Origin: an uncultured Pelagibacteraceae bacterium | Lineage (GTDB): Bacteria > Pseudomonadota > Alphaproteobacteria > Pelagibacterales > Pelagibacteraceae | DNA length: 64,000 bases | NCBI GenBank assembly: GCA_902625125.1 | Contig: CACOAB010000004.1 | Coordinates: 1-64,000 of the forward strand | Direction of reading: 5' to 3' | In this document: piece after piece, positions 1-64,000 of the stretch | How the letters are laid out: the number at the start of each line of letters is the position of its first letter | How positions within the stretch are numbered: the first letter of the stretch is position 1 | Position numbers and translations under genes: made by a program | Notes under the pieces: model-generated | Told to the model about the DNA's origin: nothing | Databases searched by the model: none | Seen by the model: the letters and a program-made list of their open reading frames with translations, nothing else

Positions 1-629
1 GCACGAGCTTCATCAACTGTTAGAAGTCTTTTTCCAACAGATGTAGCAGATTTGATAGAGTTACCTCCAAATAAACATGCCATTACAACGTCGCCACTTA
101 CTAATGCAGCAGCACCCTCTTCAGGGTCCATAGCGATAATGTTCATTTTTTTTCTGTCAGCACCAACTATTTTCATACTTTCTGTGAAAACGTATTCAGC
201 CATAGTTCCTAGTGGAACTGCAACTTTCTTACCTTCAAGTTCAGAAGCATTAGCTTTAGTAATACCAGACTTGTTAGAAGTAACACATGTTGTTCCTCCC
301 ATTCCGTATTCCATTGCAACGTCTACCAAACTGATAGGTGCTTTAGCCTTAACGGCATTTATGTAAGGCATTAGACCTTGTGAGTAAGAGATATCAATAT
401 CTCCTGCTAACATAGCATCGGTCATTGCTACACCATTAGTGAAGTTTGTCCACTTAACTGGTACACCAAGTGCTTTCGAATATGCTTTTTTGTTCATGTC
501 CTCAAGATTTGGAGATGGCCATTCCAAAAAGTACGCAACTCTTACCTCTTTAGCAGCTGAATTAGCTACAGTAGCAGTTAGAGTGAACGCAAATAAAATC
601 CCAAGAACTGTGCTTATTATTTTTTTCAT
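1..629 (-). CDS. tauA: Taurine-type ABC transporter substrate-binding protein (3' end cut by window)
   Basis: Periplasmic binding protein of the TauA/SsuA (NMT1-like) family; it would hand taurine or a related sulfonate to an ABC importer. The ORF is not in the track because it runs off the window edge. Reading the minus strand from ATG at 629 gives a signal peptide (MKKIISTVLGILFAFTLTA, ending near ATVANSA), then KEVRVAYFLEWPSPNLEDM and the lobe segments GDIDISYSQG and GKKVAVPLGTMAEY. About 209 codons are present of an expected ~330. A GGGAG ribosome site precedes the ATG. It is divergent from tpa-ald, which supports taurine as substrate, although substrate assignment from sequence alone is an inference. 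Confidence 0.85.
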   Translation of the reverse strand, partial: MKKIISTVLGILFAFTLTATVANSAAKEVRVAYFLEWPSPNLEDMNKKAYSKALGVPVKWTNFTNGVAMTDAMLAGDIDISYSQGLMPYINAVKAKAPISLVDVAMEYGMGGTTCVTSNKSGITKANASELEGKKVAVPLGTMAEYVFTESMKIVGADRKKMNIIAMDPEEGAAALVSGDVVMACLFGGNSIKSATSVGKRLLTVDEAR

Positions 630-720
630 AGTTCTCCCATATGGTTTGTTTAATTTGAAGATTTAAAATGAAATTTGATAAGAAGTAAACAATAGATTAA
701 GTGTGCTTGACCATATTGAT

Positions 721-748
721 TTTACAACCAATGATTGTATGTTATATT
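721..748 (+). promoter_or_regulatory. Candidate sigma70 promoter for the tpa-ald operon
   Basis: TTTACA (-35), a 16-base spacer and TATATT (-10) lie in the 155-base divergent gap between tauA and tpa, leaving a leader of about 30 bases before the tpa ATG. A second possible pair, TTGTCA and TAAAAA, sits closer and would give an almost leaderless transcript. No operator was recognised. The match is only by consensus. Confidence 0.35.
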
Positions 749-784
749 TCTTGTCAAACTATAACAATAGTCTAAAAACAAATT

Positions 785-2128
785 ATGAGTTCATCAAATA
801 GAACAAACATACCTAATTCTTTAAATGAGCATTGGATGCCATTTACAGATAATAAAAATTTTAAAAAAAATCCAAGATTAATAACTGATGCTAAAGGGGT
901 TTATTTAACAAATCATCAAGGTAAAAAAATGATTGATGCAAGTTCAGGATTATTTTGCAATCCACTTGGACATGGACGTAAAGAAATCACTGAAGCTGTT
1001 TCAAAACAATTAGATAAATTAGATTATTGCCAACCATTTAATCAAGGTTATGGTGGTTCTTTTGAATTGGCTACAAGAATAGCTAAAAAAACTCCTGAGG
1101 GAATAAATAGAATATTTTATACAATTTGTGGATCTACCGCAGTTGAGACAGCAATAAAGATAGCAATCGCTTATCATAGAGCAAAAGGTGACTCAAAACG
1201 ATTTAGATTTGTTGGTCGTGAAAGAGGGTATCATGGAATGAATATTGGAGCGACTACTGTTGGTGGAATGATTAATAACGTCAAAACTTTTGCGAGTGTT
1301 TTAATGCCTGGTGTTCAACACATGAGACACACTCATTTACCTGAACATAAATTTGTTAAAGGTCAACCAGATACTGGCGTTGAGATGGCAGAAGATTTAG
1401 AGCGTATAGCTATGAATTTTGGAGGAGAAAATATTGCAGCCTGTATCGTTGAACCTATTGCGGGATCAACTGGAACATTAGTTCCTCCTAAAGGTTATTT
1501 AAAAAGAATAAGAGAAATTTGTGATAAACACGGTATTCTATTAATTTTTGATGAAGTTATAACTGGATGGGGAAGAACCGGATCAGCATTTGCATCTCAA
1601 GAGTTCGGTGTCACCCCTGATATGATTACAATGGCTAAAGCAACGACAAACGGTGTTATTCCAATGGGAGTAGTCGCGGTTAAAGAAGAAATGTATGATG
1701 CTGTATTAGACTCTTCAAAAAACCCAGAAGGTACTCCTGAATTATTTCATGGGTATACTTATTCAGGAATTCCTGCAGCTGTTGCAGCAGGGCTAGCTGT
1801 GCAAGATATTTTTGATAAAGAGGACATTTTTAATAGAGCAAAAGAGATGTCACCTTATTTTCAAGACGGATTACAATCTTTAAAAGATTTAAAAGAAGTT
1901 GTGAGTATTAGAGGTTACGGAATGATGGGTGGTGTTGAAATGAGAATGAAGGATAAGCCTGGAAAATCTGGTTTTCAAACTTTTAAACATTGTTACGATG
2001 CAGGGGTTAATTTCAAAAACACTGGAGATACATTAATCATAGCTCCACAGTTTATCTGTGAAAAAAAACACATTGACGAAATTATAGAAAAATTAAGAAC
2101 AGGTATATCAAACTATTCAAAGTCATAA
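785..2128 (+). CDS. tpa: Taurine--pyruvate aminotransferase-like class III aminotransferase
   Basis: PLP-dependent class III aminotransferase (447 aa, normal length) that would move the amino group of taurine to pyruvate, giving sulfoacetaldehyde and alanine. Visible family features are the cofactor-phosphate region CGSTAVETAIKIA, the GYHGMN segment, the acidic motif LIFDEVITGWGRTG, and the PLP lysine in MAKATTNG near residue 285. The family also contains omega-amino-acid and beta-alanine:pyruvate aminotransferases. The taurine call rests on the divergent TauA gene and on the directly adjoining alanine dehydrogenase, which would regenerate pyruvate. The stop codon touches the ald start, so the genes are surely cotranscribed. 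No strong Shine-Dalgarno precedes the ATG. Confidence 0.82.
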   Translation: MSSSNRTNIPNSLNEHWMPFTDNKNFKKNPRLITDAKGVYLTNHQGKKMIDASSGLFCNPLGHGRKEITEAVSKQLDKLDYCQPFNQGYGGSFELATRIAKKTPEGINRIFYTICGSTAVETAIKIAIAYHRAKGDSKRFRFVGRERGYHGMNIGATTVGGMINNVKTFASVLMPGVQHMRHTHLPEHKFVKGQPDTGVEMAEDLERIAMNFGGENIAACIVEPIAGSTGTLVPPKGYLKRIREICDKHGILLIFDEVITGWGRTGSAFASQEFGVTPDMITMAKATTNGVIPMGVVAVKEEMYDAVLDSSKNPEGTPELFHGYTYSGIPAAVAAGLAVQDIFDKEDIFNRAKEMSPYFQDGLQSLKDLKEVVSIRGYGMMGGVEMRMKDKPGKSGFQTFKHCYDAGVNFKNTGDTLIIAPQFICEKKHIDEIIEKLRTGISNYSKS

Positions 2129-3247
2129 ATGATTATCGGAGTTCCAAAGGAGATTAAGCTTCAAGAGCACAGAATCGGACTGACACCAGAAAGCGTCAAA
2201 GCTCTTACAGATAGAAACCACGAAGTATTAGTTGAAAATAACGGAGGATTCGAAGCTGGATTCACTAATGATGATTATTTAAATGCTGGTGCAAAAATTA
2301 TTAAAACTCCAGAGGAAATTTTCAAAAAAGCAGAACTAATAGTAAAAGTTAAAGAGCCTCAAATGAAAGAGGTTAAAATGATAAGAGAAGGTCAAATTAT
2401 ATACACATACCTTCACTTAGCGGCTGCTAAAGAATTAACCCTAGGTTTGATGAAAACAAAATCAATTTGTATAGCTTATGAAACAGTTACAGATGATAGC
2501 GGTCGTTTACCATTATTAGCCCCTATGAGTGCAGTGGCAGGAAGGATGTCCGTTCAAGCCGGCGCACATGCTTTAGAAAAAAATCAAAAAGGCAGAGGTT
2601 TATTAATAGGCGGTGCACCCGGGGTGGATCCAGCTAATGTTGTTATTTTAGGAGGTGGTGTTGTTGGAGAAAATGCTGCAATAATCGCCACAGGCATGAG
2701 AGGAAATGTTTATATAGTCGACAAATCAAAAAAAAGATTAGAGGAACTTCATAAACAATTTGGAGATAAAATTATTCCAACAGAGAGTGACAAAACTGAT
2801 TTAAAAAAATTGATCTCTGAATGCGATTTATTAGTAGGAGGGGTGTTAATTCCTGGAGCAGAAGCACCTAAATTAGTAACGAAAGAAATGATCAAAACTA
2901 TGAAAAGAGGTTCGGTAATTGTCGATGTCGCGATTGATCAAGGAGGGTGTGTAGAAACAAGCAAACCAACTACTCACGCAAACCCAACATTCCTAGTGGA
3001 TGATGTTGTTCATTACTGTGTAGCTAATATGCCCGGCGGCGTGCCAAGAACATCCACCATGGCTCTTAATAAAGCTACATTACCACTTTTATTAAAATTA
3101 GCTGATCAAGGTTACAAAAAAACTCTTTCAGAAAATAAAAATTATTTGGCAGGTCTAAATGTTTATAGAGGAAACATTACTTTTAAAGGCGTATCAGACG
3201 CATTCGATTTAAAATATACGCCAGCAGCTGACTTATTAAAAAACTAA
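2129..3247 (+). CDS. ald: Alanine dehydrogenase
   Basis: NAD-dependent alanine dehydrogenase (372 aa, full length) that would oxidise L-alanine to pyruvate and ammonium in the cytoplasm. The N-terminus MIIGVPKEIKLQEHRIGLTP carries the substrate-binding Arg and Lys region of the AlaDH/PNT family. The nucleotide-binding fold is seen as VVILGGGVVGENAA near residue 170, and VDVAIDQGGC follows near 270. It starts on the base after the tpa stop. Together they make a cycle that releases taurine nitrogen as ammonium while recycling pyruvate as acceptor. The identification is secure; the link to taurine is from context. Confidence 0.95.
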   Translation: MIIGVPKEIKLQEHRIGLTPESVKALTDRNHEVLVENNGGFEAGFTNDDYLNAGAKIIKTPEEIFKKAELIVKVKEPQMKEVKMIREGQIIYTYLHLAAAKELTLGLMKTKSICIAYETVTDDSGRLPLLAPMSAVAGRMSVQAGAHALEKNQKGRGLLIGGAPGVDPANVVILGGGVVGENAAIIATGMRGNVYIVDKSKKRLEELHKQFGDKIIPTESDKTDLKKLISECDLLVGGVLIPGAEAPKLVTKEMIKTMKRGSVIVDVAIDQGGCVETSKPTTHANPTFLVDDVVHYCVANMPGGVPRTSTMALNKATLPLLLKLADQGYKKTLSENKNYLAGLNVYRGNITFKGVSDAFDLKYTPAADLLKN

Positions 3248-3248
3248 A

Positions 3249-5681
3249 ATGCAAGCACTTCCACATGAAGCTAAAGTGGTTGTTATTGGTGGTGGTATCG
3301 CAGGCTGTTCTGCTGCTTATCACTTAGCTGATAATGGGTGGGATACAGTGCTAATTGAAAGAGATGTATTAACATCAGGAACTACATGGCATGCTGCGGG
3401 GATGGTTACTCAATTAGGAACAACTCCACAAATTACTAAAATAAGAAAAAATTCTGTTAAATTTTATAATAATCTAAAAGACATTACTGGTCTTGATACA
3501 AGCTTTAAACAAACAGGCACAATAAACATTGCAACAACAAAATCAAGACATCAAGAATTTATGAGACAAAAAACAATGTCTAAGTTATTTAATTTAGATA
3601 TTGAAATTATAGATAAAAAAAAATTTAAAGATCTTTATCCCATAGCAACAAATGCAGATATGTATAGTGGATTGTACATACCAAAAGACGGTCAAGCAGA
3701 TCCTGAAATTTTAACAAAAACTATTTCAATCGCAGCTAAAAAAAAAGGAGTAAAGATTATTGAAAAATGTAAATTAGAAAAAATTCTTAAGAGAGGAAAT
3801 CAGATTAGAGGAGTTAAGACTAACCTTGGAACTATTAATTGTGAGTATATAGTTTTATGTGCTGGAATGTGGTCTAGGCAAATTGGAGAGGCTGCTGGAG
3901 TTAGTATACCTCTTTACCCGAATGAACATTTTTACATGATTACAGAAGATTTTAAAAATTTACCAAAAAATCTTCCAACTTTTAGAGATCCAGATACTTA
4001 CTTATATGCAAGAGAATATAATGGAAAAATGATGCTTGGCATTTTTGAACCTAATGCCAAAAACGCTTTTAAAAAAACGGGCAAAGTGCCAAATAATTTT
4101 TCTTTTGGTGAGTTTAAAGTTAATAAAAAATATACTGAAATGCTTCATCAATTGGCTGCAAAAAGAATTCCAAAAGTTAAAAACCTTAAAATTGAGAAGT
4201 ATTTTTCAGGTCCAGAGTCATTCACACCAGATAGCAATTTCCTTCTTGGTGAAACAGAGGAGATTAAAAATTTTTATGTTTGTTGTGGATTTAACAGTAT
4301 TGGAATTGGATCATCCGGAGGAGCAGGTAAAGCAGTTGCAGAATGGATGATTAAAGGACATACAGATCAAGATTTGTTTAGCCTTGACGTGAAAAGGTTT
4401 GAAAAATTTAATTCATCTTTAAAGTTTATTAAAGAGAGAACCACAGAAACACTTGGAAATCTTTTTAAAATGCATTGGCCCTATAAACAATTAGAAACTT
4501 CAAGAAATATAAAACTTTTGCCTTATCATAAAGAGTTAAAAAAATTAGGTGCTTGTTTTGGACAAATGGCAGGTTACGAAAGACCAATGTGGTTTTCAAA
4601 AAATAAAAAACCAATTTATAAATACAGTTACGGAGTTCAAAACTGGTATAAATCAGCGAAGAGAGAGTGCAATAACACAAGAAATAATTTAGGTTTTTTT
4701 GATCTAACACCTTTTGTAAAATTTGATTTAAGTGGTCAACATGCACATGATCAACTTCAGTATCTTTGTGCGAACAATATTAAAAATACTGAAGGAAGAA
4801 CTACCTACACACAAATGCTAAATCCATCAGGTGGAATAGAGGCTGATATAACAGTGAGTTGTTTAAAAAAAAACTATTTCAGAATTATTTGTCCTGCGTT
4901 GGCTAGAAGTCATAACAAATCTCATATTCTAAAAAATTTAAAAAAAAAAGTAAAGTTTGAAGATGTTACTGAAAAATATTCGTGTGTAGGGTTGTTTGGA
5001 CCAAATAGTAGAAAATTTTTAACAGAATTATTTGGAAATTATTTTTCTAATGAGAATTTTCCTTTTTCAAGAGGAATGTATATAAAAACCTCAAATATTA
5101 AAGTTTGGTTTCAAAGATTATCTTTTATAGGTGAACTAGGTTGGGAAATTTATATTCCAATTAAAAAAACTAATATTATTTTTGAAAAAATAAAAAAATT
5201 AGGAAAAAAATATAAGCTTACTTATTCAGGAATGCATGCATTAGACATTCTTCGATTAGAAAAAAAATTCTTACATTGGGGTCATGATATTACTTCAGAA
5301 AATAATCCATTCGAGTCAGGATTATCATTTGCAGTAAATTTTAAAAAAAAAGAGAAATTTATTGGAAGAGAAATGTTGGAAAAAATAAAAGAGAAACCTT
5401 TAACTAAAAGATTAGAACTTTTTTCTCTCAAAAATAGTTTTAAACCAGGAGAACCTTTATTGCTTCATGATGAACCCATATTTAAAGATAAAGAAATTGT
5501 TGGATATACTACAAGCTCAAACTTTTCTTTCTGTTATAATAAGAATATTTGCCTAGCGTATGTTAAAAGTGCAATAAAGGACAACGACAATATTTTTATT
5601 GAGGTAGAAGGCACTAAATATCCTCTAAATTTAGAAAAAAATCCATTACACGACCCATCAACTAGATTAATGAGAAGTTAA
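3249..5681 (+). CDS. Dimethylglycine/sarcosine dehydrogenase-like FAD oxidoreductase with GcvT domain
   Basis: A two-part enzyme of 810 aa. Residues 1 to about 370 form a DAO-type FAD oxidoreductase: VVVIGGGIAGCSAAYHLAD is the dinucleotide motif, and GTTWHAAGM matches the segment that carries the flavin-linked histidine in dimethylglycine and sarcosine dehydrogenases. Residues from about 420 to the end resemble the aminomethyltransferase (GcvT) domain that passes the released one-carbon unit to tetrahydrofolate. It would N-demethylate a methylated glycine-like compound. It follows ald by one base, so it sits in the taurine operon, where its substrate is unknown. Its codons are more A-rich towards the 3' end. 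The family call is secure, the substrate is not. Confidence 0.85.
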   Translation: MQALPHEAKVVVIGGGIAGCSAAYHLADNGWDTVLIERDVLTSGTTWHAAGMVTQLGTTPQITKIRKNSVKFYNNLKDITGLDTSFKQTGTINIATTKSRHQEFMRQKTMSKLFNLDIEIIDKKKFKDLYPIATNADMYSGLYIPKDGQADPEILTKTISIAAKKKGVKIIEKCKLEKILKRGNQIRGVKTNLGTINCEYIVLCAGMWSRQIGEAAGVSIPLYPNEHFYMITEDFKNLPKNLPTFRDPDTYLYAREYNGKMMLGIFEPNAKNAFKKTGKVPNNFSFGEFKVNKKYTEMLHQLAAKRIPKVKNLKIEKYFSGPESFTPDSNFLLGETEEIKNFYVCCGFNSIGIGSSGGAGKAVAEWMIKGHTDQDLFSLDVKRFEKFNSSLKFIKERTTETLGNLFKMHWPYKQLETSRNIKLLPYHKELKKLGACFGQMAGYERPMWFSKNKKPIYKYSYGVQNWYKSAKRECNNTRNNLGFFDLTPFVKFDLSGQHAHDQLQYLCANNIKNTEGRTTYTQMLNPSGGIEADITVSCLKKNYFRIICPALARSHNKSHILKNLKKKVKFEDVTEKYSCVGLFGPNSRKFLTELFGNYFSNENFPFSRGMYIKTSNIKVWFQRLSFIGELGWEIYIPIKKTNIIFEKIKKLGKKYKLTYSGMHALDILRLEKKFLHWGHDITSENNPFESGLSFAVNFKKKEKFIGREMLEKIKEKPLTKRLELFSLKNSFKPGEPLLLHDEPIFKDKEIVGYTTSSNFSFCYNKNICLAYVKSAIKDNDNIFIEVEGTKYPLNLEKNPLHDPSTRLMRS

Positions 5682-5767
5682 CTCATTTTGGGTCAAGTCT
5701 TTTTTTGAAACCCATTTTGCCCTTCTCTTATGTTTTAAATTTTAACGCATTCTGATTAGATATTGTC

Positions 5768-5953
5768 ATGAGTACACAATTCAATCTCGATAATGATCGT
5801 GCAAACTTTTCACACTCAGAAGGAAGAGTAAAAGTTACAGACTTACTATCAAGATTAAATGAAGAAAAGAAGATTGAGAAAAAGAGAAATCTAGCATTAG
5901 GTGTTGCCGCTGTATCAGCAGTCACTGTTTTTGGTATAATTCTAACCATTTAA
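5768..5953 (+). CDS. Small membrane protein of unknown function
   Basis: A 61-aa ORF I do not recognise. The first 40 residues are polar (MSTQFNLDNDRANFSHSEGR, then a basic EEKKIEKKR stretch), followed by one hydrophobic segment LALGVAAVSAVTVFGIILTI that reaches the C-terminus. That layout suggests a tail-anchored, single-pass inner-membrane peptide with the charged part in the cytoplasm. A 73-aa ORF lies on the opposite strand over the same bases; the plus frame is preferred because it has a clean soluble-plus-membrane pattern. It stands alone between the taurine operon and tRNA-Met. Confidence 0.55.
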   Translation: MSTQFNLDNDRANFSHSEGRVKVTDLLSRLNEEKKIEKKRNLALGVAAVSAVTVFGIILTI

Positions 5954-5979
5954 ATAACCATTATCAGCAATTTGTAACG

Positions 5980-6003
5980 TTAACTAATTAATGATTTAGT
6001 TAA
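5980..6003. repeat. 8-bp palindrome arms upstream of tRNA-Met
   Basis: TTAACTAA and its exact reverse complement TTAGTTAA are separated by eight bases. The element sits 26 bases before tRNA-Met. It could be the end of the upstream transcript (no T-run follows), an operator, or chance in AT-rich DNA. Confidence 0.35.
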
Positions 6004-6029
6004 TCAAATATATTATAAATTTCGCAATT

Positions 6030-6106
6030 GGCGAGGTAGCTCAGTTGGTTAGAGCACAGGACTCATAAGCCTGGGGTCGGCGGTTCGAATCCGCCCCTCG
6101 CTACCA
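6030..6106 (+). tRNA. tRNA-Met (CAT), elongator type
   Basis: The cloverleaf reads GGCGAGG acceptor, TA, D-arm GCTC/GAGC, anticodon loop CTCATAA, T-loop GTTCGAATC and an encoded CCA. The anticodon stem lacks the three G-C pairs of the initiator (GGG/CCC), so it is called elongator Met. It could be a tRNA-Ile2 whose C34 is changed to lysidine, but the body resembles elongator Met of other bacteria. Two weak pairs are seen: G1-T72 and an A31/G39 mismatch at the bottom of the anticodon stem. Confidence 0.9.
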
Positions 6107-6110
6107 AATA

Positions 6111-6641
6111 TCAAAGATATTTAATTTTTTTTCTAAACTCTCTTAAGGTCATTAATTTTTTATCTTTTTTTGAGACTTTAATTTTCTTTGATAAATTTAA
6201 CTTTAATTCAGGATCTTTATAAATGATGCCATTCTCATATTTTGGGGCATAATAATTGTCTAATTTATAATAAATTATATTTTCTTTATCTAAACTCAAG
6301 TACGCATGAGCGAAACCAGATGGTATAAAAAGACCTAAAGCATTATTCCTAGACAGAATTATTTTAAAAACTTTACCAAAAGTTTTAGATTTTTTTCTTA
6401 AATCTATAACAATATCAAGAATTCTACCTTTTAATACGTTTACAAATTTTGATTGTTTATTTCTAGTTTGAAAGTGAAATCCTCTAAATATATTTTGCTT
6501 AGAACTAGTACAGTACTCAAAAATAAATTTTTTCTTTAGAATTTTGTTATTGAAGGTTTCTCTTAAAACGCCCCTGTTATCATAATTATTTTTTTGTTTT
6601 ACTATTAGCAAATCTTTAAATTTTGTTTTTTTAACAATCAT
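6111..6641 (-). CDS. rfbC: dTDP-4-dehydrorhamnose 3,5-epimerase-like protein
   Basis: A cupin epimerase (176 aa) of the RmlC type, which converts dTDP-4-keto-6-deoxyglucose to the rhamno form for surface polysaccharide. Visible signs are RGVLRETFN near residue 24, the FRGFHFQT metal-free cupin motif with the catalytic His near residue 57, DLRKKSKTFGK and FIPSGFAHAYLSL. It starts with a 4-base ATGA overlap with the upstream rfbD-like gene, so both are in one transcript. The closeness of the stop to tRNA-Met is typical of the tight packing. The exact sugar made is not certain because the set of rfb genes here is incomplete. Confidence 0.8.
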   Translation of the reverse strand: MIVKKTKFKDLLIVKQKNNYDNRGVLRETFNNKILKKKFIFEYCTSSKQNIFRGFHFQTRNKQSKFVNVLKGRILDIVIDLRKKSKTFGKVFKIILSRNNALGLFIPSGFAHAYLSLDKENIIYYKLDNYYAPKYENGIIYKDPELKLNLSKKIKVSKKDKKLMTLREFRKKIKYL

Positions 6642-7330
6642 AGTCGTATCATTTTCTTTAATTTCTTTAAATTCATATCAATTCTTTTCGGAAATTCACC
6701 TTTTGAAAATTTTTTTTTTATGTTTTTATTATCTTTTTTTGCAAATTTATAAATTGATTGACTGGGCCCACCCACATTAACAACGCCTTTTTTATTAAGA
6801 ATTTTTGGTATTATTTTTGCCACGTCTTCTTGATAAATAAAATTCGATTTTACATTTGCATATGCTTTTTTATGTATGAATGGTTTTTCGGTCATACATA
6901 ATCTTATAACCAATGAATGTTTATACATTTGTACGGCACATTCTCCACCTAATTTAGACCATGCATAGTTATTCCATGGTTTTAGTGCATCTTCCTCTTT
7001 ATAATTACCTTTTGTACCTGGGTACACATAACTCGTGGACAAATAAATCATTTTAATTTTACGTTTAGAAGCTTCTTTCACTAAATTACAAGTACCAATG
7101 ATATTAAGATCGATACTTTTATCTATATTTTTATTGTGAGCACTCATTGGTCTAGATAATCCAGCTAAATGTAAAATATGAGTTGGTTTATATTTTTTTA
7201 AATTTTTAGAAATAGAAATAGTTGATAAAATATTTAATTGCTTTTTATTTGTAAAAATAAATCTATTATTAGATTTTTTGAGAATTCTACCAAACCTCCC
7301 GTCAGATCCTGTAATAAGAATTTTTTGCAT
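6638..7330 (-). CDS. Short RmlD-like NAD(P)-dependent sugar reductase/epimerase
   Basis: An extended short-chain dehydrogenase of 230 aa, shorter than typical RmlD (about 290). It begins MQKILITGSDGRFGRI, a variant of the GxxGxxG nucleotide motif, and carries STSYVYPG and the catalytic pair in NNYAWSKLGGE (YxxxK). It would reduce a nucleotide 4-keto sugar at the end of the dTDP-rhamnose-like route. The track starts at a TTG at 7333; the ATG at 7330 is preferred and overlaps the TGA of the rfbA relic by one base, so translation is probably coupled. The C-terminal substrate region is abbreviated, so the exact reaction is unsure. Confidence 0.7.
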   Translation of the reverse strand: MQKILITGSDGRFGRILKKSNNRFIFTNKKQLNILSTISISKNLKKYKPTHILHLAGLSRPMSAHNKNIDKSIDLNIIGTCNLVKEASKRKIKMIYLSTSYVYPGTKGNYKEEDALKPWNNYAWSKLGGECAVQMYKHSLVIRLCMTEKPFIHKKAYANVKSNFIYQEDVAKIIPKILNKKGVVNVGGPSQSIYKFAKKDNKNIKKKFSKGEFPKRIDMNLKKLKKMIRL

Positions 7331-7425
7331 CAAACGATCAGAAACTTTAAATGATCTTTATTTATCCTTATATTTTTATAAGTTATTTCATCCAAACAAC
7401 CAATATTGTAACTCTTTTTAATCAT
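7330..7425 (-). pseudogene. 31-codon C-terminal relic of glucose-1-phosphate thymidylyltransferase (rfbA)
   Basis: This short ORF is too small for the track. It starts on an ATG that overlaps the rfbB stop (ATGA) and ends on a TGA that overlaps the next ATG. It reads MIKKSYNIGCLDEITYKN, then IRINKDHLKFLIV. From memory, RfbA proteins end with a stretch of the form GLKVSCPEEIAFRKGFI, then a xxEQxxxLA segment. The relic aligns to this without gaps (C, E, I, K/R, I, L shared, with many conservative changes). The first ~250 codons of rfbA are absent. Either it is a deletion scar kept in frame by coupling, or a retained micropeptide. The alignment was made by eye. Confidence 0.6.
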
Positions 7426-8447
7426 ATTTTTAAACCCAACCTCTTTTCATAATTTTTTTTTGAAATACCTTTAAGGAAGTTTTTATTACTTAAATACCAA
7501 TGAATTGTGTCTTTTAAACCTTCCTCAAAATTTATTTTCGGTTTCCATTTTAATTGTTTGAAAATCTTTTTATTATTTAAAGAGTATCGGAAGTCGTGAC
7601 CAGGTCTATCTTTGACAAATTTTATTTTAGTTTTTGTACCAATATTTATTTTCATAGCCTTACAAATTTTGATTATCTTTTTTACTAAATCTATGTTCTT
7701 AAGATTTATCCCAGAACCAACATTGTAGCACTCACCATTTTTACCATTTAAATAAAGCCTGAATAAGGCTTCACAATGATCATTAACATGTATCCACTCC
7801 CTAGTATTTTTTCCTTTTGCATAAATAGGAAGTTCTTTATTATTAAATATATTTGAAATCATTTTTGGAATTAATTTTTCAGGAAATTGATAGGGGCCAT
7901 AATTATTGCAACAATTAGTTATTACTGCTTTTAAATTATAGGTTTTGATATAAGAATTTACCAAATGATTTGAACTTGCTTTAGATGCTGAATATGGGGA
8001 GCTCGGGTCGTATCTATGTTTTTCATCAGACTTAAATCCTTTTTTAATATCACCATAGACTTCGTCAGTAGAAACATGAATTAATTTTGGAGTAATTCCT
8101 TTTTTTTGCAAAAATCTAAGAGATTCTAACAAGCCAAACATTCCATTTATATTAGTATGAACAAAGTTACTTGGACCATCAATTGATCTATCCACGTGCG
8201 TTTCAGCTGCTAGATTAAAAATTACTTTTGGATTATATTTTTTAATTATTTTAGTAATCCTATTTTTATTTACAATATCAACTTTAATCAATCTATAATT
8301 TTTAGGGGTTCTGATAGTGCTCTTGTATGCGTTAGACGCGTAAGTTAATTTGTCTAAATTAATTACAAAATATTTTTTATTTATTAGATAATCTACTAAG
8401 TTACTTCCTATAAATCCGGATCCACCTGTAACGATGATTTTTTTCAT
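7422..8447 (-). CDS. rfbB: dTDP-glucose 4,6-dehydratase
   Basis: RmlB-type dehydratase (341 aa, full length) that makes dTDP-4-keto-6-deoxyglucose from dTDP-glucose. It shows IVTGGSGFIGSNLVDYL at the N-terminus (NAD motif), AAETHVDRSIDGP near residue 82, the active-site string VSTDEVYGD with the T, D, E triad near 125, and YSASKASSNHLV with YxxxK near 152. The end, NYEKRLGLK, is normal for the family. It heads a minus-strand operon running to rfbC. RfbA, which should supply dTDP-glucose, is represented locally only by a relic, so its substrate must come from an enzyme outside this window. Confidence 0.93.
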   Translation of the reverse strand: MKKIIVTGGSGFIGSNLVDYLINKKYFVINLDKLTYASNAYKSTIRTPKNYRLIKVDIVNKNRITKIIKKYNPKVIFNLAAETHVDRSIDGPSNFVHTNINGMFGLLESLRFLQKKGITPKLIHVSTDEVYGDIKKGFKSDEKHRYDPSSPYSASKASSNHLVNSYIKTYNLKAVITNCCNNYGPYQFPEKLIPKMISNIFNNKELPIYAKGKNTREWIHVNDHCEALFRLYLNGKNGECYNVGSGINLKNIDLVKKIIKICKAMKINIGTKTKIKFVKDRPGHDFRYSLNNKKIFKQLKWKPKINFEEGLKDTIHWYLSNKNFLKGISKKNYEKRLGLKI

Positions 8448-8525
8448 TTATATTAAGAAATATTAGCCTAATGTGTTAAATTATTAAAAGAATTATCATA
8501 TAAAATCAAATACTATTATGAAAAG

Positions 8526-9359
8526 ATGGAATCAAAAGAACTTACTATTGTAATTGTTACATTTAAAAGTGAGGACAAAATATTTGATTGTTTAAAATCA
8601 ATTTCTAATGAAATACAGGTAATTGTAGTTGAAAATTCAAATAATCATATTTTAAAAAACAAACTAGAAGAAAATTTTTCTAATGTAAAATGCATTCTTA
8701 CAGGAGAGAATAAGGGTTATGCTGTTGCTAATAATATTGGATTAAAACTCGTCAAAACTAAGTATGGCCTTGTGTTAAACCCTGATACAATAATGGGAAA
8801 AGAAGCAATAAAAAATTTTTTTATTTCTGCTAAAATGAATAAAGATTTTTGGTTAATTGGTCCAGCCAACGATCAGATGGTTAATTTAACTTTTGAAAAA
8901 GAAAATCTCAAAGAAGTAGAAAATCTAAAAGGTTTTGCGATCTTTTTTAACATAGAAATGTTTAAGAATAATTTTTTTGACGAAAATTTTTTTTTATATT
9001 TTGAAGAAATTGATCTATGCCAAAGAGTAAAAAAAAGTGAAGGTAAAATATTTTTGGATAAAAATATCATTATTAATCATGAAGGAGCAAGTTCCGTTAA
9101 TAAAACTAATGAGATAGAACTTGAAAAAAATAGAAACTGGCATTGGATGTGGTCAACTTTTTATTACCATAAAAAATATAAAGGCTTTTTCTTAGCTTTT
9201 ATAATTACGTTTCCAAAATTATTATCGGCCATGGTAAAAACTTTATTTTATTCTTTGATATTTAATAAAAAAAAAAAAGATATTTATCTATCAAGGTTAA
9301 GTGGTATTTTTAATTCTATCATTGGTAAAAAATCTTGGTACAGACCAGCATTAGATTGA
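8526..9359 (+). CDS. Family 2 glycosyltransferase (rhamnosyltransferase-like)
   Basis: An inverting GT-A fold glycosyltransferase of 277 aa. It begins ELTIVIVTFKSEDKIFDCL, has the substrate strings GENKGYAVANNIGL and VLNPDTIMG (DxD-like position near residue 87), and FFDENFFLYFEEIDLCQR, the segment typical of WbbL-like rhamnosyl/sugar transferases that build O-antigen or capsule. Two hydrophobic stretches near residues 218-245 (GFFLAFIITFPKLLSAM) suggest membrane contact. It is divergent from rfbB, and with the following epimerase forms the plus arm of the surface-sugar block. Donor and acceptor cannot be told from sequence. Confidence 0.8.
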   Translation: MESKELTIVIVTFKSEDKIFDCLKSISNEIQVIVVENSNNHILKNKLEENFSNVKCILTGENKGYAVANNIGLKLVKTKYGLVLNPDTIMGKEAIKNFFISAKMNKDFWLIGPANDQMVNLTFEKENLKEVENLKGFAIFFNIEMFKNNFFDENFFLYFEEIDLCQRVKKSEGKIFLDKNIIINHEGASSVNKTNEIELEKNRNWHWMWSTFYYHKKYKGFFLAFIITFPKLLSAMVKTLFYSLIFNKKKKDIYLSRLSGIFNSIIGKKSWYRPALD

Positions 9360-9384
9360 TTTATTGGTTATAAAAATATAAAAA

Positions 9385-10275
9385 ATGCAAATGCCAAAAA
9401 AAAATGAAATTATTGTCACTGGTGGAGCTGGATTCGTAGGCACTAATTTGATTAAACTTCTTTTAAAAAAGACAAAATATAGGATAATTAGTATCGATAA
9501 TTACTCTACAGGAAAAAAAAATAATCACATTAAAGATAAGAGAGTGAAATATATTATTGGTAACACTAAAGAAATTTTTAAATTGTTAAAAAGTCCAAAA
9601 AAAATTAAATCAATTTTTCACTTTGGTGAGTTTGCTAGAATTTATCAAAGCTTCATTAAAATGAACGAATGTTTAGACTCTAACTCAATAGGCTCTAATG
9701 CTGTATTTAATTTTTGCTTAAAAAATAATATTAAACTTATTTATTCAGCTACATCTGCCTCTTTAGGAAATAGTGGTAATGATAAAAATTTATCTCCCTA
9801 TGCTTTTACAAAATCAAAAAATCTTGAGTTGTTAGAAAATTTAAAAAAATGGTTTAATTTTAAATATGAAGTTATTTATTTTTACAATGTTTACGGTCCA
9901 AATCAAATATGTAAAGGTGAAATGTCTACTGTAATAGGAATTTTCGAAGATCATTATAAAAGAGGCAAAGCTTTACCAGTAGTAAAACCTGGCTCTCAAT
10001 CTAGAAGATTTACCCATATAGAGGATACGATTAAAATTTGTTTTTTAGCTTGGAAGAAAAATCTCTGTAGACACTATAGCATATCCAGTAAAAAATCTTA
10101 TTCGATTTTAGAAGTTGCTAAAATGTTTAAATCAAAAATTAAATTATTACCAAAAAGACCTGGGGAAAGATACGCTTCTGCTCTTATAAACAAAAACTTA
10201 TCAAATAAAATGTATAAGTATTTTGGAAAGATCGAATTGAAAAATTATATTAATTCTTTTATTAAAAAAAATTAA
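9385..10275 (+). CDS. NAD-dependent nucleotide-sugar epimerase (GalE-like)
   Basis: Extended short-chain dehydrogenase (296 aa) acting on a nucleotide sugar, probably at C4. Visible motifs are EIIVTGGAGFVGTNLIKLL near residue 10, DNYSTGKKNN near 41, IYSATSASLGN at the active-site serine, and SPYAFTKSKNLE, where Y and K form the YxxxK pair. FYNVYGPNQ follows near 175. It lacks enough detail to choose between GalE, a dTDP-sugar epimerase or a uronate epimerase. ATG at 9391 is an equally good start. It follows the GT2 by 25 bases and converges with apt (4-base overlap of the 3' ends). Confidence 0.78.
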   Translation: MQMPKKNEIIVTGGAGFVGTNLIKLLLKKTKYRIISIDNYSTGKKNNHIKDKRVKYIIGNTKEIFKLLKSPKKIKSIFHFGEFARIYQSFIKMNECLDSNSIGSNAVFNFCLKNNIKLIYSATSASLGNSGNDKNLSPYAFTKSKNLELLENLKKWFNFKYEVIYFYNVYGPNQICKGEMSTVIGIFEDHYKRGKALPVVKPGSQSRRFTHIEDTIKICFLAWKKNLCRHYSISSKKSYSILEVAKMFKSKIKLLPKRPGERYASALINKNLSNKMYKYFGKIELKNYINSFIKKN

Positions 10276-10799
10276 TGCCCGGGAAATTCAATTAGATTAT
10301 TAGTCTTGTAACCCTTTTTTTGTAATAAACTGTTTCCTGGCAGATCAAAAAGATTTATTACGAAAATAAAACCAGCAACTTTTCCACCAGAAATCTCAAT
10401 TAATTTAGCTGCAGCTTCAGCTGTTCCTCCTGTAGCTATTAAATCGTCAATCACAAGTATTTTTTCATTTTTTTCAATTGAGTCTTTATGGACTTCAATA
10501 GTGGCTTTTCCATACTCAAGCTCAAAATCTATAGAATGAACTTCTGCCGGTAGTTTATTTTTTTTTCTCAAAAGAATAAAGGGTTTCTCTAATTGATAGG
10601 AAACAGTTGAGGCAAAAACAAATCCCCTAGACTCAATAGCTGCAACTTTATCAAAATCTATTTTTTTTGCTAATTCAATTATTTTATCATTAGTAAATTT
10701 AAACGCTTTTGCATCCTTAATAAGAGTTGTTATATCACGAAATAAAATTCCCTTTTTAGGATAATCAGGTATTGAACGAATATGTTTTTTTAAATCCAT
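10272..10799 (-). CDS. apt: Adenine phosphoribosyltransferase
   Basis: Purine salvage enzyme that joins adenine to PRPP to give AMP (175 aa, normal). DLKKHIRSIPDYPKKGILFRD is the family N-terminus, AIESRGFVFA follows near residue 60, and the PRPP loop is VIDDLIATGGTAEAA near 125. The track begins at a TTG, but the ATG at 10799 fits the family start better. It is divergent from mtnP with about 40 bases between them. As MtnP releases adenine from methylthioadenosine, Apt is the natural adenine sink of the neighbouring operon. Confidence 0.93.
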   Translation of the reverse strand: MDLKKHIRSIPDYPKKGILFRDITTLIKDAKAFKFTNDKIIELAKKIDFDKVAAIESRGFVFASTVSYQLEKPFILLRKKNKLPAEVHSIDFELEYGKATIEVHKDSIEKNEKILVIDDLIATGGTAEAAAKLIEISGGKVAGFIFVINLFDLPGNSLLQKKGYKTNNLIEFPGH

Positions 10800-10839
10800 A
10801 ATTTGCTTCAAGTTCTAACAAAAAAGCATTAATAATTAA

Positions 10840-11724
10840 ATGATGAAAAAAAGAAAGCTTGGGATAATTGGTGGTAGCGGACTTTATAAAATGGAAGGTT
10901 TTGAAAAAACTAGATGGAAAAAAATTAACACTCCATGGGGCAAACCATCAGATGAAATTTTATTAGCCAATATAGGAAAAGAGGAAATTTGTTTTATACC
11001 AAGACACTCTAGAGGACATAAAATAAATCCAACAAAAATTAATTTCAGAGCAAATATCGATGCAATGAAACAACTGGGAGTTACAGATATCATCTCAGTA
11101 TCAGCTGTTGGATCATTAAAAGAAAATTTAGAACCTGGAAAATTTGTGATTGTTGATCAATTTATAGATCGTACATTTTCTAGAATAAAAACATTTTTTG
11201 ATGAGGAAATAGTAGCCCATGTTTCAATGGCAAAACCTACAAGTCCAGGGCTTTCAATCTGTTGTGAAGCTGCATTAAAAAAATTAAATATAAGCTATCA
11301 AACCGGGGGAACATATATTGTCATGGAGGGTCCTCAGTTTTCTACTTTAGCCGAGTCAAATTTGTACAGGTCTTGGGGGGCTGATGTAATTGGAATGACT
11401 AATATGCCTGAAGCCAAATTAGCAAGAGAAGCAGAAATTAGATACAGCACTATTGCAATGGTAACAGACTACGATTGTTGGCATTCTGATCATGATGAAG
11501 TTGATGTAAGCATGGTCATACAAACATTAATGAAAAATGCTGCCAATGCTCAAAATATGATCAAAGAGATTATAAAAACATTTAAAGACTATTCAGTAGA
11601 AAAAGATCCTGCAAATAACTGTTTAGACGTTGCCATAATTACTGATCCAAATTTAAGAACAAAAAAAACTATAAAAAAATTGAAAAATATTGCTGGGCGA
11701 GTCTTAAATAAAAAAAAATTCTAA
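10840..11724 (+). CDS. mtnP: S-methyl-5'-thioadenosine phosphorylase
   Basis: Phosphorolytic cleavage of methylthioadenosine (MTA) to adenine and methylthioribose-1-phosphate. The 294-aa protein shows KLGIIGGSGLYKMEGF (phosphate loop start), FIPRHSRGHKINPTKINFRAN, SAVGSLKENL and MEGPQFSTLAESNLY, with the base-recognition GMTNMPEAKLAREAEI typical of MTA phosphorylase rather than of purine nucleoside phosphorylase. It ends on a base shared with the tautomerase start (TAATG overlap). It heads a run of six same-strand, tightly packed genes (mtnP to the nitrilase-type gene), all linked to polyamine synthesis by-products. There are about 40 bases of shared promoter space with apt. Confidence 0.95.
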   Translation: MMKKRKLGIIGGSGLYKMEGFEKTRWKKINTPWGKPSDEILLANIGKEEICFIPRHSRGHKINPTKINFRANIDAMKQLGVTDIISVSAVGSLKENLEPGKFVIVDQFIDRTFSRIKTFFDEEIVAHVSMAKPTSPGLSICCEAALKKLNISYQTGGTYIVMEGPQFSTLAESNLYRSWGADVIGMTNMPEAKLAREAEIRYSTIAMVTDYDCWHSDHDEVDVSMVIQTLMKNAANAQNMIKEIIKTFKDYSVEKDPANNCLDVAIITDPNLRTKKTIKKLKNIAGRVLNKKKF

Positions 11725-12170
11725 TGCCAACATATACTGTAAAATATTCTAATATTAAACTCACACAAAAACAAAAAAATTCTATTGCAAATGATATAAC
11801 TAATATTCATAGTAAATATACAGGTGCAAATACCTTTTTTGCTCAAGTAATATTTCAAAAAAATGAAAAAAATTCTCACTTTATGGGTGGCAAATTAGTA
11901 AAAACTAAAGAGATTTTTTTAAATGGGCAGATCAGAGCTGGGCGAACATCTAAAATTAAAAAAAATTTAATTCTAGGCTTAAAAAAAATTTTGGTTAAAA
12001 ATACTAAATTACGGGGTGATTTTATTTGGGTATACTTAGAAGATTTATTATCAGATCAAATGATTGAGTATGGCGAAGTTTTACCTAAATCAGGAAATGA
12101 AAAAAAATGGTTTAATTCATTAACACCTAACTTAAGAAAAAGATTAAAAAAAATAGAAAAAAGAAAATGA
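11724..12170 (+). CDS. Tautomerase-superfamily protein inside the MTA salvage operon
   Basis: A 148-aa protein that begins MPTYTVKYSNIKLTQKQK. A proline directly after the initiator Met is the catalytic base of the tautomerase superfamily, and the length, with a C-terminal half containing RAGRTSKIKKNLILGL and IWVYLEDL, resembles the cis-CaaD/Tautomerase_3 type (fused double beta-alpha-beta) rather than the 60-aa 4-oxalocrotonate type. Its start overlaps the mtnP stop by one base, and its stop overlaps the mtnA start by four, so it is firmly part of the operon. I infer a role with a thio-sugar or aldehyde intermediate; no such function is known to me. The family call is from motif and length only. 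Confidence 0.65.
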   Translation: MPTYTVKYSNIKLTQKQKNSIANDITNIHSKYTGANTFFAQVIFQKNEKNSHFMGGKLVKTKEIFLNGQIRAGRTSKIKKNLILGLKKILVKNTKLRGDFIWVYLEDLLSDQMIEYGEVLPKSGNEKKWFNSLTPNLRKRLKKIEKRK

Positions 12171-13237
12171 AAATAGAGGGAAAGATTTATAAAACTATTT
12201 GGTTTGAAAATAATTTAGTTAAAATAATAGATCAAACAAAACTTCCACATCAATTTGTTATTAAAGATCTTAAAAAAGTTAAAGATGCTATTAATGCAAT
12301 TAAGACAATGGAAGTAAGAGGTGCGCCATTAATTGGAGCTACTGCCGCATATGGATTAGTACTATCTATAATTGAAAATAATGATTTATCATTTTTAAAA
12401 AAATCAAGCGAAGAATTAATTGCCTCCAGACCAACTGCAATTAATCTTAAATGGGCAGTCGATAGAATGATGAAAAAATTATCTGGCATTAATGAGAAAG
12501 ATATTTTGAAAATAGCTTTAAAAGAAGCAAAAGCTATAAAAGATGAGGATGAAGGATTTTGTAAAAATATTGGCTTAAATGGTCTTAAAATTATTGAGGA
12601 TATTTCAAACAAAAAAAAAGATACAGTTAATATACTAACTCATTGTAACGCTGGTTGGTTAGCAACTATTGACTGGGGTACAGCTACCTCACCAATTTAT
12701 CATGCACATCAAAAAGGCATCAAAGTTCATGTCTGGGTTGACGAAACTAGACCAAGAAATCAAGGAGCAAACTTAACTTCATATGAATTAAATGAAGAAG
12801 GAATATCGAACACTGTAATTACTGATAACGCTGGCGGAATTTTAATGCAAAGAGGACAAGTTGATATGTGCATTGTGGGCACTGATAGAACTTTATCCAA
12901 CGGAGATGTATGTAATAAAATTGGGACTTATTTAAAAGCTTTATCTGCAAAAGATAATAATGTTCCATTTTATGTTGCTTTACCAAGTTCAACTATAGAT
13001 TGGAACATTAAAGACCATAAACAAATTCCCATTGAAGAGAGAAATTCAGAGGAACTGTCTCATGTTGAAGGAGTAGATGAAAATAATGAAATTAAAAAAG
13101 TTAGAATTTACCCACAAAAAAGTAAATCACTTAACTTAGCCTTTGATGTAACTCCTGCTAAACTAGTTACTGGTTTGATAACAGAAAAGGGTGTTTGTGA
13201 GGCATCTGAACAAGGACTAAAAGGTTTATTTAAGTGA
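12167..13237 (+). CDS. mtnA: S-methyl-5-thioribose-1-phosphate isomerase
   Basis: Aldose-ketose isomerase that turns methylthioribose-1-phosphate into methylthioribulose-1-phosphate (356 aa, full length). The N-terminal half shows MEVRGAPLIGATAAYGL and RPTAINLKWAVDRM. The catalytic Cys lies in THCNAGWLAT near residue 160, and the catalytic Asp in CIVGTDRTLSNGDVCNKIG near residue 240. It is related to eIF2B alpha subunits, but both catalytic residues and neighbours point to MtnA. It overlaps the tautomerase upstream (ATGA) and the aldolase downstream (GTGA). Confidence 0.95.
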   Translation: MKIEGKIYKTIWFENNLVKIIDQTKLPHQFVIKDLKKVKDAINAIKTMEVRGAPLIGATAAYGLVLSIIENNDLSFLKKSSEELIASRPTAINLKWAVDRMMKKLSGINEKDILKIALKEAKAIKDEDEGFCKNIGLNGLKIIEDISNKKKDTVNILTHCNAGWLATIDWGTATSPIYHAHQKGIKVHVWVDETRPRNQGANLTSYELNEEGISNTVITDNAGGILMQRGQVDMCIVGTDRTLSNGDVCNKIGTYLKALSAKDNNVPFYVALPSSTIDWNIKDHKQIPIEERNSEELSHVEGVDENNEIKKVRIYPQKSKSLNLAFDVTPAKLVTGLITEKGVCEASEQGLKGLFK

Positions 13238-13878
13238 GTAAATTAAAAGCTGAAGTAATAAAATATTCCAAAAAGTTAAATATAACAAACTTATCTGCTT
13301 TAAGATCTGGAAATATTTCTGTGAGAGCGAAAGAAAAAGGAGTAAACGGTTTTTACATTACTCCGTCTGGAAGAGAATATGGATCACTGAAACTAAAAGA
13401 TATAATTTTTGTTTCTCTTAAAGGTGTTTATGATAAAAAAAAGGGTAAACCTTCCTCAGAATGGAGATTTCATCAAGATATTTATGTGAATAAAAAAGAG
13501 GCCAAAGCAATAGTTCATGCTCACTCAACATGTGCAACTGCTGTTTCAACTCATCAAAAAAATATTCCAGCATTTCACTATATGGTTGCAGTGGCAGGAG
13601 GAGAAGATATTAAATGTAGTAAATATGCAACTTTTGGTACCAAAAATCTTTCAAGAAATATTATTAAAGCTTTAAAAAACAGATCAGCATGTTTAATTGC
13701 TAATCACGGTCAAGTTGCGTTTGGAGAAAATTTAAAAAAAACTTTTGAGCTTGCTCAAGAGATCGAAAATATTTGCCATCAATATATAAATGCCCTAAGA
13801 ATTGGAATACCCAAGATTCTTTCAAAAAAAGAGATGAAAATAGTCATGGGTAAATTTAAAAATTATAAAAAAGGATAG
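13234..13878 (+). CDS. Class II aldolase, likely methylthioribulose-1-phosphate aldolase (DHAP shunt)
   Basis: Zinc-dependent class II aldolase/adducin-family protein (214 aa) with a GTG start overlapping the mtnA stop. The metal ligands are visible: the HxH pair in AIVHAHSTCATAVS near residue 91, and the third His in ANHGQVAFG near 150. The acidic residue sits in SSEWRFHQDIY. Relatives include fuculose-1-phosphate aldolase, MtnB dehydratase and the Ald2 aldolase. No mtnB-mtnC-mtnD partners are present, so the best reading is an Ald2-type aldolase that splits methylthioribulose-1-phosphate into DHAP and methylthioacetaldehyde. MtnB dehydratase remains possible, and this was not tested by phylogeny. 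Confidence 0.75.
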   Translation: MSKLKAEVIKYSKKLNITNLSALRSGNISVRAKEKGVNGFYITPSGREYGSLKLKDIIFVSLKGVYDKKKGKPSSEWRFHQDIYVNKKEAKAIVHAHSTCATAVSTHQKNIPAFHYMVAVAGGEDIKCSKYATFGTKNLSRNIIKALKNRSACLIANHGQVAFGENLKKTFELAQEIENICHQYINALRIGIPKILSKKEMKIVMGKFKNYKKG

Positions 13879-13884
13879 TTTTTA

Positions 13885-14925
13885 ATGATCAAAGTTGGTG
13901 AACACATTACCATTGATTTTCTTGGTGTAAAAAAAGATTATTCACCTGAATTTTATGAAAAAGTAATCTACAAAATTGCAAAAGCTGCAAAAGTTGAAAT
14001 ATTAAATGTAGCTTCACATAAGTTTGAGCCTCAAGGTTTTACTTTAGTTGCGCTACTTTCAGAAAGTCATTTTAGTTTTCATACTTTTCCAGAGAGAGGC
14101 GTAATTAGTTTCGATTTCTTTACTTGTGGTAAAGTAAATCCAAAAGTTGCATTAAAAATATTGAGAAAAGAAATTGATCATAAAAGAGTAATTACCAATG
14201 CTTTTGATCGAAGTAGCATTGGTCTGTATGACGACATTTACAGTACGCCAGGTCAAAAAAAATTTTATGTTGTTAAAGATGTTTTAGAAAAATTTACATC
14301 TAAAGTAGGACAATTCGTTGAAGTTATGGACATAGAGGAGTTCGGTCACGCCTTATTTATTGATCACGAAATTCAAGTTGCAGAAAAAGATGAAAAAATT
14401 TATAGCTCAAATTTCTTTAAATCTAGTTATGATTTAAGTAAAAAAAATAATAATGTTGCTATTATTGGAGGCGGAGACGGTGGAGTAGCTCGTGCGTGTT
14501 TGGAAAATAATTCAAATTATATAGATTGGTTCGAGCTTGATCCAGAAATAGTAGACGCATGTTATCGTCACTTACCAAAGGTTTGTTCTAAAGTAAAAAA
14601 AAGTAATAAAATAAAAACTTTTTGGGGGGATGCTTTTAAAAGTATAAAAGAAATTGAAGATTCAAAATATGATAAAATTTTTGTTGATTTAAATGATGAT
14701 CAATATTGCATTGATCTAGCCAAAAAAAACATGAAGAGCCTTCAAAGAATTCTTAAAAAGGGTGGGGTAATTACAGCACAAGTTGGAAGCTATGATAAAA
14801 AACCAAAACAAGTAGACAACTGGTGTAAAGTTTTATCAAAAAGCTTTGGAAACGTTAAGTTATCAGGTGCTTATATCCCAAGTTTTGACTGTAACTGGAA
14901 TTTTGCTTCATCTATAATGAAGTAA
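13885..14925 (+). CDS. Fused S-adenosylmethionine decarboxylase - spermidine synthase
   Basis: A 346-aa protein joining two polyamine enzymes. Residues 1 to about 115 are a bacterial SpeD: LLSESHFSFHTFPERG holds the Glu-Ser self-cleavage site that makes the pyruvoyl cofactor, and DFFTCG holds the Cys of the active site. Residues from about 130 on are SpeE: VAIIGGGDGGVARACL is the decarboxy-SAM motif, FELDPEIVDACYRHLP and KIFVDLNDD follow. Self-cleavage would split off the short beta chain and leave an alpha chain carrying SpeE. The aminopropyl transfer yields MTA, the substrate of the operon's first enzyme. The SpeE half has a shortened N-terminal part. Both activities look intact by motif. 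Confidence 0.9.
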   Translation: MIKVGEHITIDFLGVKKDYSPEFYEKVIYKIAKAAKVEILNVASHKFEPQGFTLVALLSESHFSFHTFPERGVISFDFFTCGKVNPKVALKILRKEIDHKRVITNAFDRSSIGLYDDIYSTPGQKKFYVVKDVLEKFTSKVGQFVEVMDIEEFGHALFIDHEIQVAEKDEKIYSSNFFKSSYDLSKKNNNVAIIGGGDGGVARACLENNSNYIDWFELDPEIVDACYRHLPKVCSKVKKSNKIKTFWGDAFKSIKEIEDSKYDKIFVDLNDDQYCIDLAKKNMKSLQRILKKGGVITAQVGSYDKKPKQVDNWCKVLSKSFGNVKLSGAYIPSFDCNWNFASSIMK

Positions 14926-15722
14926 TGTTTCGAATTTCTTGTATTCAATTAAAATCAAATAATAACATTTTACACAATTTAAAAAAAACAGAAAAATTTA
15001 TTTTTAAAGCAGTAAAACAAAAAGCAGATTTTATATTAACTCCAGAAATATCCTCTTTGTTTTCATTAAACAAAAAACAATTATTGAAAATTTGTAAATC
15101 TATGAAAGAAGATATCTATCTAAATGGAATAAGAAAGATAGCAAAAAAATATAAAAAATGGATTTTGGTTGGTTCATTAATTATTAAAGTTACAAAAAAT
15201 AAATTAGTAAATAGATCTGTGCTTGTAGATAAAACTGGAAAGATAAGAACTTTTTACGATAAAATTCATATGTACGATGTTGTTCTAAGCAAAAAAGAAA
15301 AGTACTTTGAGTCAAAAACTTTTAGCGCTGGAAAACAAATTAAATCTTTCAATTTACCTTGGGGGAAACTTGGCTTATCCATTTGCTATGATTTGAGATT
15401 TCCCAACATGTATAGAAAATTATCTAAAGCTGGATGTAAATATATCTCAATTCCTTCAGCTTTTACTGAAACTACCGGAAAGAAACATTGGCATTCTTTA
15501 CTTAAAGCAAGAGCAATAGAAAATTTCTGCTATATTTTTGCTCCCGCTCAAGGAGGAACACATTATAATGGCAGAAAAACTTTTGGTCATTCCATGATTA
15601 TTTCTCCAGATGGAAAAATATTAAAAGAACTAAAAAAATCAGAAGGTGTTATAACGGCCTCAATTGATCAAAAGCTACCAAAAAGATTAAGATCCATAAT
15701 TCCTAGCTTAAAATCTGATTAA
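14925..15722 (+). CDS. Nitrilase-superfamily amidase (Nit1/Nit2-like)
   Basis: Carbon-nitrogen hydrolase of 265 aa with the full catalytic triad: Glu in LTPEISSLF near residue 43, Lys in YDKIHMYDV near 111, and Cys in LGLSICYDLRFP near 150. The RKTFGHSMIISPDG segment and the end RLRSIIPSLKS are those of Nit-type omega-amidases and deaminated-glutathione amidases. N-carbamoylputrescine amidase (AguB) is a less likely alternative, though the polyamine context makes it worth a test. It overlaps the speDE stop by one base, so it is cotranslated. In other bacteria, Nit2-like MtnU proteins work at the end of MTA salvage, which could explain its position. Confidence 0.75.
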   Translation: MFRISCIQLKSNNNILHNLKKTEKFIFKAVKQKADFILTPEISSLFSLNKKQLLKICKSMKEDIYLNGIRKIAKKYKKWILVGSLIIKVTKNKLVNRSVLVDKTGKIRTFYDKIHMYDVVLSKKEKYFESKTFSAGKQIKSFNLPWGKLGLSICYDLRFPNMYRKLSKAGCKYISIPSAFTETTGKKHWHSLLKARAIENFCYIFAPAQGGTHYNGRKTFGHSMIISPDGKILKELKKSEGVITASIDQKLPKRLRSIIPSLKSD

Positions 15723-16118
15723 TTATTCGTATGATTTTACTTCTTTAATATTAGAACCAAGCGAAGTATTGATTAATAGTTTAATTTTTGCTCTTTCATC
15801 ATTATATTTATAAACATTTCTTGCAAGCTCAACAAATTTTTCCCCAAAATCTTTATTTTTTTCTGCAGCTCTTTTTCCATCTTCAATATCCCATAATTTA
15901 AGATTTATATTCTTCAAATCATTTATATACTTTGAGATACTGCTTTGATTAGGAATATACTTTTTAACCGCTTCATTTAAAGATGATAGCTCTTTTTCAA
16001 TATTATTTAACTTTTCTTTATTGGATATTTTGGCTTTTTTTATTTCTAAAATTGTGATCTTGTCAAACAATTCACCAGCTGAAATTTCTGCCAATATTTT
16101 GTCTATTTTATTGTTCAT
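15723..16118 (-). CDS. DUF6165-like protein of unknown function
   Basis: A 131-aa, charged, largely helical protein without signal peptide or membrane segment. ISAGELFDKITILEIKKAKIS near the N-terminus, KLWDIEDGKRAAE and ELARNVYKYNDERAKIKLLIN are strings I recall from the DUF6165 family. Its function is unknown. It converges with the amidase (adjacent stops) and is divergent from the heptosyltransferase-like gene. Members are often found near glycosyltransferases, and two glycosyltransferases follow here, so a part in surface-sugar assembly is possible but only inferred. Confidence 0.6.
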   Translation of the reverse strand: MNNKIDKILAEISAGELFDKITILEIKKAKISNKEKLNNIEKELSSLNEAVKKYIPNQSSISKYINDLKNINLKLWDIEDGKRAAEKNKDFGEKFVELARNVYKYNDERAKIKLLINTSLGSNIKEVKSYE

Positions 16119-16164
16119 ATTAATATTTGACTATATCATTCTTTAATTATACTCGGAATTAATA

Positions 16165-17097
16165 ATGTCAAATATATTAATAATTAAACACGGTTCGTTA
16201 GGGGATTTAATCCAAGCTAATGGAGCAATCAAAGACATAAAAAACTTTTATTCGAATAGAAAAGTATTTTTGCTAACAACCCAACCTTACTCAATTTTTA
16301 TGTCTGAATGCCCTTATTTAGATGGGGTATTAATTGATAAAAGACTACCAAGATGGAATCTATTTTATTTAAATAATTTAAAAAAAACTTTATCAAAATA
16401 TGATTTTTCTAAAGTATTTGATTTACAAAATTCAAGTAGAACAAAGTTTTATAAAAGATTTATAATTAAGAAAGTTGAATGGTCATCTACCGAAACAGTT
16501 TTGGAGCCTGGCCAAAAAAAAAGAGATTTTGATAAAGATCCTGTTCTGGATAGATTAGAGATACAACTTAAAAAAAGTGGTATTGAAACTGAATTTACAA
16601 AAAATATTGATTTAAGCTGGACGTTAGAAAATATTTCACGATTGGTAAAGCAATATGCAAATAATGAATATATCTTAGTTTTTCCCTTTTGCTCCTCTAA
16701 ACTTAAAAATAAAAAATGGCCTTATTATCAAGAGTTAATACAAAAACTAAAACAAGAGTTTAAAAATAAATATCCTATTCTTATTGCTCCGGGGCCTAAT
16801 GAAATTGACGAAGCGAATAAATTAAATGGAAAAGTTGTGTTAGACAATAATGAGCCGATAAATATTAAAAAACTTATTTCTTTAATCAATGGAGCAAAAC
16901 TTATTATTGCAAACGATACTGGGCCAGCACATATTGCCTCTCATTTAGATAAAAAAGGATTAGTATTATTCGGAAGTCATACTTCGGCAGAAAAAGTGAG
17001 TATAGAAAATTTTAACTTTAAAGCTATTTCTGTTAAAAACTTAGAAGAATTAACTGTAGAAACCGTTCTAAACGAAGTGAAAATTAGATTAAATTAA
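16165..17097 (+). CDS. Glycosyltransferase family 9 (heptosyltransferase-like)
   Basis: GT-B fold transferase of 310 aa in the ADP-heptose:LPS heptosyltransferase family. The N-terminus ILIIKHGSLGDLIQANGAI is the acceptor-side motif, with the Asp that acts as base, and the C-terminal half has LIIANDTGPAHIASHLDKKG and LVLFGSHTS for the nucleotide-sugar donor. It would extend an LPS core or a similar surface glycan on the cytoplasmic face. It converges with the GT4 gene, and their 3' ends overlap by 14 bases. Confidence 0.83.
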   Translation: MSNILIIKHGSLGDLIQANGAIKDIKNFYSNRKVFLLTTQPYSIFMSECPYLDGVLIDKRLPRWNLFYLNNLKKTLSKYDFSKVFDLQNSSRTKFYKRFIIKKVEWSSTETVLEPGQKKRDFDKDPVLDRLEIQLKKSGIETEFTKNIDLSWTLENISRLVKQYANNEYILVFPFCSSKLKNKKWPYYQELIQKLKQEFKNKYPILIAPGPNEIDEANKLNGKVVLDNNEPINIKKLISLINGAKLIIANDTGPAHIASHLDKKGLVLFGSHTSAEKVSIENFNFKAISVKNLEELTVETVLNEVKIRLN

Positions 17098-18169
17098 TAT
17101 ATTCTTTAACAATTTTCTCCCATTTGAAATTTTTCGAAAATTCTAAAGCATTTGTTCCTAGTTCTAAAAAATGATTGTTGGTTAAAGTTTTAATTAAAGT
17201 TTCATATATTGCGTTTAAATCATTTCCATTACAAAGATAACCTGTTTGACCGCTCTTTATAGCATCACCTTCACCACCATAAATCCCACCTATTGAAGCT
17301 TTACCATAAGACGCAGCTTCAATATAAGTTATACCAAAACCTTCAACTGATTTTTTGTAAATCACAGACGGCATCACAAAAACGTTAGATTGTTCAAGTA
17401 ATGCTACTTTTTCCTGTTCAGAAGATTTAAATAGCAGCTCAACATTTTTCTCTAAGCCTAGTTCTTTTGATAATTTTAAAAGATTTTTTTTCTCGTCACC
17501 ATCACCAATTGAAACGTATTTCAAATTTGGAAATTTTGGTAAAAGATTTTTAATAGTCATTAAAATATTCTGATGACTTTTTCTACCATCTAATCTAGAA
17601 ATTGTAATTAATTTAGGAGAAGCATTTCCATATATATCTCTAGCAAATTTCTTTGCTTCCTCACTAATTGGAATTGGATAATTACAACCTGGATTAATCA
17701 CAGTAACATTTTTGACACCCAATTTCATGGCGAACTCTTTTGTAAATTTGGAATTAGCTATTACATTATCAGCTTTTGCTAATGCATTTAAAACCCTCTT
17801 ATTTAAAGAAGAACCTACCGGATGATTTATTTCTTTTGAGTGAATTAAACAGAAAGATTTAGTTTTTTCTAAAATATTTTTTTCAATGTTCTCGATGCTT
17901 TTCCAATGGTCAAAAAAAGAAGCTCTTATTTCATTAGAAGTTATAAATTCTTGTATAAGGTTAGCTTTTCTATATTTACGAAAAATTTTAAAACCAGAAA
18001 CTCGCTCTATGTTTAATTTCGAAATTTGATCATAATTTTCTGAATCTCTATTAGCTTCAGCGAATACTTTTACTGGACCATGATTTAACAAAGCATTAGA
18101 CAAACCTTCCATTAAGTTTTGCATCCCGCCTAATTCAGGGGGAAAATTTCTTGTAGAAACTAAAAACAT
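17084..18169 (-). CDS. Glycosyltransferase family 4
   Basis: Retaining GT-B glycosyltransferase of 361 aa. NFPPELGGMQNLMEGLSNAL is the N-terminal acceptor loop, VINPGCNYP and TISRLDGRKSHQNIL mark the linker, and EGFGITYIEAASYGKASIGG near residue 295 holds the E-x7-E donor motif. The sugar is unknown. Its start overlaps the stop of the thioredoxin-like gene by one base, so the two share a transcript. With the GT9 gene across the convergent junction and DUF6165 nearby it forms a second small glycan locus. Confidence 0.83.
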   Translation of the reverse strand: MFLVSTRNFPPELGGMQNLMEGLSNALLNHGPVKVFAEANRDSENYDQISKLNIERVSGFKIFRKYRKANLIQEFITSNEIRASFFDHWKSIENIEKNILEKTKSFCLIHSKEINHPVGSSLNKRVLNALAKADNVIANSKFTKEFAMKLGVKNVTVINPGCNYPIPISEEAKKFARDIYGNASPKLITISRLDGRKSHQNILMTIKNLLPKFPNLKYVSIGDGDEKKNLLKLSKELGLEKNVELLFKSSEQEKVALLEQSNVFVMPSVIYKKSVEGFGITYIEAASYGKASIGGIYGGEGDAIKSGQTGYLCNGNDLNAIYETLIKTLTNNHFLELGTNALEFSKNFKWEKIVKEYINLI

Positions 18170-18726
18170 TAATTAAACCACTTTATGTTACAACCCATGC
18201 TTGGAATTTGTCTTTCAGGACCTTTTTGACTTTGCGCTACCATTTTCATAGCTATTTTTAAATCGCTATCGCCTTTATTTATCGGTTTTAAGTCTTTTAA
18301 TTCTTTATATCGTCCCCTGTATTGAAGTTCTAAATCTTTGTTATAACCAAAAAAATCTGGTGTACACACTGCTCCATATTTCTTTGCAATTTCCTGAGTT
18401 TCATCTAATAAATAATTAACTTCATTAAAGTTATTATCACCAGCAAATTTTATCATATTTTCAAAAGAATCTTCTGGATGATTTTTTGTGTCATTTGACA
18501 TAATAGCCACAGTATTAATTCCCTCTTTTTTCAAATCATTACAGTCTATAATTAAATCTCTAATTATTGCTTTTACGTAAGGACAGTGATTACAAATAAA
18601 CATGATTAAAGTGGCTTTTTCACCCTTAATATCACTTAAGGAAATTAACTTACTTTCTATTGATTTTAGTTTGAAATCCTCAGCTTTTTTTCCAAAATCA
18701 CATACCGGGGTTTTAGTTAGAGCCAT
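18169..18726 (-). CDS. Thioredoxin-fold redoxin family protein
   Basis: A 185-aa AhpC/TSA-redoxin-type protein without a signal peptide, so cytoplasmic. The redox motif is a CxxC in MFICNHCPYVKA near residue 46, in the position of the peroxiredoxin/thioredoxin active site, and AKKYGAVCTPDFFGYN holds the cis-proline region with an extra Cys. Homologues are annotated as thioredoxin family or alkyl hydroperoxide reductase-like. Its substrate is not known. It is divergent from the gamma-carbonic-anhydrase gene by about 40 bases. Confidence 0.78.
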   Translation of the reverse strand: MALTKTPVCDFGKKAEDFKLKSIESKLISLSDIKGEKATLIMFICNHCPYVKAIIRDLIIDCNDLKKEGINTVAIMSNDTKNHPEDSFENMIKFAGDNNFNEVNYLLDETQEIAKKYGAVCTPDFFGYNKDLELQYRGRYKELKDLKPINKGDSDLKIAMKMVAQSQKGPERQIPSMGCNIKWFN

Positions 18727-18767
18727 AATGTATTATAAATTAAATAATTACACATTACAGCAATTTT

Positions 18768-19271
18768 ATGATTTACGATTTTGAAGGACAAACCCCAAAA
18801 ATAGATCCAGGAAGCTGGGTTGCACCTAATGCTGTAATCATTGGTAGAGTTGAACTTAAAAAGAATTCAAATATTTGGTTTAATACAACTTTAAGAGGAG
18901 ATCTTGAACCAATCATAATTGGAGCAAACACAAACATCCAAGACGGAAGTGTTATTCATACTGATCCGGGTTGTCCAACAATAGTTGGCAACGGAGTTAC
19001 AGTAGGACACATGGTAATGCTTCACGGCTGTGAAATTGCAGATGATTGTTTGATAGGAATAGGTTCAACAATATTAAACAAAACTAAAATTGGAAAAAAT
19101 TGTATCATCGGTGCTAACGCACTTGTAACAGAAAATAAGATTATACCTGAAAGATCGTTAGTTCTTGGCAGCCCTGGTAAAGTAGTTAGACAAGTAACTG
19201 ACGAAGAAATAGAACACATCAAAGAAAATGCAAGGGACTATGTTGCAAATTTTAAAAAGTATAAGAAATAG
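18768..19271 (+). CDS. Gamma-carbonic anhydrase family protein
   Basis: Left-handed beta-helix protein of 167 aa built on hexapeptide repeats. NIWFNTTLRGDLEPIIIGANTNIQDG is the family signature; the three zinc histidines are visible in VIHTDPG and VGHMVMLHGC. Proteins of this group (PaaY/CaiE/YrdA) are either carbonic anhydrases or inactive relatives. The metal ligands are complete, so activity is plausible. Its 3' end overlaps the next ORF's likely start by about 32 bases. Confidence 0.85.
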   Translation: MIYDFEGQTPKIDPGSWVAPNAVIIGRVELKKNSNIWFNTTLRGDLEPIIIGANTNIQDGSVIHTDPGCPTIVGNGVTVGHMVMLHGCEIADDCLIGIGSTILNKTKIGKNCIIGANALVTENKIIPERSLVLGSPGKVVRQVTDEEIEHIKENARDYVANFKKYKK

Positions 19272-20052
19272 TATTTTTATTATAATTTTATTTAATCCAA
19301 GTGTTATCGCAAAAGAAATAACTAATCTAACTTGGGAGAAGAGTGTTTATGTTGGTAAAGAACTATCTAATTTTAGAGAAACAGTTACCACTCCAGCATT
19401 AGGGAAAAAAGCTTGGAAGATTACATTGTTACCTAAAGACTGCGGGAGAGATAAAGAAGGCGATTACTCTGATTGTAAAAATAATGGGAGAGATCCAGTC
19501 GTTGGTCATGGAGGAGGTGATAGAGCAAGAAGCGAATACTATACATCAAAAAAATTTAGAGGAGAGAAGTGGCATTCAGTAAGTATTTTCATACCTAATG
19601 ATTTCAAAAGTGTAGAACCAGTAAGCACTTCCTTTTTTCAAATATATGAGAGGGGAGAAGGCCCAAGATTAATGTTAAGAACAAAATACGGTGTTTTATC
19701 ACCAAGATACTACCCAGTAAATGGCATGGACTCCGCAGGAGTTGTGCACAAAAGACTTAGGATTAAAGACATGAAGGGCAAATGGACAACAATTTTATTT
19801 CATACAAAAATGTCAAAAGATCCCAAAAAAGGATTTATGAAAATGTATGTAGAAGACACACTTTATAATGTATTCGAAGGAAGAACTAGTTTTGGTGGTG
19901 AACACTACAATAAATTTGGAATATATCATAGTTGGATTAGTAGATGGAATGATAAGTATATGGGTGAGTATCCTAAACAAGTTATTTATTATGACAACCT
20001 CTTTAGAACAAATAATAAAGAAAAACTTTTAAAACTTATACATAAAAACTAG
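19240..20052 (+). CDS. Secreted polysaccharide-lyase-like (heparin lyase I fold) protein
   Basis: A 270-aa protein with a signal peptide (ILKSIRNSIFIIILFNPSVIA, then KEITNLTWEK). The rest resembles the Polysacc_lyase/heparin-lyase-I-like jelly-roll family: RARSEYYTSKKF, GEKWHSVSIFIPNDF, FFQIYERGEGPRLML, GKWTTILFHTKMS and FGIYHSWISRW. Such enzymes cut acidic polysaccharides by beta-elimination, or bind them. The track starts at 19228; ATG at 19240 gives a more usual signal peptide, but both overlap the carbonic-anhydrase gene. Export to the periplasm is likely. The activity is inferred from fold only. Confidence 0.68.
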   Translation: MLQILKSIRNSIFIIILFNPSVIAKEITNLTWEKSVYVGKELSNFRETVTTPALGKKAWKITLLPKDCGRDKEGDYSDCKNNGRDPVVGHGGGDRARSEYYTSKKFRGEKWHSVSIFIPNDFKSVEPVSTSFFQIYERGEGPRLMLRTKYGVLSPRYYPVNGMDSAGVVHKRLRIKDMKGKWTTILFHTKMSKDPKKGFMKMYVEDTLYNVFEGRTSFGGEHYNKFGIYHSWISRWNDKYMGEYPKQVIYYDNLFRTNNKEKLLKLIHKN

Positions 20053-20657
20053 GGGACTAACCAATTCTTCTTATTATTTTCTAAATCAAATAAAGCTCTA
20101 CGGTGTCCTTTAGCAGCCAAATATAACCATTCGATACTTTTTACTTTACATCTAATTACGCAAAAGTTTTTATAGCCAGTTTCACTTTCTTCTTTAGTGT
20201 AATCAAAATTATCAAATTTATTATCTAGTCCAGAAGTTGGTTTATCTGACTCAGTCCCTGGTCCATTAGTAACGAGATAACATTTTCTACTTATATGACC
20301 TGTTTTATCCCAAGACTCTTTTGTAACATCATCATTAAAGTGAACTTTGCACTCAGTTTTTAATCTTAGCTGTATCTTCTCTTGTTTTCCGTAAAATAAG
20401 ATTGAACAGCTTGAATTTTTTTTTATCTTTTCGATTTTTGATGATCTGATGTCACTATGATACTGAACAAAATTATTCTTTTGATCTGCTTTTCTTAATA
20501 CAACAACTCTTCCATCTAAATCTTTATCATTACCGCAAATAAATACAGGTGTTCTGAACTCAGAAGATCGATCAGTTACAGCATTAGTTAATAGATCCCA
20601 AATCTTTTTTTCAATCTCGCTGAAATCTTCGTAGTAACTTACAACTTCTTGTGACAC
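20049..20657 (-). CDS. Pyridoxamine 5'-phosphate oxidase-like FMN protein
   Basis: FMN-binding split-barrel protein of 202 aa. FRTPVFICGNDKDLDGRVVVLRKAD and VQYHSDIRSSKIEKIKKN form the FMN-binding N-terminal half, SILFYGKQEKIQLRLKTECKVH follows, and the C-terminal RALFDLENNKKNWLVP matches the WxxP-type end of PNPOx-like proteins. True PdxH ends with RLSPR-type residues that are missing, so a housekeeping vitamin B6 role is unlikely. The physiological substrate is unknown. It lies 3 bases behind the hydroxyacid dehydrogenase on the same strand. Confidence 0.72.
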   Translation of the reverse strand: MSQEVVSYYEDFSEIEKKIWDLLTNAVTDRSSEFRTPVFICGNDKDLDGRVVVLRKADQKNNFVQYHSDIRSSKIEKIKKNSSCSILFYGKQEKIQLRLKTECKVHFNDDVTKESWDKTGHISRKCYLVTNGPGTESDKPTSGLDNKFDNFDYTKEESETGYKNFCVIRCKVKSIEWLYLAAKGHRRALFDLENNKKNWLVP

Positions 20658-20660
20658 GAT

Positions 20661-21530
20661 TTATTTTCTAAATCTTTTAATTAAGCTTGAAGTATCCCAC
20701 CTTTGACCACCCATTTTTTGAACTTCAGCATAATATTCATCAATTATTTTTGTGATAGGTAAGGGCGAATTATTTTTTTTGGCTTCATCCATTGCTATTT
20801 TTAAATCTTTTCTCATCCAATCAACAGCAAAACCATAATCAAATTTATCTTCAATCATTGTTTTATGTCTATTTTCCATTTGCCACGACTGAGCAGCACC
20901 TTTTGAAATAACTTCAATAACATCAAGCATATTTAAACCTGCATTCATCCCAAAATTTATTGCTTCTGATAATCCTTGAACAAGACCTGCAATACAGATT
21001 TGATTCACCATTTTTGTTAATTGACCGCTTCCAGATGGACCAAGTAACTTTATTTTCTTACTATAACAATCAATAACTGGTTCTGCTTTTTTAAATGGAG
21101 CTTCATCTCCTCCAACCATTACAGTTAAAATTCCACCCTCTGCTCCAGCTTGTCCGCCTGAAATTGGAGCGTCTAAAAAATCAAATCCTTTTACTTTTGC
21201 TTCTTTGTATAATTCTCTAGCAATGTTTGCTGAGGCAGTTGTGTTATCAATATAGATTGAACCTTTTTTTGCAGTCTTAAATAATCCCTTACCACCTAAA
21301 GTAACTTCTCTTAAATCATTATCATTTCCAACACATGTAAAAATAAAGTCACTATCTTTCGCTGCATCCATAGGAGTATCTGCAACATTACCTTTATATT
21401 CTTTTACCCACTTTTCAGCTTTAGCTTTAGTACGATTATAAACGGTTACATTGTGACCAGCTTTTGATATATAACCAGCCATGGGGTAACCCATAACGCC
21501 AAGACCTATGAAAGAAACTTTACAACTCAT
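20661..21530 (-). CDS. Beta-hydroxyacid dehydrogenase (3-hydroxyisobutyrate / tartronate-semialdehyde reductase family)
   Basis: NAD(P)-dependent enzyme of 289 aa. The Rossmann motif is SFIGLGVMGYPMAGYISKAG with NRTKAKAEKW behind it; the substrate motif is DAPISGGQAGAEGG near residue 122, and the catalytic Lys is in GQLTKMVNQICIAG near 172. The group includes 3-hydroxyisobutyrate dehydrogenase, GlxR and gamma-hydroxybutyrate dehydrogenases. Sequence alone does not choose between them. No valine or glycolate genes are adjacent to decide the question. It is divergent from the MFS gene with a two-base gap. Confidence 0.83.
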   Translation of the reverse strand: MSCKVSFIGLGVMGYPMAGYISKAGHNVTVYNRTKAKAEKWVKEYKGNVADTPMDAAKDSDFIFTCVGNDNDLREVTLGGKGLFKTAKKGSIYIDNTTASANIARELYKEAKVKGFDFLDAPISGGQAGAEGGILTVMVGGDEAPFKKAEPVIDCYSKKIKLLGPSGSGQLTKMVNQICIAGLVQGLSEAINFGMNAGLNMLDVIEVISKGAAQSWQMENRHKTMIEDKFDYGFAVDWMRKDLKIAMDEAKKNNSPLPITKIIDEYYAEVQKMGGQRWDTSSLIKRFRK

Positions 21531-21532
21531 TA

Positions 21533-22747
21533 ATGATTAACCTCAAGTTAAATAAAAAAGTAATAATATTTGGATTTATATTTACATTTTTTTCTAGTTT
21601 TGGACAGAGCTTTTTTTTGGGATTGTTTAACGCACCGATAAGAAACGAACTTGGCATTACACATGGTCAATTTGGTAGCATCTATGCAAGCGCAACTATT
21701 TTTTCAAGTTTACTTCTAATTTGGGTTGGAAAAAAAATAGATGATTATAGAATTTTAAATTACTCATTATTTGTAGTTATATTATTATTTGCTTCTTCAT
21801 TATTTTTTTCATTTATAAATAGTATTTATTTTTTAGCTATCGGAATTTTTTTTATGCGGTTTTCTGGACAAGGGTTGATGAGTCATACTTCCACGACAAC
21901 CATTTCCAGATATTTCGAAAGATCCAGAGGAAAGGCTTTAAGTACAATTTGGTTTGGTTTATCTACAGCAGAATTTATTTTACCTGTTCTTATAACTTAT
22001 TTTTTCCTTATTTATTCTTGGAGAACTATCTGGCAAGGTATTGCGATATTAATCATTTTATTTTTACCTTTTGTAATTTTAAATACAATTAAATCTATTA
22101 AATTAGAGTCTAGAGAAGCAGATCCTAATTCCAAAAATAAACTTAAAATTAAAAGTTGGAGAAGAAGAGACGTTTTAAGAGATTATAGGTTTTATATTGT
22201 GTCTTTAAACATGCTTGCGATGCCTTGGATTGCAACTGGTGTTTTTGTTTATCAATCTTTTATCTCTGACTCTAAAATGTGGGCAATATACACAATACCA
22301 AAAGCGTTTATGGTTTATTCAATAACTTCAATTGCCACATTATTTGTTTCAGGTTTCTTAGTAGATAAATTTACAGGACGAAAACTTATACTTTATATGA
22401 ACCTACCATTGTTACTCGCAATGATTATTTTATTTCATTTTAATCATGAAACATTTGCTTATATTTTTCTTGGCTTAATAGGAGTTTCCAACGGCTTAGC
22501 AAATATTTTAGGTTCTTCTACTTGGGCAGAGATTTATGGAGTGAAATATATTGGAAGCATTAAAGCTTTAACAACAGCATTTATGGTTTTCTCAACAGCA
22601 TTTGGAACAGCTATTTTTGGCCTGTTAATTGACAAAGGATATACTATTGAAAATATCGCTTTTGTAGGGGCTGCTTATGTTGTTATTTCATTAGTTTTAT
22701 TAATTTTAATCAGAAAAACAATTGAACCAGTGAGATTACCAAATTAA
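21533..22747 (+). CDS. Major facilitator superfamily transporter
   Basis: Inner-membrane carrier of 404 aa with about 12 hydrophobic segments in two groups of six, split by a cytoplasmic loop (KLESREADPNSKNKLKIKSWRRRD near residue 210). The loop after helix 2 (WVGKKIDDYRILN) is the degenerate MFS motif A. The substrate cannot be told; relatives include monocarboxylate-type permeases. The start falls two bases from the divergent hydroxyacid dehydrogenase start, so the promoter for each must lie within the other's coding sequence. Confidence 0.8.
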   Translation: MINLKLNKKVIIFGFIFTFFSSFGQSFFLGLFNAPIRNELGITHGQFGSIYASATIFSSLLLIWVGKKIDDYRILNYSLFVVILLFASSLFFSFINSIYFLAIGIFFMRFSGQGLMSHTSTTTISRYFERSRGKALSTIWFGLSTAEFILPVLITYFFLIYSWRTIWQGIAILIILFLPFVILNTIKSIKLESREADPNSKNKLKIKSWRRRDVLRDYRFYIVSLNMLAMPWIATGVFVYQSFISDSKMWAIYTIPKAFMVYSITSIATLFVSGFLVDKFTGRKLILYMNLPLLLAMIILFHFNHETFAYIFLGLIGVSNGLANILGSSTWAEIYGVKYIGSIKALTTAFMVFSTAFGTAIFGLLIDKGYTIENIAFVGAAYVVISLVLLILIRKTIEPVRLPN

Positions 22748-22787
22748 GCTTGATTTATTAAACTCAATTGAATAAATAACAATCATT

Positions 22788-23288
22788 ATGGCAAGAATAA
22801 CCGTAGAAGACTGCTTAGAAAAAGTTGATAATCAATATGATTTAGTACTTTTGGCAAAAGAAAGAACAGTACAATTGAACGCTGGTTCACCTATGCTTGT
22901 TGAGGAAGATAATGACAAGAGAACGATTATTTCTTTGAGAGAAATTGGTGATGGAAAAATTGATGTTAAAGAAGTTGAAGCAAGCGCTATTAAAAGACTT
23001 AGAAAAGAACCAGATGAAATTGAACAACAAGAAGAAACAGAAGAAGAAACTAATGATGACTTTGAAAATTTATATAAAGGTCAAGTTTCTAAAAGTGGTA
23101 TAGCCATTCTACCATCAAAAAGAACAAGAAGAATTCCAGAAGCAAAAAAACCTAGCTTAGCTGATGAAGCTTTATCAGAATTAAAAGCAGAACAGCCTGA
23201 AATAAAAGAAGAAAATTTAGATACAGAAGAAGCTCCACTTGAATTAAGTGAAGAAGCTTCTATAGAAGAAGAAAACAAATCAGAGTAA
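22788..23288 (+). CDS. rpoZ: RNA polymerase omega subunit with long acidic tail
   Basis: Omega helps assemble the beta' subunit of RNA polymerase. Residues 1 to about 75 are the standard domain: MARITVEDCLEKVDNQYDLVLLAK, then AKERTVQLNAGSP and ISLREIGDGKIDV. The remaining ~90 residues are unusual: a Glu/Asp-rich stretch (IEQQEETEEETNDDFE), a basic link (PSKRTRRIPEAKKPS) and a second acidic run to the C-terminus. Typical omega is 80 to 130 aa, this one is 166. The tail looks disordered. It precedes dusA by 3 bases. Confidence 0.92.
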   Translation: MARITVEDCLEKVDNQYDLVLLAKERTVQLNAGSPMLVEEDNDKRTIISLREIGDGKIDVKEVEASAIKRLRKEPDEIEQQEETEEETNDDFENLYKGQVSKSGIAILPSKRTRRIPEAKKPSLADEALSELKAEQPEIKEENLDTEEAPLELSEEASIEEENKSE

Positions 23289-23291
23289 GTT

Positions 23292-24275
23292 ATGAAGCAA
23301 ACTGTTTCAGTTGCACCAATGATGGATTGCACTGATAAACATGAAATATATTTTTTAAGTCTTATAAGTAAAAATATACATTTATATTCTGAGATGATTG
23401 TAGCAAATGCAATTATCAGGGGCGACAGAAATAAGTTATTATCATTTAAAAAAATTTCTAATCCAGTAACATTACAAATTGGCGGTTCAAATCCAAATGA
23501 ACTTGCGGAAGCTTGTAAAATTTCAGAAGATTATGGATATAAAGAAATAAATTTGAACTTAGGTTGTCCTAGTAAAAAAGTTCAAAAAAATAAATTTGGT
23601 GCATGTTTAATGCAAGAACCGGATCTTGTAGCTAAATGCATCGAAGCTATGTCTAAAGCCACAAAGCTACCAGTAACAATTAAAACAAGAATTGGTTACA
23701 ATGAAGTTGAAAATTTCGAATTTTTAAAAGCTTTTATTCAAATGACTAAAGATGCTGGATCAAAAAAATTTATAATCCACGCAAGGAAAGCTTTACTCAA
23801 AAAATTAAGCCCTAAAGAAAATTTAAATATACCACCTCTTAAATATGAATTTGTCTATCAACTGAAAGAATATTTTAAAGATGATGAAATAATTATTAAT
23901 GGCGGAATAAAAACTACTGAAGATATTAAATACCATTTATTAAAAGTAGACGGTGCTATGATAGGAAGAGCAATATACCATTCACCGTATTTTCTAGCAG
24001 ATATTGAAAGAGATATTTTTAACAATGAAAACGTTCCTACAAGAAGTGAGGTTATGGAAAAATTAATTCCATACATTCAAGAAGAAACTTCTAAAGGTGT
24101 TCAATTAAATCATATAATGAGACACACAGTTGGATTATTTCATGGACAGAACGGATCTAGGACATGGAAACAATATCTTTCTAAGAATATGTGCATCAGA
24201 GATGCTGATCTTCAAAAGGTAAACCATATAATGGACCAGGTTAGAAAAACAAATCCTGTATCTTTAGAAAGATAA
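23292..24275 (+). CDS. dusA: tRNA-dihydrouridine synthase A
   Basis: FMN/NADPH enzyme that reduces uridine in the tRNA D-loop (327 aa). VAPMMDCTDKHEIYF is the FMN-phosphate start, LNLGCPSKKVQKNKFGACLM carries the catalytic Cys near residue 93, and KTRIGYN and IIHARKALLKKLSPKENL hold the FMN lysine and His. The Leu-Ser-Pro-Lys-Glu-Asn string is the DusA subfamily type. GMLY is replaced by GAMIGRAIYHSPY near 215. It is in a run with rpoZ and a TauE/SafE permease. Confidence 0.92.
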   Translation: MKQTVSVAPMMDCTDKHEIYFLSLISKNIHLYSEMIVANAIIRGDRNKLLSFKKISNPVTLQIGGSNPNELAEACKISEDYGYKEINLNLGCPSKKVQKNKFGACLMQEPDLVAKCIEAMSKATKLPVTIKTRIGYNEVENFEFLKAFIQMTKDAGSKKFIIHARKALLKKLSPKENLNIPPLKYEFVYQLKEYFKDDEIIINGGIKTTEDIKYHLLKVDGAMIGRAIYHSPYFLADIERDIFNNENVPTRSEVMEKLIPYIQEETSKGVQLNHIMRHTVGLFHGQNGSRTWKQYLSKNMCIRDADLQKVNHIMDQVRKTNPVSLER

Positions 24276-24277
24276 TT

Positions 24278-25108
24278 TTGGATATTCTTTTTCAAACTGA
24301 AACTCTCTATTTAATTTTAATAATGATCATCACGGCCATCCCAGCTGGTTTTGCTGCAGGTTTATTCGGTATTGGTGGAGGCCTAATAACAGTTCCTATT
24401 TTATTTTATATTTTTGGTGCTGCTGGTATCGAACCAGAGTATTTAATGCATTTAGCAGTAGGTACTTCATTCGGAATAATTATTCCAACATCAATTGTTT
24501 CAGTTTTAACTCATCATCAACATAATGCGGTAGATTTTAATGTCGTGAAAGGTTACGGAGTGTTTGTTATTATTGGAGTTATTCTTGGCACTATTCTTGC
24601 CGCCGGTTTAAAAACTAAACCATTAATATTATTTTTTACAATAGTAGTTTATATTCTTGCTTTCTATTTATTATTTTTAAAAGAAAAAGAGGCAGACCTA
24701 TCAATAAAAATGGGTCTTCCTGCTAAAATTATTTCCGGAATAATCACAGGCTTTATCTCAGCTCCTATGGGTATAGGGGGTGCAGTAATGAATGTACCCA
24801 TTTTAAAGTTTTTTGGTTATCCTATTAACAAAGCTATTGGAAGCGCTGCCGCAATTGGTTTCATAATAGCTTTATTTGGCACGATAGGTTTCCTTTTTTC
24901 AGGTAATTATCTAAATGCTAATTTACCTATGAGTGTTGGATTCTTAAATATCCCAGCTTTTTTAATATTTTTTCCAATAACTGCATTTATGGCTAGGCTT
25001 GGAGCTAAAGCGAGTCATAAAATCAATAAAAAAAAGATGACTAGATATTTTGGATTATTTTTAATTGTTATTGGGACTAAATTTTTATACGAATATTTTA
25101 ATCTTTAA
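24278..25108 (+). CDS. TauE/SafE family sulfite/organic anion exporter
   Basis: Integral membrane protein of 276 aa with about eight hydrophobic segments in two homologous halves; each half opens with the signature GFAAGLFGIGGGLITVPIL and GFISAPMGIGGAVMNVPIL. Members export sulfite, sulfoacetate or other small anions. It begins at a TTG two bases after the dusA stop; no ATG nearby preserves the first helix. Sulfite release from taurine would need such an exporter, but the taurine cluster is 20 kb away, so this link is only a suggestion. It converges with the phosphomannomutase gene (4-base overlap). Confidence 0.82.
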   Translation: MDILFQTETLYLILIMIITAIPAGFAAGLFGIGGGLITVPILFYIFGAAGIEPEYLMHLAVGTSFGIIIPTSIVSVLTHHQHNAVDFNVVKGYGVFVIIGVILGTILAAGLKTKPLILFFTIVVYILAFYLLFLKEKEADLSIKMGLPAKIISGIITGFISAPMGIGGAVMNVPILKFFGYPINKAIGSAAAIGFIIALFGTIGFLFSGNYLNANLPMSVGFLNIPAFLIFFPITAFMARLGAKASHKINKKKMTRYFGLFLIVIGTKFLYEYFNL

Positions 25109-26547
25109 ATTTTTTGATCGTAATCTCCAATTTTTCCTGTTTCTTGTAACAATTTATCAATAAAATTAAATATAACCTTTTTTCTGTCATTTGAAGTTGG
25201 GCTTTCTGTAACTATCACAAGAGAGGGTTTATTTGATGAAGCTCTAATTAAACCCCAAGATCCATCTGCTAAAGAAAATCTTACTCCGTTCACTGTTAAA
25301 ATTTCTGTGATCGATTGATTATCTATTTTAATATTTTGTTTTTTAAGATCTTCAACTTTTTTAACCATTTCTTCAACTACTTTATACTTCTCTTCATCTT
25401 TACAGAACGGAGCCATAGTTGGAGATTGATATGTTTTGGGTAGTTCATTAATAATTTCACTCATCTTCTTATTTTGATTAGTTAATAAATGACAAATTTG
25501 TATAGCCGAATTTATACCATCATCATATCCATATCCTAAAGGTTGATTAAAAAAGAAATGACCACTTTTTTCAAATCCTGCTAAAGCTTTTTCTAAATTT
25601 ACTTTTCTTTTAATATGTGAGTGCCCAGTCTTCCAGTAAATCGTCTTACAATTATTCTCGATAAGAATCTTATCTTTAGTGTAAAGACCAGTTGATTTTA
25701 CATCCACAACAAATTTTGAGTTTTGATGTTTAGATGCTAAGTTTCTAGCAATTAATAATCCTATTTTATCCGAGTATATTTCATTCCCTTTATCATCAAT
25801 TACACCACATCTATCACCGTCACCATCAAAGCCAAAGCCAATATCTGCATTATTATCTTTTACTGCTTTTGCTATCGCATGGAGCATTTCTAGATCCTCA
25901 GGGTTAGGATTATACTTTGGAAAGGACCAATCTAGATTACAATCAAGTTCTATCACTTCACAACCAATACCTTTTAAAATTTCGGGAGCAAAAACACCTG
26001 CTGTTCCATTTCCACAAGCAACAACGGCTTTAACCTTCTTACTGATCTTATTCTTTTTTATTAAATTGTTAGAATAGATATTCTTAAAATTATCTATTTT
26101 TTTTAATGAACCTTTTCCTTTAACAAACTTTTTATTTAAGGTGATATTTTTTAATTCACTCATTTCTTCAGGAGCATGAGTTAGTCCTTTTTTGATACCC
26201 ATTTTCACTCCAGTCCAACCGTTTTCATTATGACTAGCAGTAACCATCGCTATAGCATCAGAATTTAAATTAAACTGTGCGTAGTAAACAGTAGGGGATA
26301 ATGATAGGCCTATGTCCTCCACATTGCATCCAGTTGAAATTAATCCTTTAATTAGCGCAAGCTTTATATCTTCACTGTAAGACCTAAAGTCATGACCAAC
26401 TATCACTCTTGGGTTGTCCTTGTTTGTATGTTTTATTATTTGAGAACCTAATCCTTTACCTAAATCTGTGATTCCCTCCAAATCAATGTCTTTTTCATAA
26501 AGCCACCTAGCGTCATATTCTCTAAAACCATTTGGATTGATTATCAT
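25105..26547 (-). CDS. Phosphomannomutase/phosphoglucomutase
   Basis: Alpha-D-phosphohexomutase of 480 aa that interconverts 1- and 6-phosphates of mannose or glucose for sugar-nucleotide synthesis. All four domains are visible: the phosphoserine loop AMVTASHNENGWTGVKM near residue 98, the metal loop GFDGDGDRCGVIDDKG near 240, the sugar loop GFEKSGHFFFNQ near 325, and the phosphate loop IRASSNKPSLVIVTES near 440. The ESGH/EMSGE-like loop reads EKSGH, as in the AlgC-type enzymes. It likely feeds the surface-sugar genes elsewhere in this window. Confidence 0.9.
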   Translation of the reverse strand: MIINPNGFREYDARWLYEKDIDLEGITDLGKGLGSQIIKHTNKDNPRVIVGHDFRSYSEDIKLALIKGLISTGCNVEDIGLSLSPTVYYAQFNLNSDAIAMVTASHNENGWTGVKMGIKKGLTHAPEEMSELKNITLNKKFVKGKGSLKKIDNFKNIYSNNLIKKNKISKKVKAVVACGNGTAGVFAPEILKGIGCEVIELDCNLDWSFPKYNPNPEDLEMLHAIAKAVKDNNADIGFGFDGDGDRCGVIDDKGNEIYSDKIGLLIARNLASKHQNSKFVVDVKSTGLYTKDKILIENNCKTIYWKTGHSHIKRKVNLEKALAGFEKSGHFFFNQPLGYGYDDGINSAIQICHLLTNQNKKMSEIINELPKTYQSPTMAPFCKDEEKYKVVEEMVKKVEDLKKQNIKIDNQSITEILTVNGVRFSLADGSWGLIRASSNKPSLVIVTESPTSNDRKKVIFNFIDKLLQETGKIGDYDQKI

Positions 26548-26610
26548 GAACTATAAATACTAAAGAATAAGGGTATTTGTTATTAAATGTTTATTAACAA
26601 AACTTTCCAC

Positions 26611-26639
26611 TTGCAAAATAAATTAAATGTTCTTATAAT
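26611..26639 (+). promoter_or_regulatory. Sigma70 promoter for nrdAB
   Basis: TTGCAA, a 17-base spacer and a perfect TATAAT lie about 95 bases before the nrdA ATG. This is one of the clearest promoters in the window. Two inverted repeats follow just downstream of the predicted start of transcription. Confidence 0.75.
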
Positions 26640-26660
26640 GTTCTATTGATTTCGATGGTA

Positions 26661-26700
26661 TATAGTATATTAACTATACTACAACACAACATGTAGTTGT
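26661..26700 (+). promoter_or_regulatory. Inverted repeats downstream of the nrd promoter (candidate operator)
   Basis: Two dyads lie side by side: TATAGT/ACTATA with a 6-base centre, and ACAAC/GTTGT with a 5-base centre. They stand about 25 to 60 bases after the -10 box, where a repressor would block transcription. NrdR controls many nrd operons, but the match to the NrdR box is loose and the spacing is not the usual three turns, so the regulator is open. Confidence 0.35.
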
Positions 26701-26732
26701 TTTGTTAATAAATCGAGAAAAATTAGATAAAT

Positions 26733-28682
26733 ATGAATAAAAACGTATCATTGGCAATAGAGAAAGCTGTCGGCAGTATAAGCCAGAAACACCAAAATGA
26801 CCAAAAGAATAATGGTCCTAAAAAGCCGGATCTTTTCTCGCTGTCAGGAGAAACAGAGCTATTTCAAAACGATAGAGGTATTACAATCAAGATCGACAGA
26901 TCTAGAGACGCCAATTTAACTGATTTCGGAAAAGCCACACTTAAAGATAGATACTTAGGTCAAAACGAGAGTTTCCAGGATTTATTTGCAAGAGTGGCAA
27001 GCGTATATGCTGACGATAATTTACACGCACAAAGAATTTATAACTACATAAGTAATTTATGGTTCATGCCTGCGACACCAGTTTTATCAAATGGTGGCAC
27101 AGAAAGAGGGTTACCAATCTCATGTTTTCTGAATGAAGCTAACGATAGTTTAGAAGGGATTACAAATCTTTGGGAAGAAAATGTTTGGCTTGCTGCAAGA
27201 GGTGGCGGTATTGGAAGTTATTGGGGTAACCTAAGATCAATTGGAGAAAAGATTGGAAAAGTTGGAAAGACTTCAGGAATTATTCCATTTATTAAAGTAA
27301 TGGACTCTTTAACTTTAGCAATCAGTCAAGGATCCTTACGAAGAGGATCTGCTGCATGTTATTTACAAATAGATCATCCAGAGATTGAAGAGTTTATTGA
27401 GATGAGAAGACCAACAGGTGGAGATGTAAATAGAAGATCACTTAACTTGCATCATGGTGTATTAGTCACAGATGAATTTATGAGAGCTGTAGAAACAGGA
27501 GAACAGTGGGCTTTAAGGAGTCCTTACGACGGTTCAGTTCAGTCTACTATACCTGCTAGAAACTTATGGATTAGATTATTAACTGCGAGAATTGAAACCG
27601 GTGAACCTTATATTATATTTATTGATACAGTTAATAGACAAATTCCACAGCATCACAAACTTGCTGGCTTAAAAGTTAAAACCTCTAATCTTTGTAGCGA
27701 AATTACTTTACCTACCGGCCAAGATAATGACGGTAATCAAAGAACAGCTGTTTGTTGCTTATCATCTTTAAATATTGATACTTACGATCAGTGGAGCGAA
27801 GATTCTCAATTCGTTGAAGATGTAATGAGATTCTTAGATAACGTAATGACAGATTTTATCAATAGAGCCCCAGATGAATTTGCGCACGCTAAATACTCTG
27901 CTATGAGAGAAAGAAGCGTTGGCTTAGGCGTAATGGGTTTACATTCTTATTTCCAGCAAAAAAACATTCCTTTTGGTTCGGTGATGAGCAAAGTTTGGAA
28001 TAAAAAGATATTTAAAAATATTCAAGAAAAAGTAGACGCAGCTTCAGTTACTTTGGCAGAAGAAAGAGGAGCTTGTCCTGATGCGGCTGAGTATGGGATT
28101 AAAGAGAGATTTTCAAATAAAACAGCGATTGCTCCGACAGCTTCGATATCAATTATTTGTGGTGGATCTTCTCCAGGAATCGAACCTATTGCGGCTAATA
28201 GTTATACCCACAAAACTTTGTCAGGGTCTTTTAACGTAAGAAATAAATATCTTAAAAAACTTCTTCAAAAACACAATAAAGATACCGATGATGTTTGGTC
28301 TAGTATTACGACCAACCAAGGCTCAGTGTCTCACTTAGATTTTTTAACTGCTGAAGAAAAAGATACTTTCAAAACAGCATTTGAAATAGACCAAAGATGG
28401 GTGGTGGAATTAGGCGCAGATAGAACACCTCATATTTCACAAGCTCAATCGGTAAATATATTTATACCTGCAGATATTCATAAAAAAGACTTACATGACC
28501 TTCATTTCCAGGCATGGAAAAAAGGATTAAAAAGTCTTTATTACTGCAGATCTAAATCAATCCAAAGAGCCGAGAACGTAAACAATGCTTCACAAACTGA
28601 TGTGACTAAAAATGTTTACTCTAGCGGACAAAAATCTAACAACGAGTCAAATAACTATGAGGAGTGTTTATCATGTCAGTAG
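26733..28682 (+). CDS. nrdA: Ribonucleoside-diphosphate reductase alpha subunit, class I, without ATP-cone
   Basis: Catalytic subunit that reduces ribonucleotides for DNA synthesis. GLPISCFLNEANDS holds the first redox Cys, SNLCSEITLPT the radical Cys with its flanking Asn and Glu, and AVCCLSSLN the partner Cys. KSLYYCRSK near residue 615 carries the tyrosine pair of the radical path, and the tail ECLSCQ has the exchange thiols. It has 649 aa against about 760 in E. coli. The N-terminal ~55 residues do not look like an ATP-cone, so the overall dATP brake may be absent. It is followed immediately by nrdB. Confidence 0.95.
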   Translation: MNKNVSLAIEKAVGSISQKHQNDQKNNGPKKPDLFSLSGETELFQNDRGITIKIDRSRDANLTDFGKATLKDRYLGQNESFQDLFARVASVYADDNLHAQRIYNYISNLWFMPATPVLSNGGTERGLPISCFLNEANDSLEGITNLWEENVWLAARGGGIGSYWGNLRSIGEKIGKVGKTSGIIPFIKVMDSLTLAISQGSLRRGSAACYLQIDHPEIEEFIEMRRPTGGDVNRRSLNLHHGVLVTDEFMRAVETGEQWALRSPYDGSVQSTIPARNLWIRLLTARIETGEPYIIFIDTVNRQIPQHHKLAGLKVKTSNLCSEITLPTGQDNDGNQRTAVCCLSSLNIDTYDQWSEDSQFVEDVMRFLDNVMTDFINRAPDEFAHAKYSAMRERSVGLGVMGLHSYFQQKNIPFGSVMSKVWNKKIFKNIQEKVDAASVTLAEERGACPDAAEYGIKERFSNKTAIAPTASISIICGGSSPGIEPIAANSYTHKTLSGSFNVRNKYLKKLLQKHNKDTDDVWSSITTNQGSVSHLDFLTAEEKDTFKTAFEIDQRWVVELGADRTPHISQAQSVNIFIPADIHKKDLHDLHFQAWKKGLKSLYYCRSKSIQRAENVNNASQTDVTKNVYSSGQKSNNESNNYEECLSCQ

Positions 28683-29680
28683 CAGAAAAAATTAAGCCAG
28701 GAATAATTCAACCGAAAAAAATGGGTTTACTAGTAGAAAACCCAGTTTACAAGCCTTTCAGATATCCGTGGTGTTATGATGCTTGGTTAACTCAGCAAAG
28801 AATTCACTGGTTACCTGAAGAAGTACCATTAGGAGATGATGTTAGAGATTGGCAAAAAAATTTATCGATTGAAGAAAAAAATTTATTAACCCATATTTTT
28901 AGATTTTTTACTCAAGCTGATGTTGAGGTTAACAATTGTTATCTAAGACATTACACAACAGTGTTCAAACCTACTGAAGTATTAATGATGATGACAGCCT
29001 TTGCTGCAATGGAAACTGTTCACATAGCGGCTTACTCTCACCTATTGGATACGATTGGAATGCCTGAAACAGAATATTCAGCTTTCATGAAATATAAAGA
29101 AATGAAAGACAAATACGACTATATGCAAGGCTTTGATGTTAAATCAAAACACAACATTGCAATGACAATGGCAGTATTTTCTGCTTTCACTGAAGGACTT
29201 CAACTTTTTGCAAGTTTTGCAATTCTTTTAAACTTTCCGAGATTTAACAAAATGAAAGGTATGGGGCAAATTGTTACTTGGTCGGTGCGAGATGAAACTC
29301 TTCACTGTAATTCAATGATTAGGTTGTTCAAAGATTTCATTAAAGAAGAACCACAAATTTGGAATGACAAATTAAAAAAAGAAATAGTGGACGCATGCAA
29401 AACAATTGTAACACATGAGGATGCATTTATTGATTTAGCATTTCAAATGGGACCACTTGAAGGTTTAACAGCAAATGAAATTAAGCAATACATTAGATTT
29501 ATTGGAAATAGAAGACTTGAGCAATTGGGTCTTGAACCAATTTATGATGTTAAGAAAAACCCATTAACTTGGTTAGATACAATGTTAAATGGTGTTGAGC
29601 ACATGAACTTCTTTGAAGGTAGAGCAACTGAATATTCTAAAGCCTCTACAAAAGGAAGTTGGGGCGAAGTTTTTGCTTAA
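28673..29680 (+). CDS. nrdB: Ribonucleoside-diphosphate reductase beta subunit, class Ia
   Basis: Radical-generating diiron subunit. The ligands are visible: Asp in TQADVEVNN, Glu and His in AAMETVHIAAYSH, Glu in SAFTEGLQLFASF, and the Glu/His pair in RDETLHCNSM. The Tyr four residues after the His (VHIAAY) fits the tyrosyl radical site, so a tyrosyl class I enzyme rather than a radical-less variant. The real start is ATG 28673, with a GAGGAG ribosome site inside the 3' end of nrdA; it overlaps nrdA by 10 bases. The track's MFI start is upstream of this. Confidence 0.95.
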   Translation: MSVAEKIKPGIIQPKKMGLLVENPVYKPFRYPWCYDAWLTQQRIHWLPEEVPLGDDVRDWQKNLSIEEKNLLTHIFRFFTQADVEVNNCYLRHYTTVFKPTEVLMMMTAFAAMETVHIAAYSHLLDTIGMPETEYSAFMKYKEMKDKYDYMQGFDVKSKHNIAMTMAVFSAFTEGLQLFASFAILLNFPRFNKMKGMGQIVTWSVRDETLHCNSMIRLFKDFIKEEPQIWNDKLKKEIVDACKTIVTHEDAFIDLAFQMGPLEGLTANEIKQYIRFIGNRRLEQLGLEPIYDVKKNPLTWLDTMLNGVEHMNFFEGRATEYSKASTKGSWGEVFA

Positions 29681-29683
29681 TTT

Positions 29684-30331
29684 TTGAGTCAAAATTACAA
29701 AAGTTACTGGAGAAAGACTGGCTTAAAAGGAAACTGGGGAAACATTTTTCTTCAAAGATTATCAACTTATAATCCAAAAAATGTTTTAGAGATTGGTGTT
29801 TTTTGCGGAGTAACCGCAAGAAACACTTGCGATTTTTTAGAAAAGATAAACGGCAAAGATTTTAGTTATGTTGGAGTTGATTTATTTGGCAGCGATCAAA
29901 GCGAAAAAAAAGATGAGATTGAACCAACTTTTTTAAAAGATCAAAAATTTTCAAATCCATTTAAAAATATTTATTACAATTATATTTTAAAAGAAAACTT
30001 AAATTCAATAAAAAGTGTAAGTAAACTTTTAAAAAAATATAGTGGCAATATTAAATTAATAGCAGGTGATACTAATAGAGTATTAAAAGAATTGGATCTT
30101 CAAAGTATTGATTTCACTTTTTTAGATGGAGGGCATAGCTATCAAACAGTAATTAATGATCTTACAATTTTATATGGTAGCATGAAGGATAAAAAAAAAG
30201 TAATTCTTTGTGATGATTACGGTAAAGAGAGTTATATTCCCGAAGTTGAAAAAGCAATAAACGATTTTACTAAACAAAATAATCTTAAACTAAATCTTAT
30301 AGAAAATAGATTTGCTGAAATAATAACTTAG
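29684..30331 (+). CDS. Class I SAM-dependent methyltransferase
   Basis: A 215-aa Rossmann-fold methyltransferase. NVLEIGVFCGVTARNTCDFL near residue 37 is the SAM-binding motif I, FSYVGVDLFGS holds the acidic residue of motif II, and IDFTFLDGGHSYQTVINDL near 145 is motif IV with the DGxHxY string found in sugar and small-molecule methyltransferases. It begins at TTG three bases after the nrdB stop and has no own promoter. It converges with znuA. The acceptor is unknown. Confidence 0.7.
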   Translation: MSQNYKSYWRKTGLKGNWGNIFLQRLSTYNPKNVLEIGVFCGVTARNTCDFLEKINGKDFSYVGVDLFGSDQSEKKDEIEPTFLKDQKFSNPFKNIYYNYILKENLNSIKSVSKLLKKYSGNIKLIAGDTNRVLKELDLQSIDFTFLDGGHSYQTVINDLTILYGSMKDKKKVILCDDYGKESYIPEVEKAINDFTKQNNLKLNLIENRFAEIIT

Positions 30332-30333
30332 AG

Positions 30334-31326
30334 TTAACAGCCTTTAAAGGAACCATACATATTAGATATCAACTTAACATACATTCCTTTGCCCTTATCT
30401 ATAGTTGCTCCTAGAGGATCTAAAACTCCTGTTTTAACTTTTGTATCTTTTGCTATCGATTTTATAATTGCAGGATTAAATTGTGGTTCTGAAAATAGAC
30501 AATTTACTTTTTCGTGTTCAATAACTTCTCTAATCTCTGATAGTTGCTCTGCTCCAGGTAAAACATCTGGGTTTACCGTTAAAGCCCCTAAAACTTTAAT
30601 ACCAAATCTATTTTCAAAATATTGATATGCATCATGAAATACTACAAATCTTAAATCTTTTTTAAGATCTTTTTTAACATTCTTAGTTAAATTATCTAAT
30701 TCCGACTGAACTTTTTTAGAATTAGCTTTATATTTTGAAGCATTATCCGGATCTAACTTAACAAGCTGATTTTCAATTTCTTCAACAATTACTTTCGCAT
30801 TCATTGGATCTAACCAAACATGTGGATCATGTTCACCATGAGCATGACCTTCATGACCATGACCATCATGTTTTTTTTCTTTGTGACCATGTTCTTTGTG
30901 ATCGTCATGCCCGTGTTCCTTGTGTTCTTTATGGCCATGTCCATGATCATCATGGCCTTCAAAAATATTCTTTTCTCTAAATTTTAATTTCTTAATTCCT
31001 TTTAAATCCATGATTTCAACGTTAACTGCATCTTTACTTATAGTTTTCAAAGGTTTTTCTAAAAACGTCTCTAAATCTTCTCCTACCCAAATAATAAGAT
31101 TAGCTTTCTCAATCATCTTGGCGTGTGAAGGTTTTAAGCTAAAGTTATGTGGAGAGTTATAACCGTCTACTATTATATCCGGCTTTCCTACACCATCCAT
31201 TACATAACTAACTAGAGAGTGTACCGGCTTTATTGATGCAACAACTTTAATTTCAGCTTTTGCTATTGAATTAATAGCAAAAAGTGTGAGGATTATAGCA
31301 GAAATAATTGTAAGAGTTTTTTTCAT
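30334..31326 (-). CDS. znuA: Zinc ABC transporter substrate-binding protein
   Basis: Periplasmic zinc binder (330 aa). A signal peptide opens it (MKKTLTIISAIILTLFAIN, ending at AKA); metal ligands follow as His in DGYNSPHNFSLKP, His in HDPHVWLDP, and His in VVFHDAYQYF. Between them is a His-rich loop (about residues 108 to 155, with repeated HGHKEH- and DDH-type runs) typical of ZnuA and thought to collect zinc. The track's start at 31377 reads through the Zur boxes; the ATG at 31326 begins the signal peptide and is correct. It is divergent from znuCB-zur. Confidence 0.94.
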   Translation of the reverse strand: MKKTLTIISAIILTLFAINSIAKAEIKVVASIKPVHSLVSYVMDGVGKPDIIVDGYNSPHNFSLKPSHAKMIEKANLIIWVGEDLETFLEKPLKTISKDAVNVEIMDLKGIKKLKFREKNIFEGHDDHGHGHKEHKEHGHDDHKEHGHKEKKHDGHGHEGHAHGEHDPHVWLDPMNAKVIVEEIENQLVKLDPDNASKYKANSKKVQSELDNLTKNVKKDLKKDLRFVVFHDAYQYFENRFGIKVLGALTVNPDVLPGAEQLSEIREVIEHEKVNCLFSEPQFNPAIIKSIAKDTKVKTGVLDPLGATIDKGKGMYVKLISNMYGSFKGC

Positions 31327-31331
31327 AAAAA

Positions 31332-31364
31332 TGTTATAATATAACAGTTTGTTATAATATAACA
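31332..31364. promoter_or_regulatory. Double Zur operator between znuA and znuC
   Basis: The 15-base palindrome TGTTATAATATAACA occurs twice without a mismatch, at 31332-31346 and 31350-31364, with centres 18 bases apart. This is the form of alphaproteobacterial Zur boxes and sits between divergent znuA and znuCB-zur, so one operator pair can control both arms. The regulator gene is at the end of the plus arm. Confidence 0.9.
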
Positions 31365-31389
31365 TATGCAATTGCAAGAGATAATTTAG

Positions 31390-32133
31390 ATGAATAAAGA
31401 AACACTAATCAAAGTTCAAAACGTCGGGTTGTATAAAAATGAGAAGTGGCTAGTTAGAGGCGTTTCACTTGAAGTAAAACGTGGAGAAATAGTAACTTTA
31501 ATTGGTCCTAACGGATCAGGAAAAACTACAACAGCTAAAATTGCTCTGGGTATTTACAAAAATATTGAAGGAGAAGTTTTAAAATCTACTAAAAAAATCG
31601 GTTATGTTCCGCAAAAAATATCTATCGACTGGACTTTACCGATAAGAGTAGTTGATTTTATGCTTTTAACAGAGAGACTAAAAGATGATGATATAAATTA
31701 TGCGCTAGATCTTACTGGCGTTTCTCATCTTAAAAATAATAATTTAAGCAATTTGTCAGGTGGAGAGTTTCAAAGAGTTTTAATTTCTAGAGCTATAGCA
31801 AAAAAACCAGATCTTTTAGTTTTAGATGAGCCAGTTCAAGGAGTAGACTTTAAGGGTGAAGTAGCTCTTTATGAATTAATAAAAGAAGTATCTGAAAAAA
31901 TTAATTGTGGAATTTTACTAATCTCACATGACTTACATGTTGTAATGTCGGCAACTGACTATGTGGTTTGCTTAAACGGTCACGTTTGTTGCTCTGGTAC
32001 ACCTCAATCAGTTGCAAACAATCATCAGTATAAAGAATTATTTGGTGATCGTGCATCTGCCGTACTATCTGTCTATGAGCATAAGCATGATCATTCTCAT
32101 TCACCAGATGGAACAATAAAAAGAAAACAATAA
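31390..32133 (+). CDS. znuC: Zinc ABC transporter ATP-binding protein
   Basis: ATPase of the zinc importer (247 aa). Walker A is LIGPNGSGKTTTAK near residue 38, the Q-loop is YVPQKISIDW, the signature NLSGGEFQR is near 125 and Walker B is PDLLVLDEPVQGVD. The C-terminus is His-rich (SVYEHKHDHSHS), as in other ZnuC proteins. It sits 26 bases after the second Zur box and is followed by znuB two bases later. Confidence 0.95.
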   Translation: MNKETLIKVQNVGLYKNEKWLVRGVSLEVKRGEIVTLIGPNGSGKTTTAKIALGIYKNIEGEVLKSTKKIGYVPQKISIDWTLPIRVVDFMLLTERLKDDDINYALDLTGVSHLKNNNLSNLSGGEFQRVLISRAIAKKPDLLVLDEPVQGVDFKGEVALYELIKEVSEKINCGILLISHDLHVVMSATDYVVCLNGHVCCSGTPQSVANNHQYKELFGDRASAVLSVYEHKHDHSHSPDGTIKRKQ

Positions 32134-32135
32134 TT

Positions 32136-32936
32136 ATGTTAAATGATTTTTTTATAAGAGCTTTAATTGCAGGAATAGGAATTGCACTTGTAACAGGACC
32201 AGTCGGATGTTTTATAATTTGGAGAAGACTTTCTTTTTTTGGAGACACTCTATCTCATTCGGCTTTACTGGGTGTAACAATAGGTTTCTTTTTTGATATT
32301 AATATAGCTTTTTCAGTTTTTTTGATTTCATCAGCAATCGCCTTGATTCTTCTTAAATTACAGAAAACCACAAAATTACCAGGTGATGCCTTATTAGGTT
32401 TGTTAGCCCATTCATCACTAGCAGTCGGATTAGTTGTGATCAGTTTTTTATCTTCAATTAGATTCGACATTATGGGTTTATTGTTTGGAGATATACTTGC
32501 TGTAAATGAAATTGATTTATTAATTATTTGGTTAGGAGGAGCACTAATATTAATAATTTTAAAGATAATTTGGAAACCTTTATTCGCCTCAACTGTAAAC
32601 CATGAATTAGCAGAAGCTGAGGGGATGAAACCTGAAAGAGCTAACGCTATTTTTACGATTTTATTAGCAGCAATAATTGCAATATCAATAAAAATTGTTG
32701 GACTGCTTCTTATAACCGGTATGTTAATCATGCCAGCAGCAATGTCTAGAAATATTTCTAACAACCCGCAACAGATGGTTAAATTATCTGTAGTAGGGGG
32801 ATTACTATCTGTTTTGATTGGATTATTTTCTTCTTTGCAATTTAATTCACCATCTGGTCCGTCGATAATAACTGCGGCGCTGGTTTTATTTAGTTTAACG
32901 CTTATAAAAATAAAAAGAACTAAATTGAAAAGATAA
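32136..32936 (+). CDS. znuB: Zinc ABC transporter permease
   Basis: Membrane subunit of the ABC-3 family (266 aa) with about eight hydrophobic segments. GPVGCFIIWRRLSFFGDTLSHSALLGV near residues 20-47 is the family signature, and GLLLITGMLIMPAAMSRN near 190 is the second conserved region. It forms the zinc channel for ZnuA and ZnuC. A minus-strand ORF of 239 aa covers it and is a shadow. Confidence 0.94.
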   Translation: MLNDFFIRALIAGIGIALVTGPVGCFIIWRRLSFFGDTLSHSALLGVTIGFFFDINIAFSVFLISSAIALILLKLQKTTKLPGDALLGLLAHSSLAVGLVVISFLSSIRFDIMGLLFGDILAVNEIDLLIIWLGGALILIILKIIWKPLFASTVNHELAEAEGMKPERANAIFTILLAAIIAISIKIVGLLLITGMLIMPAAMSRNISNNPQQMVKLSVVGGLLSVLIGLFSSLQFNSPSGPSIITAALVLFSLTLIKIKRTKLKR

Positions 32937-32959
32937 TGTTTAATTGATAAAATAAATTT

Positions 32960-33352
32960 ATGGTTGAAGCACAATTACTTTCAAAAAATCAACAAATAGT
33001 TTTAGATATAATTGAAAACGCAAAAGCACCTTTAAAAGCTTACTCAATTTTATTCAACGTACAAAAAAAAGGAATAAATGCCCCCCAACAAATTTATAGA
33101 GCATTGGATAAATTAATTGAGATTGGGAAAATTCATAAAATTGAAAGTAAAAATGCTTTTGTTGCTTGCAAGAATGCTAATTGTGAAGTTTCAAAAGCTA
33201 CAGCATTTTCAATTTGTGAGCGCTGCGAAAAAGTTGAAGAGTTGAATGATTTAAAACTTTCAAAATATTTATCTAGCTACAGTGACAAAACTGGAATGAA
33301 ATACAAAAAATATAATTTAGAATTTTTTGGTTTGTGTAAAAAGTGCAAATAA
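32960..33352 (+). CDS. zur: Fur-family regulator, Zur
   Basis: Zinc-responsive repressor (130 aa). The N-terminal winged helix includes LSKNQQIVLDIIENAKAPLKAYSIL and GINAPQQIYRALDKL (the recognition helix), and the structural zinc site has two Cys pairs, CERC near residue 91 and CKKC at the C-terminus, together with CKNANC in between. It closes the znuC-znuB run and is assigned to Zur over Fur from that position and the Zur boxes upstream of the operon. Self-repression is likely. Confidence 0.88.
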   Translation: MVEAQLLSKNQQIVLDIIENAKAPLKAYSILFNVQKKGINAPQQIYRALDKLIEIGKIHKIESKNAFVACKNANCEVSKATAFSICERCEKVEELNDLKLSKYLSSYSDKTGMKYKKYNLEFFGLCKKCK

Positions 33353-33485
33353 AAAACAAAATAAGCTAATCTCAAAAAATCATAAGCATATCTTCCATAA
33401 TTCACTTTTTAGTTGAAATACGGTTACAATACACACTACATTTTGTTACATTAGTAAAAAAAATTAATAACTCTAGGGGGGTTAA

Positions 33486-34490
33486 ATGAAATCAATAACT
33501 AAAATACTGGCAGTTATATTCGCTGCCTTGTTTTTTAATAATATAGCTAACGCGGCTTGTGGAAAAATAACTTATGCTAATATGAATTGGGCTTCGGCTT
33601 CATTAATGGCAAATGTAGATAAAATAATTTTAGAGAAAGGTTTTGGATGTGAGGTTGAATTAGTTCCAGGTGATACTATGCCATCTTTCACTTCAATGAA
33701 TGAAAAAGGAGCTCCAGATGTTGCACCAGAGCTTTGGGCAAACTCTGTAATGAATCCTTTAAAGAAAGCTGTTGGCGAGAAGAGAATTCATATCGTTAAT
33801 AAAAATCCAATATCTGGATTAGGTGAGGGATGGTTTGTTAATCCTGCAGTTGTAGAAAAACACAACATAAAAACTGTTCAAGATTTACTTAAAAGACCTG
33901 ACTTATTTCCGCATCCAGAGGATAAAAGTAAAGGAGCTTTCGTTGGATGTCCAGCAGGATGGGGATGTCAATTAATTAACAATCAATTGTTTAAAGCTTT
34001 TGATATGGAGGCAAAAGGTTGGAAATTAGTAGATCCAGGTTCTGCAGCCGGACTTGATGCTTCTATGACAAAAGCTAATGAGAGAGGTGAAAATTGGGTT
34101 GGTTATTATTGGAGTCCAACAACCTTAATTGGAAAGTATGATATGAGACTTTTAGATTTTGGAGTTAAATGGGGTGGAGATGATAATTGGCACAATTGTT
34201 TAGTTAAATCTGAACAAGAATGTTCAACTCCAAAAAAATCAACGTGGGTACAATCAGAAGTTTATTCAGTTGCAACTGATAACTTTAAAAAAACTGCTGG
34301 ATCTGATGCTATGAAATATATGAAGAATAGAATCTATCCTGGAGCAGTTATGAATTCCATGTTGGTATACATGGATGCAAATCAGGCAGAGGGAGAAGAT
34401 GCAGCAATGGAGTTTATGACTAAACACGAAAAAATTTGGTCTAAATGGGTTTCTTCTTCAGTTGCAAAAAAAATTAAAGCAGGAATTTAG
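33486..34490 (+). CDS. Glycine betaine/proline-type ABC transporter substrate-binding protein (ProX-like)
   Basis: Periplasmic binding protein of the OpuAC family (334 aa). The signal peptide is MKSITKILAVIFAALFFNN to ANA. The mature protein starts CGKITYANMNWASASLMANV, with the aromatic residues that cage quaternary ammonium groups (Trp in MNWAS, in APELWAN and in GEGWFVN, and the YYWSP string). It would bind glycine betaine, proline betaine, choline or a related methylamine; the exact ligand is open. The ribosome site is strong and odd, six G's shortly before the ATG. It is followed by its permease 17 bases later. Confidence 0.88.
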   Translation: MKSITKILAVIFAALFFNNIANAACGKITYANMNWASASLMANVDKIILEKGFGCEVELVPGDTMPSFTSMNEKGAPDVAPELWANSVMNPLKKAVGEKRIHIVNKNPISGLGEGWFVNPAVVEKHNIKTVQDLLKRPDLFPHPEDKSKGAFVGCPAGWGCQLINNQLFKAFDMEAKGWKLVDPGSAAGLDASMTKANERGENWVGYYWSPTTLIGKYDMRLLDFGVKWGGDDNWHNCLVKSEQECSTPKKSTWVQSEVYSVATDNFKKTAGSDAMKYMKNRIYPGAVMNSMLVYMDANQAEGEDAAMEFMTKHEKIWSKWVSSSVAKKIKAGI

Positions 34491-34507
34491 ATAAAAAACT
34501 GTTTTAA

Positions 34508-35398
34508 ATGCAATTAGACTTTTTCTTAAAATTTCCTTCTATGGAAAGGGAAAATTTAAGAGATTTAAAGAAAGGTATAGATCTTACCTTCAAAGATTTT
34601 TCCCGAGAATATGGAAATTCAATAGAGGGCTTTTTCAGCCCTCTATTAAAATTTTTGGTATGGTTTGAGAAATTTTTAATTACAACTCCTTGGCCTATAA
34701 TAATTTTTTTAATCTCATTTTTAGCTTGGTTGAGTTCAAGAAGTATAAAATTATCAATCGGTACAGCAGTAAGTTTTTTTGTTATTGGTTATTTTGGCAT
34801 GTGGAAAGATACTATGTCCACCATGGCAATCATTTCAGTGGCCACTTTAATTTGTTTATTCCTAGGCACTCCTATAGGAATTTTGATGGCTAGATCTGAA
34901 AGACTAAAGAATATCTTGTCACCAATTTTAGATATGATGCAAACAATTCCGACTTTCGTATACTTAATACCAATTATTATGCTTTTAGGAATTGGAAAAG
35001 TGCCTGGTTTATTAGCTGTTTGTGTGTATGCAATTCCACCAATTGTACGACTTACAAATTTAGGAATTAGAGAAGTTGATAGGAGAATAGTTGAAGCAGC
35101 AAAAGCCTTAGGAATAAAAAAGAGAGTAATTTTGTTTAAAATAGAAATACCATTAGCTTTACCGTCAATTATGACTGGAGTAAATCAAACTATAATGATG
35201 GCACTAGCGATGGTAGTAATTGCATCAATGATCGGTGTAAGCGGGTTAGGCGTTCCGATCTTAAGATCTATTTCTAATCAGTTTCTTGCTTTGGGCTTGA
35301 TGAATGGATTAGCTATTGTAACATTAGCAATTATATTTGATCGTATCTCTCAAAATTACGCTAAAAGAATTCAAAAACATAAAGAGGCAAAAAAATAA
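34508..35398 (+). CDS. Glycine betaine/proline-type ABC transporter permease (ProW-like)
   Basis: Inner-membrane permease (296 aa) with seven or so hydrophobic segments. The EAA loop, the contact point for the ATPase, is IVEAAKALGIKKRVILFKIEIPLALP near residue 200, and TIPTFVYLIPIIMLLGIGKVPG precedes it. MALAMVVIASMIGVSGLGVPIL is the family signature. The ProV-type ATPase is not the next gene; the downstream gene is on the other strand. The transporter therefore needs an ATPase encoded outside this window. Confidence 0.9.
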   Translation: MQLDFFLKFPSMERENLRDLKKGIDLTFKDFSREYGNSIEGFFSPLLKFLVWFEKFLITTPWPIIIFLISFLAWLSSRSIKLSIGTAVSFFVIGYFGMWKDTMSTMAIISVATLICLFLGTPIGILMARSERLKNILSPILDMMQTIPTFVYLIPIIMLLGIGKVPGLLAVCVYAIPPIVRLTNLGIREVDRRIVEAAKALGIKKRVILFKIEIPLALPSIMTGVNQTIMMALAMVVIASMIGVSGLGVPILRSISNQFLALGLMNGLAIVTLAIIFDRISQNYAKRIQKHKEAKK

Positions 35399-36307
35399 TC
35401 ATTTTAAATTGTTTAAGTATTTAATATGCTTAGGAGTAATTTCACAACAGCCTCCAATAATTTTTGCTCCCTTATTCTTTAATTTTTTACAAATTTCAAA
35501 AAACTTCTTTGGCGTAAGATCTTTTCTTTTCCCAAGCTGAACCTTAGGATTATTTGAGTCCGGTTTCCAACCTGGTGGAATATGTTCAAAAGCATTAATT
35601 TTAAATCCAAATGGAACTCTAAGTTTTTTTGCGTCTTTCATCACTTCATTTAAATCCTCGTATGAAACACAAGAGGCCATAATCCCGATAGGTTTATGTT
35701 TTTGGACTTTTTTTGCTACCGTTAAAAATTTTTCACCTGATGGCAACAATCCTTTATTCCTAATGTGTATACCAACTAAAATTTTTTTTTTGTATTTTTT
35801 AATTGCATTTAAACCTAATAAACACTCTTGCCAACTACTCATCACATCTAAATAAAAAAAATCTACGTACGGATTAAGGTATCTAGCCTGAGAACTGAAA
35901 CTTTTTTTTATAAAGTTAAGATCTTTTCCAAGATCAGCAAAATAAGTAAAGTTTTGAGGTGGTAAACTTCCAGCGATTAAAACTTTTTTTTTAGACATGG
36001 CTACGGCTTTTTTTGCTAATTTACCTGCCAACGCATTTAGATTTTTATATTCTTTTGTCAGTCCATTTTCCATCAATCTTCTTTTTCTGCTGCCAAAACT
36101 ATTCGTTACTATAATTTCTGCTCCGGCTTTGATAAAATCTAGATGAGTTCTGACAACTGTTTTGTGGTATTTTCGAATATATAAAGCTGAGGCTCCCCAT
36201 AAAGTCCCATGAGGTTTAACTCCTCGATTAAGAAGTTCTTGGCCCATCCCTCCATCTAAAATTCTTGTTTTTTGAAAAAAATAATTATCCAGAAACTTCA
36301 ATTCCAA
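35399..36307 (-). CDS. Homocysteine S-methyltransferase family protein
   Basis: Zinc-dependent methyltransferase (302 aa) of the MmuM/BHMT type, which moves a methyl group from S-methylmethionine, betaine or a related donor to homocysteine to make methionine. ILDGGMGQELLNRG opens it; the zinc cysteines are in IMASCVSYEDLN near residue 212 and the GGCCEIT pair near 290. The donor cannot be told. A betaine-type importer converges on it, which makes a methylated-amine donor tempting but unproved. Its first codons overlap the 3' end of the small membrane gene upstream by 23 bases. Confidence 0.85.
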   Translation of the reverse strand: MELKFLDNYFFQKTRILDGGMGQELLNRGVKPHGTLWGASALYIRKYHKTVVRTHLDFIKAGAEIIVTNSFGSRKRRLMENGLTKEYKNLNALAGKLAKKAVAMSKKKVLIAGSLPPQNFTYFADLGKDLNFIKKSFSSQARYLNPYVDFFYLDVMSSWQECLLGLNAIKKYKKKILVGIHIRNKGLLPSGEKFLTVAKKVQKHKPIGIMASCVSYEDLNEVMKDAKKLRVPFGFKINAFEHIPPGWKPDSNNPKVQLGKRKDLTPKKFFEICKKLKNKGAKIIGGCCEITPKHIKYLNNLK

Positions 36308-36470
36308 AAAAAGTAGATAAAAAAACTATGATCGCAAATATTGCAAACCACATAAACCATTGAGATGTTACTTTGACCAAAGAACCTTTATCTATACCTT
36401 TCCAAGGCATAAACGTGTATGTGGCCAGAGTAACTAAAATTAAAAATAAAAGTAAATTTGTTAAAGTCAT
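36285..36470 (-). CDS. Small two-helix membrane protein of unknown function
   Basis: A 61-aa ORF with two hydrophobic segments, LLLFLILVTLATYTFMPW and WFMWFAIFAIIVFLSTFFG, joined by a short polar loop (KGIDKGSLVKVTSQ). It lies one base after the prpC stop and overlaps the homocysteine methyltransferase start. The tight coupling and clean hairpin topology support a real gene. I do not recognise it. Confidence 0.6.
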   Translation of the reverse strand: MTLTNLLLFLILVTLATYTFMPWKGIDKGSLVKVTSQWFMWFAIFAIIVFLSTFFGIEVSG

Positions 36471-37595
36471 TTATCTTTGGTTTAATAACATTACTTCTCT
36501 CACCTCTGCACCTCTATATTTAGATAAAGGTCTAATTAATTTGTTAGAAGTATGCTGTTCCATTATGTGTGCAGACCAACCTGTTATTCGTGACATAACG
36601 AAAATCGGCGTGTAGAAATCAATGTCAATTCCCATCATGTAATAAGTTGGACCACACGGAAAGTCTACATTAGGGTGAATATTCTTTTTATCTATCATTA
36701 CTTTTTCTAAAATTTCATACATTCTCGTATACTTTTCTTTTTTTAAAAGCTTAGCTACTTTAAACATGTAGTGTTTCATTGTAGGCACTCTAGAGTCTCC
36801 TGTTCTGTAAACTCTGTGACCAAATCCCATAACAACTTTCTTTTTATTTAATGCGTTTTCAATCCAAGCTTTAGCTTTTTCTGGTTTTCCAATTTCTTTC
36901 ATCATATGCATTACAGCTTCGTTTGCCCCACCATGTAATGGACCTTTCAAAGAAGCTATGGCTCCAGTGATAGCCCCGTGTAAATCTGATAAACTTGAGG
37001 TAATTGTTCTTGCAGTGAAAGTTGAAACATTAAAACTATGTTCCGCATAAAGAATTAAAGAAATATCAAAAGCTCTTACAATTTCTTTATCTGGCACTTT
37101 ATTGAACATCATTTTAAAGAAATTTTCTGAAAATGATAAATTTTTACTAGGTGCAATTATACTTTTACCTTTTCTTGCTCTGAAATAGGCAGCAACTGCT
37201 GTAGGAGTTTTAGCAAAAATTCTCATTGCTTTTCTCATGTTAGCTTTAGGAGAATTATCTTTAGTATCTTTATCCTCTAAAGCCATCAAACTCACACATG
37301 TTCTAATCACGTCCATAGGATGAGCATTTTTTGGCATTTTTTTAATATCACTTAATATTTGTTTTGAAAGTTTTCTCTCAGATCTTTCTTGTTTAATAAA
37401 TTTTTTAAGCTGATTTTTGTTTGGCAGTTCACCATTAAGAACAAGATAAGCTACTTCTTCAAAGTCACATTTATCGCAAAGCTCTTGAACCGTGTAACCC
37501 CTATATGTTAATGCACTTAATTCTGGAACTACATGAGATATTGTAGTTTCATCAACTACTATACCAAGCAACCCTTTTTTTATTTCTTCACTCAT
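36471..37595 (-). CDS. prpC: Citrate/2-methylcitrate synthase
   Basis: Citrate-synthase-family enzyme (374 aa) that would join propionyl-CoA and oxaloacetate to 2-methylcitrate. GPLHGGANEAVMHMM near residue 215 holds the first catalytic His, VMGFGHRVYRTGDSR near 255 the second, and DFPCGPTYYMMGID the catalytic Asp region. The short ~375-aa size is the methylcitrate-type family. It abuts prpB (one-base overlap), which makes PrpC the best choice over the TCA enzyme, although dual use is possible. Confidence 0.88.
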   Translation of the reverse strand: MSEEIKKGLLGIVVDETTISHVVPELSALTYRGYTVQELCDKCDFEEVAYLVLNGELPNKNQLKKFIKQERSERKLSKQILSDIKKMPKNAHPMDVIRTCVSLMALEDKDTKDNSPKANMRKAMRIFAKTPTAVAAYFRARKGKSIIAPSKNLSFSENFFKMMFNKVPDKEIVRAFDISLILYAEHSFNVSTFTARTITSSLSDLHGAITGAIASLKGPLHGGANEAVMHMMKEIGKPEKAKAWIENALNKKKVVMGFGHRVYRTGDSRVPTMKHYMFKVAKLLKKEKYTRMYEILEKVMIDKKNIHPNVDFPCGPTYYMMGIDIDFYTPIFVMSRITGWSAHIMEQHTSNKLIRPLSKYRGAEVREVMLLNQR

Positions 37596-38491
37596 TATTC
37601 ATGCCCTTCTGTAGAAAAATCAGTAATTTTTTTATCTGGCGTATTGTACTTCTCATATTCTACTAACTCGTACAACCTTTTTCTAGTCTGCATTTTGTCA
37701 ATTATATTATTTTGATGACCGTCGTTAAATATTGATTTTAACCCTATTTCTACATTTTGCATTGCAAGTCTTTGTGTGCTTACTGGGTAAATAACAACGT
37801 TATAACCTAAATTTTCTAATTGTTTTTTACTTAATAATTTTGTTTTTCCAAACTCTGTCATGTTAGCAAGCAAATAACCTTTAGCTAAATTTCTAACTTT
37901 TTCAAATTCACTTTCATCTTTCATAGCCTCAGGAAAAATCATATCAGCCCCTGCATCTTCGTAAGCTTTAATTCTATCTAATGTTTTATCTAAACCCTCA
38001 ACAGAATTTGCATCTGTTCTTGCAATTATTAGAAAATTTTTATCTTTTCTAGCCCTTACTGACTCTTGAATCTTTTTTACCATTATATCTCTAGGTACAA
38101 GTTCTTTATTATCAAGATGGCCACATCTTTTTTCAGCTATTTGATCTTCCAAATGACAACCGGCTAAACCTTTGTTTTCAAAAACCTCAATTGTTTTTTT
38201 ACAATTTCCAAACCCTGTATCAATATCAACAATTGTTGGCAGATCAGTAACCCTTGCTATCTGGTTGCTTCGATAACTAACTTGGTCTAAAGATGTTAAA
38301 CCAATATCAGGTAATCCAAGATCATTAGACATAACACCACCTGAAACGTAAACCCCATCAAATCCTATTTCGGCTATTAATTTTGCACACAGCGGATTGT
38401 AGGCCCCTGGAAATCTTAATAGTTTATTTGATTTTAAAGTTTTAACTAAATCTGAACGTTTTTCTGATACTGTTTTTTTAGTAAAATGCAT
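37595..38491 (-). CDS. prpB: 2-methylisocitrate lyase
   Basis: Isocitrate-lyase/PEP-mutase family enzyme (298 aa) that splits 2-methylisocitrate into pyruvate and succinate. IVDIDTGFGNCKKTIEVFE near residue 85 holds the metal-binding Asp, and LEDQIAEKRCGHLDNK near 117 the catalytic KRCGH motif. With prpC it removes propionyl-CoA. No prpD dehydratase is present in the window; aconitase or an unlinked PrpD would have to do that step. Confidence 0.92.
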   Translation of the reverse strand: MHFTKKTVSEKRSDLVKTLKSNKLLRFPGAYNPLCAKLIAEIGFDGVYVSGGVMSNDLGLPDIGLTSLDQVSYRSNQIARVTDLPTIVDIDTGFGNCKKTIEVFENKGLAGCHLEDQIAEKRCGHLDNKELVPRDIMVKKIQESVRARKDKNFLIIARTDANSVEGLDKTLDRIKAYEDAGADMIFPEAMKDESEFEKVRNLAKGYLLANMTEFGKTKLLSKKQLENLGYNVVIYPVSTQRLAMQNVEIGLKSIFNDGHQNNIIDKMQTRKRLYELVEYEKYNTPDKKITDFSTEGHE

Positions 38492-38533
38492 TCGTGATGA
38501 TTTATATTAGAGCAACGTATAAAAATCAAAGAT

Positions 38534-39133
38534 TTATTTTAATAGTATAAATAAACCAGTTAAAACCAATAGAACAGCAAGTAAATATTCTATAATTTTT
38601 TTTATTTTTATATCTGTCACAAATTTTCTTAAGCCGCTACCAAAAAGTGCCCATAGACTAATTGTTGGAAAACATATTACAGCAGCTGTGATTGTAACAA
38701 ATGAAATTCCAACAAAAATGTTTTCTTCAGTTGGAAAAAAACCTGAAGCCACTGTTACTGCTATTGACCATGCTTTTGGATTTATAAACTGAAATAAAGA
38801 AGCTTCATAGAATTTTAAAGGTCTTCCAGATTCTTTTTGGCTCATACTGAATGAACCAATCATTTTCCATCCAAGATAAACTAAATAAATAAAACATAAA
38901 ATTTTCATATAAAATTGGACCTGAGGATAAAGTAAAAATAAATTTGCTAAACCAAAACAGGTTAAACCAATTTGAAAAATATGACCTAAAGGAATTCCAA
39001 TTAGATGAGGAAGAGTTCTGATAAAACCAAACTTCATTCCTGACGCTGTTAACATCGCGTTATTAGGACCTGGAGTAAAAAACATAGTAAAATAAAAAGC
39101 GGATAATGCTGAAAATAATGCAAAAGTTATCAT
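38534..39133 (-). CDS. LysE/RhtB family amino-acid exporter
   Basis: Membrane protein of 199 aa with about six hydrophobic segments. FFTPGPNNAMLTASGMKFGF near residue 19 is the LysE/RhtB N-terminal signature, and FQFINPKAWSIAVTV near 110 is the central motif. It would export an amino acid or related metabolite such as threonine or homoserine. Its start overlaps the gph stop by four bases, so it is translated with gph. Confidence 0.85.
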   Translation of the reverse strand: MITFALFSALSAFYFTMFFTPGPNNAMLTASGMKFGFIRTLPHLIGIPLGHIFQIGLTCFGLANLFLLYPQVQFYMKILCFIYLVYLGWKMIGSFSMSQKESGRPLKFYEASLFQFINPKAWSIAVTVASGFFPTEENIFVGISFVTITAAVICFPTISLWALFGSGLRKFVTDIKIKKIIEYLLAVLLVLTGLFILLK

Positions 39134-39792
39134 AAATATTTTTCTATTATTTTTTCAAATCCTACAAAGTCACTAATTAACTCATCGTGCTTAATTTCTT
39201 TCTCAGATTTTTCAGTATATCCATCTTTGACCAACACAAAGGGTAAATTAGCATTATGAGCTGAATTGGCATCCACTTCACTATCGCCAACCATAATTGT
39301 TTTTTTTAAATCTCCTCCAATGATTTCAACAACATCGGTCAAATGTCTTGGATCAGGTTTGTTAAATGAAAATGTGTCACAACCAGCAACGTATTCAAAG
39401 TACTTATACATATTTAATTTCTTTAAAAGATCTACAGCTAAGCTTTCTTGTTTATTGGTACACACGCCCATAGAAATATTTTTATTTTTTGCCCAATTCA
39501 AAAATTCTATAGATCCGTTTAGCGGTTGACTATTTTTATCAATATTTTTTGCATAATAGTCCAGAAACTCCTTAGTCATTTCTTTTTTTATTTTTTCATC
39601 TTTTATTTCTTCTTTAAAAGATCTTTGCATCATCACCCACGCCCCTTTACCTGCCAAGGATTTAATATCTGATAATTTTTTTTCAGCGTGGCCAAACTTT
39701 TTCATAACATGATTGTGGGCTGCCATTAAATCTGGAGCAGTATTGACTATAGTTCCGTCTAAATCGAAAAGAATTGTATAAATTTGAGTCAT
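39130..39792 (-). CDS. gph: Phosphoglycolate phosphatase-like HAD hydrolase
   Basis: HAD-superfamily phosphatase (220 aa). The four motifs are visible: the nucleophile Asp in LFDLDGTIVNTAPDL, the Thr in GVCTNKQESLA, the Lys in FSFNKPDPRH, and the acid pair in MVGDSEVDANSAHNA. The cap domain is the helical type of Gph. It would remove 2-phosphoglycolate. In other alphaproteobacteria gph often stands beside glmU and glmS, and it does here, though on the opposite strand. Confidence 0.85.
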   Translation of the reverse strand: MTQIYTILFDLDGTIVNTAPDLMAAHNHVMKKFGHAEKKLSDIKSLAGKGAWVMMQRSFKEEIKDEKIKKEMTKEFLDYYAKNIDKNSQPLNGSIEFLNWAKNKNISMGVCTNKQESLAVDLLKKLNMYKYFEYVAGCDTFSFNKPDPRHLTDVVEIIGGDLKKTIMVGDSEVDANSAHNANLPFVLVKDGYTEKSEKEIKHDELISDFVGFEKIIEKYL

Positions 39793-39861
39793 TTTAAAAG
39801 TATTAAAAAGAAATATTTTGTGACTTATTTCAGTTACATTAATAATGTAAAGAAATTTTTA

Positions 39862-40509
39862 ATGAAAAGAAATAATAAATTGAATAAAGCTAACGCTTAC
39901 CGGCTTTCTCAAGAAGTTTTAAGAAATAATGCTTTGGCAAAAGGTGTCAGTCTTATTGCTCCAGAGACGATTTTCTTGTCTCAAGACACTTCATTTGGAA
40001 AAAATGTTACTGTTGAGCCTTATGTAGTTTTTGGTCCTAAAGTTAAAATTGGCAATAACTCACATATAAAATCTTTTAGTCACATAGAGGGAACGACAAT
40101 AGAAAAAAATGTTGTGGTAGGACCTTACGCTAGATTAAGAGAAGGAACTATTTTAAAAGAAAATACAAAAATCGGAAATTTTGTAGAAACAAAAAAATCA
40201 AACATAAACAAAAATTCAAAAGTTAATCATCTATCTTATATTGGTGATGCATCTATCGGAAAGAATTCTAACATTGGTGCAGGAACTATTACCTGTAACT
40301 ATGATGGCGTAAAAAAATCTAAAACAAATATTTCTGATAATGTATTTATAGGGTCTAATTCTTCATTAGTTGCACCAATAAAAATTGATAAAGATAGTGT
40401 GATAGGTGCAGGATCTGTAATAACTAAAAATGTTAAAAAGAAAACATTAGCTTTAACAAGATCTACTCAGCTTGAGGTTAAAAACTATAAAAGAAAGAAA
40501 CAAAAATAA
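39862..40509 (+). CDS. GlmU reduced to its acetyltransferase half
   Basis: A left-handed beta-helix protein of 215 aa that matches only the C-terminal half of GlmU (glucosamine-1-phosphate acetyltransferase). KANAYRLSQEVLRNNALAKG is the helix that links the two domains in full GlmU; then EPYVVFGPKVKIG, KSFSHIEGTT, GPYARLRE, GNFVETKKS, NHLSYIGDASIG and TCNYDGVKK follow in the right order, with the substrate residues in place. The N-terminal pyrophosphorylase (~230 aa) is absent: gph on the other strand fills that space. The track's start at 39784 overlaps gph; ATG 39862 is preferred. It is followed by glmS without a gap. Confidence 0.85.
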   Translation: MKRNNKLNKANAYRLSQEVLRNNALAKGVSLIAPETIFLSQDTSFGKNVTVEPYVVFGPKVKIGNNSHIKSFSHIEGTTIEKNVVVGPYARLREGTILKENTKIGNFVETKKSNINKNSKVNHLSYIGDASIGKNSNIGAGTITCNYDGVKKSKTNISDNVFIGSNSSLVAPIKIDKDSVIGAGSVITKNVKKKTLALTRSTQLEVKNYKRKKQK

Positions 40510-42326
40510 TGTGCGGAATAATTGGTATAGCTAGCAATAAACCTGTTTCAATAAATATAATAAACTCTCTCAAAAAATTAGAGTATAGAGGTTATGACTC
40601 AGCTGGCATAGCAACTTTAACAAATAATACTATTAATGAAAAAAAATGTTCCGGAAGGGTAGAGGAATTAGAAAAAATTTTATTTAAAACACCCTCAAAT
40701 GGAAATATTGGTATCGGACATGTTAGATGGGCCACTCATGGAATTCCAAACGTAGTAAATGCACATCCACATTCATCTGAACAAGTATCAGTGGTTCATA
40801 ACGGCATAATAGAAAATTCTGATGAAATAAAAAAAGAGCTTGAGTCTAAAGGAATTAAATTTAAGTCCCAGACAGACACAGAGGTAGTTACATTATTGAT
40901 TACTGAGTCTTTAAAAGCAAGTGAGCCTTTAGACTCAGTTTTTAAAACATTAAAAAAATTAAAAGGAAGTTTTGCACTTGGAATAATTTTTAAGAATTTT
41001 TCAAATATTATCATTGGAGCTAGAAGAGGAAGTCCATTAGCTGTGGGATACTCAAAAAATGAAAATTATATTGGTTCGGACTCATATGCTTTAAAGTCAA
41101 TGACAAATAAAATTTCATATCTCGATGATGGAGAATTATGTGTATTAACTAAAGATGAGGTAAGTTTCTATGACTCTAGTCTAAAAAAAGTTAATAAGAA
41201 AATTCTAACAGTGTCAGATAATGAATCTTCAACAGATAAAGGAGAGTACAAGCATTTTATGATCAAGGAAATAGTTGAACAACCCTCAACGATTAAAAAT
41301 TGTATAGATGAATATGTTGATAGTCTCAAGAAAAATATTAATATTCTTAATTTTCCGATTGAGCCACAAAAAATAGATAAGATAATTTTAATAGGTTGCG
41401 GCACAGCTTATAATTCATGTTTAACTGCTAAATATTGGTTTGAGGAATTAACTTCAATCGATGTTGAAATCGATATAGCTTCTGAATTTAGATATAGAAA
41501 ATTAAAGTTTAATTCTAATAATTTATATATTTTTGTTTCACAATCAGGAGAGACTGCTGATACTGCAGCAGCGTTAGATATTTGCAAAAAGAATAATGTT
41601 AAAACATGCTCAATAGTAAACGTAATTGAGAGTTCAATTGCAAGAAATTCTGATTGGGTTTTACCTATTCATGCAGGAATAGAAATTGGAGTAGCTTCAA
41701 CCAAAGCTTTTTTAGGTCAACTTACTGTGCTTTATATTCTATGTTTAAAATTAGCTTTTATAAGAAAAAATATTGATGAAAATACTTACGTAAAAAATAT
41801 ATCTAATTTAAAAAAACTTCCTGAAGCTATTAAGAAATGTTTAAAAAGCGAGACCGATGTTCAACTTATGGCTAAGGAGTTTATTTTGGCTAAGGGATCA
41901 ATGTTTTTAGGAAGAGGGTCTTCTTACCCAATAGCATTAGAAGGCGCATTAAAATTAAAAGAATTATCATACTTGCATGCAGAAGGTTATCCAGCAGGTG
42001 AAATGAAACATGGACCTTTGGCTTTAATTGAAGAAGGTTTGCCAGTAATAGTTATTGCTCCAAAAAATAGATACTTTGAAAAAACAATTTCAAATATGCA
42101 AGAAGTCATAGCTCGAGGTGGAAAAATAATTTTTATCACTGATAATAAAAAAGAGTCTTTAAATGAGAATATAAGATTTGGATTAAGAGTCCCACACATT
42201 GATAACCTATTATCACCCATTCTATTAACGTTACCACTTCAAATGCTAGCATATCATGTTGCTTTATTAAAAAATTGTGACGTGGACAAACCTAGAAACT
42301 TAGCAAAATCAGTTACAGTTGAATAA
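40509..42326 (+). CDS. glmS: Glucosamine--fructose-6-phosphate aminotransferase (isomerizing)
   Basis: Makes glucosamine-6-phosphate from fructose-6-phosphate and glutamine (605 aa, full length). The N-terminal glutaminase starts MCGIIGIASN with catalytic Cys1, and shows RWATHG and HNGIIEN. Two sugar-isomerase domains follow: GCGTAYNSCLTAKYWFE and SQSGETADTAAALD near residue 300-350, and GRGSSYPIALEGALKLKE near 460, ending with the KSVTVE tail. It starts on the last base of the glmU-half stop. The product would pass to GlmM, then to the acetyltransferase half encoded just upstream. Confidence 0.96.
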   Translation: MCGIIGIASNKPVSINIINSLKKLEYRGYDSAGIATLTNNTINEKKCSGRVEELEKILFKTPSNGNIGIGHVRWATHGIPNVVNAHPHSSEQVSVVHNGIIENSDEIKKELESKGIKFKSQTDTEVVTLLITESLKASEPLDSVFKTLKKLKGSFALGIIFKNFSNIIIGARRGSPLAVGYSKNENYIGSDSYALKSMTNKISYLDDGELCVLTKDEVSFYDSSLKKVNKKILTVSDNESSTDKGEYKHFMIKEIVEQPSTIKNCIDEYVDSLKKNINILNFPIEPQKIDKIILIGCGTAYNSCLTAKYWFEELTSIDVEIDIASEFRYRKLKFNSNNLYIFVSQSGETADTAAALDICKKNNVKTCSIVNVIESSIARNSDWVLPIHAGIEIGVASTKAFLGQLTVLYILCLKLAFIRKNIDENTYVKNISNLKKLPEAIKKCLKSETDVQLMAKEFILAKGSMFLGRGSSYPIALEGALKLKELSYLHAEGYPAGEMKHGPLALIEEGLPVIVIAPKNRYFEKTISNMQEVIARGGKIIFITDNKKESLNENIRFGLRVPHIDNLLSPILLTLPLQMLAYHVALLKNCDVDKPRNLAKSVTVE

Positions 42327-42327
42327 G

Positions 42328-42744
42328 ATGAAGTTAAATTACAAAGCGATGGTTTTGTCGTGTATAGATCCAAGATTTCAGCCAATTGTTTATAATTACT
42401 TAAAAAAAAAAGACCTAACTGGAAAATACAGTTCTTTAACAATTGCTGGATCGGCTATAGGCGTAACCGCTAATAAGTTTAAAAGATGGCATAAAGTTTT
42501 TTGGGATAATTTTGATACTTCTATCAAATTACATAACATAAAAAAACTAATAGTAATTAATCATAGAGATTGTGGCGCAGCAAAAATAATTAATGGTAAA
42601 AAGGAATTTTCAAATAGTAATGAAACAAAAGTTCATAAAAATTCTTTTTACAAAATTAAAAAGATATTTAAGAAAAAGTATCCAAAATTAAGCATTGAAT
42701 TAAAAATTATTTCATTAAACGGTAAAGTAGAAACATTTAAGTAA
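42328..42744 (+). CDS. Small beta-carbonic-anhydrase-like protein
   Basis: A 138-aa protein with the metal-binding pattern of beta-carbonic anhydrase: CxDxR in LSCIDPRF near residue 14 and HxxC in NHRDCGAAK near 80. The intervening ITIAGSAIG-like stretch (TIAGSAIGVTANKF) fits the fold. It is shorter than the usual ~200 aa and lacks the C-terminal part of the dimer. It may hydrate carbon dioxide or do an unrelated zinc reaction. ATG 42328 follows the glmS stop by one base. Confidence 0.65.
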   Translation: MKLNYKAMVLSCIDPRFQPIVYNYLKKKDLTGKYSSLTIAGSAIGVTANKFKRWHKVFWDNFDTSIKLHNIKKLIVINHRDCGAAKIINGKKEFSNSNETKVHKNSFYKIKKIFKKKYPKLSIELKIISLNGKVETFK

Positions 42745-42807
42745 ATAAAAAGCCAATATAGTATTGAATATTTTTAATCTATACTCTATATATATCGCAG
42801 GTTGAAT

Positions 42808-44184
42808 ATGAAAAAATGGAACTTAAATAGTTGGAAGCAATTTCCTGCAAAACATTTACCTGTTTATCAGGATAAAGAGGAACTTGATTTGGTTTTAAGC
42901 AAAATTAAAAAATATCCTCCTTTAGTTTTTGCTGGAGAGTCTAGATCTTTAAAAAAATCCCTAGCTGAAGTTGCTGAAGGGAAAGCATTTTTATTACAAG
43001 GAGGAGATTGTGCAGAGAGTTTTGCAGAATTCCATCCCGATAACATAAGAGATACTTTTAAAGTTATTTTACAAATGTCTTTAGTTTTGACAGCATCAGC
43101 ATCAGTGCCTGTCGTAAAAATTGGTAGGATCGCTGGACAATTTTCTAAACCTAGAAGCGCTCCCACAGAAAAAAAAGATGGAAAAGAACTACCAAGTTAT
43201 CTTGGTGATAACATTAACGGAATGGAATTTACTGAAAAAGCTAGAATTCCAGATGCTAAAAGATTGTTCAGAGCATATTCTCAATCAGCTTCTACTTTAA
43301 ATTTATTAAGAGCTTTTTCACAAGGTGGATTTGCAGATCTCCGTCAAGTGCATCTATGGAACTTGGGATTTATAAAAGATAAAACTAAAGGCAAATATAA
43401 AGAGATAGAAGATAAGATAAGTGATGCACTTGCTTTTATGGAAGCTTGTGGAATTAATTCGGATAATAACAGAAGATTAAGAACTGTAAATTTTTATACT
43501 TCACACGAAGCTTTACATTTACCATTTGAGGAATCTATGACGCGTGTAGACTCAACAACAGGGGAGTATCACGATACTTCAGCCCATTTTGTATGGATAG
43601 GTGACAGAACAAGACAACCTGACGGAGCTCATGTAGAATTTTGTAGAGGTATAAAAAATCCTATAGGTCTTAAATGTGGCCCAACATTAAAACCAGAGGA
43701 ATTAATTAATTTATGCAATATTCTTAACCCTGACAATGAAGCTGGGAGATTAACATTAATTTCAAGATTTGGCGCTGACAATGTTCAAAAATATTTACCA
43801 AAATTAATGCAAACAATAAAAAAAGAAGGTTTAAAAGTTATTTGGTCTTGCGATCCTATGCACGGTAATACAATTAAGGCTGCCACGGGATTTAAAACTA
43901 GACCTTTTGAAAATGTACTTAAAGAGGTAAAAAATTTCTTTGCAGTAAGTCATGCAGAAAAAAGTTATGCTGGCGGACTACATATCGAGATGACCGGTCA
44001 AGATGTAACTGAATGTACAGGTGGAGCTCAAAAAATATCTGAGACAGACTTGTCTAGCAGATACAGGACACACTGTGACCCAAGATTAAATGCAGACCAA
44101 GCTTTAGAGTTAGCATTCTTAATATCTGAAGAAATTAAGAAAAATTCAAAAATATCAAACAAAATTATTCAAGCCGCGTCTTAA
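42808..44184 (+). CDS. 3-deoxy-7-phosphoheptulonate synthase, class II
   Basis: First enzyme of the shikimate route (458 aa), plant/AroH-II type. [19 protein letters not shown] is the family start; the metal and PEP sites include [14 protein letters not shown] near residue 70, [14 protein letters not shown] near 110, [11 protein letters not shown], and [10 protein letters not shown] near 350, with the last acid in [16 protein letters not shown]. The track begins at TTG 42802, the ATG two codons later is preferred. The stop codon lies inside a strong hairpin. Confidence 0.94.
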
Positions 44185-44206
44185 TAATTATTGTAATTAT
44201 TAAGAC
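44178..44206. repeat. Perfect 13-bp hairpin over the DAHP synthase stop codon
   Basis: GTCTTAATAATTA and its exact reverse complement are separated by only TTG. The stem includes the last two codons and stop of the DAHP synthase gene. No T-run follows, so it is not a classical terminator; it may limit readthrough into nadE, stabilise an mRNA end or be a processing site. Confidence 0.7.
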
Positions 44207-44212
44207 CAAACC

Positions 44213-44233
44213 TTAAAAGAGAGGTAAGGTATT
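44213..44233 (+). promoter_or_regulatory. Small hairpin holding the nadE ribosome site region
   Basis: ACCTTA and TAAGGT pair across a nine-base loop containing GAGAGG, a purine-rich sequence a few bases from the nadE ATG. If folded, it would present or hide the ribosome site. Chance is possible for a stem this short. Confidence 0.3.
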
Positions 44234-44237
44234 AATT

Positions 44238-44975
44238 ATGGATGTAAAAAAAAGAGCTAAAATAATCACTGATTGGATAAATAGCTACTGTGATTCTTCT
44301 TCATATAAACCTAAAGCTTTAGTAGTTGGAATTTCAGGTGGAATTGACTCTTCTGTTGTTAGTACTTTATGCGCAAACACTGGTCGTAAAACAATTGTGT
44401 TAACAATGCCAATTAAGCAAATTAAGTCTCAACATGACTTAAGCTTGACTCATGCTAAATGGTTAAAACAAAAATTTAAAAATGTGGAACATCATCTATT
44501 AGAAATGGATAAAATTTTTACTTCTTTTTCTCAGGTTTTAAATAATTTTGGCAACGAGCATGGATATGCAAACTCAAGAGCAAGATTGAGAATGGCAACT
44601 TTATATCAAGTAGCTGCAGCAAATAACGGGATAGTTGTAGGCACAGGAAATAAAGTTGAAGATTTTGGTATTGGTTTTTATACTAAATATGGTGATGGAG
44701 GAGTTGACATTTCTCCGATAGCTGATTGTACTAAAACTCAGGTTTGGGAACTAGGAAGATACTTAGAAGTATCAGAAGACATTATTAATACACCTCCAAC
44801 GGACGGGTTGTGGGATGATGGACGAAATGATGTTCAACAACTTGGAATGAGTTATGAGGAACTGGAAAAAGCTATGGATGATAAAAAAGACCCTAATTAT
44901 CAAAAATATTTAGAAATAAGAGAAAAAAATTTACACAAAATGAATCCAATTCCAGTTTGCAAATTTAATGAGTAA
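44238..44975 (+). CDS. nadE: NAD+ synthetase, ammonia-dependent
   Basis: Last step of NAD synthesis (245 aa). VVGISGGIDSSVVSTL near residue 30 is the ATP-pyrophosphatase loop, GTGNKVEDFGIGFYTKYGDGG near 140 holds the deamido-NAD and metal region, and PTDGLWDDGRNDVQQLGMSY follows. There is no glutaminase domain, so it uses free ammonia. nadK occurs elsewhere in the window. The 3' end overlaps cysS by eight bases. Confidence 0.93.
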   Translation: MDVKKRAKIITDWINSYCDSSSYKPKALVVGISGGIDSSVVSTLCANTGRKTIVLTMPIKQIKSQHDLSLTHAKWLKQKFKNVEHHLLEMDKIFTSFSQVLNNFGNEHGYANSRARLRMATLYQVAAANNGIVVGTGNKVEDFGIGFYTKYGDGGVDISPIADCTKTQVWELGRYLEVSEDIINTPPTDGLWDDGRNDVQQLGMSYEELEKAMDDKKDPNYQKYLEIREKNLHKMNPIPVCKFNE

Positions 44976-46317
44976 TCTCCAATTAACTAACTCACTTACA
45001 AGAAAAAAAGAAATTTTTAAACCAAACAATTTAAAAAAAATTTCTTTATATGCATGTGGCCCAACGGTATATGACAATCCACATGTAGGTAATGCTAGAA
45101 CTCTAGTAGTGTTTGATGTTTTATTTAGAGTTTTAAAGGTTCTTTATAAATCAAATGTAACTTACGTAAGAAATATTACTGATGTGGATGATAAGATAAT
45201 TGAAGCTGCTCAAAATAATAAAAAAGACATAAATGAAATTACAAATGAAGTAATTAAAATTTTTCACGAAAATTGCAAGAGTTTAAACTGTTTAGAACCA
45301 ACAGTAGAACCAAAGGCTACAGAACATATAAAAGAAATGATTGAAATGACATCATCATTAATCAAAAAAGGATTTGCTTATGAAAATAAAAGCCATGTTT
45401 ATTTTGAAGTAAACAAATTTAAAGATTATGGAAAATTATCAAATAAAAATTTAGATGAATTAAAAGCAGGGAGTAGAGTAGAAATTTCTAATCTTAAAAA
45501 AAATCCAATGGATTTTGTTTTGTGGAAGCCCTCAGAAGAAAAAGATCCTGGTTGGGAGTCGCCTTGGGGAAGAGGTAGACCGGGCTGGCATCTTGAATGT
45601 TCAGTAATGAGTGAAAAATATCTTGGTAAAAATATAGATATTCATGGCGGGGGACTTGATTTAATTTTTCCTCATCATGAAAATGAGATAGCCCAATCTT
45701 GTTGTAACAATAATTCAAAAAACTTTGCAAATTATTGGGTTCATAACGGATTTGTAACCATTAATAAAGATAAGATGTCAAAGTCTTTAGGCAATATAAT
45801 TTCTATAACTGATGCAACTAAAAAATATTCTGGTCAGGTTGTTAGGTTAGCATTATTAAGTGCTCACTACAGTCAACCACTAGATTGGAATAATAAACTT
45901 TTAGAAAATCAACGAGCAACAATTGAAAAATGGTATCAATTGTATGAAGAAAATAATGAAGAAATACCTTTGAAAGAGATTGACATGTTACTAGATGATT
46001 TAAATACTCCTGGTTTCATTGCTAAAATTCACGAACTTTATGCAAAAGCGAATAAAGGTGATGAAAAAAGTAAAAAATTTTTTAATAGTGCTTGTAAATT
46101 AATTGGTTTATTTGATTTAACAAAAAATGAGTGGGAAGAGTTTAAAAAAGTAGATAAAGATATTTCAGAAGAATTTATTGAAAAAAAAATTAAAGAAAGA
46201 TTGGTAGCAAAACAAAAAGGAGATTATAAGCTTGCTGATAAAATAAGAGTTGAACTAGCAAGTAAAGGAGTAATCATTGAAGATAAAAAAGAACAGACAA
46301 TTTGGAAATTTAAATGA
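44968..46317 (+). CDS. cysS: Cysteine--tRNA ligase
   Basis: Class I aminoacyl-tRNA synthetase (449 aa). The ATP motif HVGN (HIGH type) is in ACGPTVYDNPHVGNAR, with the first zinc Cys next to it; PGWHLECSVMS and GGGLDLIFPHHENEIAQ give the other zinc ligands, and the KMSKS loop is in NKDKMSKSLGN. It begins within the nadE 3' end and overlaps cimA by four bases. Confidence 0.96.
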   Translation: MSNLQLTNSLTRKKEIFKPNNLKKISLYACGPTVYDNPHVGNARTLVVFDVLFRVLKVLYKSNVTYVRNITDVDDKIIEAAQNNKKDINEITNEVIKIFHENCKSLNCLEPTVEPKATEHIKEMIEMTSSLIKKGFAYENKSHVYFEVNKFKDYGKLSNKNLDELKAGSRVEISNLKKNPMDFVLWKPSEEKDPGWESPWGRGRPGWHLECSVMSEKYLGKNIDIHGGGLDLIFPHHENEIAQSCCNNNSKNFANYWVHNGFVTINKDKMSKSLGNIISITDATKKYSGQVVRLALLSAHYSQPLDWNNKLLENQRATIEKWYQLYEENNEEIPLKEIDMLLDDLNTPGFIAKIHELYAKANKGDEKSKKFFNSACKLIGLFDLTKNEWEEFKKVDKDISEEFIEKKIKERLVAKQKGDYKLADKIRVELASKGVIIEDKKEQTIWKFK

Positions 46318-47918
46318 GTAAAGAGAAAATTTATATATTTGATACCACTTTAAGAGATGGAGCTCAGACAGAAGGCGTTGATTTCTCAATTGAAGATAAA
46401 AATAAAATAGCAAAAGTTTTATCAGATATAGGTGTTGATTATATAGAGGGAGGATGGCCTGGGGCAAATCCTGTTGATACAAAATTTTTTTCTAGCCCAC
46501 CTAAAATGCAACAAACTTTATTTACTGCATTCGGTATGACCAAAAAAACTGGTCGAAGTGCAGATAATGATCCCGGTTTAGCTTCATTAATGAATGCGAA
46601 TACGCCAGCAGTTTGTGTAGTAGGAAAATCTTGGGATTTTCATGTAAAAGTTGCTTTAGGAATTCAAAAAGAAGAAAATTTAGAAAACATCAAAGAAACA
46701 ACAAAACATTTTGTTAAAAACAAGAAAGAATTTTTGTTTGATGCAGAACATTTTTTTGATGGTTATAAGGCTAATCCAGAATATGCAATTGACTGCTTAA
46801 AGCAAGCCTACGATAATGGTGCTAGATGGGTTGTATTATGTGATACTAATGGTGGCACACTACCGAATGAGATTAGAGAAATTGTTACAAAAGTTTCAAA
46901 AATAATACCTGGAAACAATCTTGGAATTCATGCGCATAACGATACAGAAAATGCTGTGGCTAATTCTTTAGCTGCAGTTGAAAGTGGCGTGAGACATATT
47001 CAAGGAACTATTAATGGTTTAGGTGAGAGATGTGGCAATGCAAATTTGATGTCAATTATTCCTAACTTATGTTTAAAAAAATCTTTTAGCGATAAGTATG
47101 AAATTAACATTAAAAAAGATAAACTTTCTTCATTAACTGAATGTTCAAGATTGTTAGATGAAATACTAAATAGAAAACCTAATAAAAATATGGCTTATGT
47201 TGGTGCCTCAGCCTTTTCTCACAAGGGAGGTCTTCACGTTTCAGCAGTGAAGAAAGATCCAAAAACTTACGAACATATTGATCCAAAGACAATTGGAAAT
47301 CATAGAAACATCATTGTTTCAAATCAAGCTGGTCGATCAAATATTTTATCAAGACTAGAACAATACGGAGTTAAAATTGACTCTAAAGATCCAAAAATCC
47401 AAAAAATTTTGGATGAGGTAAAAGATAGAGAATTTAGTGGTTATTCGTATGATGGAGCTGATGCTTCATTTGAATTATTAGCTAATAGATTATTAGATAA
47501 AGTTCCTGAATATTTAAAAGTAAAAAGTTACGATGTGAATGTTTCAAAATTTGACAAAATACAAACAAAAGCAAGCGTAGTTTTCTTGATAGATGGAAAA
47601 GAAATTGAGTGTCATGGTGAAGGTAATGGACCTGTAAATGCATTGGATAATGCGATCAGATCTAATTTTAAAAAAGTAACAAAATACTATAATTTTTTTT
47701 CAGATTTAAAGCTACTTGATTATAAAGTGAGAATTTTAAATACTGGTACAGAGGCTACTACCAGAGTTTTAATTGAAAGTACTGATAAATCAGGTGTAAG
47801 TTGGTTTACAGTAGGTGTTTCCCCAAATATTATTGAGGCTTCATTCAAAGCACTAATTGATAGCTTGGATTATAAACTTTATAAAGAAAAAGCACCTGCA
47901 AACTTAAATGAAAAATAA
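46314..47918 (+). CDS. cimA: (R)-citramalate synthase
   Basis: HMGL/LeuA-family condensing enzyme (534 aa) that makes citramalate from acetyl-CoA and pyruvate, the start of the threonine-independent isoleucine route. IFDTTLRDGAQTEGVDFS is the catalytic N-terminus, GIHAHNDTENAVANSLAA the metal motif near residue 205, and GLGERCGNANLMSI follows. The regulatory LeuA dimer domain spans about residue 400 to the end (KASVVFLIDGKEIECHGEG, GTEATTRVLIES). The length and the TLRDG-AQTEGV string fit CimA better than LeuA. It is an allosteric enzyme, probably inhibited by isoleucine. Confidence 0.85.
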   Translation: MSKEKIYIFDTTLRDGAQTEGVDFSIEDKNKIAKVLSDIGVDYIEGGWPGANPVDTKFFSSPPKMQQTLFTAFGMTKKTGRSADNDPGLASLMNANTPAVCVVGKSWDFHVKVALGIQKEENLENIKETTKHFVKNKKEFLFDAEHFFDGYKANPEYAIDCLKQAYDNGARWVVLCDTNGGTLPNEIREIVTKVSKIIPGNNLGIHAHNDTENAVANSLAAVESGVRHIQGTINGLGERCGNANLMSIIPNLCLKKSFSDKYEINIKKDKLSSLTECSRLLDEILNRKPNKNMAYVGASAFSHKGGLHVSAVKKDPKTYEHIDPKTIGNHRNIIVSNQAGRSNILSRLEQYGVKIDSKDPKIQKILDEVKDREFSGYSYDGADASFELLANRLLDKVPEYLKVKSYDVNVSKFDKIQTKASVVFLIDGKEIECHGEGNGPVNALDNAIRSNFKKVTKYYNFFSDLKLLDYKVRILNTGTEATTRVLIESTDKSGVSWFTVGVSPNIIEASFKALIDSLDYKLYKEKAPANLNEK

Positions 47919-48621
47919 ATTCGGGTTTATTTTGATTAGACCTCAGTTAGGTGAAAATATAGGTGCGTGTGCACGATCTATGAAGAACTTTGGATTTACT
48001 AATTTAAATATTGTATCTCCAAAGTTTGTATTCCCAAATCATAAAACTAAAGTAACTGCAGTCGGTGCTTATAATATAATTAATAAAGCAAAAATTTTTA
48101 ATACTACCGATAATGCAGTTAGTAAGTTTGATATCGTAATTTCTTTAAGCGCAAGAAGACGAGATATTAATAAAAAACACATTACCATAAAAGATTTTTC
48201 TAATATTATAAGACAAAGAAGAAATGCTAACATTGGTTTAATGTTTGGGCCGGAGGCATCAGGTTTATCTAATATGGATCTATCGTTTTCTAATTACATT
48301 TTACAAATTCCAACTTCAAAAAATTTTAAATCCTTAAATCTTTCACATTCAGTTACATTGATTTGTTATGAAATTTTCAAATTTTTAAATAAAGGCACAT
48401 TTAATAGAATAGGGAAAAAAATTAAGGTATCATCTAAGTCAGAAATATCATTACTAGTAAAACACTTAGTAAAACTTTTAGAAAACAAAGATTTTTTTTT
48501 ACCTATTGAAAAAAAACAGTCGATGATACTCAATATTAATAATTTAATTTACAGACTTGAACCAAATGATAAAGAATTGAGGATTTTAGCTAGTATTATT
48601 AGCTCATTAAGTAAAAAATAG
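47908..48621 (+). CDS. tRNA/rRNA 2'-O-methyltransferase, TrmJ-like (SPOUT)
   Basis: SPOUT-family RNA methyltransferase (237 aa). LIRPQLGENIGACARSMKNFGF is motif 1 with the catalytic Arg, GLMFGPEASGLSNMDL motif 2 near residue 112 and SLNLSHSVTLICYEIF motif 3 near 145. Motif order and length match TrmJ, which methylates position 32 of tRNAs. The C-terminal ~70 residues are helical. It overlaps cimA by 11 bases. Confidence 0.85.
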   Translation: MKNKFGFILIRPQLGENIGACARSMKNFGFTNLNIVSPKFVFPNHKTKVTAVGAYNIINKAKIFNTTDNAVSKFDIVISLSARRRDINKKHITIKDFSNIIRQRRNANIGLMFGPEASGLSNMDLSFSNYILQIPTSKNFKSLNLSHSVTLICYEIFKFLNKGTFNRIGKKIKVSSKSEISLLVKHLVKLLENKDFFLPIEKKQSMILNINNLIYRLEPNDKELRILASIISSLSKK

Positions 48622-48634
48622 TATTAAAGCTTAA

Positions 48635-48662
48635 TTGACAAACAAACTCTAGGGCTTATAAA
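48635..48662 (+). promoter_or_regulatory. Sigma70 promoter for rpsD
   Basis: TTGACA (perfect -35), a 16-base spacer and TATAAA lie between the TrmJ-like gene and rpsD, leaving a leader of about 10 bases before the start codon. The near-consensus -35 is what one expects for a ribosomal protein gene. Confidence 0.7.
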
Positions 48663-48678
48663 CACACATTTATTAAAT

Positions 48679-49296
48679 ATGACAAAAAGACTAAAATCCA
48701 AACATAAAGTTGACAGAAGACTTAAAGCTAACATATGGGGAAGACCTAAAAGTCCATTTAATTCAAGAGCTTACCCTCCAGGACAACATGGGCAAAATAA
48801 AAAAGGTAAGCCGACAGATTACGGCATTCAACTTCAAGCTAAGCAAAAACTAAAAGCTTATTACGGAAATATTAATGAAAGACAATTTAGAAATATTTAT
48901 AGAAAAGCTCTTTCAAAAAGAGGAGATACCACAGAGAACTTAATTGCGTTATTAGAAAGTAGACTTGATACAGTTATTTACAGGGCTAAATTTGCTCCAA
49001 CTGTTTTTTCTGCACGTCAAATGATTAATCATGGGCACATTAAAGTTAATAAAAAAAGAGTTAACATAGCAAGCTATGTAGTTAAGAGCACAGATTTAAT
49101 TGAAGTTAGGGAGAAATCAAAAAAATTAACTGTAATTGATGGATCTTTACAAAGCAAAGAAAGAGATGTTCCAGAATATATTCAGTTAGATGATAAAAAC
49201 AAAACTGCTAAACTTGTTAGAGTGCCGAAATTTGCAGAAGTTCCTTTCCCAGTAATTATGGAACCTAGTTTAGTAATCGAATACTATTCAAGATAA
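48679..49296 (+). CDS. rpsD: 30S ribosomal protein S4
   Basis: Small-subunit assembly protein (205 aa). [20 protein letters not shown] is the conserved N-terminal region near residue 25, and the S4 RNA-binding domain follows as [39 protein letters not shown] near residues 90 to 130. The protein stands alone instead of in the alpha operon, as in many alphaproteobacteria. A methyltransferase starts directly after its stop. Confidence 0.97.
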
Positions 49297-50040
49297 TTGA
49301 ATTTTTTCAGCTTATTTAAAAGAAACCTAATCTATAAATTTAAAAAAAAAGTCTCAATTGACTCGGATCAAGCTAATTTTAAAGATTTAGATAATTTATT
49401 TCATTATTACGGTAGTGATAAAGCAAATTTTTTTAAATTAACAAATGAGTCAGGGCATGGATATTCAAAGTTTTATGAAAAAAAATTGGAAAAATATAAA
49501 GAAAAAAAAATCAAAATTTTAGAAATAGGTTCTTATGCAGGCGCTTCTGCTGCCGCCTTTTCAAAATATTTACCTAATTCTAAAATTTTCTGTTTTGATA
49601 TAAATATTTCAAATTTCAAATACAAATCAAAAAATATTCATGTTTACGGTGTCGATATAAATAACAAAAAAAAAATTCAAAAAATATTAAGTTCTATATT
49701 TTTACAACACAATTTTACTGAATTTGATTTAATAATTGATGACGGATCACATAATCTTAGTGATTTATTGGTTTCTTTCAAATTATTTTTTAAAATTTTA
49801 AAAAACGGAGGTTTATTTGTTATCGAAGATTTGAAGCATCCAAATTATTATGAATATAATAAGGACATTAATCATGTATTTATGAATGAATTTCTAAATA
49901 ATTTATCAAGTAAAAAGAAAACACCATCAAATATTTTTGATGAAAAAGAACAAGAAGAACTGATAAATATGATAGAAAAAGTAGAAAATTTTAAAGGTAA
50001 TTTAGATAGTTCTGATATAAGTTTTGTAACAAAGAATTAA
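49297..50040 (+). CDS. Class I SAM-dependent methyltransferase
   Basis: A 247-aa methyltransferase starting at TTG on the base after the rpsD stop. The N-terminal part contains LFHYYGSDKANFFKL and GHGYSKFYEKKLEKYKEKK, a string typical of sugar-modifying methyltransferases; KILEIGSYAGASAAAFSKYL near residue 73 is SAM motif I, FCFDINISNF motif II, and DLIIDDGSHNLSDLLVSF near 145 motif IV. The C-terminal third is Asn/Lys-rich. The DDGSHN motif suggests a cephalosporin-hydroxylase-like sugar O-methyltransferase, but the substrate is not known. Confidence 0.72.
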   Translation: MNFFSLFKRNLIYKFKKKVSIDSDQANFKDLDNLFHYYGSDKANFFKLTNESGHGYSKFYEKKLEKYKEKKIKILEIGSYAGASAAAFSKYLPNSKIFCFDINISNFKYKSKNIHVYGVDINNKKKIQKILSSIFLQHNFTEFDLIIDDGSHNLSDLLVSFKLFFKILKNGGLFVIEDLKHPNYYEYNKDINHVFMNEFLNNLSSKKKTPSNIFDEKEQEELINMIEKVENFKGNLDSSDISFVTKN

Positions 50041-50041
50041 A

Positions 50042-50362
50042 TCAAATAATCTTTTTTTCTTCAAAAAGTTTTTTTAGTTCACCTTTTTCAAACATTTCTT
50101 TTACAATATCGCTACCACCAATAAATTCTTTTTTAACGTATAGCTGAGGAATTGTAGGCCAGTCACTGTAATCTTTTATACCCTGTCTTAAATTTTGGTC
50201 ATCAAGAACGTTCACTCCTTTAAAGTTTACTTTTAAATGTTTTAAAACATTTGATACAGCCATTGAAAATCCACATTGAGGAGAGTCAGGTGTACCTTTC
50301 ATAAATAAACAAACTTCGTTGTCATTTATTAAATTTTCAATTTTTTTATTAATTTCTGTCAT
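50042..50362 (-). CDS. grxD: Monothiol glutaredoxin (Grx4 type)
   Basis: Iron-sulfur cluster carrier (106 aa). The monothiol active site is QCGFS, in FMKGTPDSPQCGFSMAV near residue 20, then WPTIPQLYVKKEFIGGSDIV holds the glutathione-binding cis-proline and GG motif. Such proteins bridge a cluster with BolA, and its start overlaps the bolA stop by four bases. Confidence 0.95.
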   Translation of the reverse strand: MTEINKKIENLINDNEVCLFMKGTPDSPQCGFSMAVSNVLKHLKVNFKGVNVLDDQNLRQGIKDYSDWPTIPQLYVKKEFIGGSDIVKEMFEKGELKKLFEEKKII

Positions 50363-50589
50363 TTTACCTCAGTTGTTATTGATAAAGCATGCAATTCATT
50401 GCCCATCTTACCTTTCAAAGATTTATATACAAGTTTGTGCTGTTCAATTTTACTTAAATTATTAAATTGTGAAGATTTAATAATAGCTGAGTAATGGTTG
50501 TTATCTCCCATCAAATCTTTTATTTCAATCGTAGCATCTGGTATACTGTCTTTGATTAATTTTTCTATCTCTTTAATTGGTAACGGCAT
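50359..50589 (-). CDS. BolA family protein
   Basis: A 76-aa BolA-type protein with the usual partner of a CGFS glutaredoxin next door. VHALSITT-like KMGNELHALSITTEVK holds the conserved His near the C-terminus, and HYSAIIKSSQFNNLSKIEQHKLVYKSLKGKMG is the class signature. The gene is coupled to purL (one-base overlap) and to grxD, as in many alphaproteobacteria. It probably acts in iron-sulfur transfer or iron sensing. Confidence 0.92.
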   Translation of the reverse strand: MPLPIKEIEKLIKDSIPDATIEIKDLMGDNNHYSAIIKSSQFNNLSKIEQHKLVYKSLKGKMGNELHALSITTEVK

Positions 50590-52769
50590 TAGTAATTATT
50601 ATACCATTCGTTATTAATTTTAAATAAATCTTTATTGCTAAATTTTAACTCACCCTCAATTTCAAAATATTCTTTTTGTGTATGACCAATATTTTCATAA
50701 TAAACCTCATTATCTTTTAAAATTTTTTCAACTTTAGAGAGATTAATGGCTTCAATTTCTATAACATATCTAGCTTGATCTTCGCCGAAAAAATACCTGA
50801 GTAAATTAGTCAATTTTTTTGGTTTTTGGATTTTAGCACCGAATTCTGTGTTTATAGACATTTCAGCAAGAGCGGTAATTAATCCTCCGCTTGATATGTC
50901 GTGACATGATAAAACAAAGCTTTCATTTATTAATTTTAATAAACTTTCACCGTTATTTTTTTCATTAAGCAGATTAATCTCAGGCGGCATTCCTTCATTT
51001 AAAGAATAGTTTTCTTTTAAAAAACAACTTTGTTCTAAGTGACCAAAAGTTTTTCCAATTAATATCAATATACTATTTTCTTTCTTAAAATTAAGATTAA
51101 GAGGATATTTTAATTTTTTTATTAAACCAACACCTCCAATTACAGGAGTGGGGTAAATATTTTTTTTATTAGTTCCATTATAAAAAGATACGTTTCCTGA
51201 TACCACAGGGTAGTTTAAAAATTCACATGCCTCTTTAATTCCTTCTAAGCACTCTGCAAATTCTCCCATTATTTCTTTATTCTCTGGATTACCAAAGTTA
51301 AGACAATTAGTTATTGCTAAAGGTTTTGCACCAACTGCTATTAAATTTCTCCAATTTTCACAAACTATTTGTTTTCCACCTGTGAGTGGGTGTGATTTAC
51401 AATAATTAGCTGAAGAGTCCACTGAAACTGCAATAGCTTTATCTTTATTGTGTATTCTAATAATTGCTGCATCTGAGCCTGATTTTAGCGCTGTATCACA
51501 CATAACACTTTGATCATACTGATTAGTTATCCAACTTTTATTTGAATGGTTAGGGCTTGATAAAATTTTTATTAATGCGTCTTCAATCTTGATTTTTTTA
51601 AGATCTTTTAAATTTATTTCTATTTTTTTAGGTTTTTTCTTTATCCATTTTCGATCATATAAAGGAGCTTTAGAAGCCAAAGCTTCAATCGGTATTTCTC
51701 CTTCAGTTTTATTATTATATTTCAATGTGAGATTATTTGTTTTAGTAGTTTTTCCTATGACAACGAAATCTAAGTCCCATTTATCAAAAATTTTTTTTGC
51801 CTCTAATTCTTTTCCATCCTCTAAGATAATCAGCATTCTTTCCTGGCTTTCAGATAGCATGATTTCGTAAGGAGTCATATTTTCCTCTCTGCATGGAATC
51901 TTTTCTAGTTCAAGCTCAATTCCTAAACCTCCTTTTGACGCCATTTCTACACTTGAAGAAGTCAATCCTGCAGCCCCCATATCTTGAATTGATATAATTG
52001 AATTATCTTTCATAAGTTCTAAACAGGCCTCCATCAAAAGTTTTTCAGTAAAAGGATCACCTACTTGAACAGTTGGTTTTTTTTCCTCTGAATTTTCATC
52101 AAATTCAGCAGAAGCCATAGAAGCACCGTGAATTCCATCTCTACCTGTTTTAGATCCAACGTAAACAACTGATTTATTTAAACCCTTCGCTTTTGAGTAA
52201 AAAATTTTGTCTTTTAATGCATGACCTACAGCCATTGCATTAACTAATATATTTTCATTATAAGTTTCGTTAAATTTTGTTTCACCAGCAACAGTCGGTA
52301 TTCCTATACAATTTCCATATCCACCAATCCCCGATACAACACCATTAAGTAAACTTTTAGTTTTAGCGTGCTCTGGCGAACCAAAATGAATCGAATTTAG
52401 CAAAGCAATGGGCCTAGCACCCATTGTAAATACATCTCTTAATATTCCTCCAACCCCAGTAGCTGCGCCTTGGTATGGTTCGATATAAGATGGATGATTA
52501 TGACTTTCAATTTTAAACACTATTGCATCATTATCCCCAATATCAATTACACCAGCATTTTCTCCCGGCCCTTGGATTACTTGCTTACCTTTTGTTGGTA
52601 ATTTTTTAAGATGAATTCTTGAAGATTTATACGAACAGTGTTCGTTCCACATTGCTGAAAATATTCCAAGCTCTAGTAAATTAGGTTCTCTTTTTAATAA
52701 TTTCTTGATATTTTCAAATTCTTCAATTTTTAAACCATGATTTTCTATTATTTTATTTGAAATATTCAT
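50589..52769 (-). CDS. purL: Phosphoribosylformylglycinamidine synthase, large subunit
   Basis: Synthetase of step four of purine synthesis (726 aa, small PurL type that needs PurQ and PurS). [20 protein letters not shown] near residue 43, [20 protein letters not shown] near 90, [18 protein letters not shown] near 265 and [17 protein letters not shown] near 610 are the AIR-synthase-fold motifs. It forms a run with purQ, purS, purC and purB in the same order as in related bacteria. Confidence 0.97.
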
Positions 52770-52770
52770 T

Positions 52771-53448
52771 TTAATTTATCAAACTTGAGAACAAATTTAC
52801 TCCATCCTTGTTAGCAATCATCTCATCTACCATCCGCTCTGGATGAGGCATCATTCCTAAAATATTCTTATTGTCATTAAAAATTCCAGCAATATTATCA
52901 AGAGATCCATTAGGATTACAATTATTGTTTATATTTCCTTTTTCATCGCAATATCTAAATGCAATCAAATTCTCACTTTTTAATTTTTCTAAATGTTTAA
53001 CATCTGTAAAATAGTTTCCTTCGTTGTGAGCAATATTAATTTTTAAAATTTGATTACTTTTATACTTATTTGTAAATTTAGTGTTGCTATTAAAAACTCT
53101 AATATGAATATCTTTATTAATAAATTTTAAATTCTTATTTCTCAATAATGTCCCCTTAAGAAGACCTGTTTCAGTCAAAATTTGAAATCCATTACAAATT
53201 CCTAAAATTAAACATCCTGATTTAGCAGCTTTAATAACTTCATCAATTATTAGAGATTTACCTGCAATAGCTCCAGACCTTAAATAATCACCATAAGAAA
53301 AACCGCCTGGGATAACTATTAAATCAGATTTTGGTAGCGTAGTTTCTTTATGCCAAACCATTTGATTTTTAAATTGCATTCTCTCAAGGGCTACGGCAAT
53401 ATCTCTGTCACAATTTGATCCTGGAAACACTATTACAGTTGATTTCAT
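52771..53448 (-). CDS. purQ: Phosphoribosylformylglycinamidine synthase, glutaminase subunit
   Basis: Glutamine amidotransferase (225 aa) that feeds ammonia to Pur[20 protein letters not shown] opens it; the nucleophile Cys is in [18 protein letters not shown] near residue 85, and the His-x-Glu partner is in [12 protein letters not shown] near 205. It starts one base into the purS stop and is followed by purL after a single base. Confidence 0.96.
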
Positions 53449-53687
53449 TAAATTTTAGTAATTTTATAGTTTTCGATAATTAGATTAACTAAAAGTTTCT
53501 TACACATTTCATCAATTTTTTTTTCAGCCTCTAGTTGATTCTCTTCATCAACTTCGATTTCAAAATGTTTACCTTGTCTTATGTTTTTTAGGTAATCCAT
53601 ACCCATGTTAATCAAAGTATTTTGAACAACTTTTCCTTGTGGATCTAACACATCTTTTTTAAGAGTTACTGTAACAGAAAATTTCAA
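53448..53687 (-). CDS. purS: Phosphoribosylformylglycinamidine synthase, PurS subunit
   Basis: A 79-aa subunit that ties PurQ to PurL. SVTVTLKKDVLDPQGKVVQN and RQGKHFEIEVDEENQLEAEKKIDEM are the family features. It sits between purC and purQ and shows that the complex is of the three-part Gram-positive/alphaproteobacterial type. Confidence 0.95.
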   Translation of the reverse strand: MKFSVTVTLKKDVLDPQGKVVQNTLINMGMDYLKNIRQGKHFEIEVDEENQLEAEKKIDEMCKKLLVNLIIENYKITKI

Positions 53688-53688
53688 A

Positions 53689-54480
53689 TTACTTTTTTTT
53701 AAATTTTATTGGAATTGTTTTGCCAAAATTTACTTCACTGATATTAGTTTCTTCAGGCATAATTCCTAATCTTCTTGCTACCTCCTGATATCCCTGAATA
53801 ATATTACCCAAATCTTTTCTGAATCTATCTTTATCTAATTTTTTTTCAGTTTTTGAGTCCCAGAGTCGACATGTATCTGGGCTAATTTCATCTGCTAATA
53901 ATATTTCATTCTTCTCAGTATCTTTATTCCAGGCCTTACCGTACTCAATTTTAAAGTCTACAAGTTTAATACCTATTCCTCTGAACATACCTAGTAATAA
54001 ATCGTTAATCCTTAAAGTCATTTTATCAATTTCACAAATTTCTTTTTCAGAAGCCCAACCAAATGTAAAAATATGTTCTTTTGAAATTAAAGGATCATCT
54101 AACTCATCCTTTTTAAAACAATATTCTAAAAGTGGATTTTCTAAAACTGTTCCTTCAGGTATACCAAGTCTTTTGGTTAAAGAACCGGTAGCGATATTTC
54201 TTACAATAAACTCTATGGGGAAAATTTCAGCTTTTCTAATAAGTTGCTCTCTCATATTCAACCGTTTTATAAAGTGTGTATTAATTCCGCATTGAGCAAG
54301 ATTTGTTAAAATATACTCTGAAATTCTATTATTTAGAACACCTTTGCCCTCTACACTTGCTTTCTTAAGATTATTAAAAGCTGTAGCGTCATCTTTAAAA
54401 TGTTGAATAACTAAATCTTTATCTTTTGTTTCATAAAGAATTTTAGCTTTACCTTCGTATAGTTTTTTACCTTTATTCAT
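53689..54480 (-). CDS. purC: Phosphoribosylaminoimidazole-succinocarboxamide synthase
   Basis: SAICAR synthetase (263 aa), which adds aspartate to CAIR. LYEGKAKILYET near residue 6 is the nucleotide start, KKASVEGKGVLNNRIS the next motif, FPIEFIVRNIATGSLTKRLG near 97 and ADEISPDTCRLWD near 205 the substrate motifs. One base separates it from purS and four from purB. Confidence 0.96.
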   Translation of the reverse strand: MNKGKKLYEGKAKILYETKDKDLVIQHFKDDATAFNNLKKASVEGKGVLNNRISEYILTNLAQCGINTHFIKRLNMREQLIRKAEIFPIEFIVRNIATGSLTKRLGIPEGTVLENPLLEYCFKKDELDDPLISKEHIFTFGWASEKEICEIDKMTLRINDLLLGMFRGIGIKLVDFKIEYGKAWNKDTEKNEILLADEISPDTCRLWDSKTEKKLDKDRFRKDLGNIIQGYQEVARRLGIMPEETNISEVNFGKTIPIKFKKK

Positions 54481-54484
54481 TAGA

Positions 54485-55780
54485 TTATTTTTTTAGGCTT
54501 CTATTAAAAATTATATTAATTTTTTTTGTATGGTAACTAAAATTAAAGAGTTTTTTTAGTTTATTAACAGGTATTTTGTTTGTAATTTTTTTGTCAGATA
54601 TAATTTTGTCATAAAATGAAGTGTTTTCTTTCCATGCTTGCATCGCATTTTTTTGAACAATCTTGTAAGACTCTTCTCGAGTAAAACCTATGGAAGTCAA
54701 TTCTAAAAGAATTCTTTGTGAAAAAAAAATGCCATTAGTTAAGTTAAGATTTTTTTTCATATTTTTTGGGTAAATATTTAAATTTTTTACAACGTTGCTC
54801 AACCTATGAAGAGCAAAGTCCAAAGCGATTGTTGTGTCAGGCCCAATGTTTCTCTCAACTGCTGAGTGAGATATATCTCTTTCATGCCACAAAGCAACAT
54901 TTTCTAAAGCTGGTATAACACTTGATCTAATTAACCTTGCTAGACCGGTTAAGTTTTCACTTAGAATAGGATTTTTTTTGTGTGGCATTGCAGAAGAACC
55001 TTTTTGTTTTTTTCCAAAAAATTCTTCAACTTCTAAAACTTCTGTTCTTTGAAGGTGTCTTATCTCTATAGCAAATCTTTCTACTGAACTAGCAATAATA
55101 CCTAACGTTGAAAAATATTGAGCATGTCTATCTCTTGGTATTATTTGTGTTGAAATTGGTTCAATACTTAATTTGAGTTTTTGCGCAACGTATTTCTCGA
55201 CTTTTGGATCCACATTTGCAAAAGTTCCAACAGCACCAGAGATTGCACAAGTTGAAATTTCTTTTATAGAGTTTTGTAGACGTTTTTTATTTCTGAGAAA
55301 TTCTTGGTAGAAAGTTAACATTTTTAAACCAAATGTTATAGGTTCAGCGTGGATCCCATGACTTCGTCCAATACATAAAGTGTATTTATGTTTTACGGCT
55401 TGTTTTTTTATGGATTGAAGTAATTCATTTAAATCCTTTAGTAAAATTTCACCTGACTGTTTTAATTGAAGATTAAAACAAGTGTCTAACACGTCTGAAG
55501 AAGTCATTCCTTTATGTAAATACCTTGCTTCTTTACCGGCACGTTCAGTAATAGATGTAAGAAAAGCAATTATGTCATGTTTTACTTTGCTCTCAATTTG
55601 TAGAATTCTTTTAGGATTTATTTTAGCTTTAGATTTGACTTTTTTTACAACTCCTCTAGGTATTATTTTTAGCTTTTCCATTGCTTCAGCGGCAGCTAAT
55701 TCAATACTAAGCCAAATAGAATATCTGTTATAATCTTCCCAAATACTTTTGATTTCTTTCCTTGAGTATCTTGCAATCAT
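54485..55780 (-). CDS. purB: Adenylosuccinate lyase
   Basis: Fumarase-fold lyase (431 aa) acting at two steps of purine synthesis. EARYLHKGMTSSDVLDT near residue 85 and IGRSHGIHAEPITFGLK near 140 hold the catalytic His residues; the flexible signature is GSSAMPHKKNPILSENL near 265. It heads the purBCSQL order on the minus strand, nine bases after map. Confidence 0.96.
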   Translation of the reverse strand: MIARYSRKEIKSIWEDYNRYSIWLSIELAAAEAMEKLKIIPRGVVKKVKSKAKINPKRILQIESKVKHDIIAFLTSITERAGKEARYLHKGMTSSDVLDTCFNLQLKQSGEILLKDLNELLQSIKKQAVKHKYTLCIGRSHGIHAEPITFGLKMLTFYQEFLRNKKRLQNSIKEISTCAISGAVGTFANVDPKVEKYVAQKLKLSIEPISTQIIPRDRHAQYFSTLGIIASSVERFAIEIRHLQRTEVLEVEEFFGKKQKGSSAMPHKKNPILSENLTGLARLIRSSVIPALENVALWHERDISHSAVERNIGPDTTIALDFALHRLSNVVKNLNIYPKNMKKNLNLTNGIFFSQRILLELTSIGFTREESYKIVQKNAMQAWKENTSFYDKIISDKKITNKIPVNKLKKLFNFSYHTKKINIIFNRSLKK

Positions 55781-55788
55781 TATTTTTT

Positions 55789-56547
55789 TTAATTTGTTAA
55801 GCTACTAGGTAAGGTAAAAATTTCATACCCATCATTAGTTACACCTATTGTATGTTCAAATTGTGCTGACAATGATTTATCTTTTGTTACCGCAGTCCAA
55901 CCATCTTTTAATGTTTTTGTCTCAAATTTACCAAGGTTTATCATTGGTTCAATAGTAAAAATCATACCTGATTTAATCTTTTCACCTGTTCCCTTCTTTC
56001 CGTAGTGAAGAACGTTTGGCTCTAAGTGAAATGACTTGCCAATTCCATGCCCACAAAAATCTTGAACAACCGAAAAACCATTTGACTCTACATGACTTTG
56101 AATTTCTGAACCAATATCTCCTAGGAATACCCCGTCCTTTACAACTTTAATTGCTTTCATCATTGCTTCGTAAGTAGTTTGTATCAATTTTTCTGCTTTA
56201 ATTGAAACTTCACCAACCTTAAACATTCTACTAGTATCACCATGCCAACCTTCCTTAAATGCCGTGACATCAACGTTCATTATATCACCATTTCTTAAAA
56301 TTTTATCTGACGGTATTCCATGACAAACAACATGATTTACTGATGTGCAGCAAGACTTTGGAAAACCCCGATAAAACAAAGGTGCAGAATAAGCTTTATG
56401 ATCGTGAATAAATTCATAACAAGTTTTATCAATTTGATCCGTAGAGATACCTGGTCTAATAATTTTGCTCACTTCGTCTAATGCTCCAGCTGCTATCGAT
56501 CCAGCTATTCTGGTTTTTTCAAAAGCCTCTTTAAAATTTTCACTCAT
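55789..56547 (-). CDS. map: Methionine aminopeptidase, type I
   Basis: Removes initiator methionine (252 aa). The five metal ligands are visible: Asp in NVDVTAFKEGW and in HGDTSRMF, His in GHGIGKSFHLEP, Glu in FTIEPMINLG and Glu in SAQFEHTIGVT. Cys-containing KSCCTSVNHVVCHGIP precedes them. It begins one base after sfsA and leads into purB. Confidence 0.96.
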   Translation of the reverse strand: MSENFKEAFEKTRIAGSIAAGALDEVSKIIRPGISTDQIDKTCYEFIHDHKAYSAPLFYRGFPKSCCTSVNHVVCHGIPSDKILRNGDIMNVDVTAFKEGWHGDTSRMFKVGEVSIKAEKLIQTTYEAMMKAIKVVKDGVFLGDIGSEIQSHVESNGFSVVQDFCGHGIGKSFHLEPNVLHYGKKGTGEKIKSGMIFTIEPMINLGKFETKTLKDGWTAVTKDKSLSAQFEHTIGVTNDGYEIFTLPSSLTN

Positions 56548-57243
56548 TTAATTCTTCAGTCTTATTTTTCTATTGAGTTTTATTCCTTTTGATGAAAATT
56601 TACAATCATAGCAGAGGATATTTAATTTGTTTTTAACAGCTTTAGTTAAGGCATCGGCATAATCTGAGTCTATATCTTTTGCTATTTTGAATGAATTACA
56701 ATCATCCCTTTGAATTAAGAAAAGAATAAAAATTTTGTAATTTTTTTTACTAGCTTTTTTAAGCTCATTAATATGCTTTAATCCTCTAGTCGTTATAGAA
56801 TCAGGAAATTCTGCTAGTTTATTTTTCCTAGAAAGAGTTACATTCTTAACTTCAATAAAAGCTTTATTTTTTTTAGATGTTACTAAAAAATCAAATCTTG
56901 TGTTAGCTCCAAATTTTGTTTCCGGTTTAATCTCCAGGATGTTACTAAATTCTCTAATCAAATTATTTTCAAGAGCATGATGCACTATTTTGTTTGTTGA
57001 ATGAGTATTTACACCAACTTTCGAATTACCATCTTCTATAATTTCCAAAGTATATTTTAACTTTCGATTTGGATTATTTGATTGACTAATCCATACTTTA
57101 TTACCTTTTTTCAAAAGTCCCATCATAGAACCAGTGTTAGGACAATGTGCTGTTACTATTTGGTTATTTAATTTTACATCAACAAAAAAACGCTTGTATC
57201 TTTTTACAAACAGTCCTGGTATTAATTTATTTTTAAAAATCAT
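56548..57243 (-). CDS. sfsA: SfsA family protein (DNA/RNA-binding nuclease-like)
   Basis: A 231-aa SfsA protein: KRYKRFFVDVKLNNQIVTAHCPNTGSM near residue 13 is the OB-like DNA-binding part, and FDFLVTSKKNKAFIEVKNVTL near 120 holds the PD-(D/E)xK-like nuclease core (Asp, Glu, Lys). SfsA was named after a sugar-fermentation phenotype, but its real role is uncertain. It stands first of the minus-strand run leading to map and the pur genes. Confidence 0.93.
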   Translation of the reverse strand: MIFKNKLIPGLFVKRYKRFFVDVKLNNQIVTAHCPNTGSMMGLLKKGNKVWISQSNNPNRKLKYTLEIIEDGNSKVGVNTHSTNKIVHHALENNLIREFSNILEIKPETKFGANTRFDFLVTSKKNKAFIEVKNVTLSRKNKLAEFPDSITTRGLKHINELKKASKKNYKIFILFLIQRDDCNSFKIAKDIDSDYADALTKAVKNKLNILCYDCKFSSKGIKLNRKIRLKN

Positions 57244-57260
57244 ATATATTTATAACTTTA

Positions 57261-58019
57261 ATGAGCAAGAAAATAAAAAAAATTAATTCAGGCATTTTAA
57301 TAATTGGAAATGAGATACTTTCAGGCCGAACACAGGACAAAAACGTTGCATTCATATCAAATTGGCTGAATTCAAAATGCGGAATTTCAGTTAATGAAGT
57401 AAGAATTGTTCCAGATGAAGAAAAAATAATTATAAAAAATGTTTTAACTTTTTCGAAAAAGTTTAATTATGTTTTCACTACTGGAGGAATAGGCCCTACA
57501 CATGATGATATTACAGCAAAATCAATTTCGAAAGCTTTCAAAGTTAGATATGAGTACCATAAACAAGCTTATGCAATTTTAGAAAAGTATTATGGTAAAA
57601 AAAAATTCAATGACGGAAGAAAAAAAATGGCAAAAATGCCAAGTGGATCTAAATTAATTTATAATCCGTCTAGTGCAGCTCCGGGTTTTATTACCAAGAA
57701 TGTAATATCATTACCTGGAGTACCATCTATCCTTAGCTCTATGATTGAAAATTGCAAAAAATATTTAATAAAAGGACTGAAAACACATAGTCAAACAATT
57801 AATCTTTTTACTGTAGAAAGTAATATTTCTAAAGAATTAGGTCTTATACAAAAAAGATATAAAAAAAATGTTGATATAGGAAGTTATCCTTTTTTTAGAC
57901 TTGGAAGAATAGGTGTTGCAATTGTTACTAGATCAATCTCGAAAGCGAAATTGAAAAGTGTTAACAAAGATTTATTAAAATTAGTTAAGCGAAAAAAGAT
58001 TGAAATCTTAAAAACCTAA
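57261..58019 (+). CDS. Molybdopterin-binding domain protein (CinA N-terminal-like)
   Basis: A 252-aa protein with the MoCF_biosynth fold: SGILIIGNEILSGRTQDKNVAFIS opens it and FTTGGIGPTHDDITAKSISKAF near residue 75 is the signature. NPSSAAPGFITKNVISLPGVPSIL follows. It matches the N-terminal half of CinA without the PncC nicotinamide deamidase domain. The second half may be elsewhere or missing. It is close to the GT9 gene, with a 4-base overlap of the 3' ends. Confidence 0.83.
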   Translation: MSKKIKKINSGILIIGNEILSGRTQDKNVAFISNWLNSKCGISVNEVRIVPDEEKIIIKNVLTFSKKFNYVFTTGGIGPTHDDITAKSISKAFKVRYEYHKQAYAILEKYYGKKKFNDGRKKMAKMPSGSKLIYNPSSAAPGFITKNVISLPGVPSILSSMIENCKKYLIKGLKTHSQTINLFTVESNISKELGLIQKRYKKNVDIGSYPFFRLGRIGVAIVTRSISKAKLKSVNKDLLKLVKRKKIEILKT

Positions 58020-58969
58020 ATAAGATTATAAACTTCATCTACAGATATTGACTCTATATCTTTTGTCCCATGTAATTTTTTACTATCTAGTATTTTAACA
58101 TAACTGTTTTTTGGCGCAAATTTTTCAGAGTCTGTTGGACCAAACAATACAATCATCGGAATATTTGCTAATCCCATCATATGCATTACACCATTATCAA
58201 TAGATATAGCTTGATCCAATCTTGAAGATAAAGCAGTTACAAGAGCCGGACAAGACAAATCAGATTTGGTTTCAGGAAACAAGGCTCCAGGAACTTGATT
58301 TTTAATTTTTTCAATTATGTGTTCCTGACTCTTTTCAATAAAAAATACTGGAATTTTATTTTTAATCAATGATTTATTTGCAAGAGAAATAAATTTATAA
58401 ATAGACCAACTTTTTTTTCTATATTCATTTCCTTGAGTTATTGAAAAACCTATATAATTTGATTTTGGAAGTAGTTTTTTTGCTTCATTAAGTAAATTTT
58501 TGGGTAGTTTACTATAATTAAAGTTTATATTTTTTATTTTTTCATCTAAAAATATATTAAGATTACTTAAATGATCTTTTGAATTATAAGTTACTTTTTT
58601 GGTTGAGAACAAATTTCCATAAGTAGTTGAATAAAAATGATTATGGGGAATTCTCTTTAAAATTAGAGAATTTCTAATCTTTGATTGAAGATCTATAATC
58701 AAATCAAATTTCTCGCTATTATTTTTTTTAAAATTTTTTTTAACGAATAAAAAATGCCACCATCTAAAACCAAAATATCTTAAATTTAGTTCAAGGGTCT
58801 CTACACTAATATTGTATTCTTTTAATTTCCCCGCAAAATGATTGGAATGAGCGCCTAAATAAAAAATTTTAGAGCGTCTATAATGATTTTTAAGACTTAA
58901 AATTAAAGGAATGATTTGTATAGAGTCACCTAAGCCACCGCCAGAATTATAAATTAAGATTTTTTTCAT
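58016..58969 (-). CDS. Glycosyltransferase family 9 (heptosyltransferase-like)
   Basis: Second GT9 protein in the window (317 aa). KILIYNSGGGLGDSIQIIPLIL is the N-terminal motif, and SIDNGVMHMMGLANIPMIVLFGPTDSEKFAP near residue 255 is the donor-binding part. It would act in lipopolysaccharide core assembly. The N-terminal GG motif, GGGLGDS, is more glycine-rich than in the first copy. A tandem repeat lies about 50 bases upstream of its start. Confidence 0.82.
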   Translation of the reverse strand: MKKILIYNSGGGLGDSIQIIPLILSLKNHYRRSKIFYLGAHSNHFAGKLKEYNISVETLELNLRYFGFRWWHFLFVKKNFKKNNSEKFDLIIDLQSKIRNSLILKRIPHNHFYSTTYGNLFSTKKVTYNSKDHLSNLNIFLDEKIKNINFNYSKLPKNLLNEAKKLLPKSNYIGFSITQGNEYRKKSWSIYKFISLANKSLIKNKIPVFFIEKSQEHIIEKIKNQVPGALFPETKSDLSCPALVTALSSRLDQAISIDNGVMHMMGLANIPMIVLFGPTDSEKFAPKNSYVKILDSKKLHGTKDIESISVDEVYNLI

Positions 58970-59013
58970 TGATTTTTTATACTTTAACTGAAGCTAGACT
59001 GGAAGATAACTTT

Positions 59014-59067
59014 AAACCTTTAAAATCCTTGTGTATTAATAAACCTTTAAAATCCTTGTGTATTAAT
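59014..59067. repeat. Two exact 27-bp tandem repeats
   Basis: The unit contains TTAAAATCCTTGTGTATTAA and occurs twice head-to-tail without a mismatch, at 59014-59040 and 59041-59067. Its centre TTAAAATCCTTG is identical to 12 bases over the anticodon of the tRNA-Leu gene 1.3 kb downstream, and its end merges into the 35-bp direct repeat. It sits in the divergent gap before the GT9 and sulfotransferase-like genes. Confidence 0.85.
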
Positions 59068-59089
59068 ATATGAACAATAACAATAAAAA
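59055..59089. repeat. Left copy of a 35-bp direct repeat flanking the sulfotransferase-like gene
   Basis: CTTGTGTATTAATATATG, then AACAATAACAATAAAAA. The right copy at 60267-60301 differs at one base only (G to T). The two copies enclose a single gene and stand in the same orientation. Confidence 0.85.
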
Positions 59090-59122
59090 AGATAAAAATT
59101 ATCTATATAAGATTAAATAATT

Positions 59123-60139
59123 ATGTATAAAAATTTATCAATAGTCTTTTATTTCTTCATAACTTTATCTTTTTTTTCAATAAATGCTCAATCAGAAATT
59201 ATAGGTGAATTAATTACTAATAAAGCTGATAAAGTTCAAAAAGGAAATATTGGGCTGGTTGATACCTACAACAAAAGAATTATAGAGATTGACAATAAAG
59301 GTAAAGTTATTTGGAAAAAAGAAATCCCTGGAAAATTTAAGAATGCGGAATGGAACGCAGGTGCTGATATAGAATGGCTGCCTGAAACTGACACATTTTT
59401 AATTGTAGCACCAAAAAAAGGTTTTTTTGAAATCAATAGAAAAGGCAAAGTATTAAATTCATGTAAGAATAAACATATTAGTCATGATCTGGATAAATTA
59501 GATGATGGTTCATTTATTTTTGTAAATGGTTGGGATTTGAAAGGAGAAAGAAATCCAATCATAACAAAAGTTACCAATGATTGTAAAATATTATTGTCAA
59601 AATCAGAAGATTTCTTTGATATGGACAAGACTAATCTTAATCCAAGATATGCAATGGACAAAGCTAACCTACACTCAAATTCTATAAGAATTCTTGAAGA
59701 TGAAAGTATTATGGTAAGTGTAAGAAATTATGACCAAGTAGTGGTTATCAAAAATAACAAAATTATAAAAAGATTTAAAAATGCTATAGGGGCACACGAT
59801 CCTTCAGAAGTTTATAATGAAAATGGTAATAATTTTTTTTATTATCTAGATAGAAATAGACCACCTAATATAAATAAAAGGAATTTTGACAATGTTGAAG
59901 ATGGTCCAAAAATAATGTGGTCTATTCCTGAGCCACATGGAAAAAAGTCACCTTGGATTCCACTTAGAACTCTAGAAAAGCTTGAAAATGGGAATTGGTT
60001 AGTTACAGGTTCACAAAGAATTGGACAAGTTACTAATGATGGAGAATTAGTTTGGGAACTAAACTTACCAGAATTTAGACATCAAAATGATAGAAATAAT
60101 GATAAAACTTATATCTATAAAGTTGCATTCATTAACTAA
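59123..60139 (+). CDS. Secreted arylsulfotransferase-like beta-propeller protein
   Basis: A 338-aa protein with a signal peptide (LSIVFYFFITLSFFSINAQS). The body is a propeller-like array: GNIGLVDTYNKRIIEIDNKGKVIWKKEIPG, EWNAGADIEWLPETDTFLIV, NLHSNSIRILEDESIMVSVRN and NGNWLVTGSQRIGQVTNDGELVWEL. The HSNSIRIL- and NGNW-type strings recall the arylsulfotransferase (ASST/Arylsulfotran_2) family, where a His carries the sulfate. The call is tentative, and the protein may be a non-catalytic PQQ-like repeat. It is enclosed by direct repeats and has no coupled neighbour. Confidence 0.62.
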   Translation: MYKNLSIVFYFFITLSFFSINAQSEIIGELITNKADKVQKGNIGLVDTYNKRIIEIDNKGKVIWKKEIPGKFKNAEWNAGADIEWLPETDTFLIVAPKKGFFEINRKGKVLNSCKNKHISHDLDKLDDGSFIFVNGWDLKGERNPIITKVTNDCKILLSKSEDFFDMDKTNLNPRYAMDKANLHSNSIRILEDESIMVSVRNYDQVVVIKNNKIIKRFKNAIGAHDPSEVYNENGNNFFYYLDRNRPPNINKRNFDNVEDGPKIMWSIPEPHGKKSPWIPLRTLEKLENGNWLVTGSQRIGQVTNDGELVWELNLPEFRHQNDRNNDKTYIYKVAFIN

Positions 60140-60266
60140 TAAAAATCATACCCTCAAGAATTAGTAAATCTTATTTGGAAATAAACCTAACTTATCGTCC
60201 ATATAAAATATGGGAAGACTTGGAGATAGAGCCGAAAAAATAATTTTTTTTTACTTCTTTAACACT

Positions 60267-60301
60267 CTTGTGTATTAATATATTAACAATAACAATAAAA
60301 A
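60267..60301. repeat. Right copy of the 35-bp direct repeat, just before tRNA-Leu
   Basis: Ends ten bases before the tRNA-Leu acceptor and matches the left copy at 34 of 35 bases. TTAACA at 60259 and TATTAA inside the repeat would make a fair promoter for the tRNA, so the repeat may be part of the tRNA-Leu promoter region. The gap 60140-60266 otherwise shows no gene; a 22-codon ORF starting at ATGGGAAGACTTGG is present but unsupported. Confidence 0.8.
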
Positions 60302-60310
60302 TAACACAGT

Positions 60311-60396
60311 GCCCTCGTGGTGAAATTGGTAGACACAAAGGACTTAAAATCCTTGCCCTTTTGGGAGTGCCAGTTCGAGTCTGGCCGAGGGCACCA
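60311..60396 (+). tRNA. tRNA-Leu (TAA)
   Basis: Class II tRNA with a long variable arm. GCCCTCG/CGAGGGC is the acceptor stem; the anticodon loop is CTTAAAA (anticodon TAA), the variable arm is GCCCTTTTGGGAGT-like, the T-loop is GTTCGAGTC and CCA is encoded. It decodes UUA and UUG, the main Leu codons in this AT-rich genome. nadK follows eight bases later. Confidence 0.95.
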
Positions 60397-60404
60397 CTTT
60401 AAAA

Positions 60405-61172
60405 ATGAATAAACCACAGATAATTTCAGATAATAATTCAAAATCTTTAAAGATTAAAAAAAAGATTATTAAAATATTTAACAAAGAAAAGATAAAAAAA
60501 CCTAATGTAGTAATAGTAATTGGGGGAGATGGTTTTATGCTTCAAACATTAAAAAAAAACAAATACTCAAAAAAGTCTTTTTACGGAATTAATTCAGGAA
60601 ATTATGGATTTTTAATGAATAAATTTTCCAATAATCTTATTATTAAAAATTTAAATAAAGCAAAAATAATTAATATTTCTCCATTAGAAATGCAAGTTAA
60701 GACCAAAAAAAATACAAGAAGATGTATTGCAATTAATGAGGTCTCAATATTAAGACAAAGTAGACAAGCTGCAAATTTATCAATTAAAAATAATTCAAAA
60801 AATATTATTAAAAGATTAGTTTCTGATGGAGTTTTAGTATCAACCCCTGCAGGAAGCACTGCTTATAATTTATCAGTACATGGTCCAATATTAAGTTTAA
60901 ATTCAAAAAAAATTTCAATTGCACCAATAAGTGCGTTTAGGCCAAGAAGATGGGCTGGTAAAATTGTAAGTGATAAATCCAAAGTAATTATCACTAATTT
61001 AAATTTTAAAAAAAGACCGATTAGTGCTGTCGCTGACAATATTGAAGTAAGAAATGCAAAAAAAATTATAGTTAAAATTCAATCAAGAATAAAATTTAGT
61101 TTACTTTATGACAAAAATTCAAGTTTACAAAAAAAGATAAAGTTAGAACAAATAAGAAAAGAAATTTACTAA
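60405..61172 (+). CDS. nadK: NAD kinase
   Basis: ATP-NAD kinase (255 aa) that makes NADP. The GGDG loop is in VVIVIGGDGFMLQTLKK near residue 40, and STPAGSTAYNLSVHGPIL near 150 is the NAD-binding motif. It lies between tRNA-Leu and tRNA-Thr, on a probable tRNA-containing transcript. The protein is short at the N-terminus compared with E. coli, as is usual in alphaproteobacteria. Confidence 0.92.
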   Translation: MNKPQIISDNNSKSLKIKKKIIKIFNKEKIKKPNVVIVIGGDGFMLQTLKKNKYSKKSFYGINSGNYGFLMNKFSNNLIIKNLNKAKIINISPLEMQVKTKKNTRRCIAINEVSILRQSRQAANLSIKNNSKNIIKRLVSDGVLVSTPAGSTAYNLSVHGPILSLNSKKISIAPISAFRPRRWAGKIVSDKSKVIITNLNFKKRPISAVADNIEVRNAKKIIVKIQSRIKFSLLYDKNSSLQKKIKLEQIRKEIY

Positions 61173-61175
61173 AAG

Positions 61176-61251
61176 TGGTGCCCTCACACGGACTCGAACC
61201 GCGAACCTATTGATTACAAATCAATTGCTCTACCAATTGAGCTATGAGGGC
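61176..61251 (-). tRNA. tRNA-Thr (TGT)
   Basis: Reading the minus strand: GCCCTCA acceptor start, D-arm with AGCTCAATTGGTAGAGC, anticodon loop TTTGTAA (anticodon TGT), T-loop GGTTCGAGTCC and TGAGGGCACCA. The encoded CCA ends 4 bases from the nadK stop. It faces tRNA-Leu and nadK. Confidence 0.94.
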
Positions 61252-61308
61252 TTAGCTGTTTCATAAAATAAATTTAAGAGAAAAACAATACTATTTAAGT
61301 GCATATCA

Positions 61309-62052
61309 TTAATTAATTGATTGAAAAATATGGTGACAGACAACAGATACAGTATTTGATATGTTTAAGCTCTCAATATTATTATTAATATTGATTCTAA
61401 ACCTAAAATCTGAATTTTCTAAAGTTTTTGCTTTAATTCCATATCCCTCAGATCCAAAAAGTAAAATATTTTTCCCTTTCCAATTATGTTTTGTAAAATC
61501 TTTTTTAGCGCTTACATCGAAAGCAGAAACCCAAAAATTCTTTGTTTTTAAAAATTTTAATGCTGTATTTATGTTAGATACTTTGAAAATTTTTATGTGC
61601 TCAGCACCACCACTAGCGCTTTTATATAATAGTTTACTTTTATCTGGAAACGATCTTTCCTTAACAATAATTCCATCAACATTAAAGGCTACAGCACTTC
61701 TAATTATAGAACCGATATTCCTTGGATCGGTTACTTCTTCAAGAGCAATCAGATTCAAATTATTTTTTTTATTTTCAATAATAAATTCTTTTAAGGTTAT
61801 TTCCTCTAATTTTTCCACTTCAGCTACTAAACCTTGATGCGCTGTTTCATCTCTCCCACAAAGATTATCTAATTCTTTTCTTGATTTATAAAATACAGGT
61901 GATTTTTTAAATAAATTTAAATTTTGATTTTCTCTATTAAGTTTTTTTTGAGCATCCTCTGTTAGAAAAACTCTTTCAACTTTTCTTGAAGTGTTTTTTA
62001 ATGCTTCCAAAACAGCGTGTTTTCCTACAATTAAAAAGGTCGTTTTTTTCAT
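61309..62052 (-). CDS. rlmB: 23S rRNA (guanosine-2'-O-)-methyltransferase-like, TrmH family group 3
   Basis: SPOUT methyltransferase (247 aa). The N-terminal substrate domain starts FLIVGKHAVLEALKNTSRKVERVFLTED, motif 1 is LIALEEVTDPRNIGSIIRSA near residue 105, motif 2 LLFGSEGYGIKAKTLENSD near 195, and motif 3 SLNISNTVSVVCHHIF at the C-terminus. This is RlmB-like by the N-terminal domain, though the exact target is not proven. It is divergent from the tRNA-Tyr/tuf transcript. Confidence 0.85.
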   Translation of the reverse strand: MKKTTFLIVGKHAVLEALKNTSRKVERVFLTEDAQKKLNRENQNLNLFKKSPVFYKSRKELDNLCGRDETAHQGLVAEVEKLEEITLKEFIIENKKNNLNLIALEEVTDPRNIGSIIRSAVAFNVDGIIVKERSFPDKSKLLYKSASGGAEHIKIFKVSNINTALKFLKTKNFWVSAFDVSAKKDFTKHNWKGKNILLFGSEGYGIKAKTLENSDFRFRININNNIESLNISNTVSVVCHHIFQSIN

Positions 62053-62107
62053 GATTTTTAAGGCTATTTACCCAATTTATTAGCATATTTTAAGGTAAAA
62101 TGATTTA

Positions 62108-62135
62108 TTGCAATTATTACATAAATGCTTATAAA
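62108..62135 (+). promoter_or_regulatory. Sigma70 promoter for the tRNA-Tyr - tRNA-Gly - tuf run
   Basis: TTGCAA, a 16-base spacer and TATAAA lie about 50 bases before tRNA-Tyr. No other promoter-like pair is needed before tuf, so tRNAs and tuf are likely one transcript, cut by tRNA processing. Confidence 0.6.
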
Positions 62136-62184
62136 ACGCTTGTTGTTAAATGCTTTTTAAGTTAGTGGGTATCCCCAAGATTAA

Positions 62185-62270
62185 GGAGGGGTACCAAAGC
62201 GGTCAAATGGGGCGGGCTGTAAACCCGTTGACTTCGGTCTTCGAAAGTTCGAATCTTTCCCCCTCCACCA
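62185..62270 (+). tRNA. tRNA-Tyr (GTA)
   Basis: Class II tRNA: GGAGGGG acceptor, anticodon loop CTGTAAA, long variable arm CTTCGGTCTTCGAAG-like, T-loop GTTCGAATC, and encoded CCA. It is followed by tRNA-Gly and tuf, the common bacterial order. Confidence 0.95.
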
Positions 62271-62314
62271 AACTTAGAGCATTAATAATAAAGAGCGCGA
62301 TAAGTTTGGATATT

Positions 62315-62388
62315 GCGGGTGTAGTTCAATGGTAGAACGCTAGCCTTCCAAGCTGGATGTAAGGGTTCGATTCCCTTTACCCGCTCCA
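62315..62388 (+). tRNA. tRNA-Gly (TCC)
   Basis: GCGGGTG acceptor start, D-arm AGTTCAATGGTAGAAC, anticodon loop CTTCCAA (anticodon TCC), T-loop GGTTCGATTCC and encoded CCA. It lies 44 bases after tRNA-Tyr and 38 before tuf. Confidence 0.95.
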
Positions 62389-62426
62389 AAATTAAAATTA
62401 AAAAATATAAAGTGAGGAAAAAATAG

Positions 62427-63626
62427 ATGTCGAAAGAAAAGTTTAACCGAAATAAACCACATTGTAATATTGGTACTATCGGACACGTTGACCATGGTAA
62501 AACAACATTAACAGCAGCGATAACAAAAGTTTTGTCTGAAGCTGGAGGTTCTAGTTCTGCAAACTTCGTTGCTTATGATCAAATTGATAAAGCTCCAGAA
62601 GAAAAAGAGAGAGGAATTACAATTTCAACAGCACACGTTGAATATGAAACAGATAAAAGACACTATGCTCACGTAGATTGTCCGGGTCACGCTGACTATG
62701 TAAAAAATATGATTACAGGAGCTGCGCAAATGGATGGAGCTATCTTAGTTGTAAATGCTGCTGACGGCCCTATGCCACAAACAAGAGAGCACATTCTTTT
62801 AGCTCGTCAAGTTGGAGTTCCAGCTATAGTAGTTTTCTTAAACAAAATTGATACAGTTAAAGACAAAGAATTAGTTGATTTAGTTGAAGAAGAGATAAGA
62901 GAACTTTTAACTTCATACAAGTTTCCAGGCGATAAAATTCCAATAATTAAGGGATCAGCTTTAAATGCTGTTGAAGGAAAAGATGAAGCTACAGGTAAAA
63001 ATGCAATCATGGAACTCATGAAAGCAGTTGACGAAACTATTCCGCAACCTGATAGACCAAAAGATAAACCTTTCTTAATGCCAGTAGAAGATGTTTTCTC
63101 AATTTCTGGAAGAGGAACAGTTGTTACTGGTCGAGTAGAGTCAGGTGTAATCAAAGTTGGTGAAGAAATTGAAATAGTAGGAATAAGAGATACAAAAAAA
63201 TCTGTTTGTACGGGTGTTGAAATGTTTAGAAAACTTTTAGACAGTGGTGAAGCAGGTGATAATATTGGAGCTCTTTTAAGAGGTGTAGAAAGAACAGATG
63301 TTGAAAGAGGACAAGTTCTTTGCAAACCAGGTTCAATTACTCCACACACTGAATTTGAATGTCAGGCATATATTTTAAAAAAAGAGGAAGGTGGGAGACA
63401 CACGCCTTTCTTTACTAAATATAGACCTCAGTTTTATTTTAGAACTACAGATGTAACTGGTGAAGTAACATTACCTTCTGGCACTGAAATGGTTATGCCG
63501 GGAGACGATGGTAAATTTACAGTTAAATTGATTACACCAATTGCAATGAATGAAAACTTAAATTTCGCAATTAGAGAGGGTGGAAAAACAGTTGGAGCTG
63601 GAGTAGTAACTAAAATAATTAAATAA
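62427..63626 (+). CDS. tuf: Elongation factor Tu
   Basis: GTPase that brings aminoacyl-tRNA to the ribosome (399 aa). [18 protein letters not shown] is the P-loop, [14 protein letters not shown] switch [14 protein letters not shown] switch II, NKID and GSAL the guanine-binding motifs. The two barrel domains follow, with [12 protein letters not shown] near the end. A GAGG ribosome site stands before the ATG. Only one tuf copy is seen. Confidence 0.98.
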
Positions 63627-63631
63627 CGCTT

Positions 63632-63707
63632 AGGAGCGTAGTTCAATTGGTAGAGCGCCGGTCTCCAAAACCGGAGGTTGTGGGTTCGAGTCCCTCCGCT
63701 CCTGCCA
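63632..63707 (+). tRNA. tRNA-Trp (CCA)
   Basis: AGGAGCG acceptor, D-arm AGTTCAATTGGTAGAGC, anticodon loop CTCCAAA (anticodon CCA), T-loop GGTTCGAGTCC, TGCCA end. It starts five bases after the tuf stop and leads to secE, the classic bacterial arrangement. Confidence 0.95.
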
Positions 63708-63723
63708 AACTTATAAAAACGTT

Positions 63724-63915
63724 ATGAAAAATCCCTTAAAATTTATTCAGGAAGTAAAACAAGAAACTTTTAGAATAACTTGGCCAACAAAAAAAGATAC
63801 CATGATGGGAGCTGTGATGGTTTTTGCATTAGCTTCAATAGCAGCAATTTTTTTTCTTATACTTGATCAAATCCTGAGGTTTTTTTTAAATTTAATCTTA
63901 ACAATTAACTTTTAA
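63724..63915 (+). CDS. secE: Preprotein translocase subunit SecE
   Basis: Small membrane subunit of SecYEG (63 aa). FIQEVKQETFRITWPTKKDTM is the conserved amphipathic helix, followed by one membrane segment (VMVFALASIAAIFFLILDQIL). Single-span form, as in most bacteria outside the gammaproteobacteria. It overlaps the nusG start by one base. Confidence 0.93.
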   Translation: MKNPLKFIQEVKQETFRITWPTKKDTMMGAVMVFALASIAAIFFLILDQILRFFLNLILTINF

Positions 63916-64000
63916 TGATGAATTGGTACATAGTACAAGCATATTCTGGGTTTGAAAAAAAAGTTGTAGAGGCTATTAAAGATGAACTTAAAAAAAACAA
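63915..64000 (+). CDS. nusG: Transcription termination/antitermination protein NusG (5' end, cut by window)
   Basis: Starts on the last base of the secE stop and runs off the window. NWYIVQAYSGFEKKVVEAIK is the NusG N-terminal domain start. Only 28 codons are visible. ATG 63918 is an alternative start. Gene order (tuf, tRNA-Trp, secE, nusG) confirms the call, and rplK would be expected next. Confidence 0.95.
   Translation, partial: MMNWYIVQAYSGFEKKVVEAIKDELKKN

Follow-up and report, generated by a model that had tools for sequence, protein, structure and literature searches.

Glucose-1-phosphate thymidylyltransferase (RfbA/RmlA; TIGR01207, PF00483; PDB 1h5r, 1iim, 1fxo), encoded by the first gene of a surface-sugar pathway, carries the catalytic nucleotidyltransferase motifs GGxGTRxxPxT, GDN, and EKP. 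In the window analyzed here, a stretch of 64,000 nucleotides taken as a whole, rfbB, an rfbD-like reductase gene, and rfbC are ordered on one strand as in the rml/rfb dTDP-L-rhamnose operons (rmlABCD), but the locus lacks rfbA and its rfbD-like product is a short SDR that falls far below the RmlD cut-off. Between rfbB and the rfbD-like gene lies a short ORF that shares with RfbA/RmlA the operon position, the start codons, a C-terminal block, and the terminal residues. Unlike a functional member of that family, it lacks 258 of the 289 codons, the whole catalytic nucleotidyltransferase domain included. In-gene deletions, relaxed protein constraint, and intact neighbors are features it has in common with bacterial pseudogenes formed by internal deletion in reduced genomes, from which it differs in that its frame is still open and the overlaps at either end are kept.

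The source genome is a SAR11 genome of 748 kb in 29 contigs (73% complete). 'Ca. Pelagibacter ubique' HTCC1062 is described as lacking pseudogenes (Giovannoni et al. 2005, as cited in PMC4285135), and an intermediate of gene loss is therefore unusual in SAR11. Such intermediates seem to be rarely described in this group, and no papers on rfbA loss in SAR11 were found in an incomplete literature collection. Short or overlapping gene junctions are the norm in SAR11, with a median spacer of 3 nt according to PMC4285135.

A 31-codon ORF between rfbB and the rfbD-like gene

The gene order is rfbB, the short ORF, the rfbD-like gene, and rfbC, all on the minus strand, with the following features:

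7422..8447 (-): rfbB (rmlB), dTDP-glucose 4,6-dehydratase, 341 aa, intact; TIGR01181 415 bits against a cut-off of 365
7330..7425 (-): very probable rfbA (rmlA) remnant, 31 codons; MIKK start, C-terminal block, and last four codons with stop; assigned by synteny with 89 relatives and by profile match
7411..7419 (-): site of deletion 1 (242 codons, 726 nt lost), inside AAAAAG; direct repeats AAAAAAGG, which encode KKG, are its probable endpoints
7342..7354 (-): site of deletion 2 (16 codons, 48 nt lost); place ambiguous, codons 24/25 to 27/28
6638..7330 (-): rfbD-like short SDR, 230 aa; PF04321 E=4.8e-24; TIGR01214 well below its cut-off
6111..6641 (-): rfbC (rmlC), dTDP-4-dehydrorhamnose 3,5-epimerase type, 176 aa; PF00908 158 bits

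With TIGR01221 the rfbC product scored 149.8 bits, slightly below the cut-off of 155.75. A tRNA-Met(cat) at 6030-6106 on the plus strand stops only a few nucleotides short of where rfbC ends on the opposite strand (6111), and it may mark the edge of the sugar locus.

The preliminary description had placed the ORF at 7330-7425 on the minus strand, with its start overlapping the rfbB stop and its own stop overlapping the next ATG, and both points were borne out. The ORF runs from an ATG at 7425 to a TGA at 7330-7332 and encodes MIKKSYNIGCLDEITYKNIRINKDHLKFLIV. Its ATG and the rfbB stop share ATGA (7422-7425), and its TGA overlaps the ATG of the rfbD-like gene in TGATG (7328-7332).

When the 31-aa product was used as query against Pfam, NCBIfam, and PDB, zero matches were returned, because it is too short and too diverged for general libraries, and it gives no full-length TIGR01207 match above the curated cut-off. 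After these searches had come up empty, a profile was built from the last ~45 columns of 85 SAR11 RfbA proteins. This C-terminal profile scored the ORF at 19.2 bits, a value equaled by none of 5000 shuffles, while the best unrelated segment among 1562 six-frame segments of the window reached 7.0 bits. The alignment with the end of RfbA that had been proposed by eye thus stands above chance. Its supposed gap-free character was not upheld, since the start codons, the block, and FLIV* align with gaps between them. The 31-aa ORF is a remnant and no member of the RfbA/RmlA family (TIGR01207).

Intact rfbA in relatives and the two internal deletions

A total of 169 genomes of the genus were searched, and 109 of them (the source genome included) have this rfbB. 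Comparison of the junction among these SAR11 genomes, which the preliminary description had called for, revealed a full-length rfbA (about 289 codons) exactly at this position, directly downstream of rfbB, in 89 of the 109. The ATG of the full gene usually overlaps the rfbB stop in these relatives, and rfbA of many of them begins ATGATTAAAAAAGG. The closest relative, Pelagibacterales bacterium SAG-MED41 (G055; hereafter the sister), is among the carriers. Its DNA is colinear with the window on both sides of rfbA at about 81-82% identity, and its RfbA matches E. coli RmlA (PDB 1h5r) over residues 2-286 (E about 8e-87). Between the two genomes, rfbB is 85% identical to its sister copy at the protein level with a dN/dS of about 0.09, and the rfbD-like gene is of equal length and 84% identical.

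The comparison between remnant and sister rests on a codon alignment. Codons 1-4 of the remnant are the start of rfbA itself (MI[KR]K), the block SYNIGCLDEITYKNIRINKDHLK corresponds to residues 247-269 of the 289-residue sister RfbA (sister counterpart GLKIGCIEEVAFKNKWINKKQMK), and FLIV* corresponds to the final SLIV* after a gap of 16 codons. The sister stop codon TAA is TGA in the remnant, so that a stop is retained. The large deletion took out sister residues 5-246 and with them the catalytic domain. In place and homology the ORF is what an rfbA pseudogene should be, standing where relatives have the intact gene and resembling it above chance.

Relative to sister rfbA, both deletions are in frame. 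In the sister protein AAAAAAGG (KKG, residues 245-247) stands directly before the block and in the same phase. As reconstructed, the large deletion would have occurred between in-phase repeats of AAAAAAGG (KKG) at codons 3-5 and 245-247, by which the frame would have been kept, and the product of a deletion between these repeats would resemble the in-frame remnant seen here. Only the sister lineage has the KK of this motif, where RfbA proteins otherwise show a near-invariant RQ. The second deletion was seen in the alignment to the end of the rfbA gene of G055 (KKQMK[NAINFYGKCNYSKYLQ]SLIV*), and its junction could sit three codons earlier; the exact ends of the deletions are uncertain since the remnant is so short.

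The sister RfbA (L087), of intact length, itself departs from near-invariant columns more often than any other of the 85 proteins (5 changes; next 3), for example K and K in place of the R and Q before GLK. The ratio of its RfbA to RfbB branch lengths is 1.38 against a median of 0.71, sixth in rank of 77. These values are no more than suggestive of a possible early relaxation of RfbA in SAG-MED41.

Decay, selection, and artefact as explanations

We consider it very probable that this ORF, carried by a single genome, is what is left of a decaying rfbA (rmlA) gene, derived from an ancestral operon rfbB-rfbA-rfbD-rfbC with overlapping stop and start codons. Internal deletions in rfbA shortened the gene and left both outer overlaps in place. 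This was one of two readings offered by the preliminary description, which saw here gene loss in progress with both overlaps preserved, and it is sustained by the full rfbA at the syntenic position, by the colinearity with SAG-MED41, and by the failure to find a second rfbA in the 73%-complete genome. The other reading, that the ORF is under selection as a translated micropeptide or as a leader for coupling, handing ribosomes on from the stop of rfbB to the start of the rfbD-like gene, is not supported and appears improbable. It draws on the in-frame nature of both deletions, on the survival of start, open frame, and stop together with both overlaps, and on the replacement of TAA by TGA with stop function kept. 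When 15-20 neutral substitutions were simulated on the sequence left by the deletions, 8-13% of runs (about 0.08-0.13) kept start, frame, and stop together. Open-frame survival is thus mildly unexpected under neutral decay; it is no significant departure and no strong evidence for selection.

The rate of protein change speaks against selection on the peptide. At the retained positions, remnant and sister protein have an identity of 0.52, lower than in any of 23 pairs of intact RfbA proteins whose RfbB identities are 0.82-0.90 (mean 0.75, minimum 0.55). The remnant has a dN of 0.30 at a dS of 1.04, an uncertain estimate from 19 nonsynonymous differences in a short sequence, against a dN of 0.09-0.16 at a dS of about 1.0-1.2 in the flanking genes. 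Constraint is thus relaxed by a margin that is modest for so short a sequence, and a dN/dS below 1 is expected since some of the divergence arose before rfbA was lost. No unusual RNA fold was predicted at the junction (z 0.07). An RfbA-related peptide was found at none of 18 other junctions that lack rfbA; in other lineages without the gene, rfbB abuts or overlaps the rfbD-like gene with no peptide between them. Short or overlapping junctions being usual in SAR11, coupling needs no special explanation. Neutral decay is preferred over a micropeptide because of the faster protein change, the non-significant frame survival, the ordinary RNA fold, and the lack of a peptide elsewhere. The remnant would have no RmlA activity, since the whole catalytic domain is missing, and would at most carry ribosomes from rfbB to the rfbD-like gene.

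Two further explanations concern the contig and the identity of the ORF. Collapse of a full rfbA during assembly is conceivable in a draft genome of 29 contigs, but we regard it as very unlikely: two separate deletions and an excess of amino-acid changes in the kept stretch exceed what a simple mis-join would give, the flanks are colinear with the sister, and junctions without rfbA recur in the 18 other genomes. Even less credible, to the point of being nearly excluded, is an unrelated conserved short gene between rfbB and the rfbD-like gene, the finding that would have overturned the preliminary description. ORFs of 31 codons are not rare in AT-rich DNA, and the ORF list of the window has many of that size, but this one combines an RfbA profile match with the exact syntenic position. 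In the junction census no relative had another short gene at this place, and none of the 18 junctions held a stretch matching the RfbA profile. The remnant is a case of ordinary gene decay by internal deletions, caught mid-way in a streamlined lineage. It records one stage in the loss of a gene, in a lineage noted for having almost no pseudogenes, and it illustrates that an overlapping-gene layout can outlive the loss of a gene.

Absence of rfbA and retention of downstream enzymes in SAR11

A search of the source genome for another rfbA, likewise suggested by the preliminary description, found none in the 73% that is covered, with the RfbA of the sister included among the queries; a copy on the missing part is possible. 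Two PF00483 proteins are present, a protein of 400 aa that, as we read its sequence, looks like ManC, and an RfbF-type cytidylyltransferase-like protein of 241 aa. The RfbB from the source genome falls within a clade of 40, and the other 39 members all have rfbA.

In 18 other genomes rfbB is without an adjacent rfbA. Measured from the last aligned codon of RfbB, the rfbD-like gene starts at -37 to +12 nt in 12 of them (L074, L075, L077, L078, L079, L081, L083-L086, L180, and L183), where rfbB runs straight into the rfbD-like gene in several independent lineages. The remaining six (L073, L076, L080, L082, L168, and L177) are rearranged downstream of rfbB, with rfbC directly after it, an insertion of an SDR or of other ORFs, or genes in the opposite orientation. 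The best RfbB tree requires five independent changes to account for the missing rfbA (the source genome, a clade of 13, G116/G243, G068, and G062/G235), and well-supported branches alone force three.

No RmlA-like protein was found elsewhere in the 19 genomes that lack rfbA, the best PF00483 match being 125 bits against 205-226 bits for RmlA in eight control genomes that carry rfbA. A further search for RmlA that covered 15 of them also returned none. Incompleteness limits this claim for any single genome, and much less so for 19 together.

For genome pairs in which rfbA is missing from both members, a lack probably inherited, dN/dS was 0.04-0.10 for rfbB, 0.08-0.11 for the rfbD-like gene, and 0.03-0.13 for rfbC. 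These three genes are under strong purifying selection without rfbA, and the pathway therefore appears to run without RmlA; judged by these ratios, the enzymes are still in use. The missing step is probably replaced or bypassed. Loss of rfbA would be tolerated if another nucleotidyltransferase with dTTP activity supplied the RfbB substrate, or if RfbB used another NDP-glucose. We regard as evenly balanced the broader proposal that SAR11 lost RmlA repeatedly and kept RmlB, the RmlD-like reductase, and RmlC, in a pathway that may lack a dedicated thymidylyltransferase and may be served by a promiscuous GalU- or RfbF-like nucleotidyltransferase or by a switch of RfbB to another NDP-glucose, with the source genome mid-way. 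This wider pattern is weightier than the remnant itself: the first dTDP-deoxysugar enzyme is lost repeatedly, and the downstream enzymes stay under selection. Whether abundant marine bacteria supply this pathway by a different enzyme or with a different nucleotide thereby becomes a testable question.

Three candidate signatures were considered. Convergent RfbB changes, as for a nucleotide switch, gave none common to all lineages without rfbA. A PF00483 protein specific to genomes without rfbA was rejected, as lengths and scores fell in the same range in both sets, RmlA itself aside. The CDP-glucose-type cytidylyltransferase (RfbF-like) was also rejected as a replacement that marks the loss, since it is widespread whether or not rfbA is present. 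In the source genome an RfbF-like glucose-1-phosphate cytidylyltransferase gene immediately precedes an SDR gene, a 441-aa protein is encoded upstream (L002:116-3143), and this region is a putative second sugar-nucleotide cluster.
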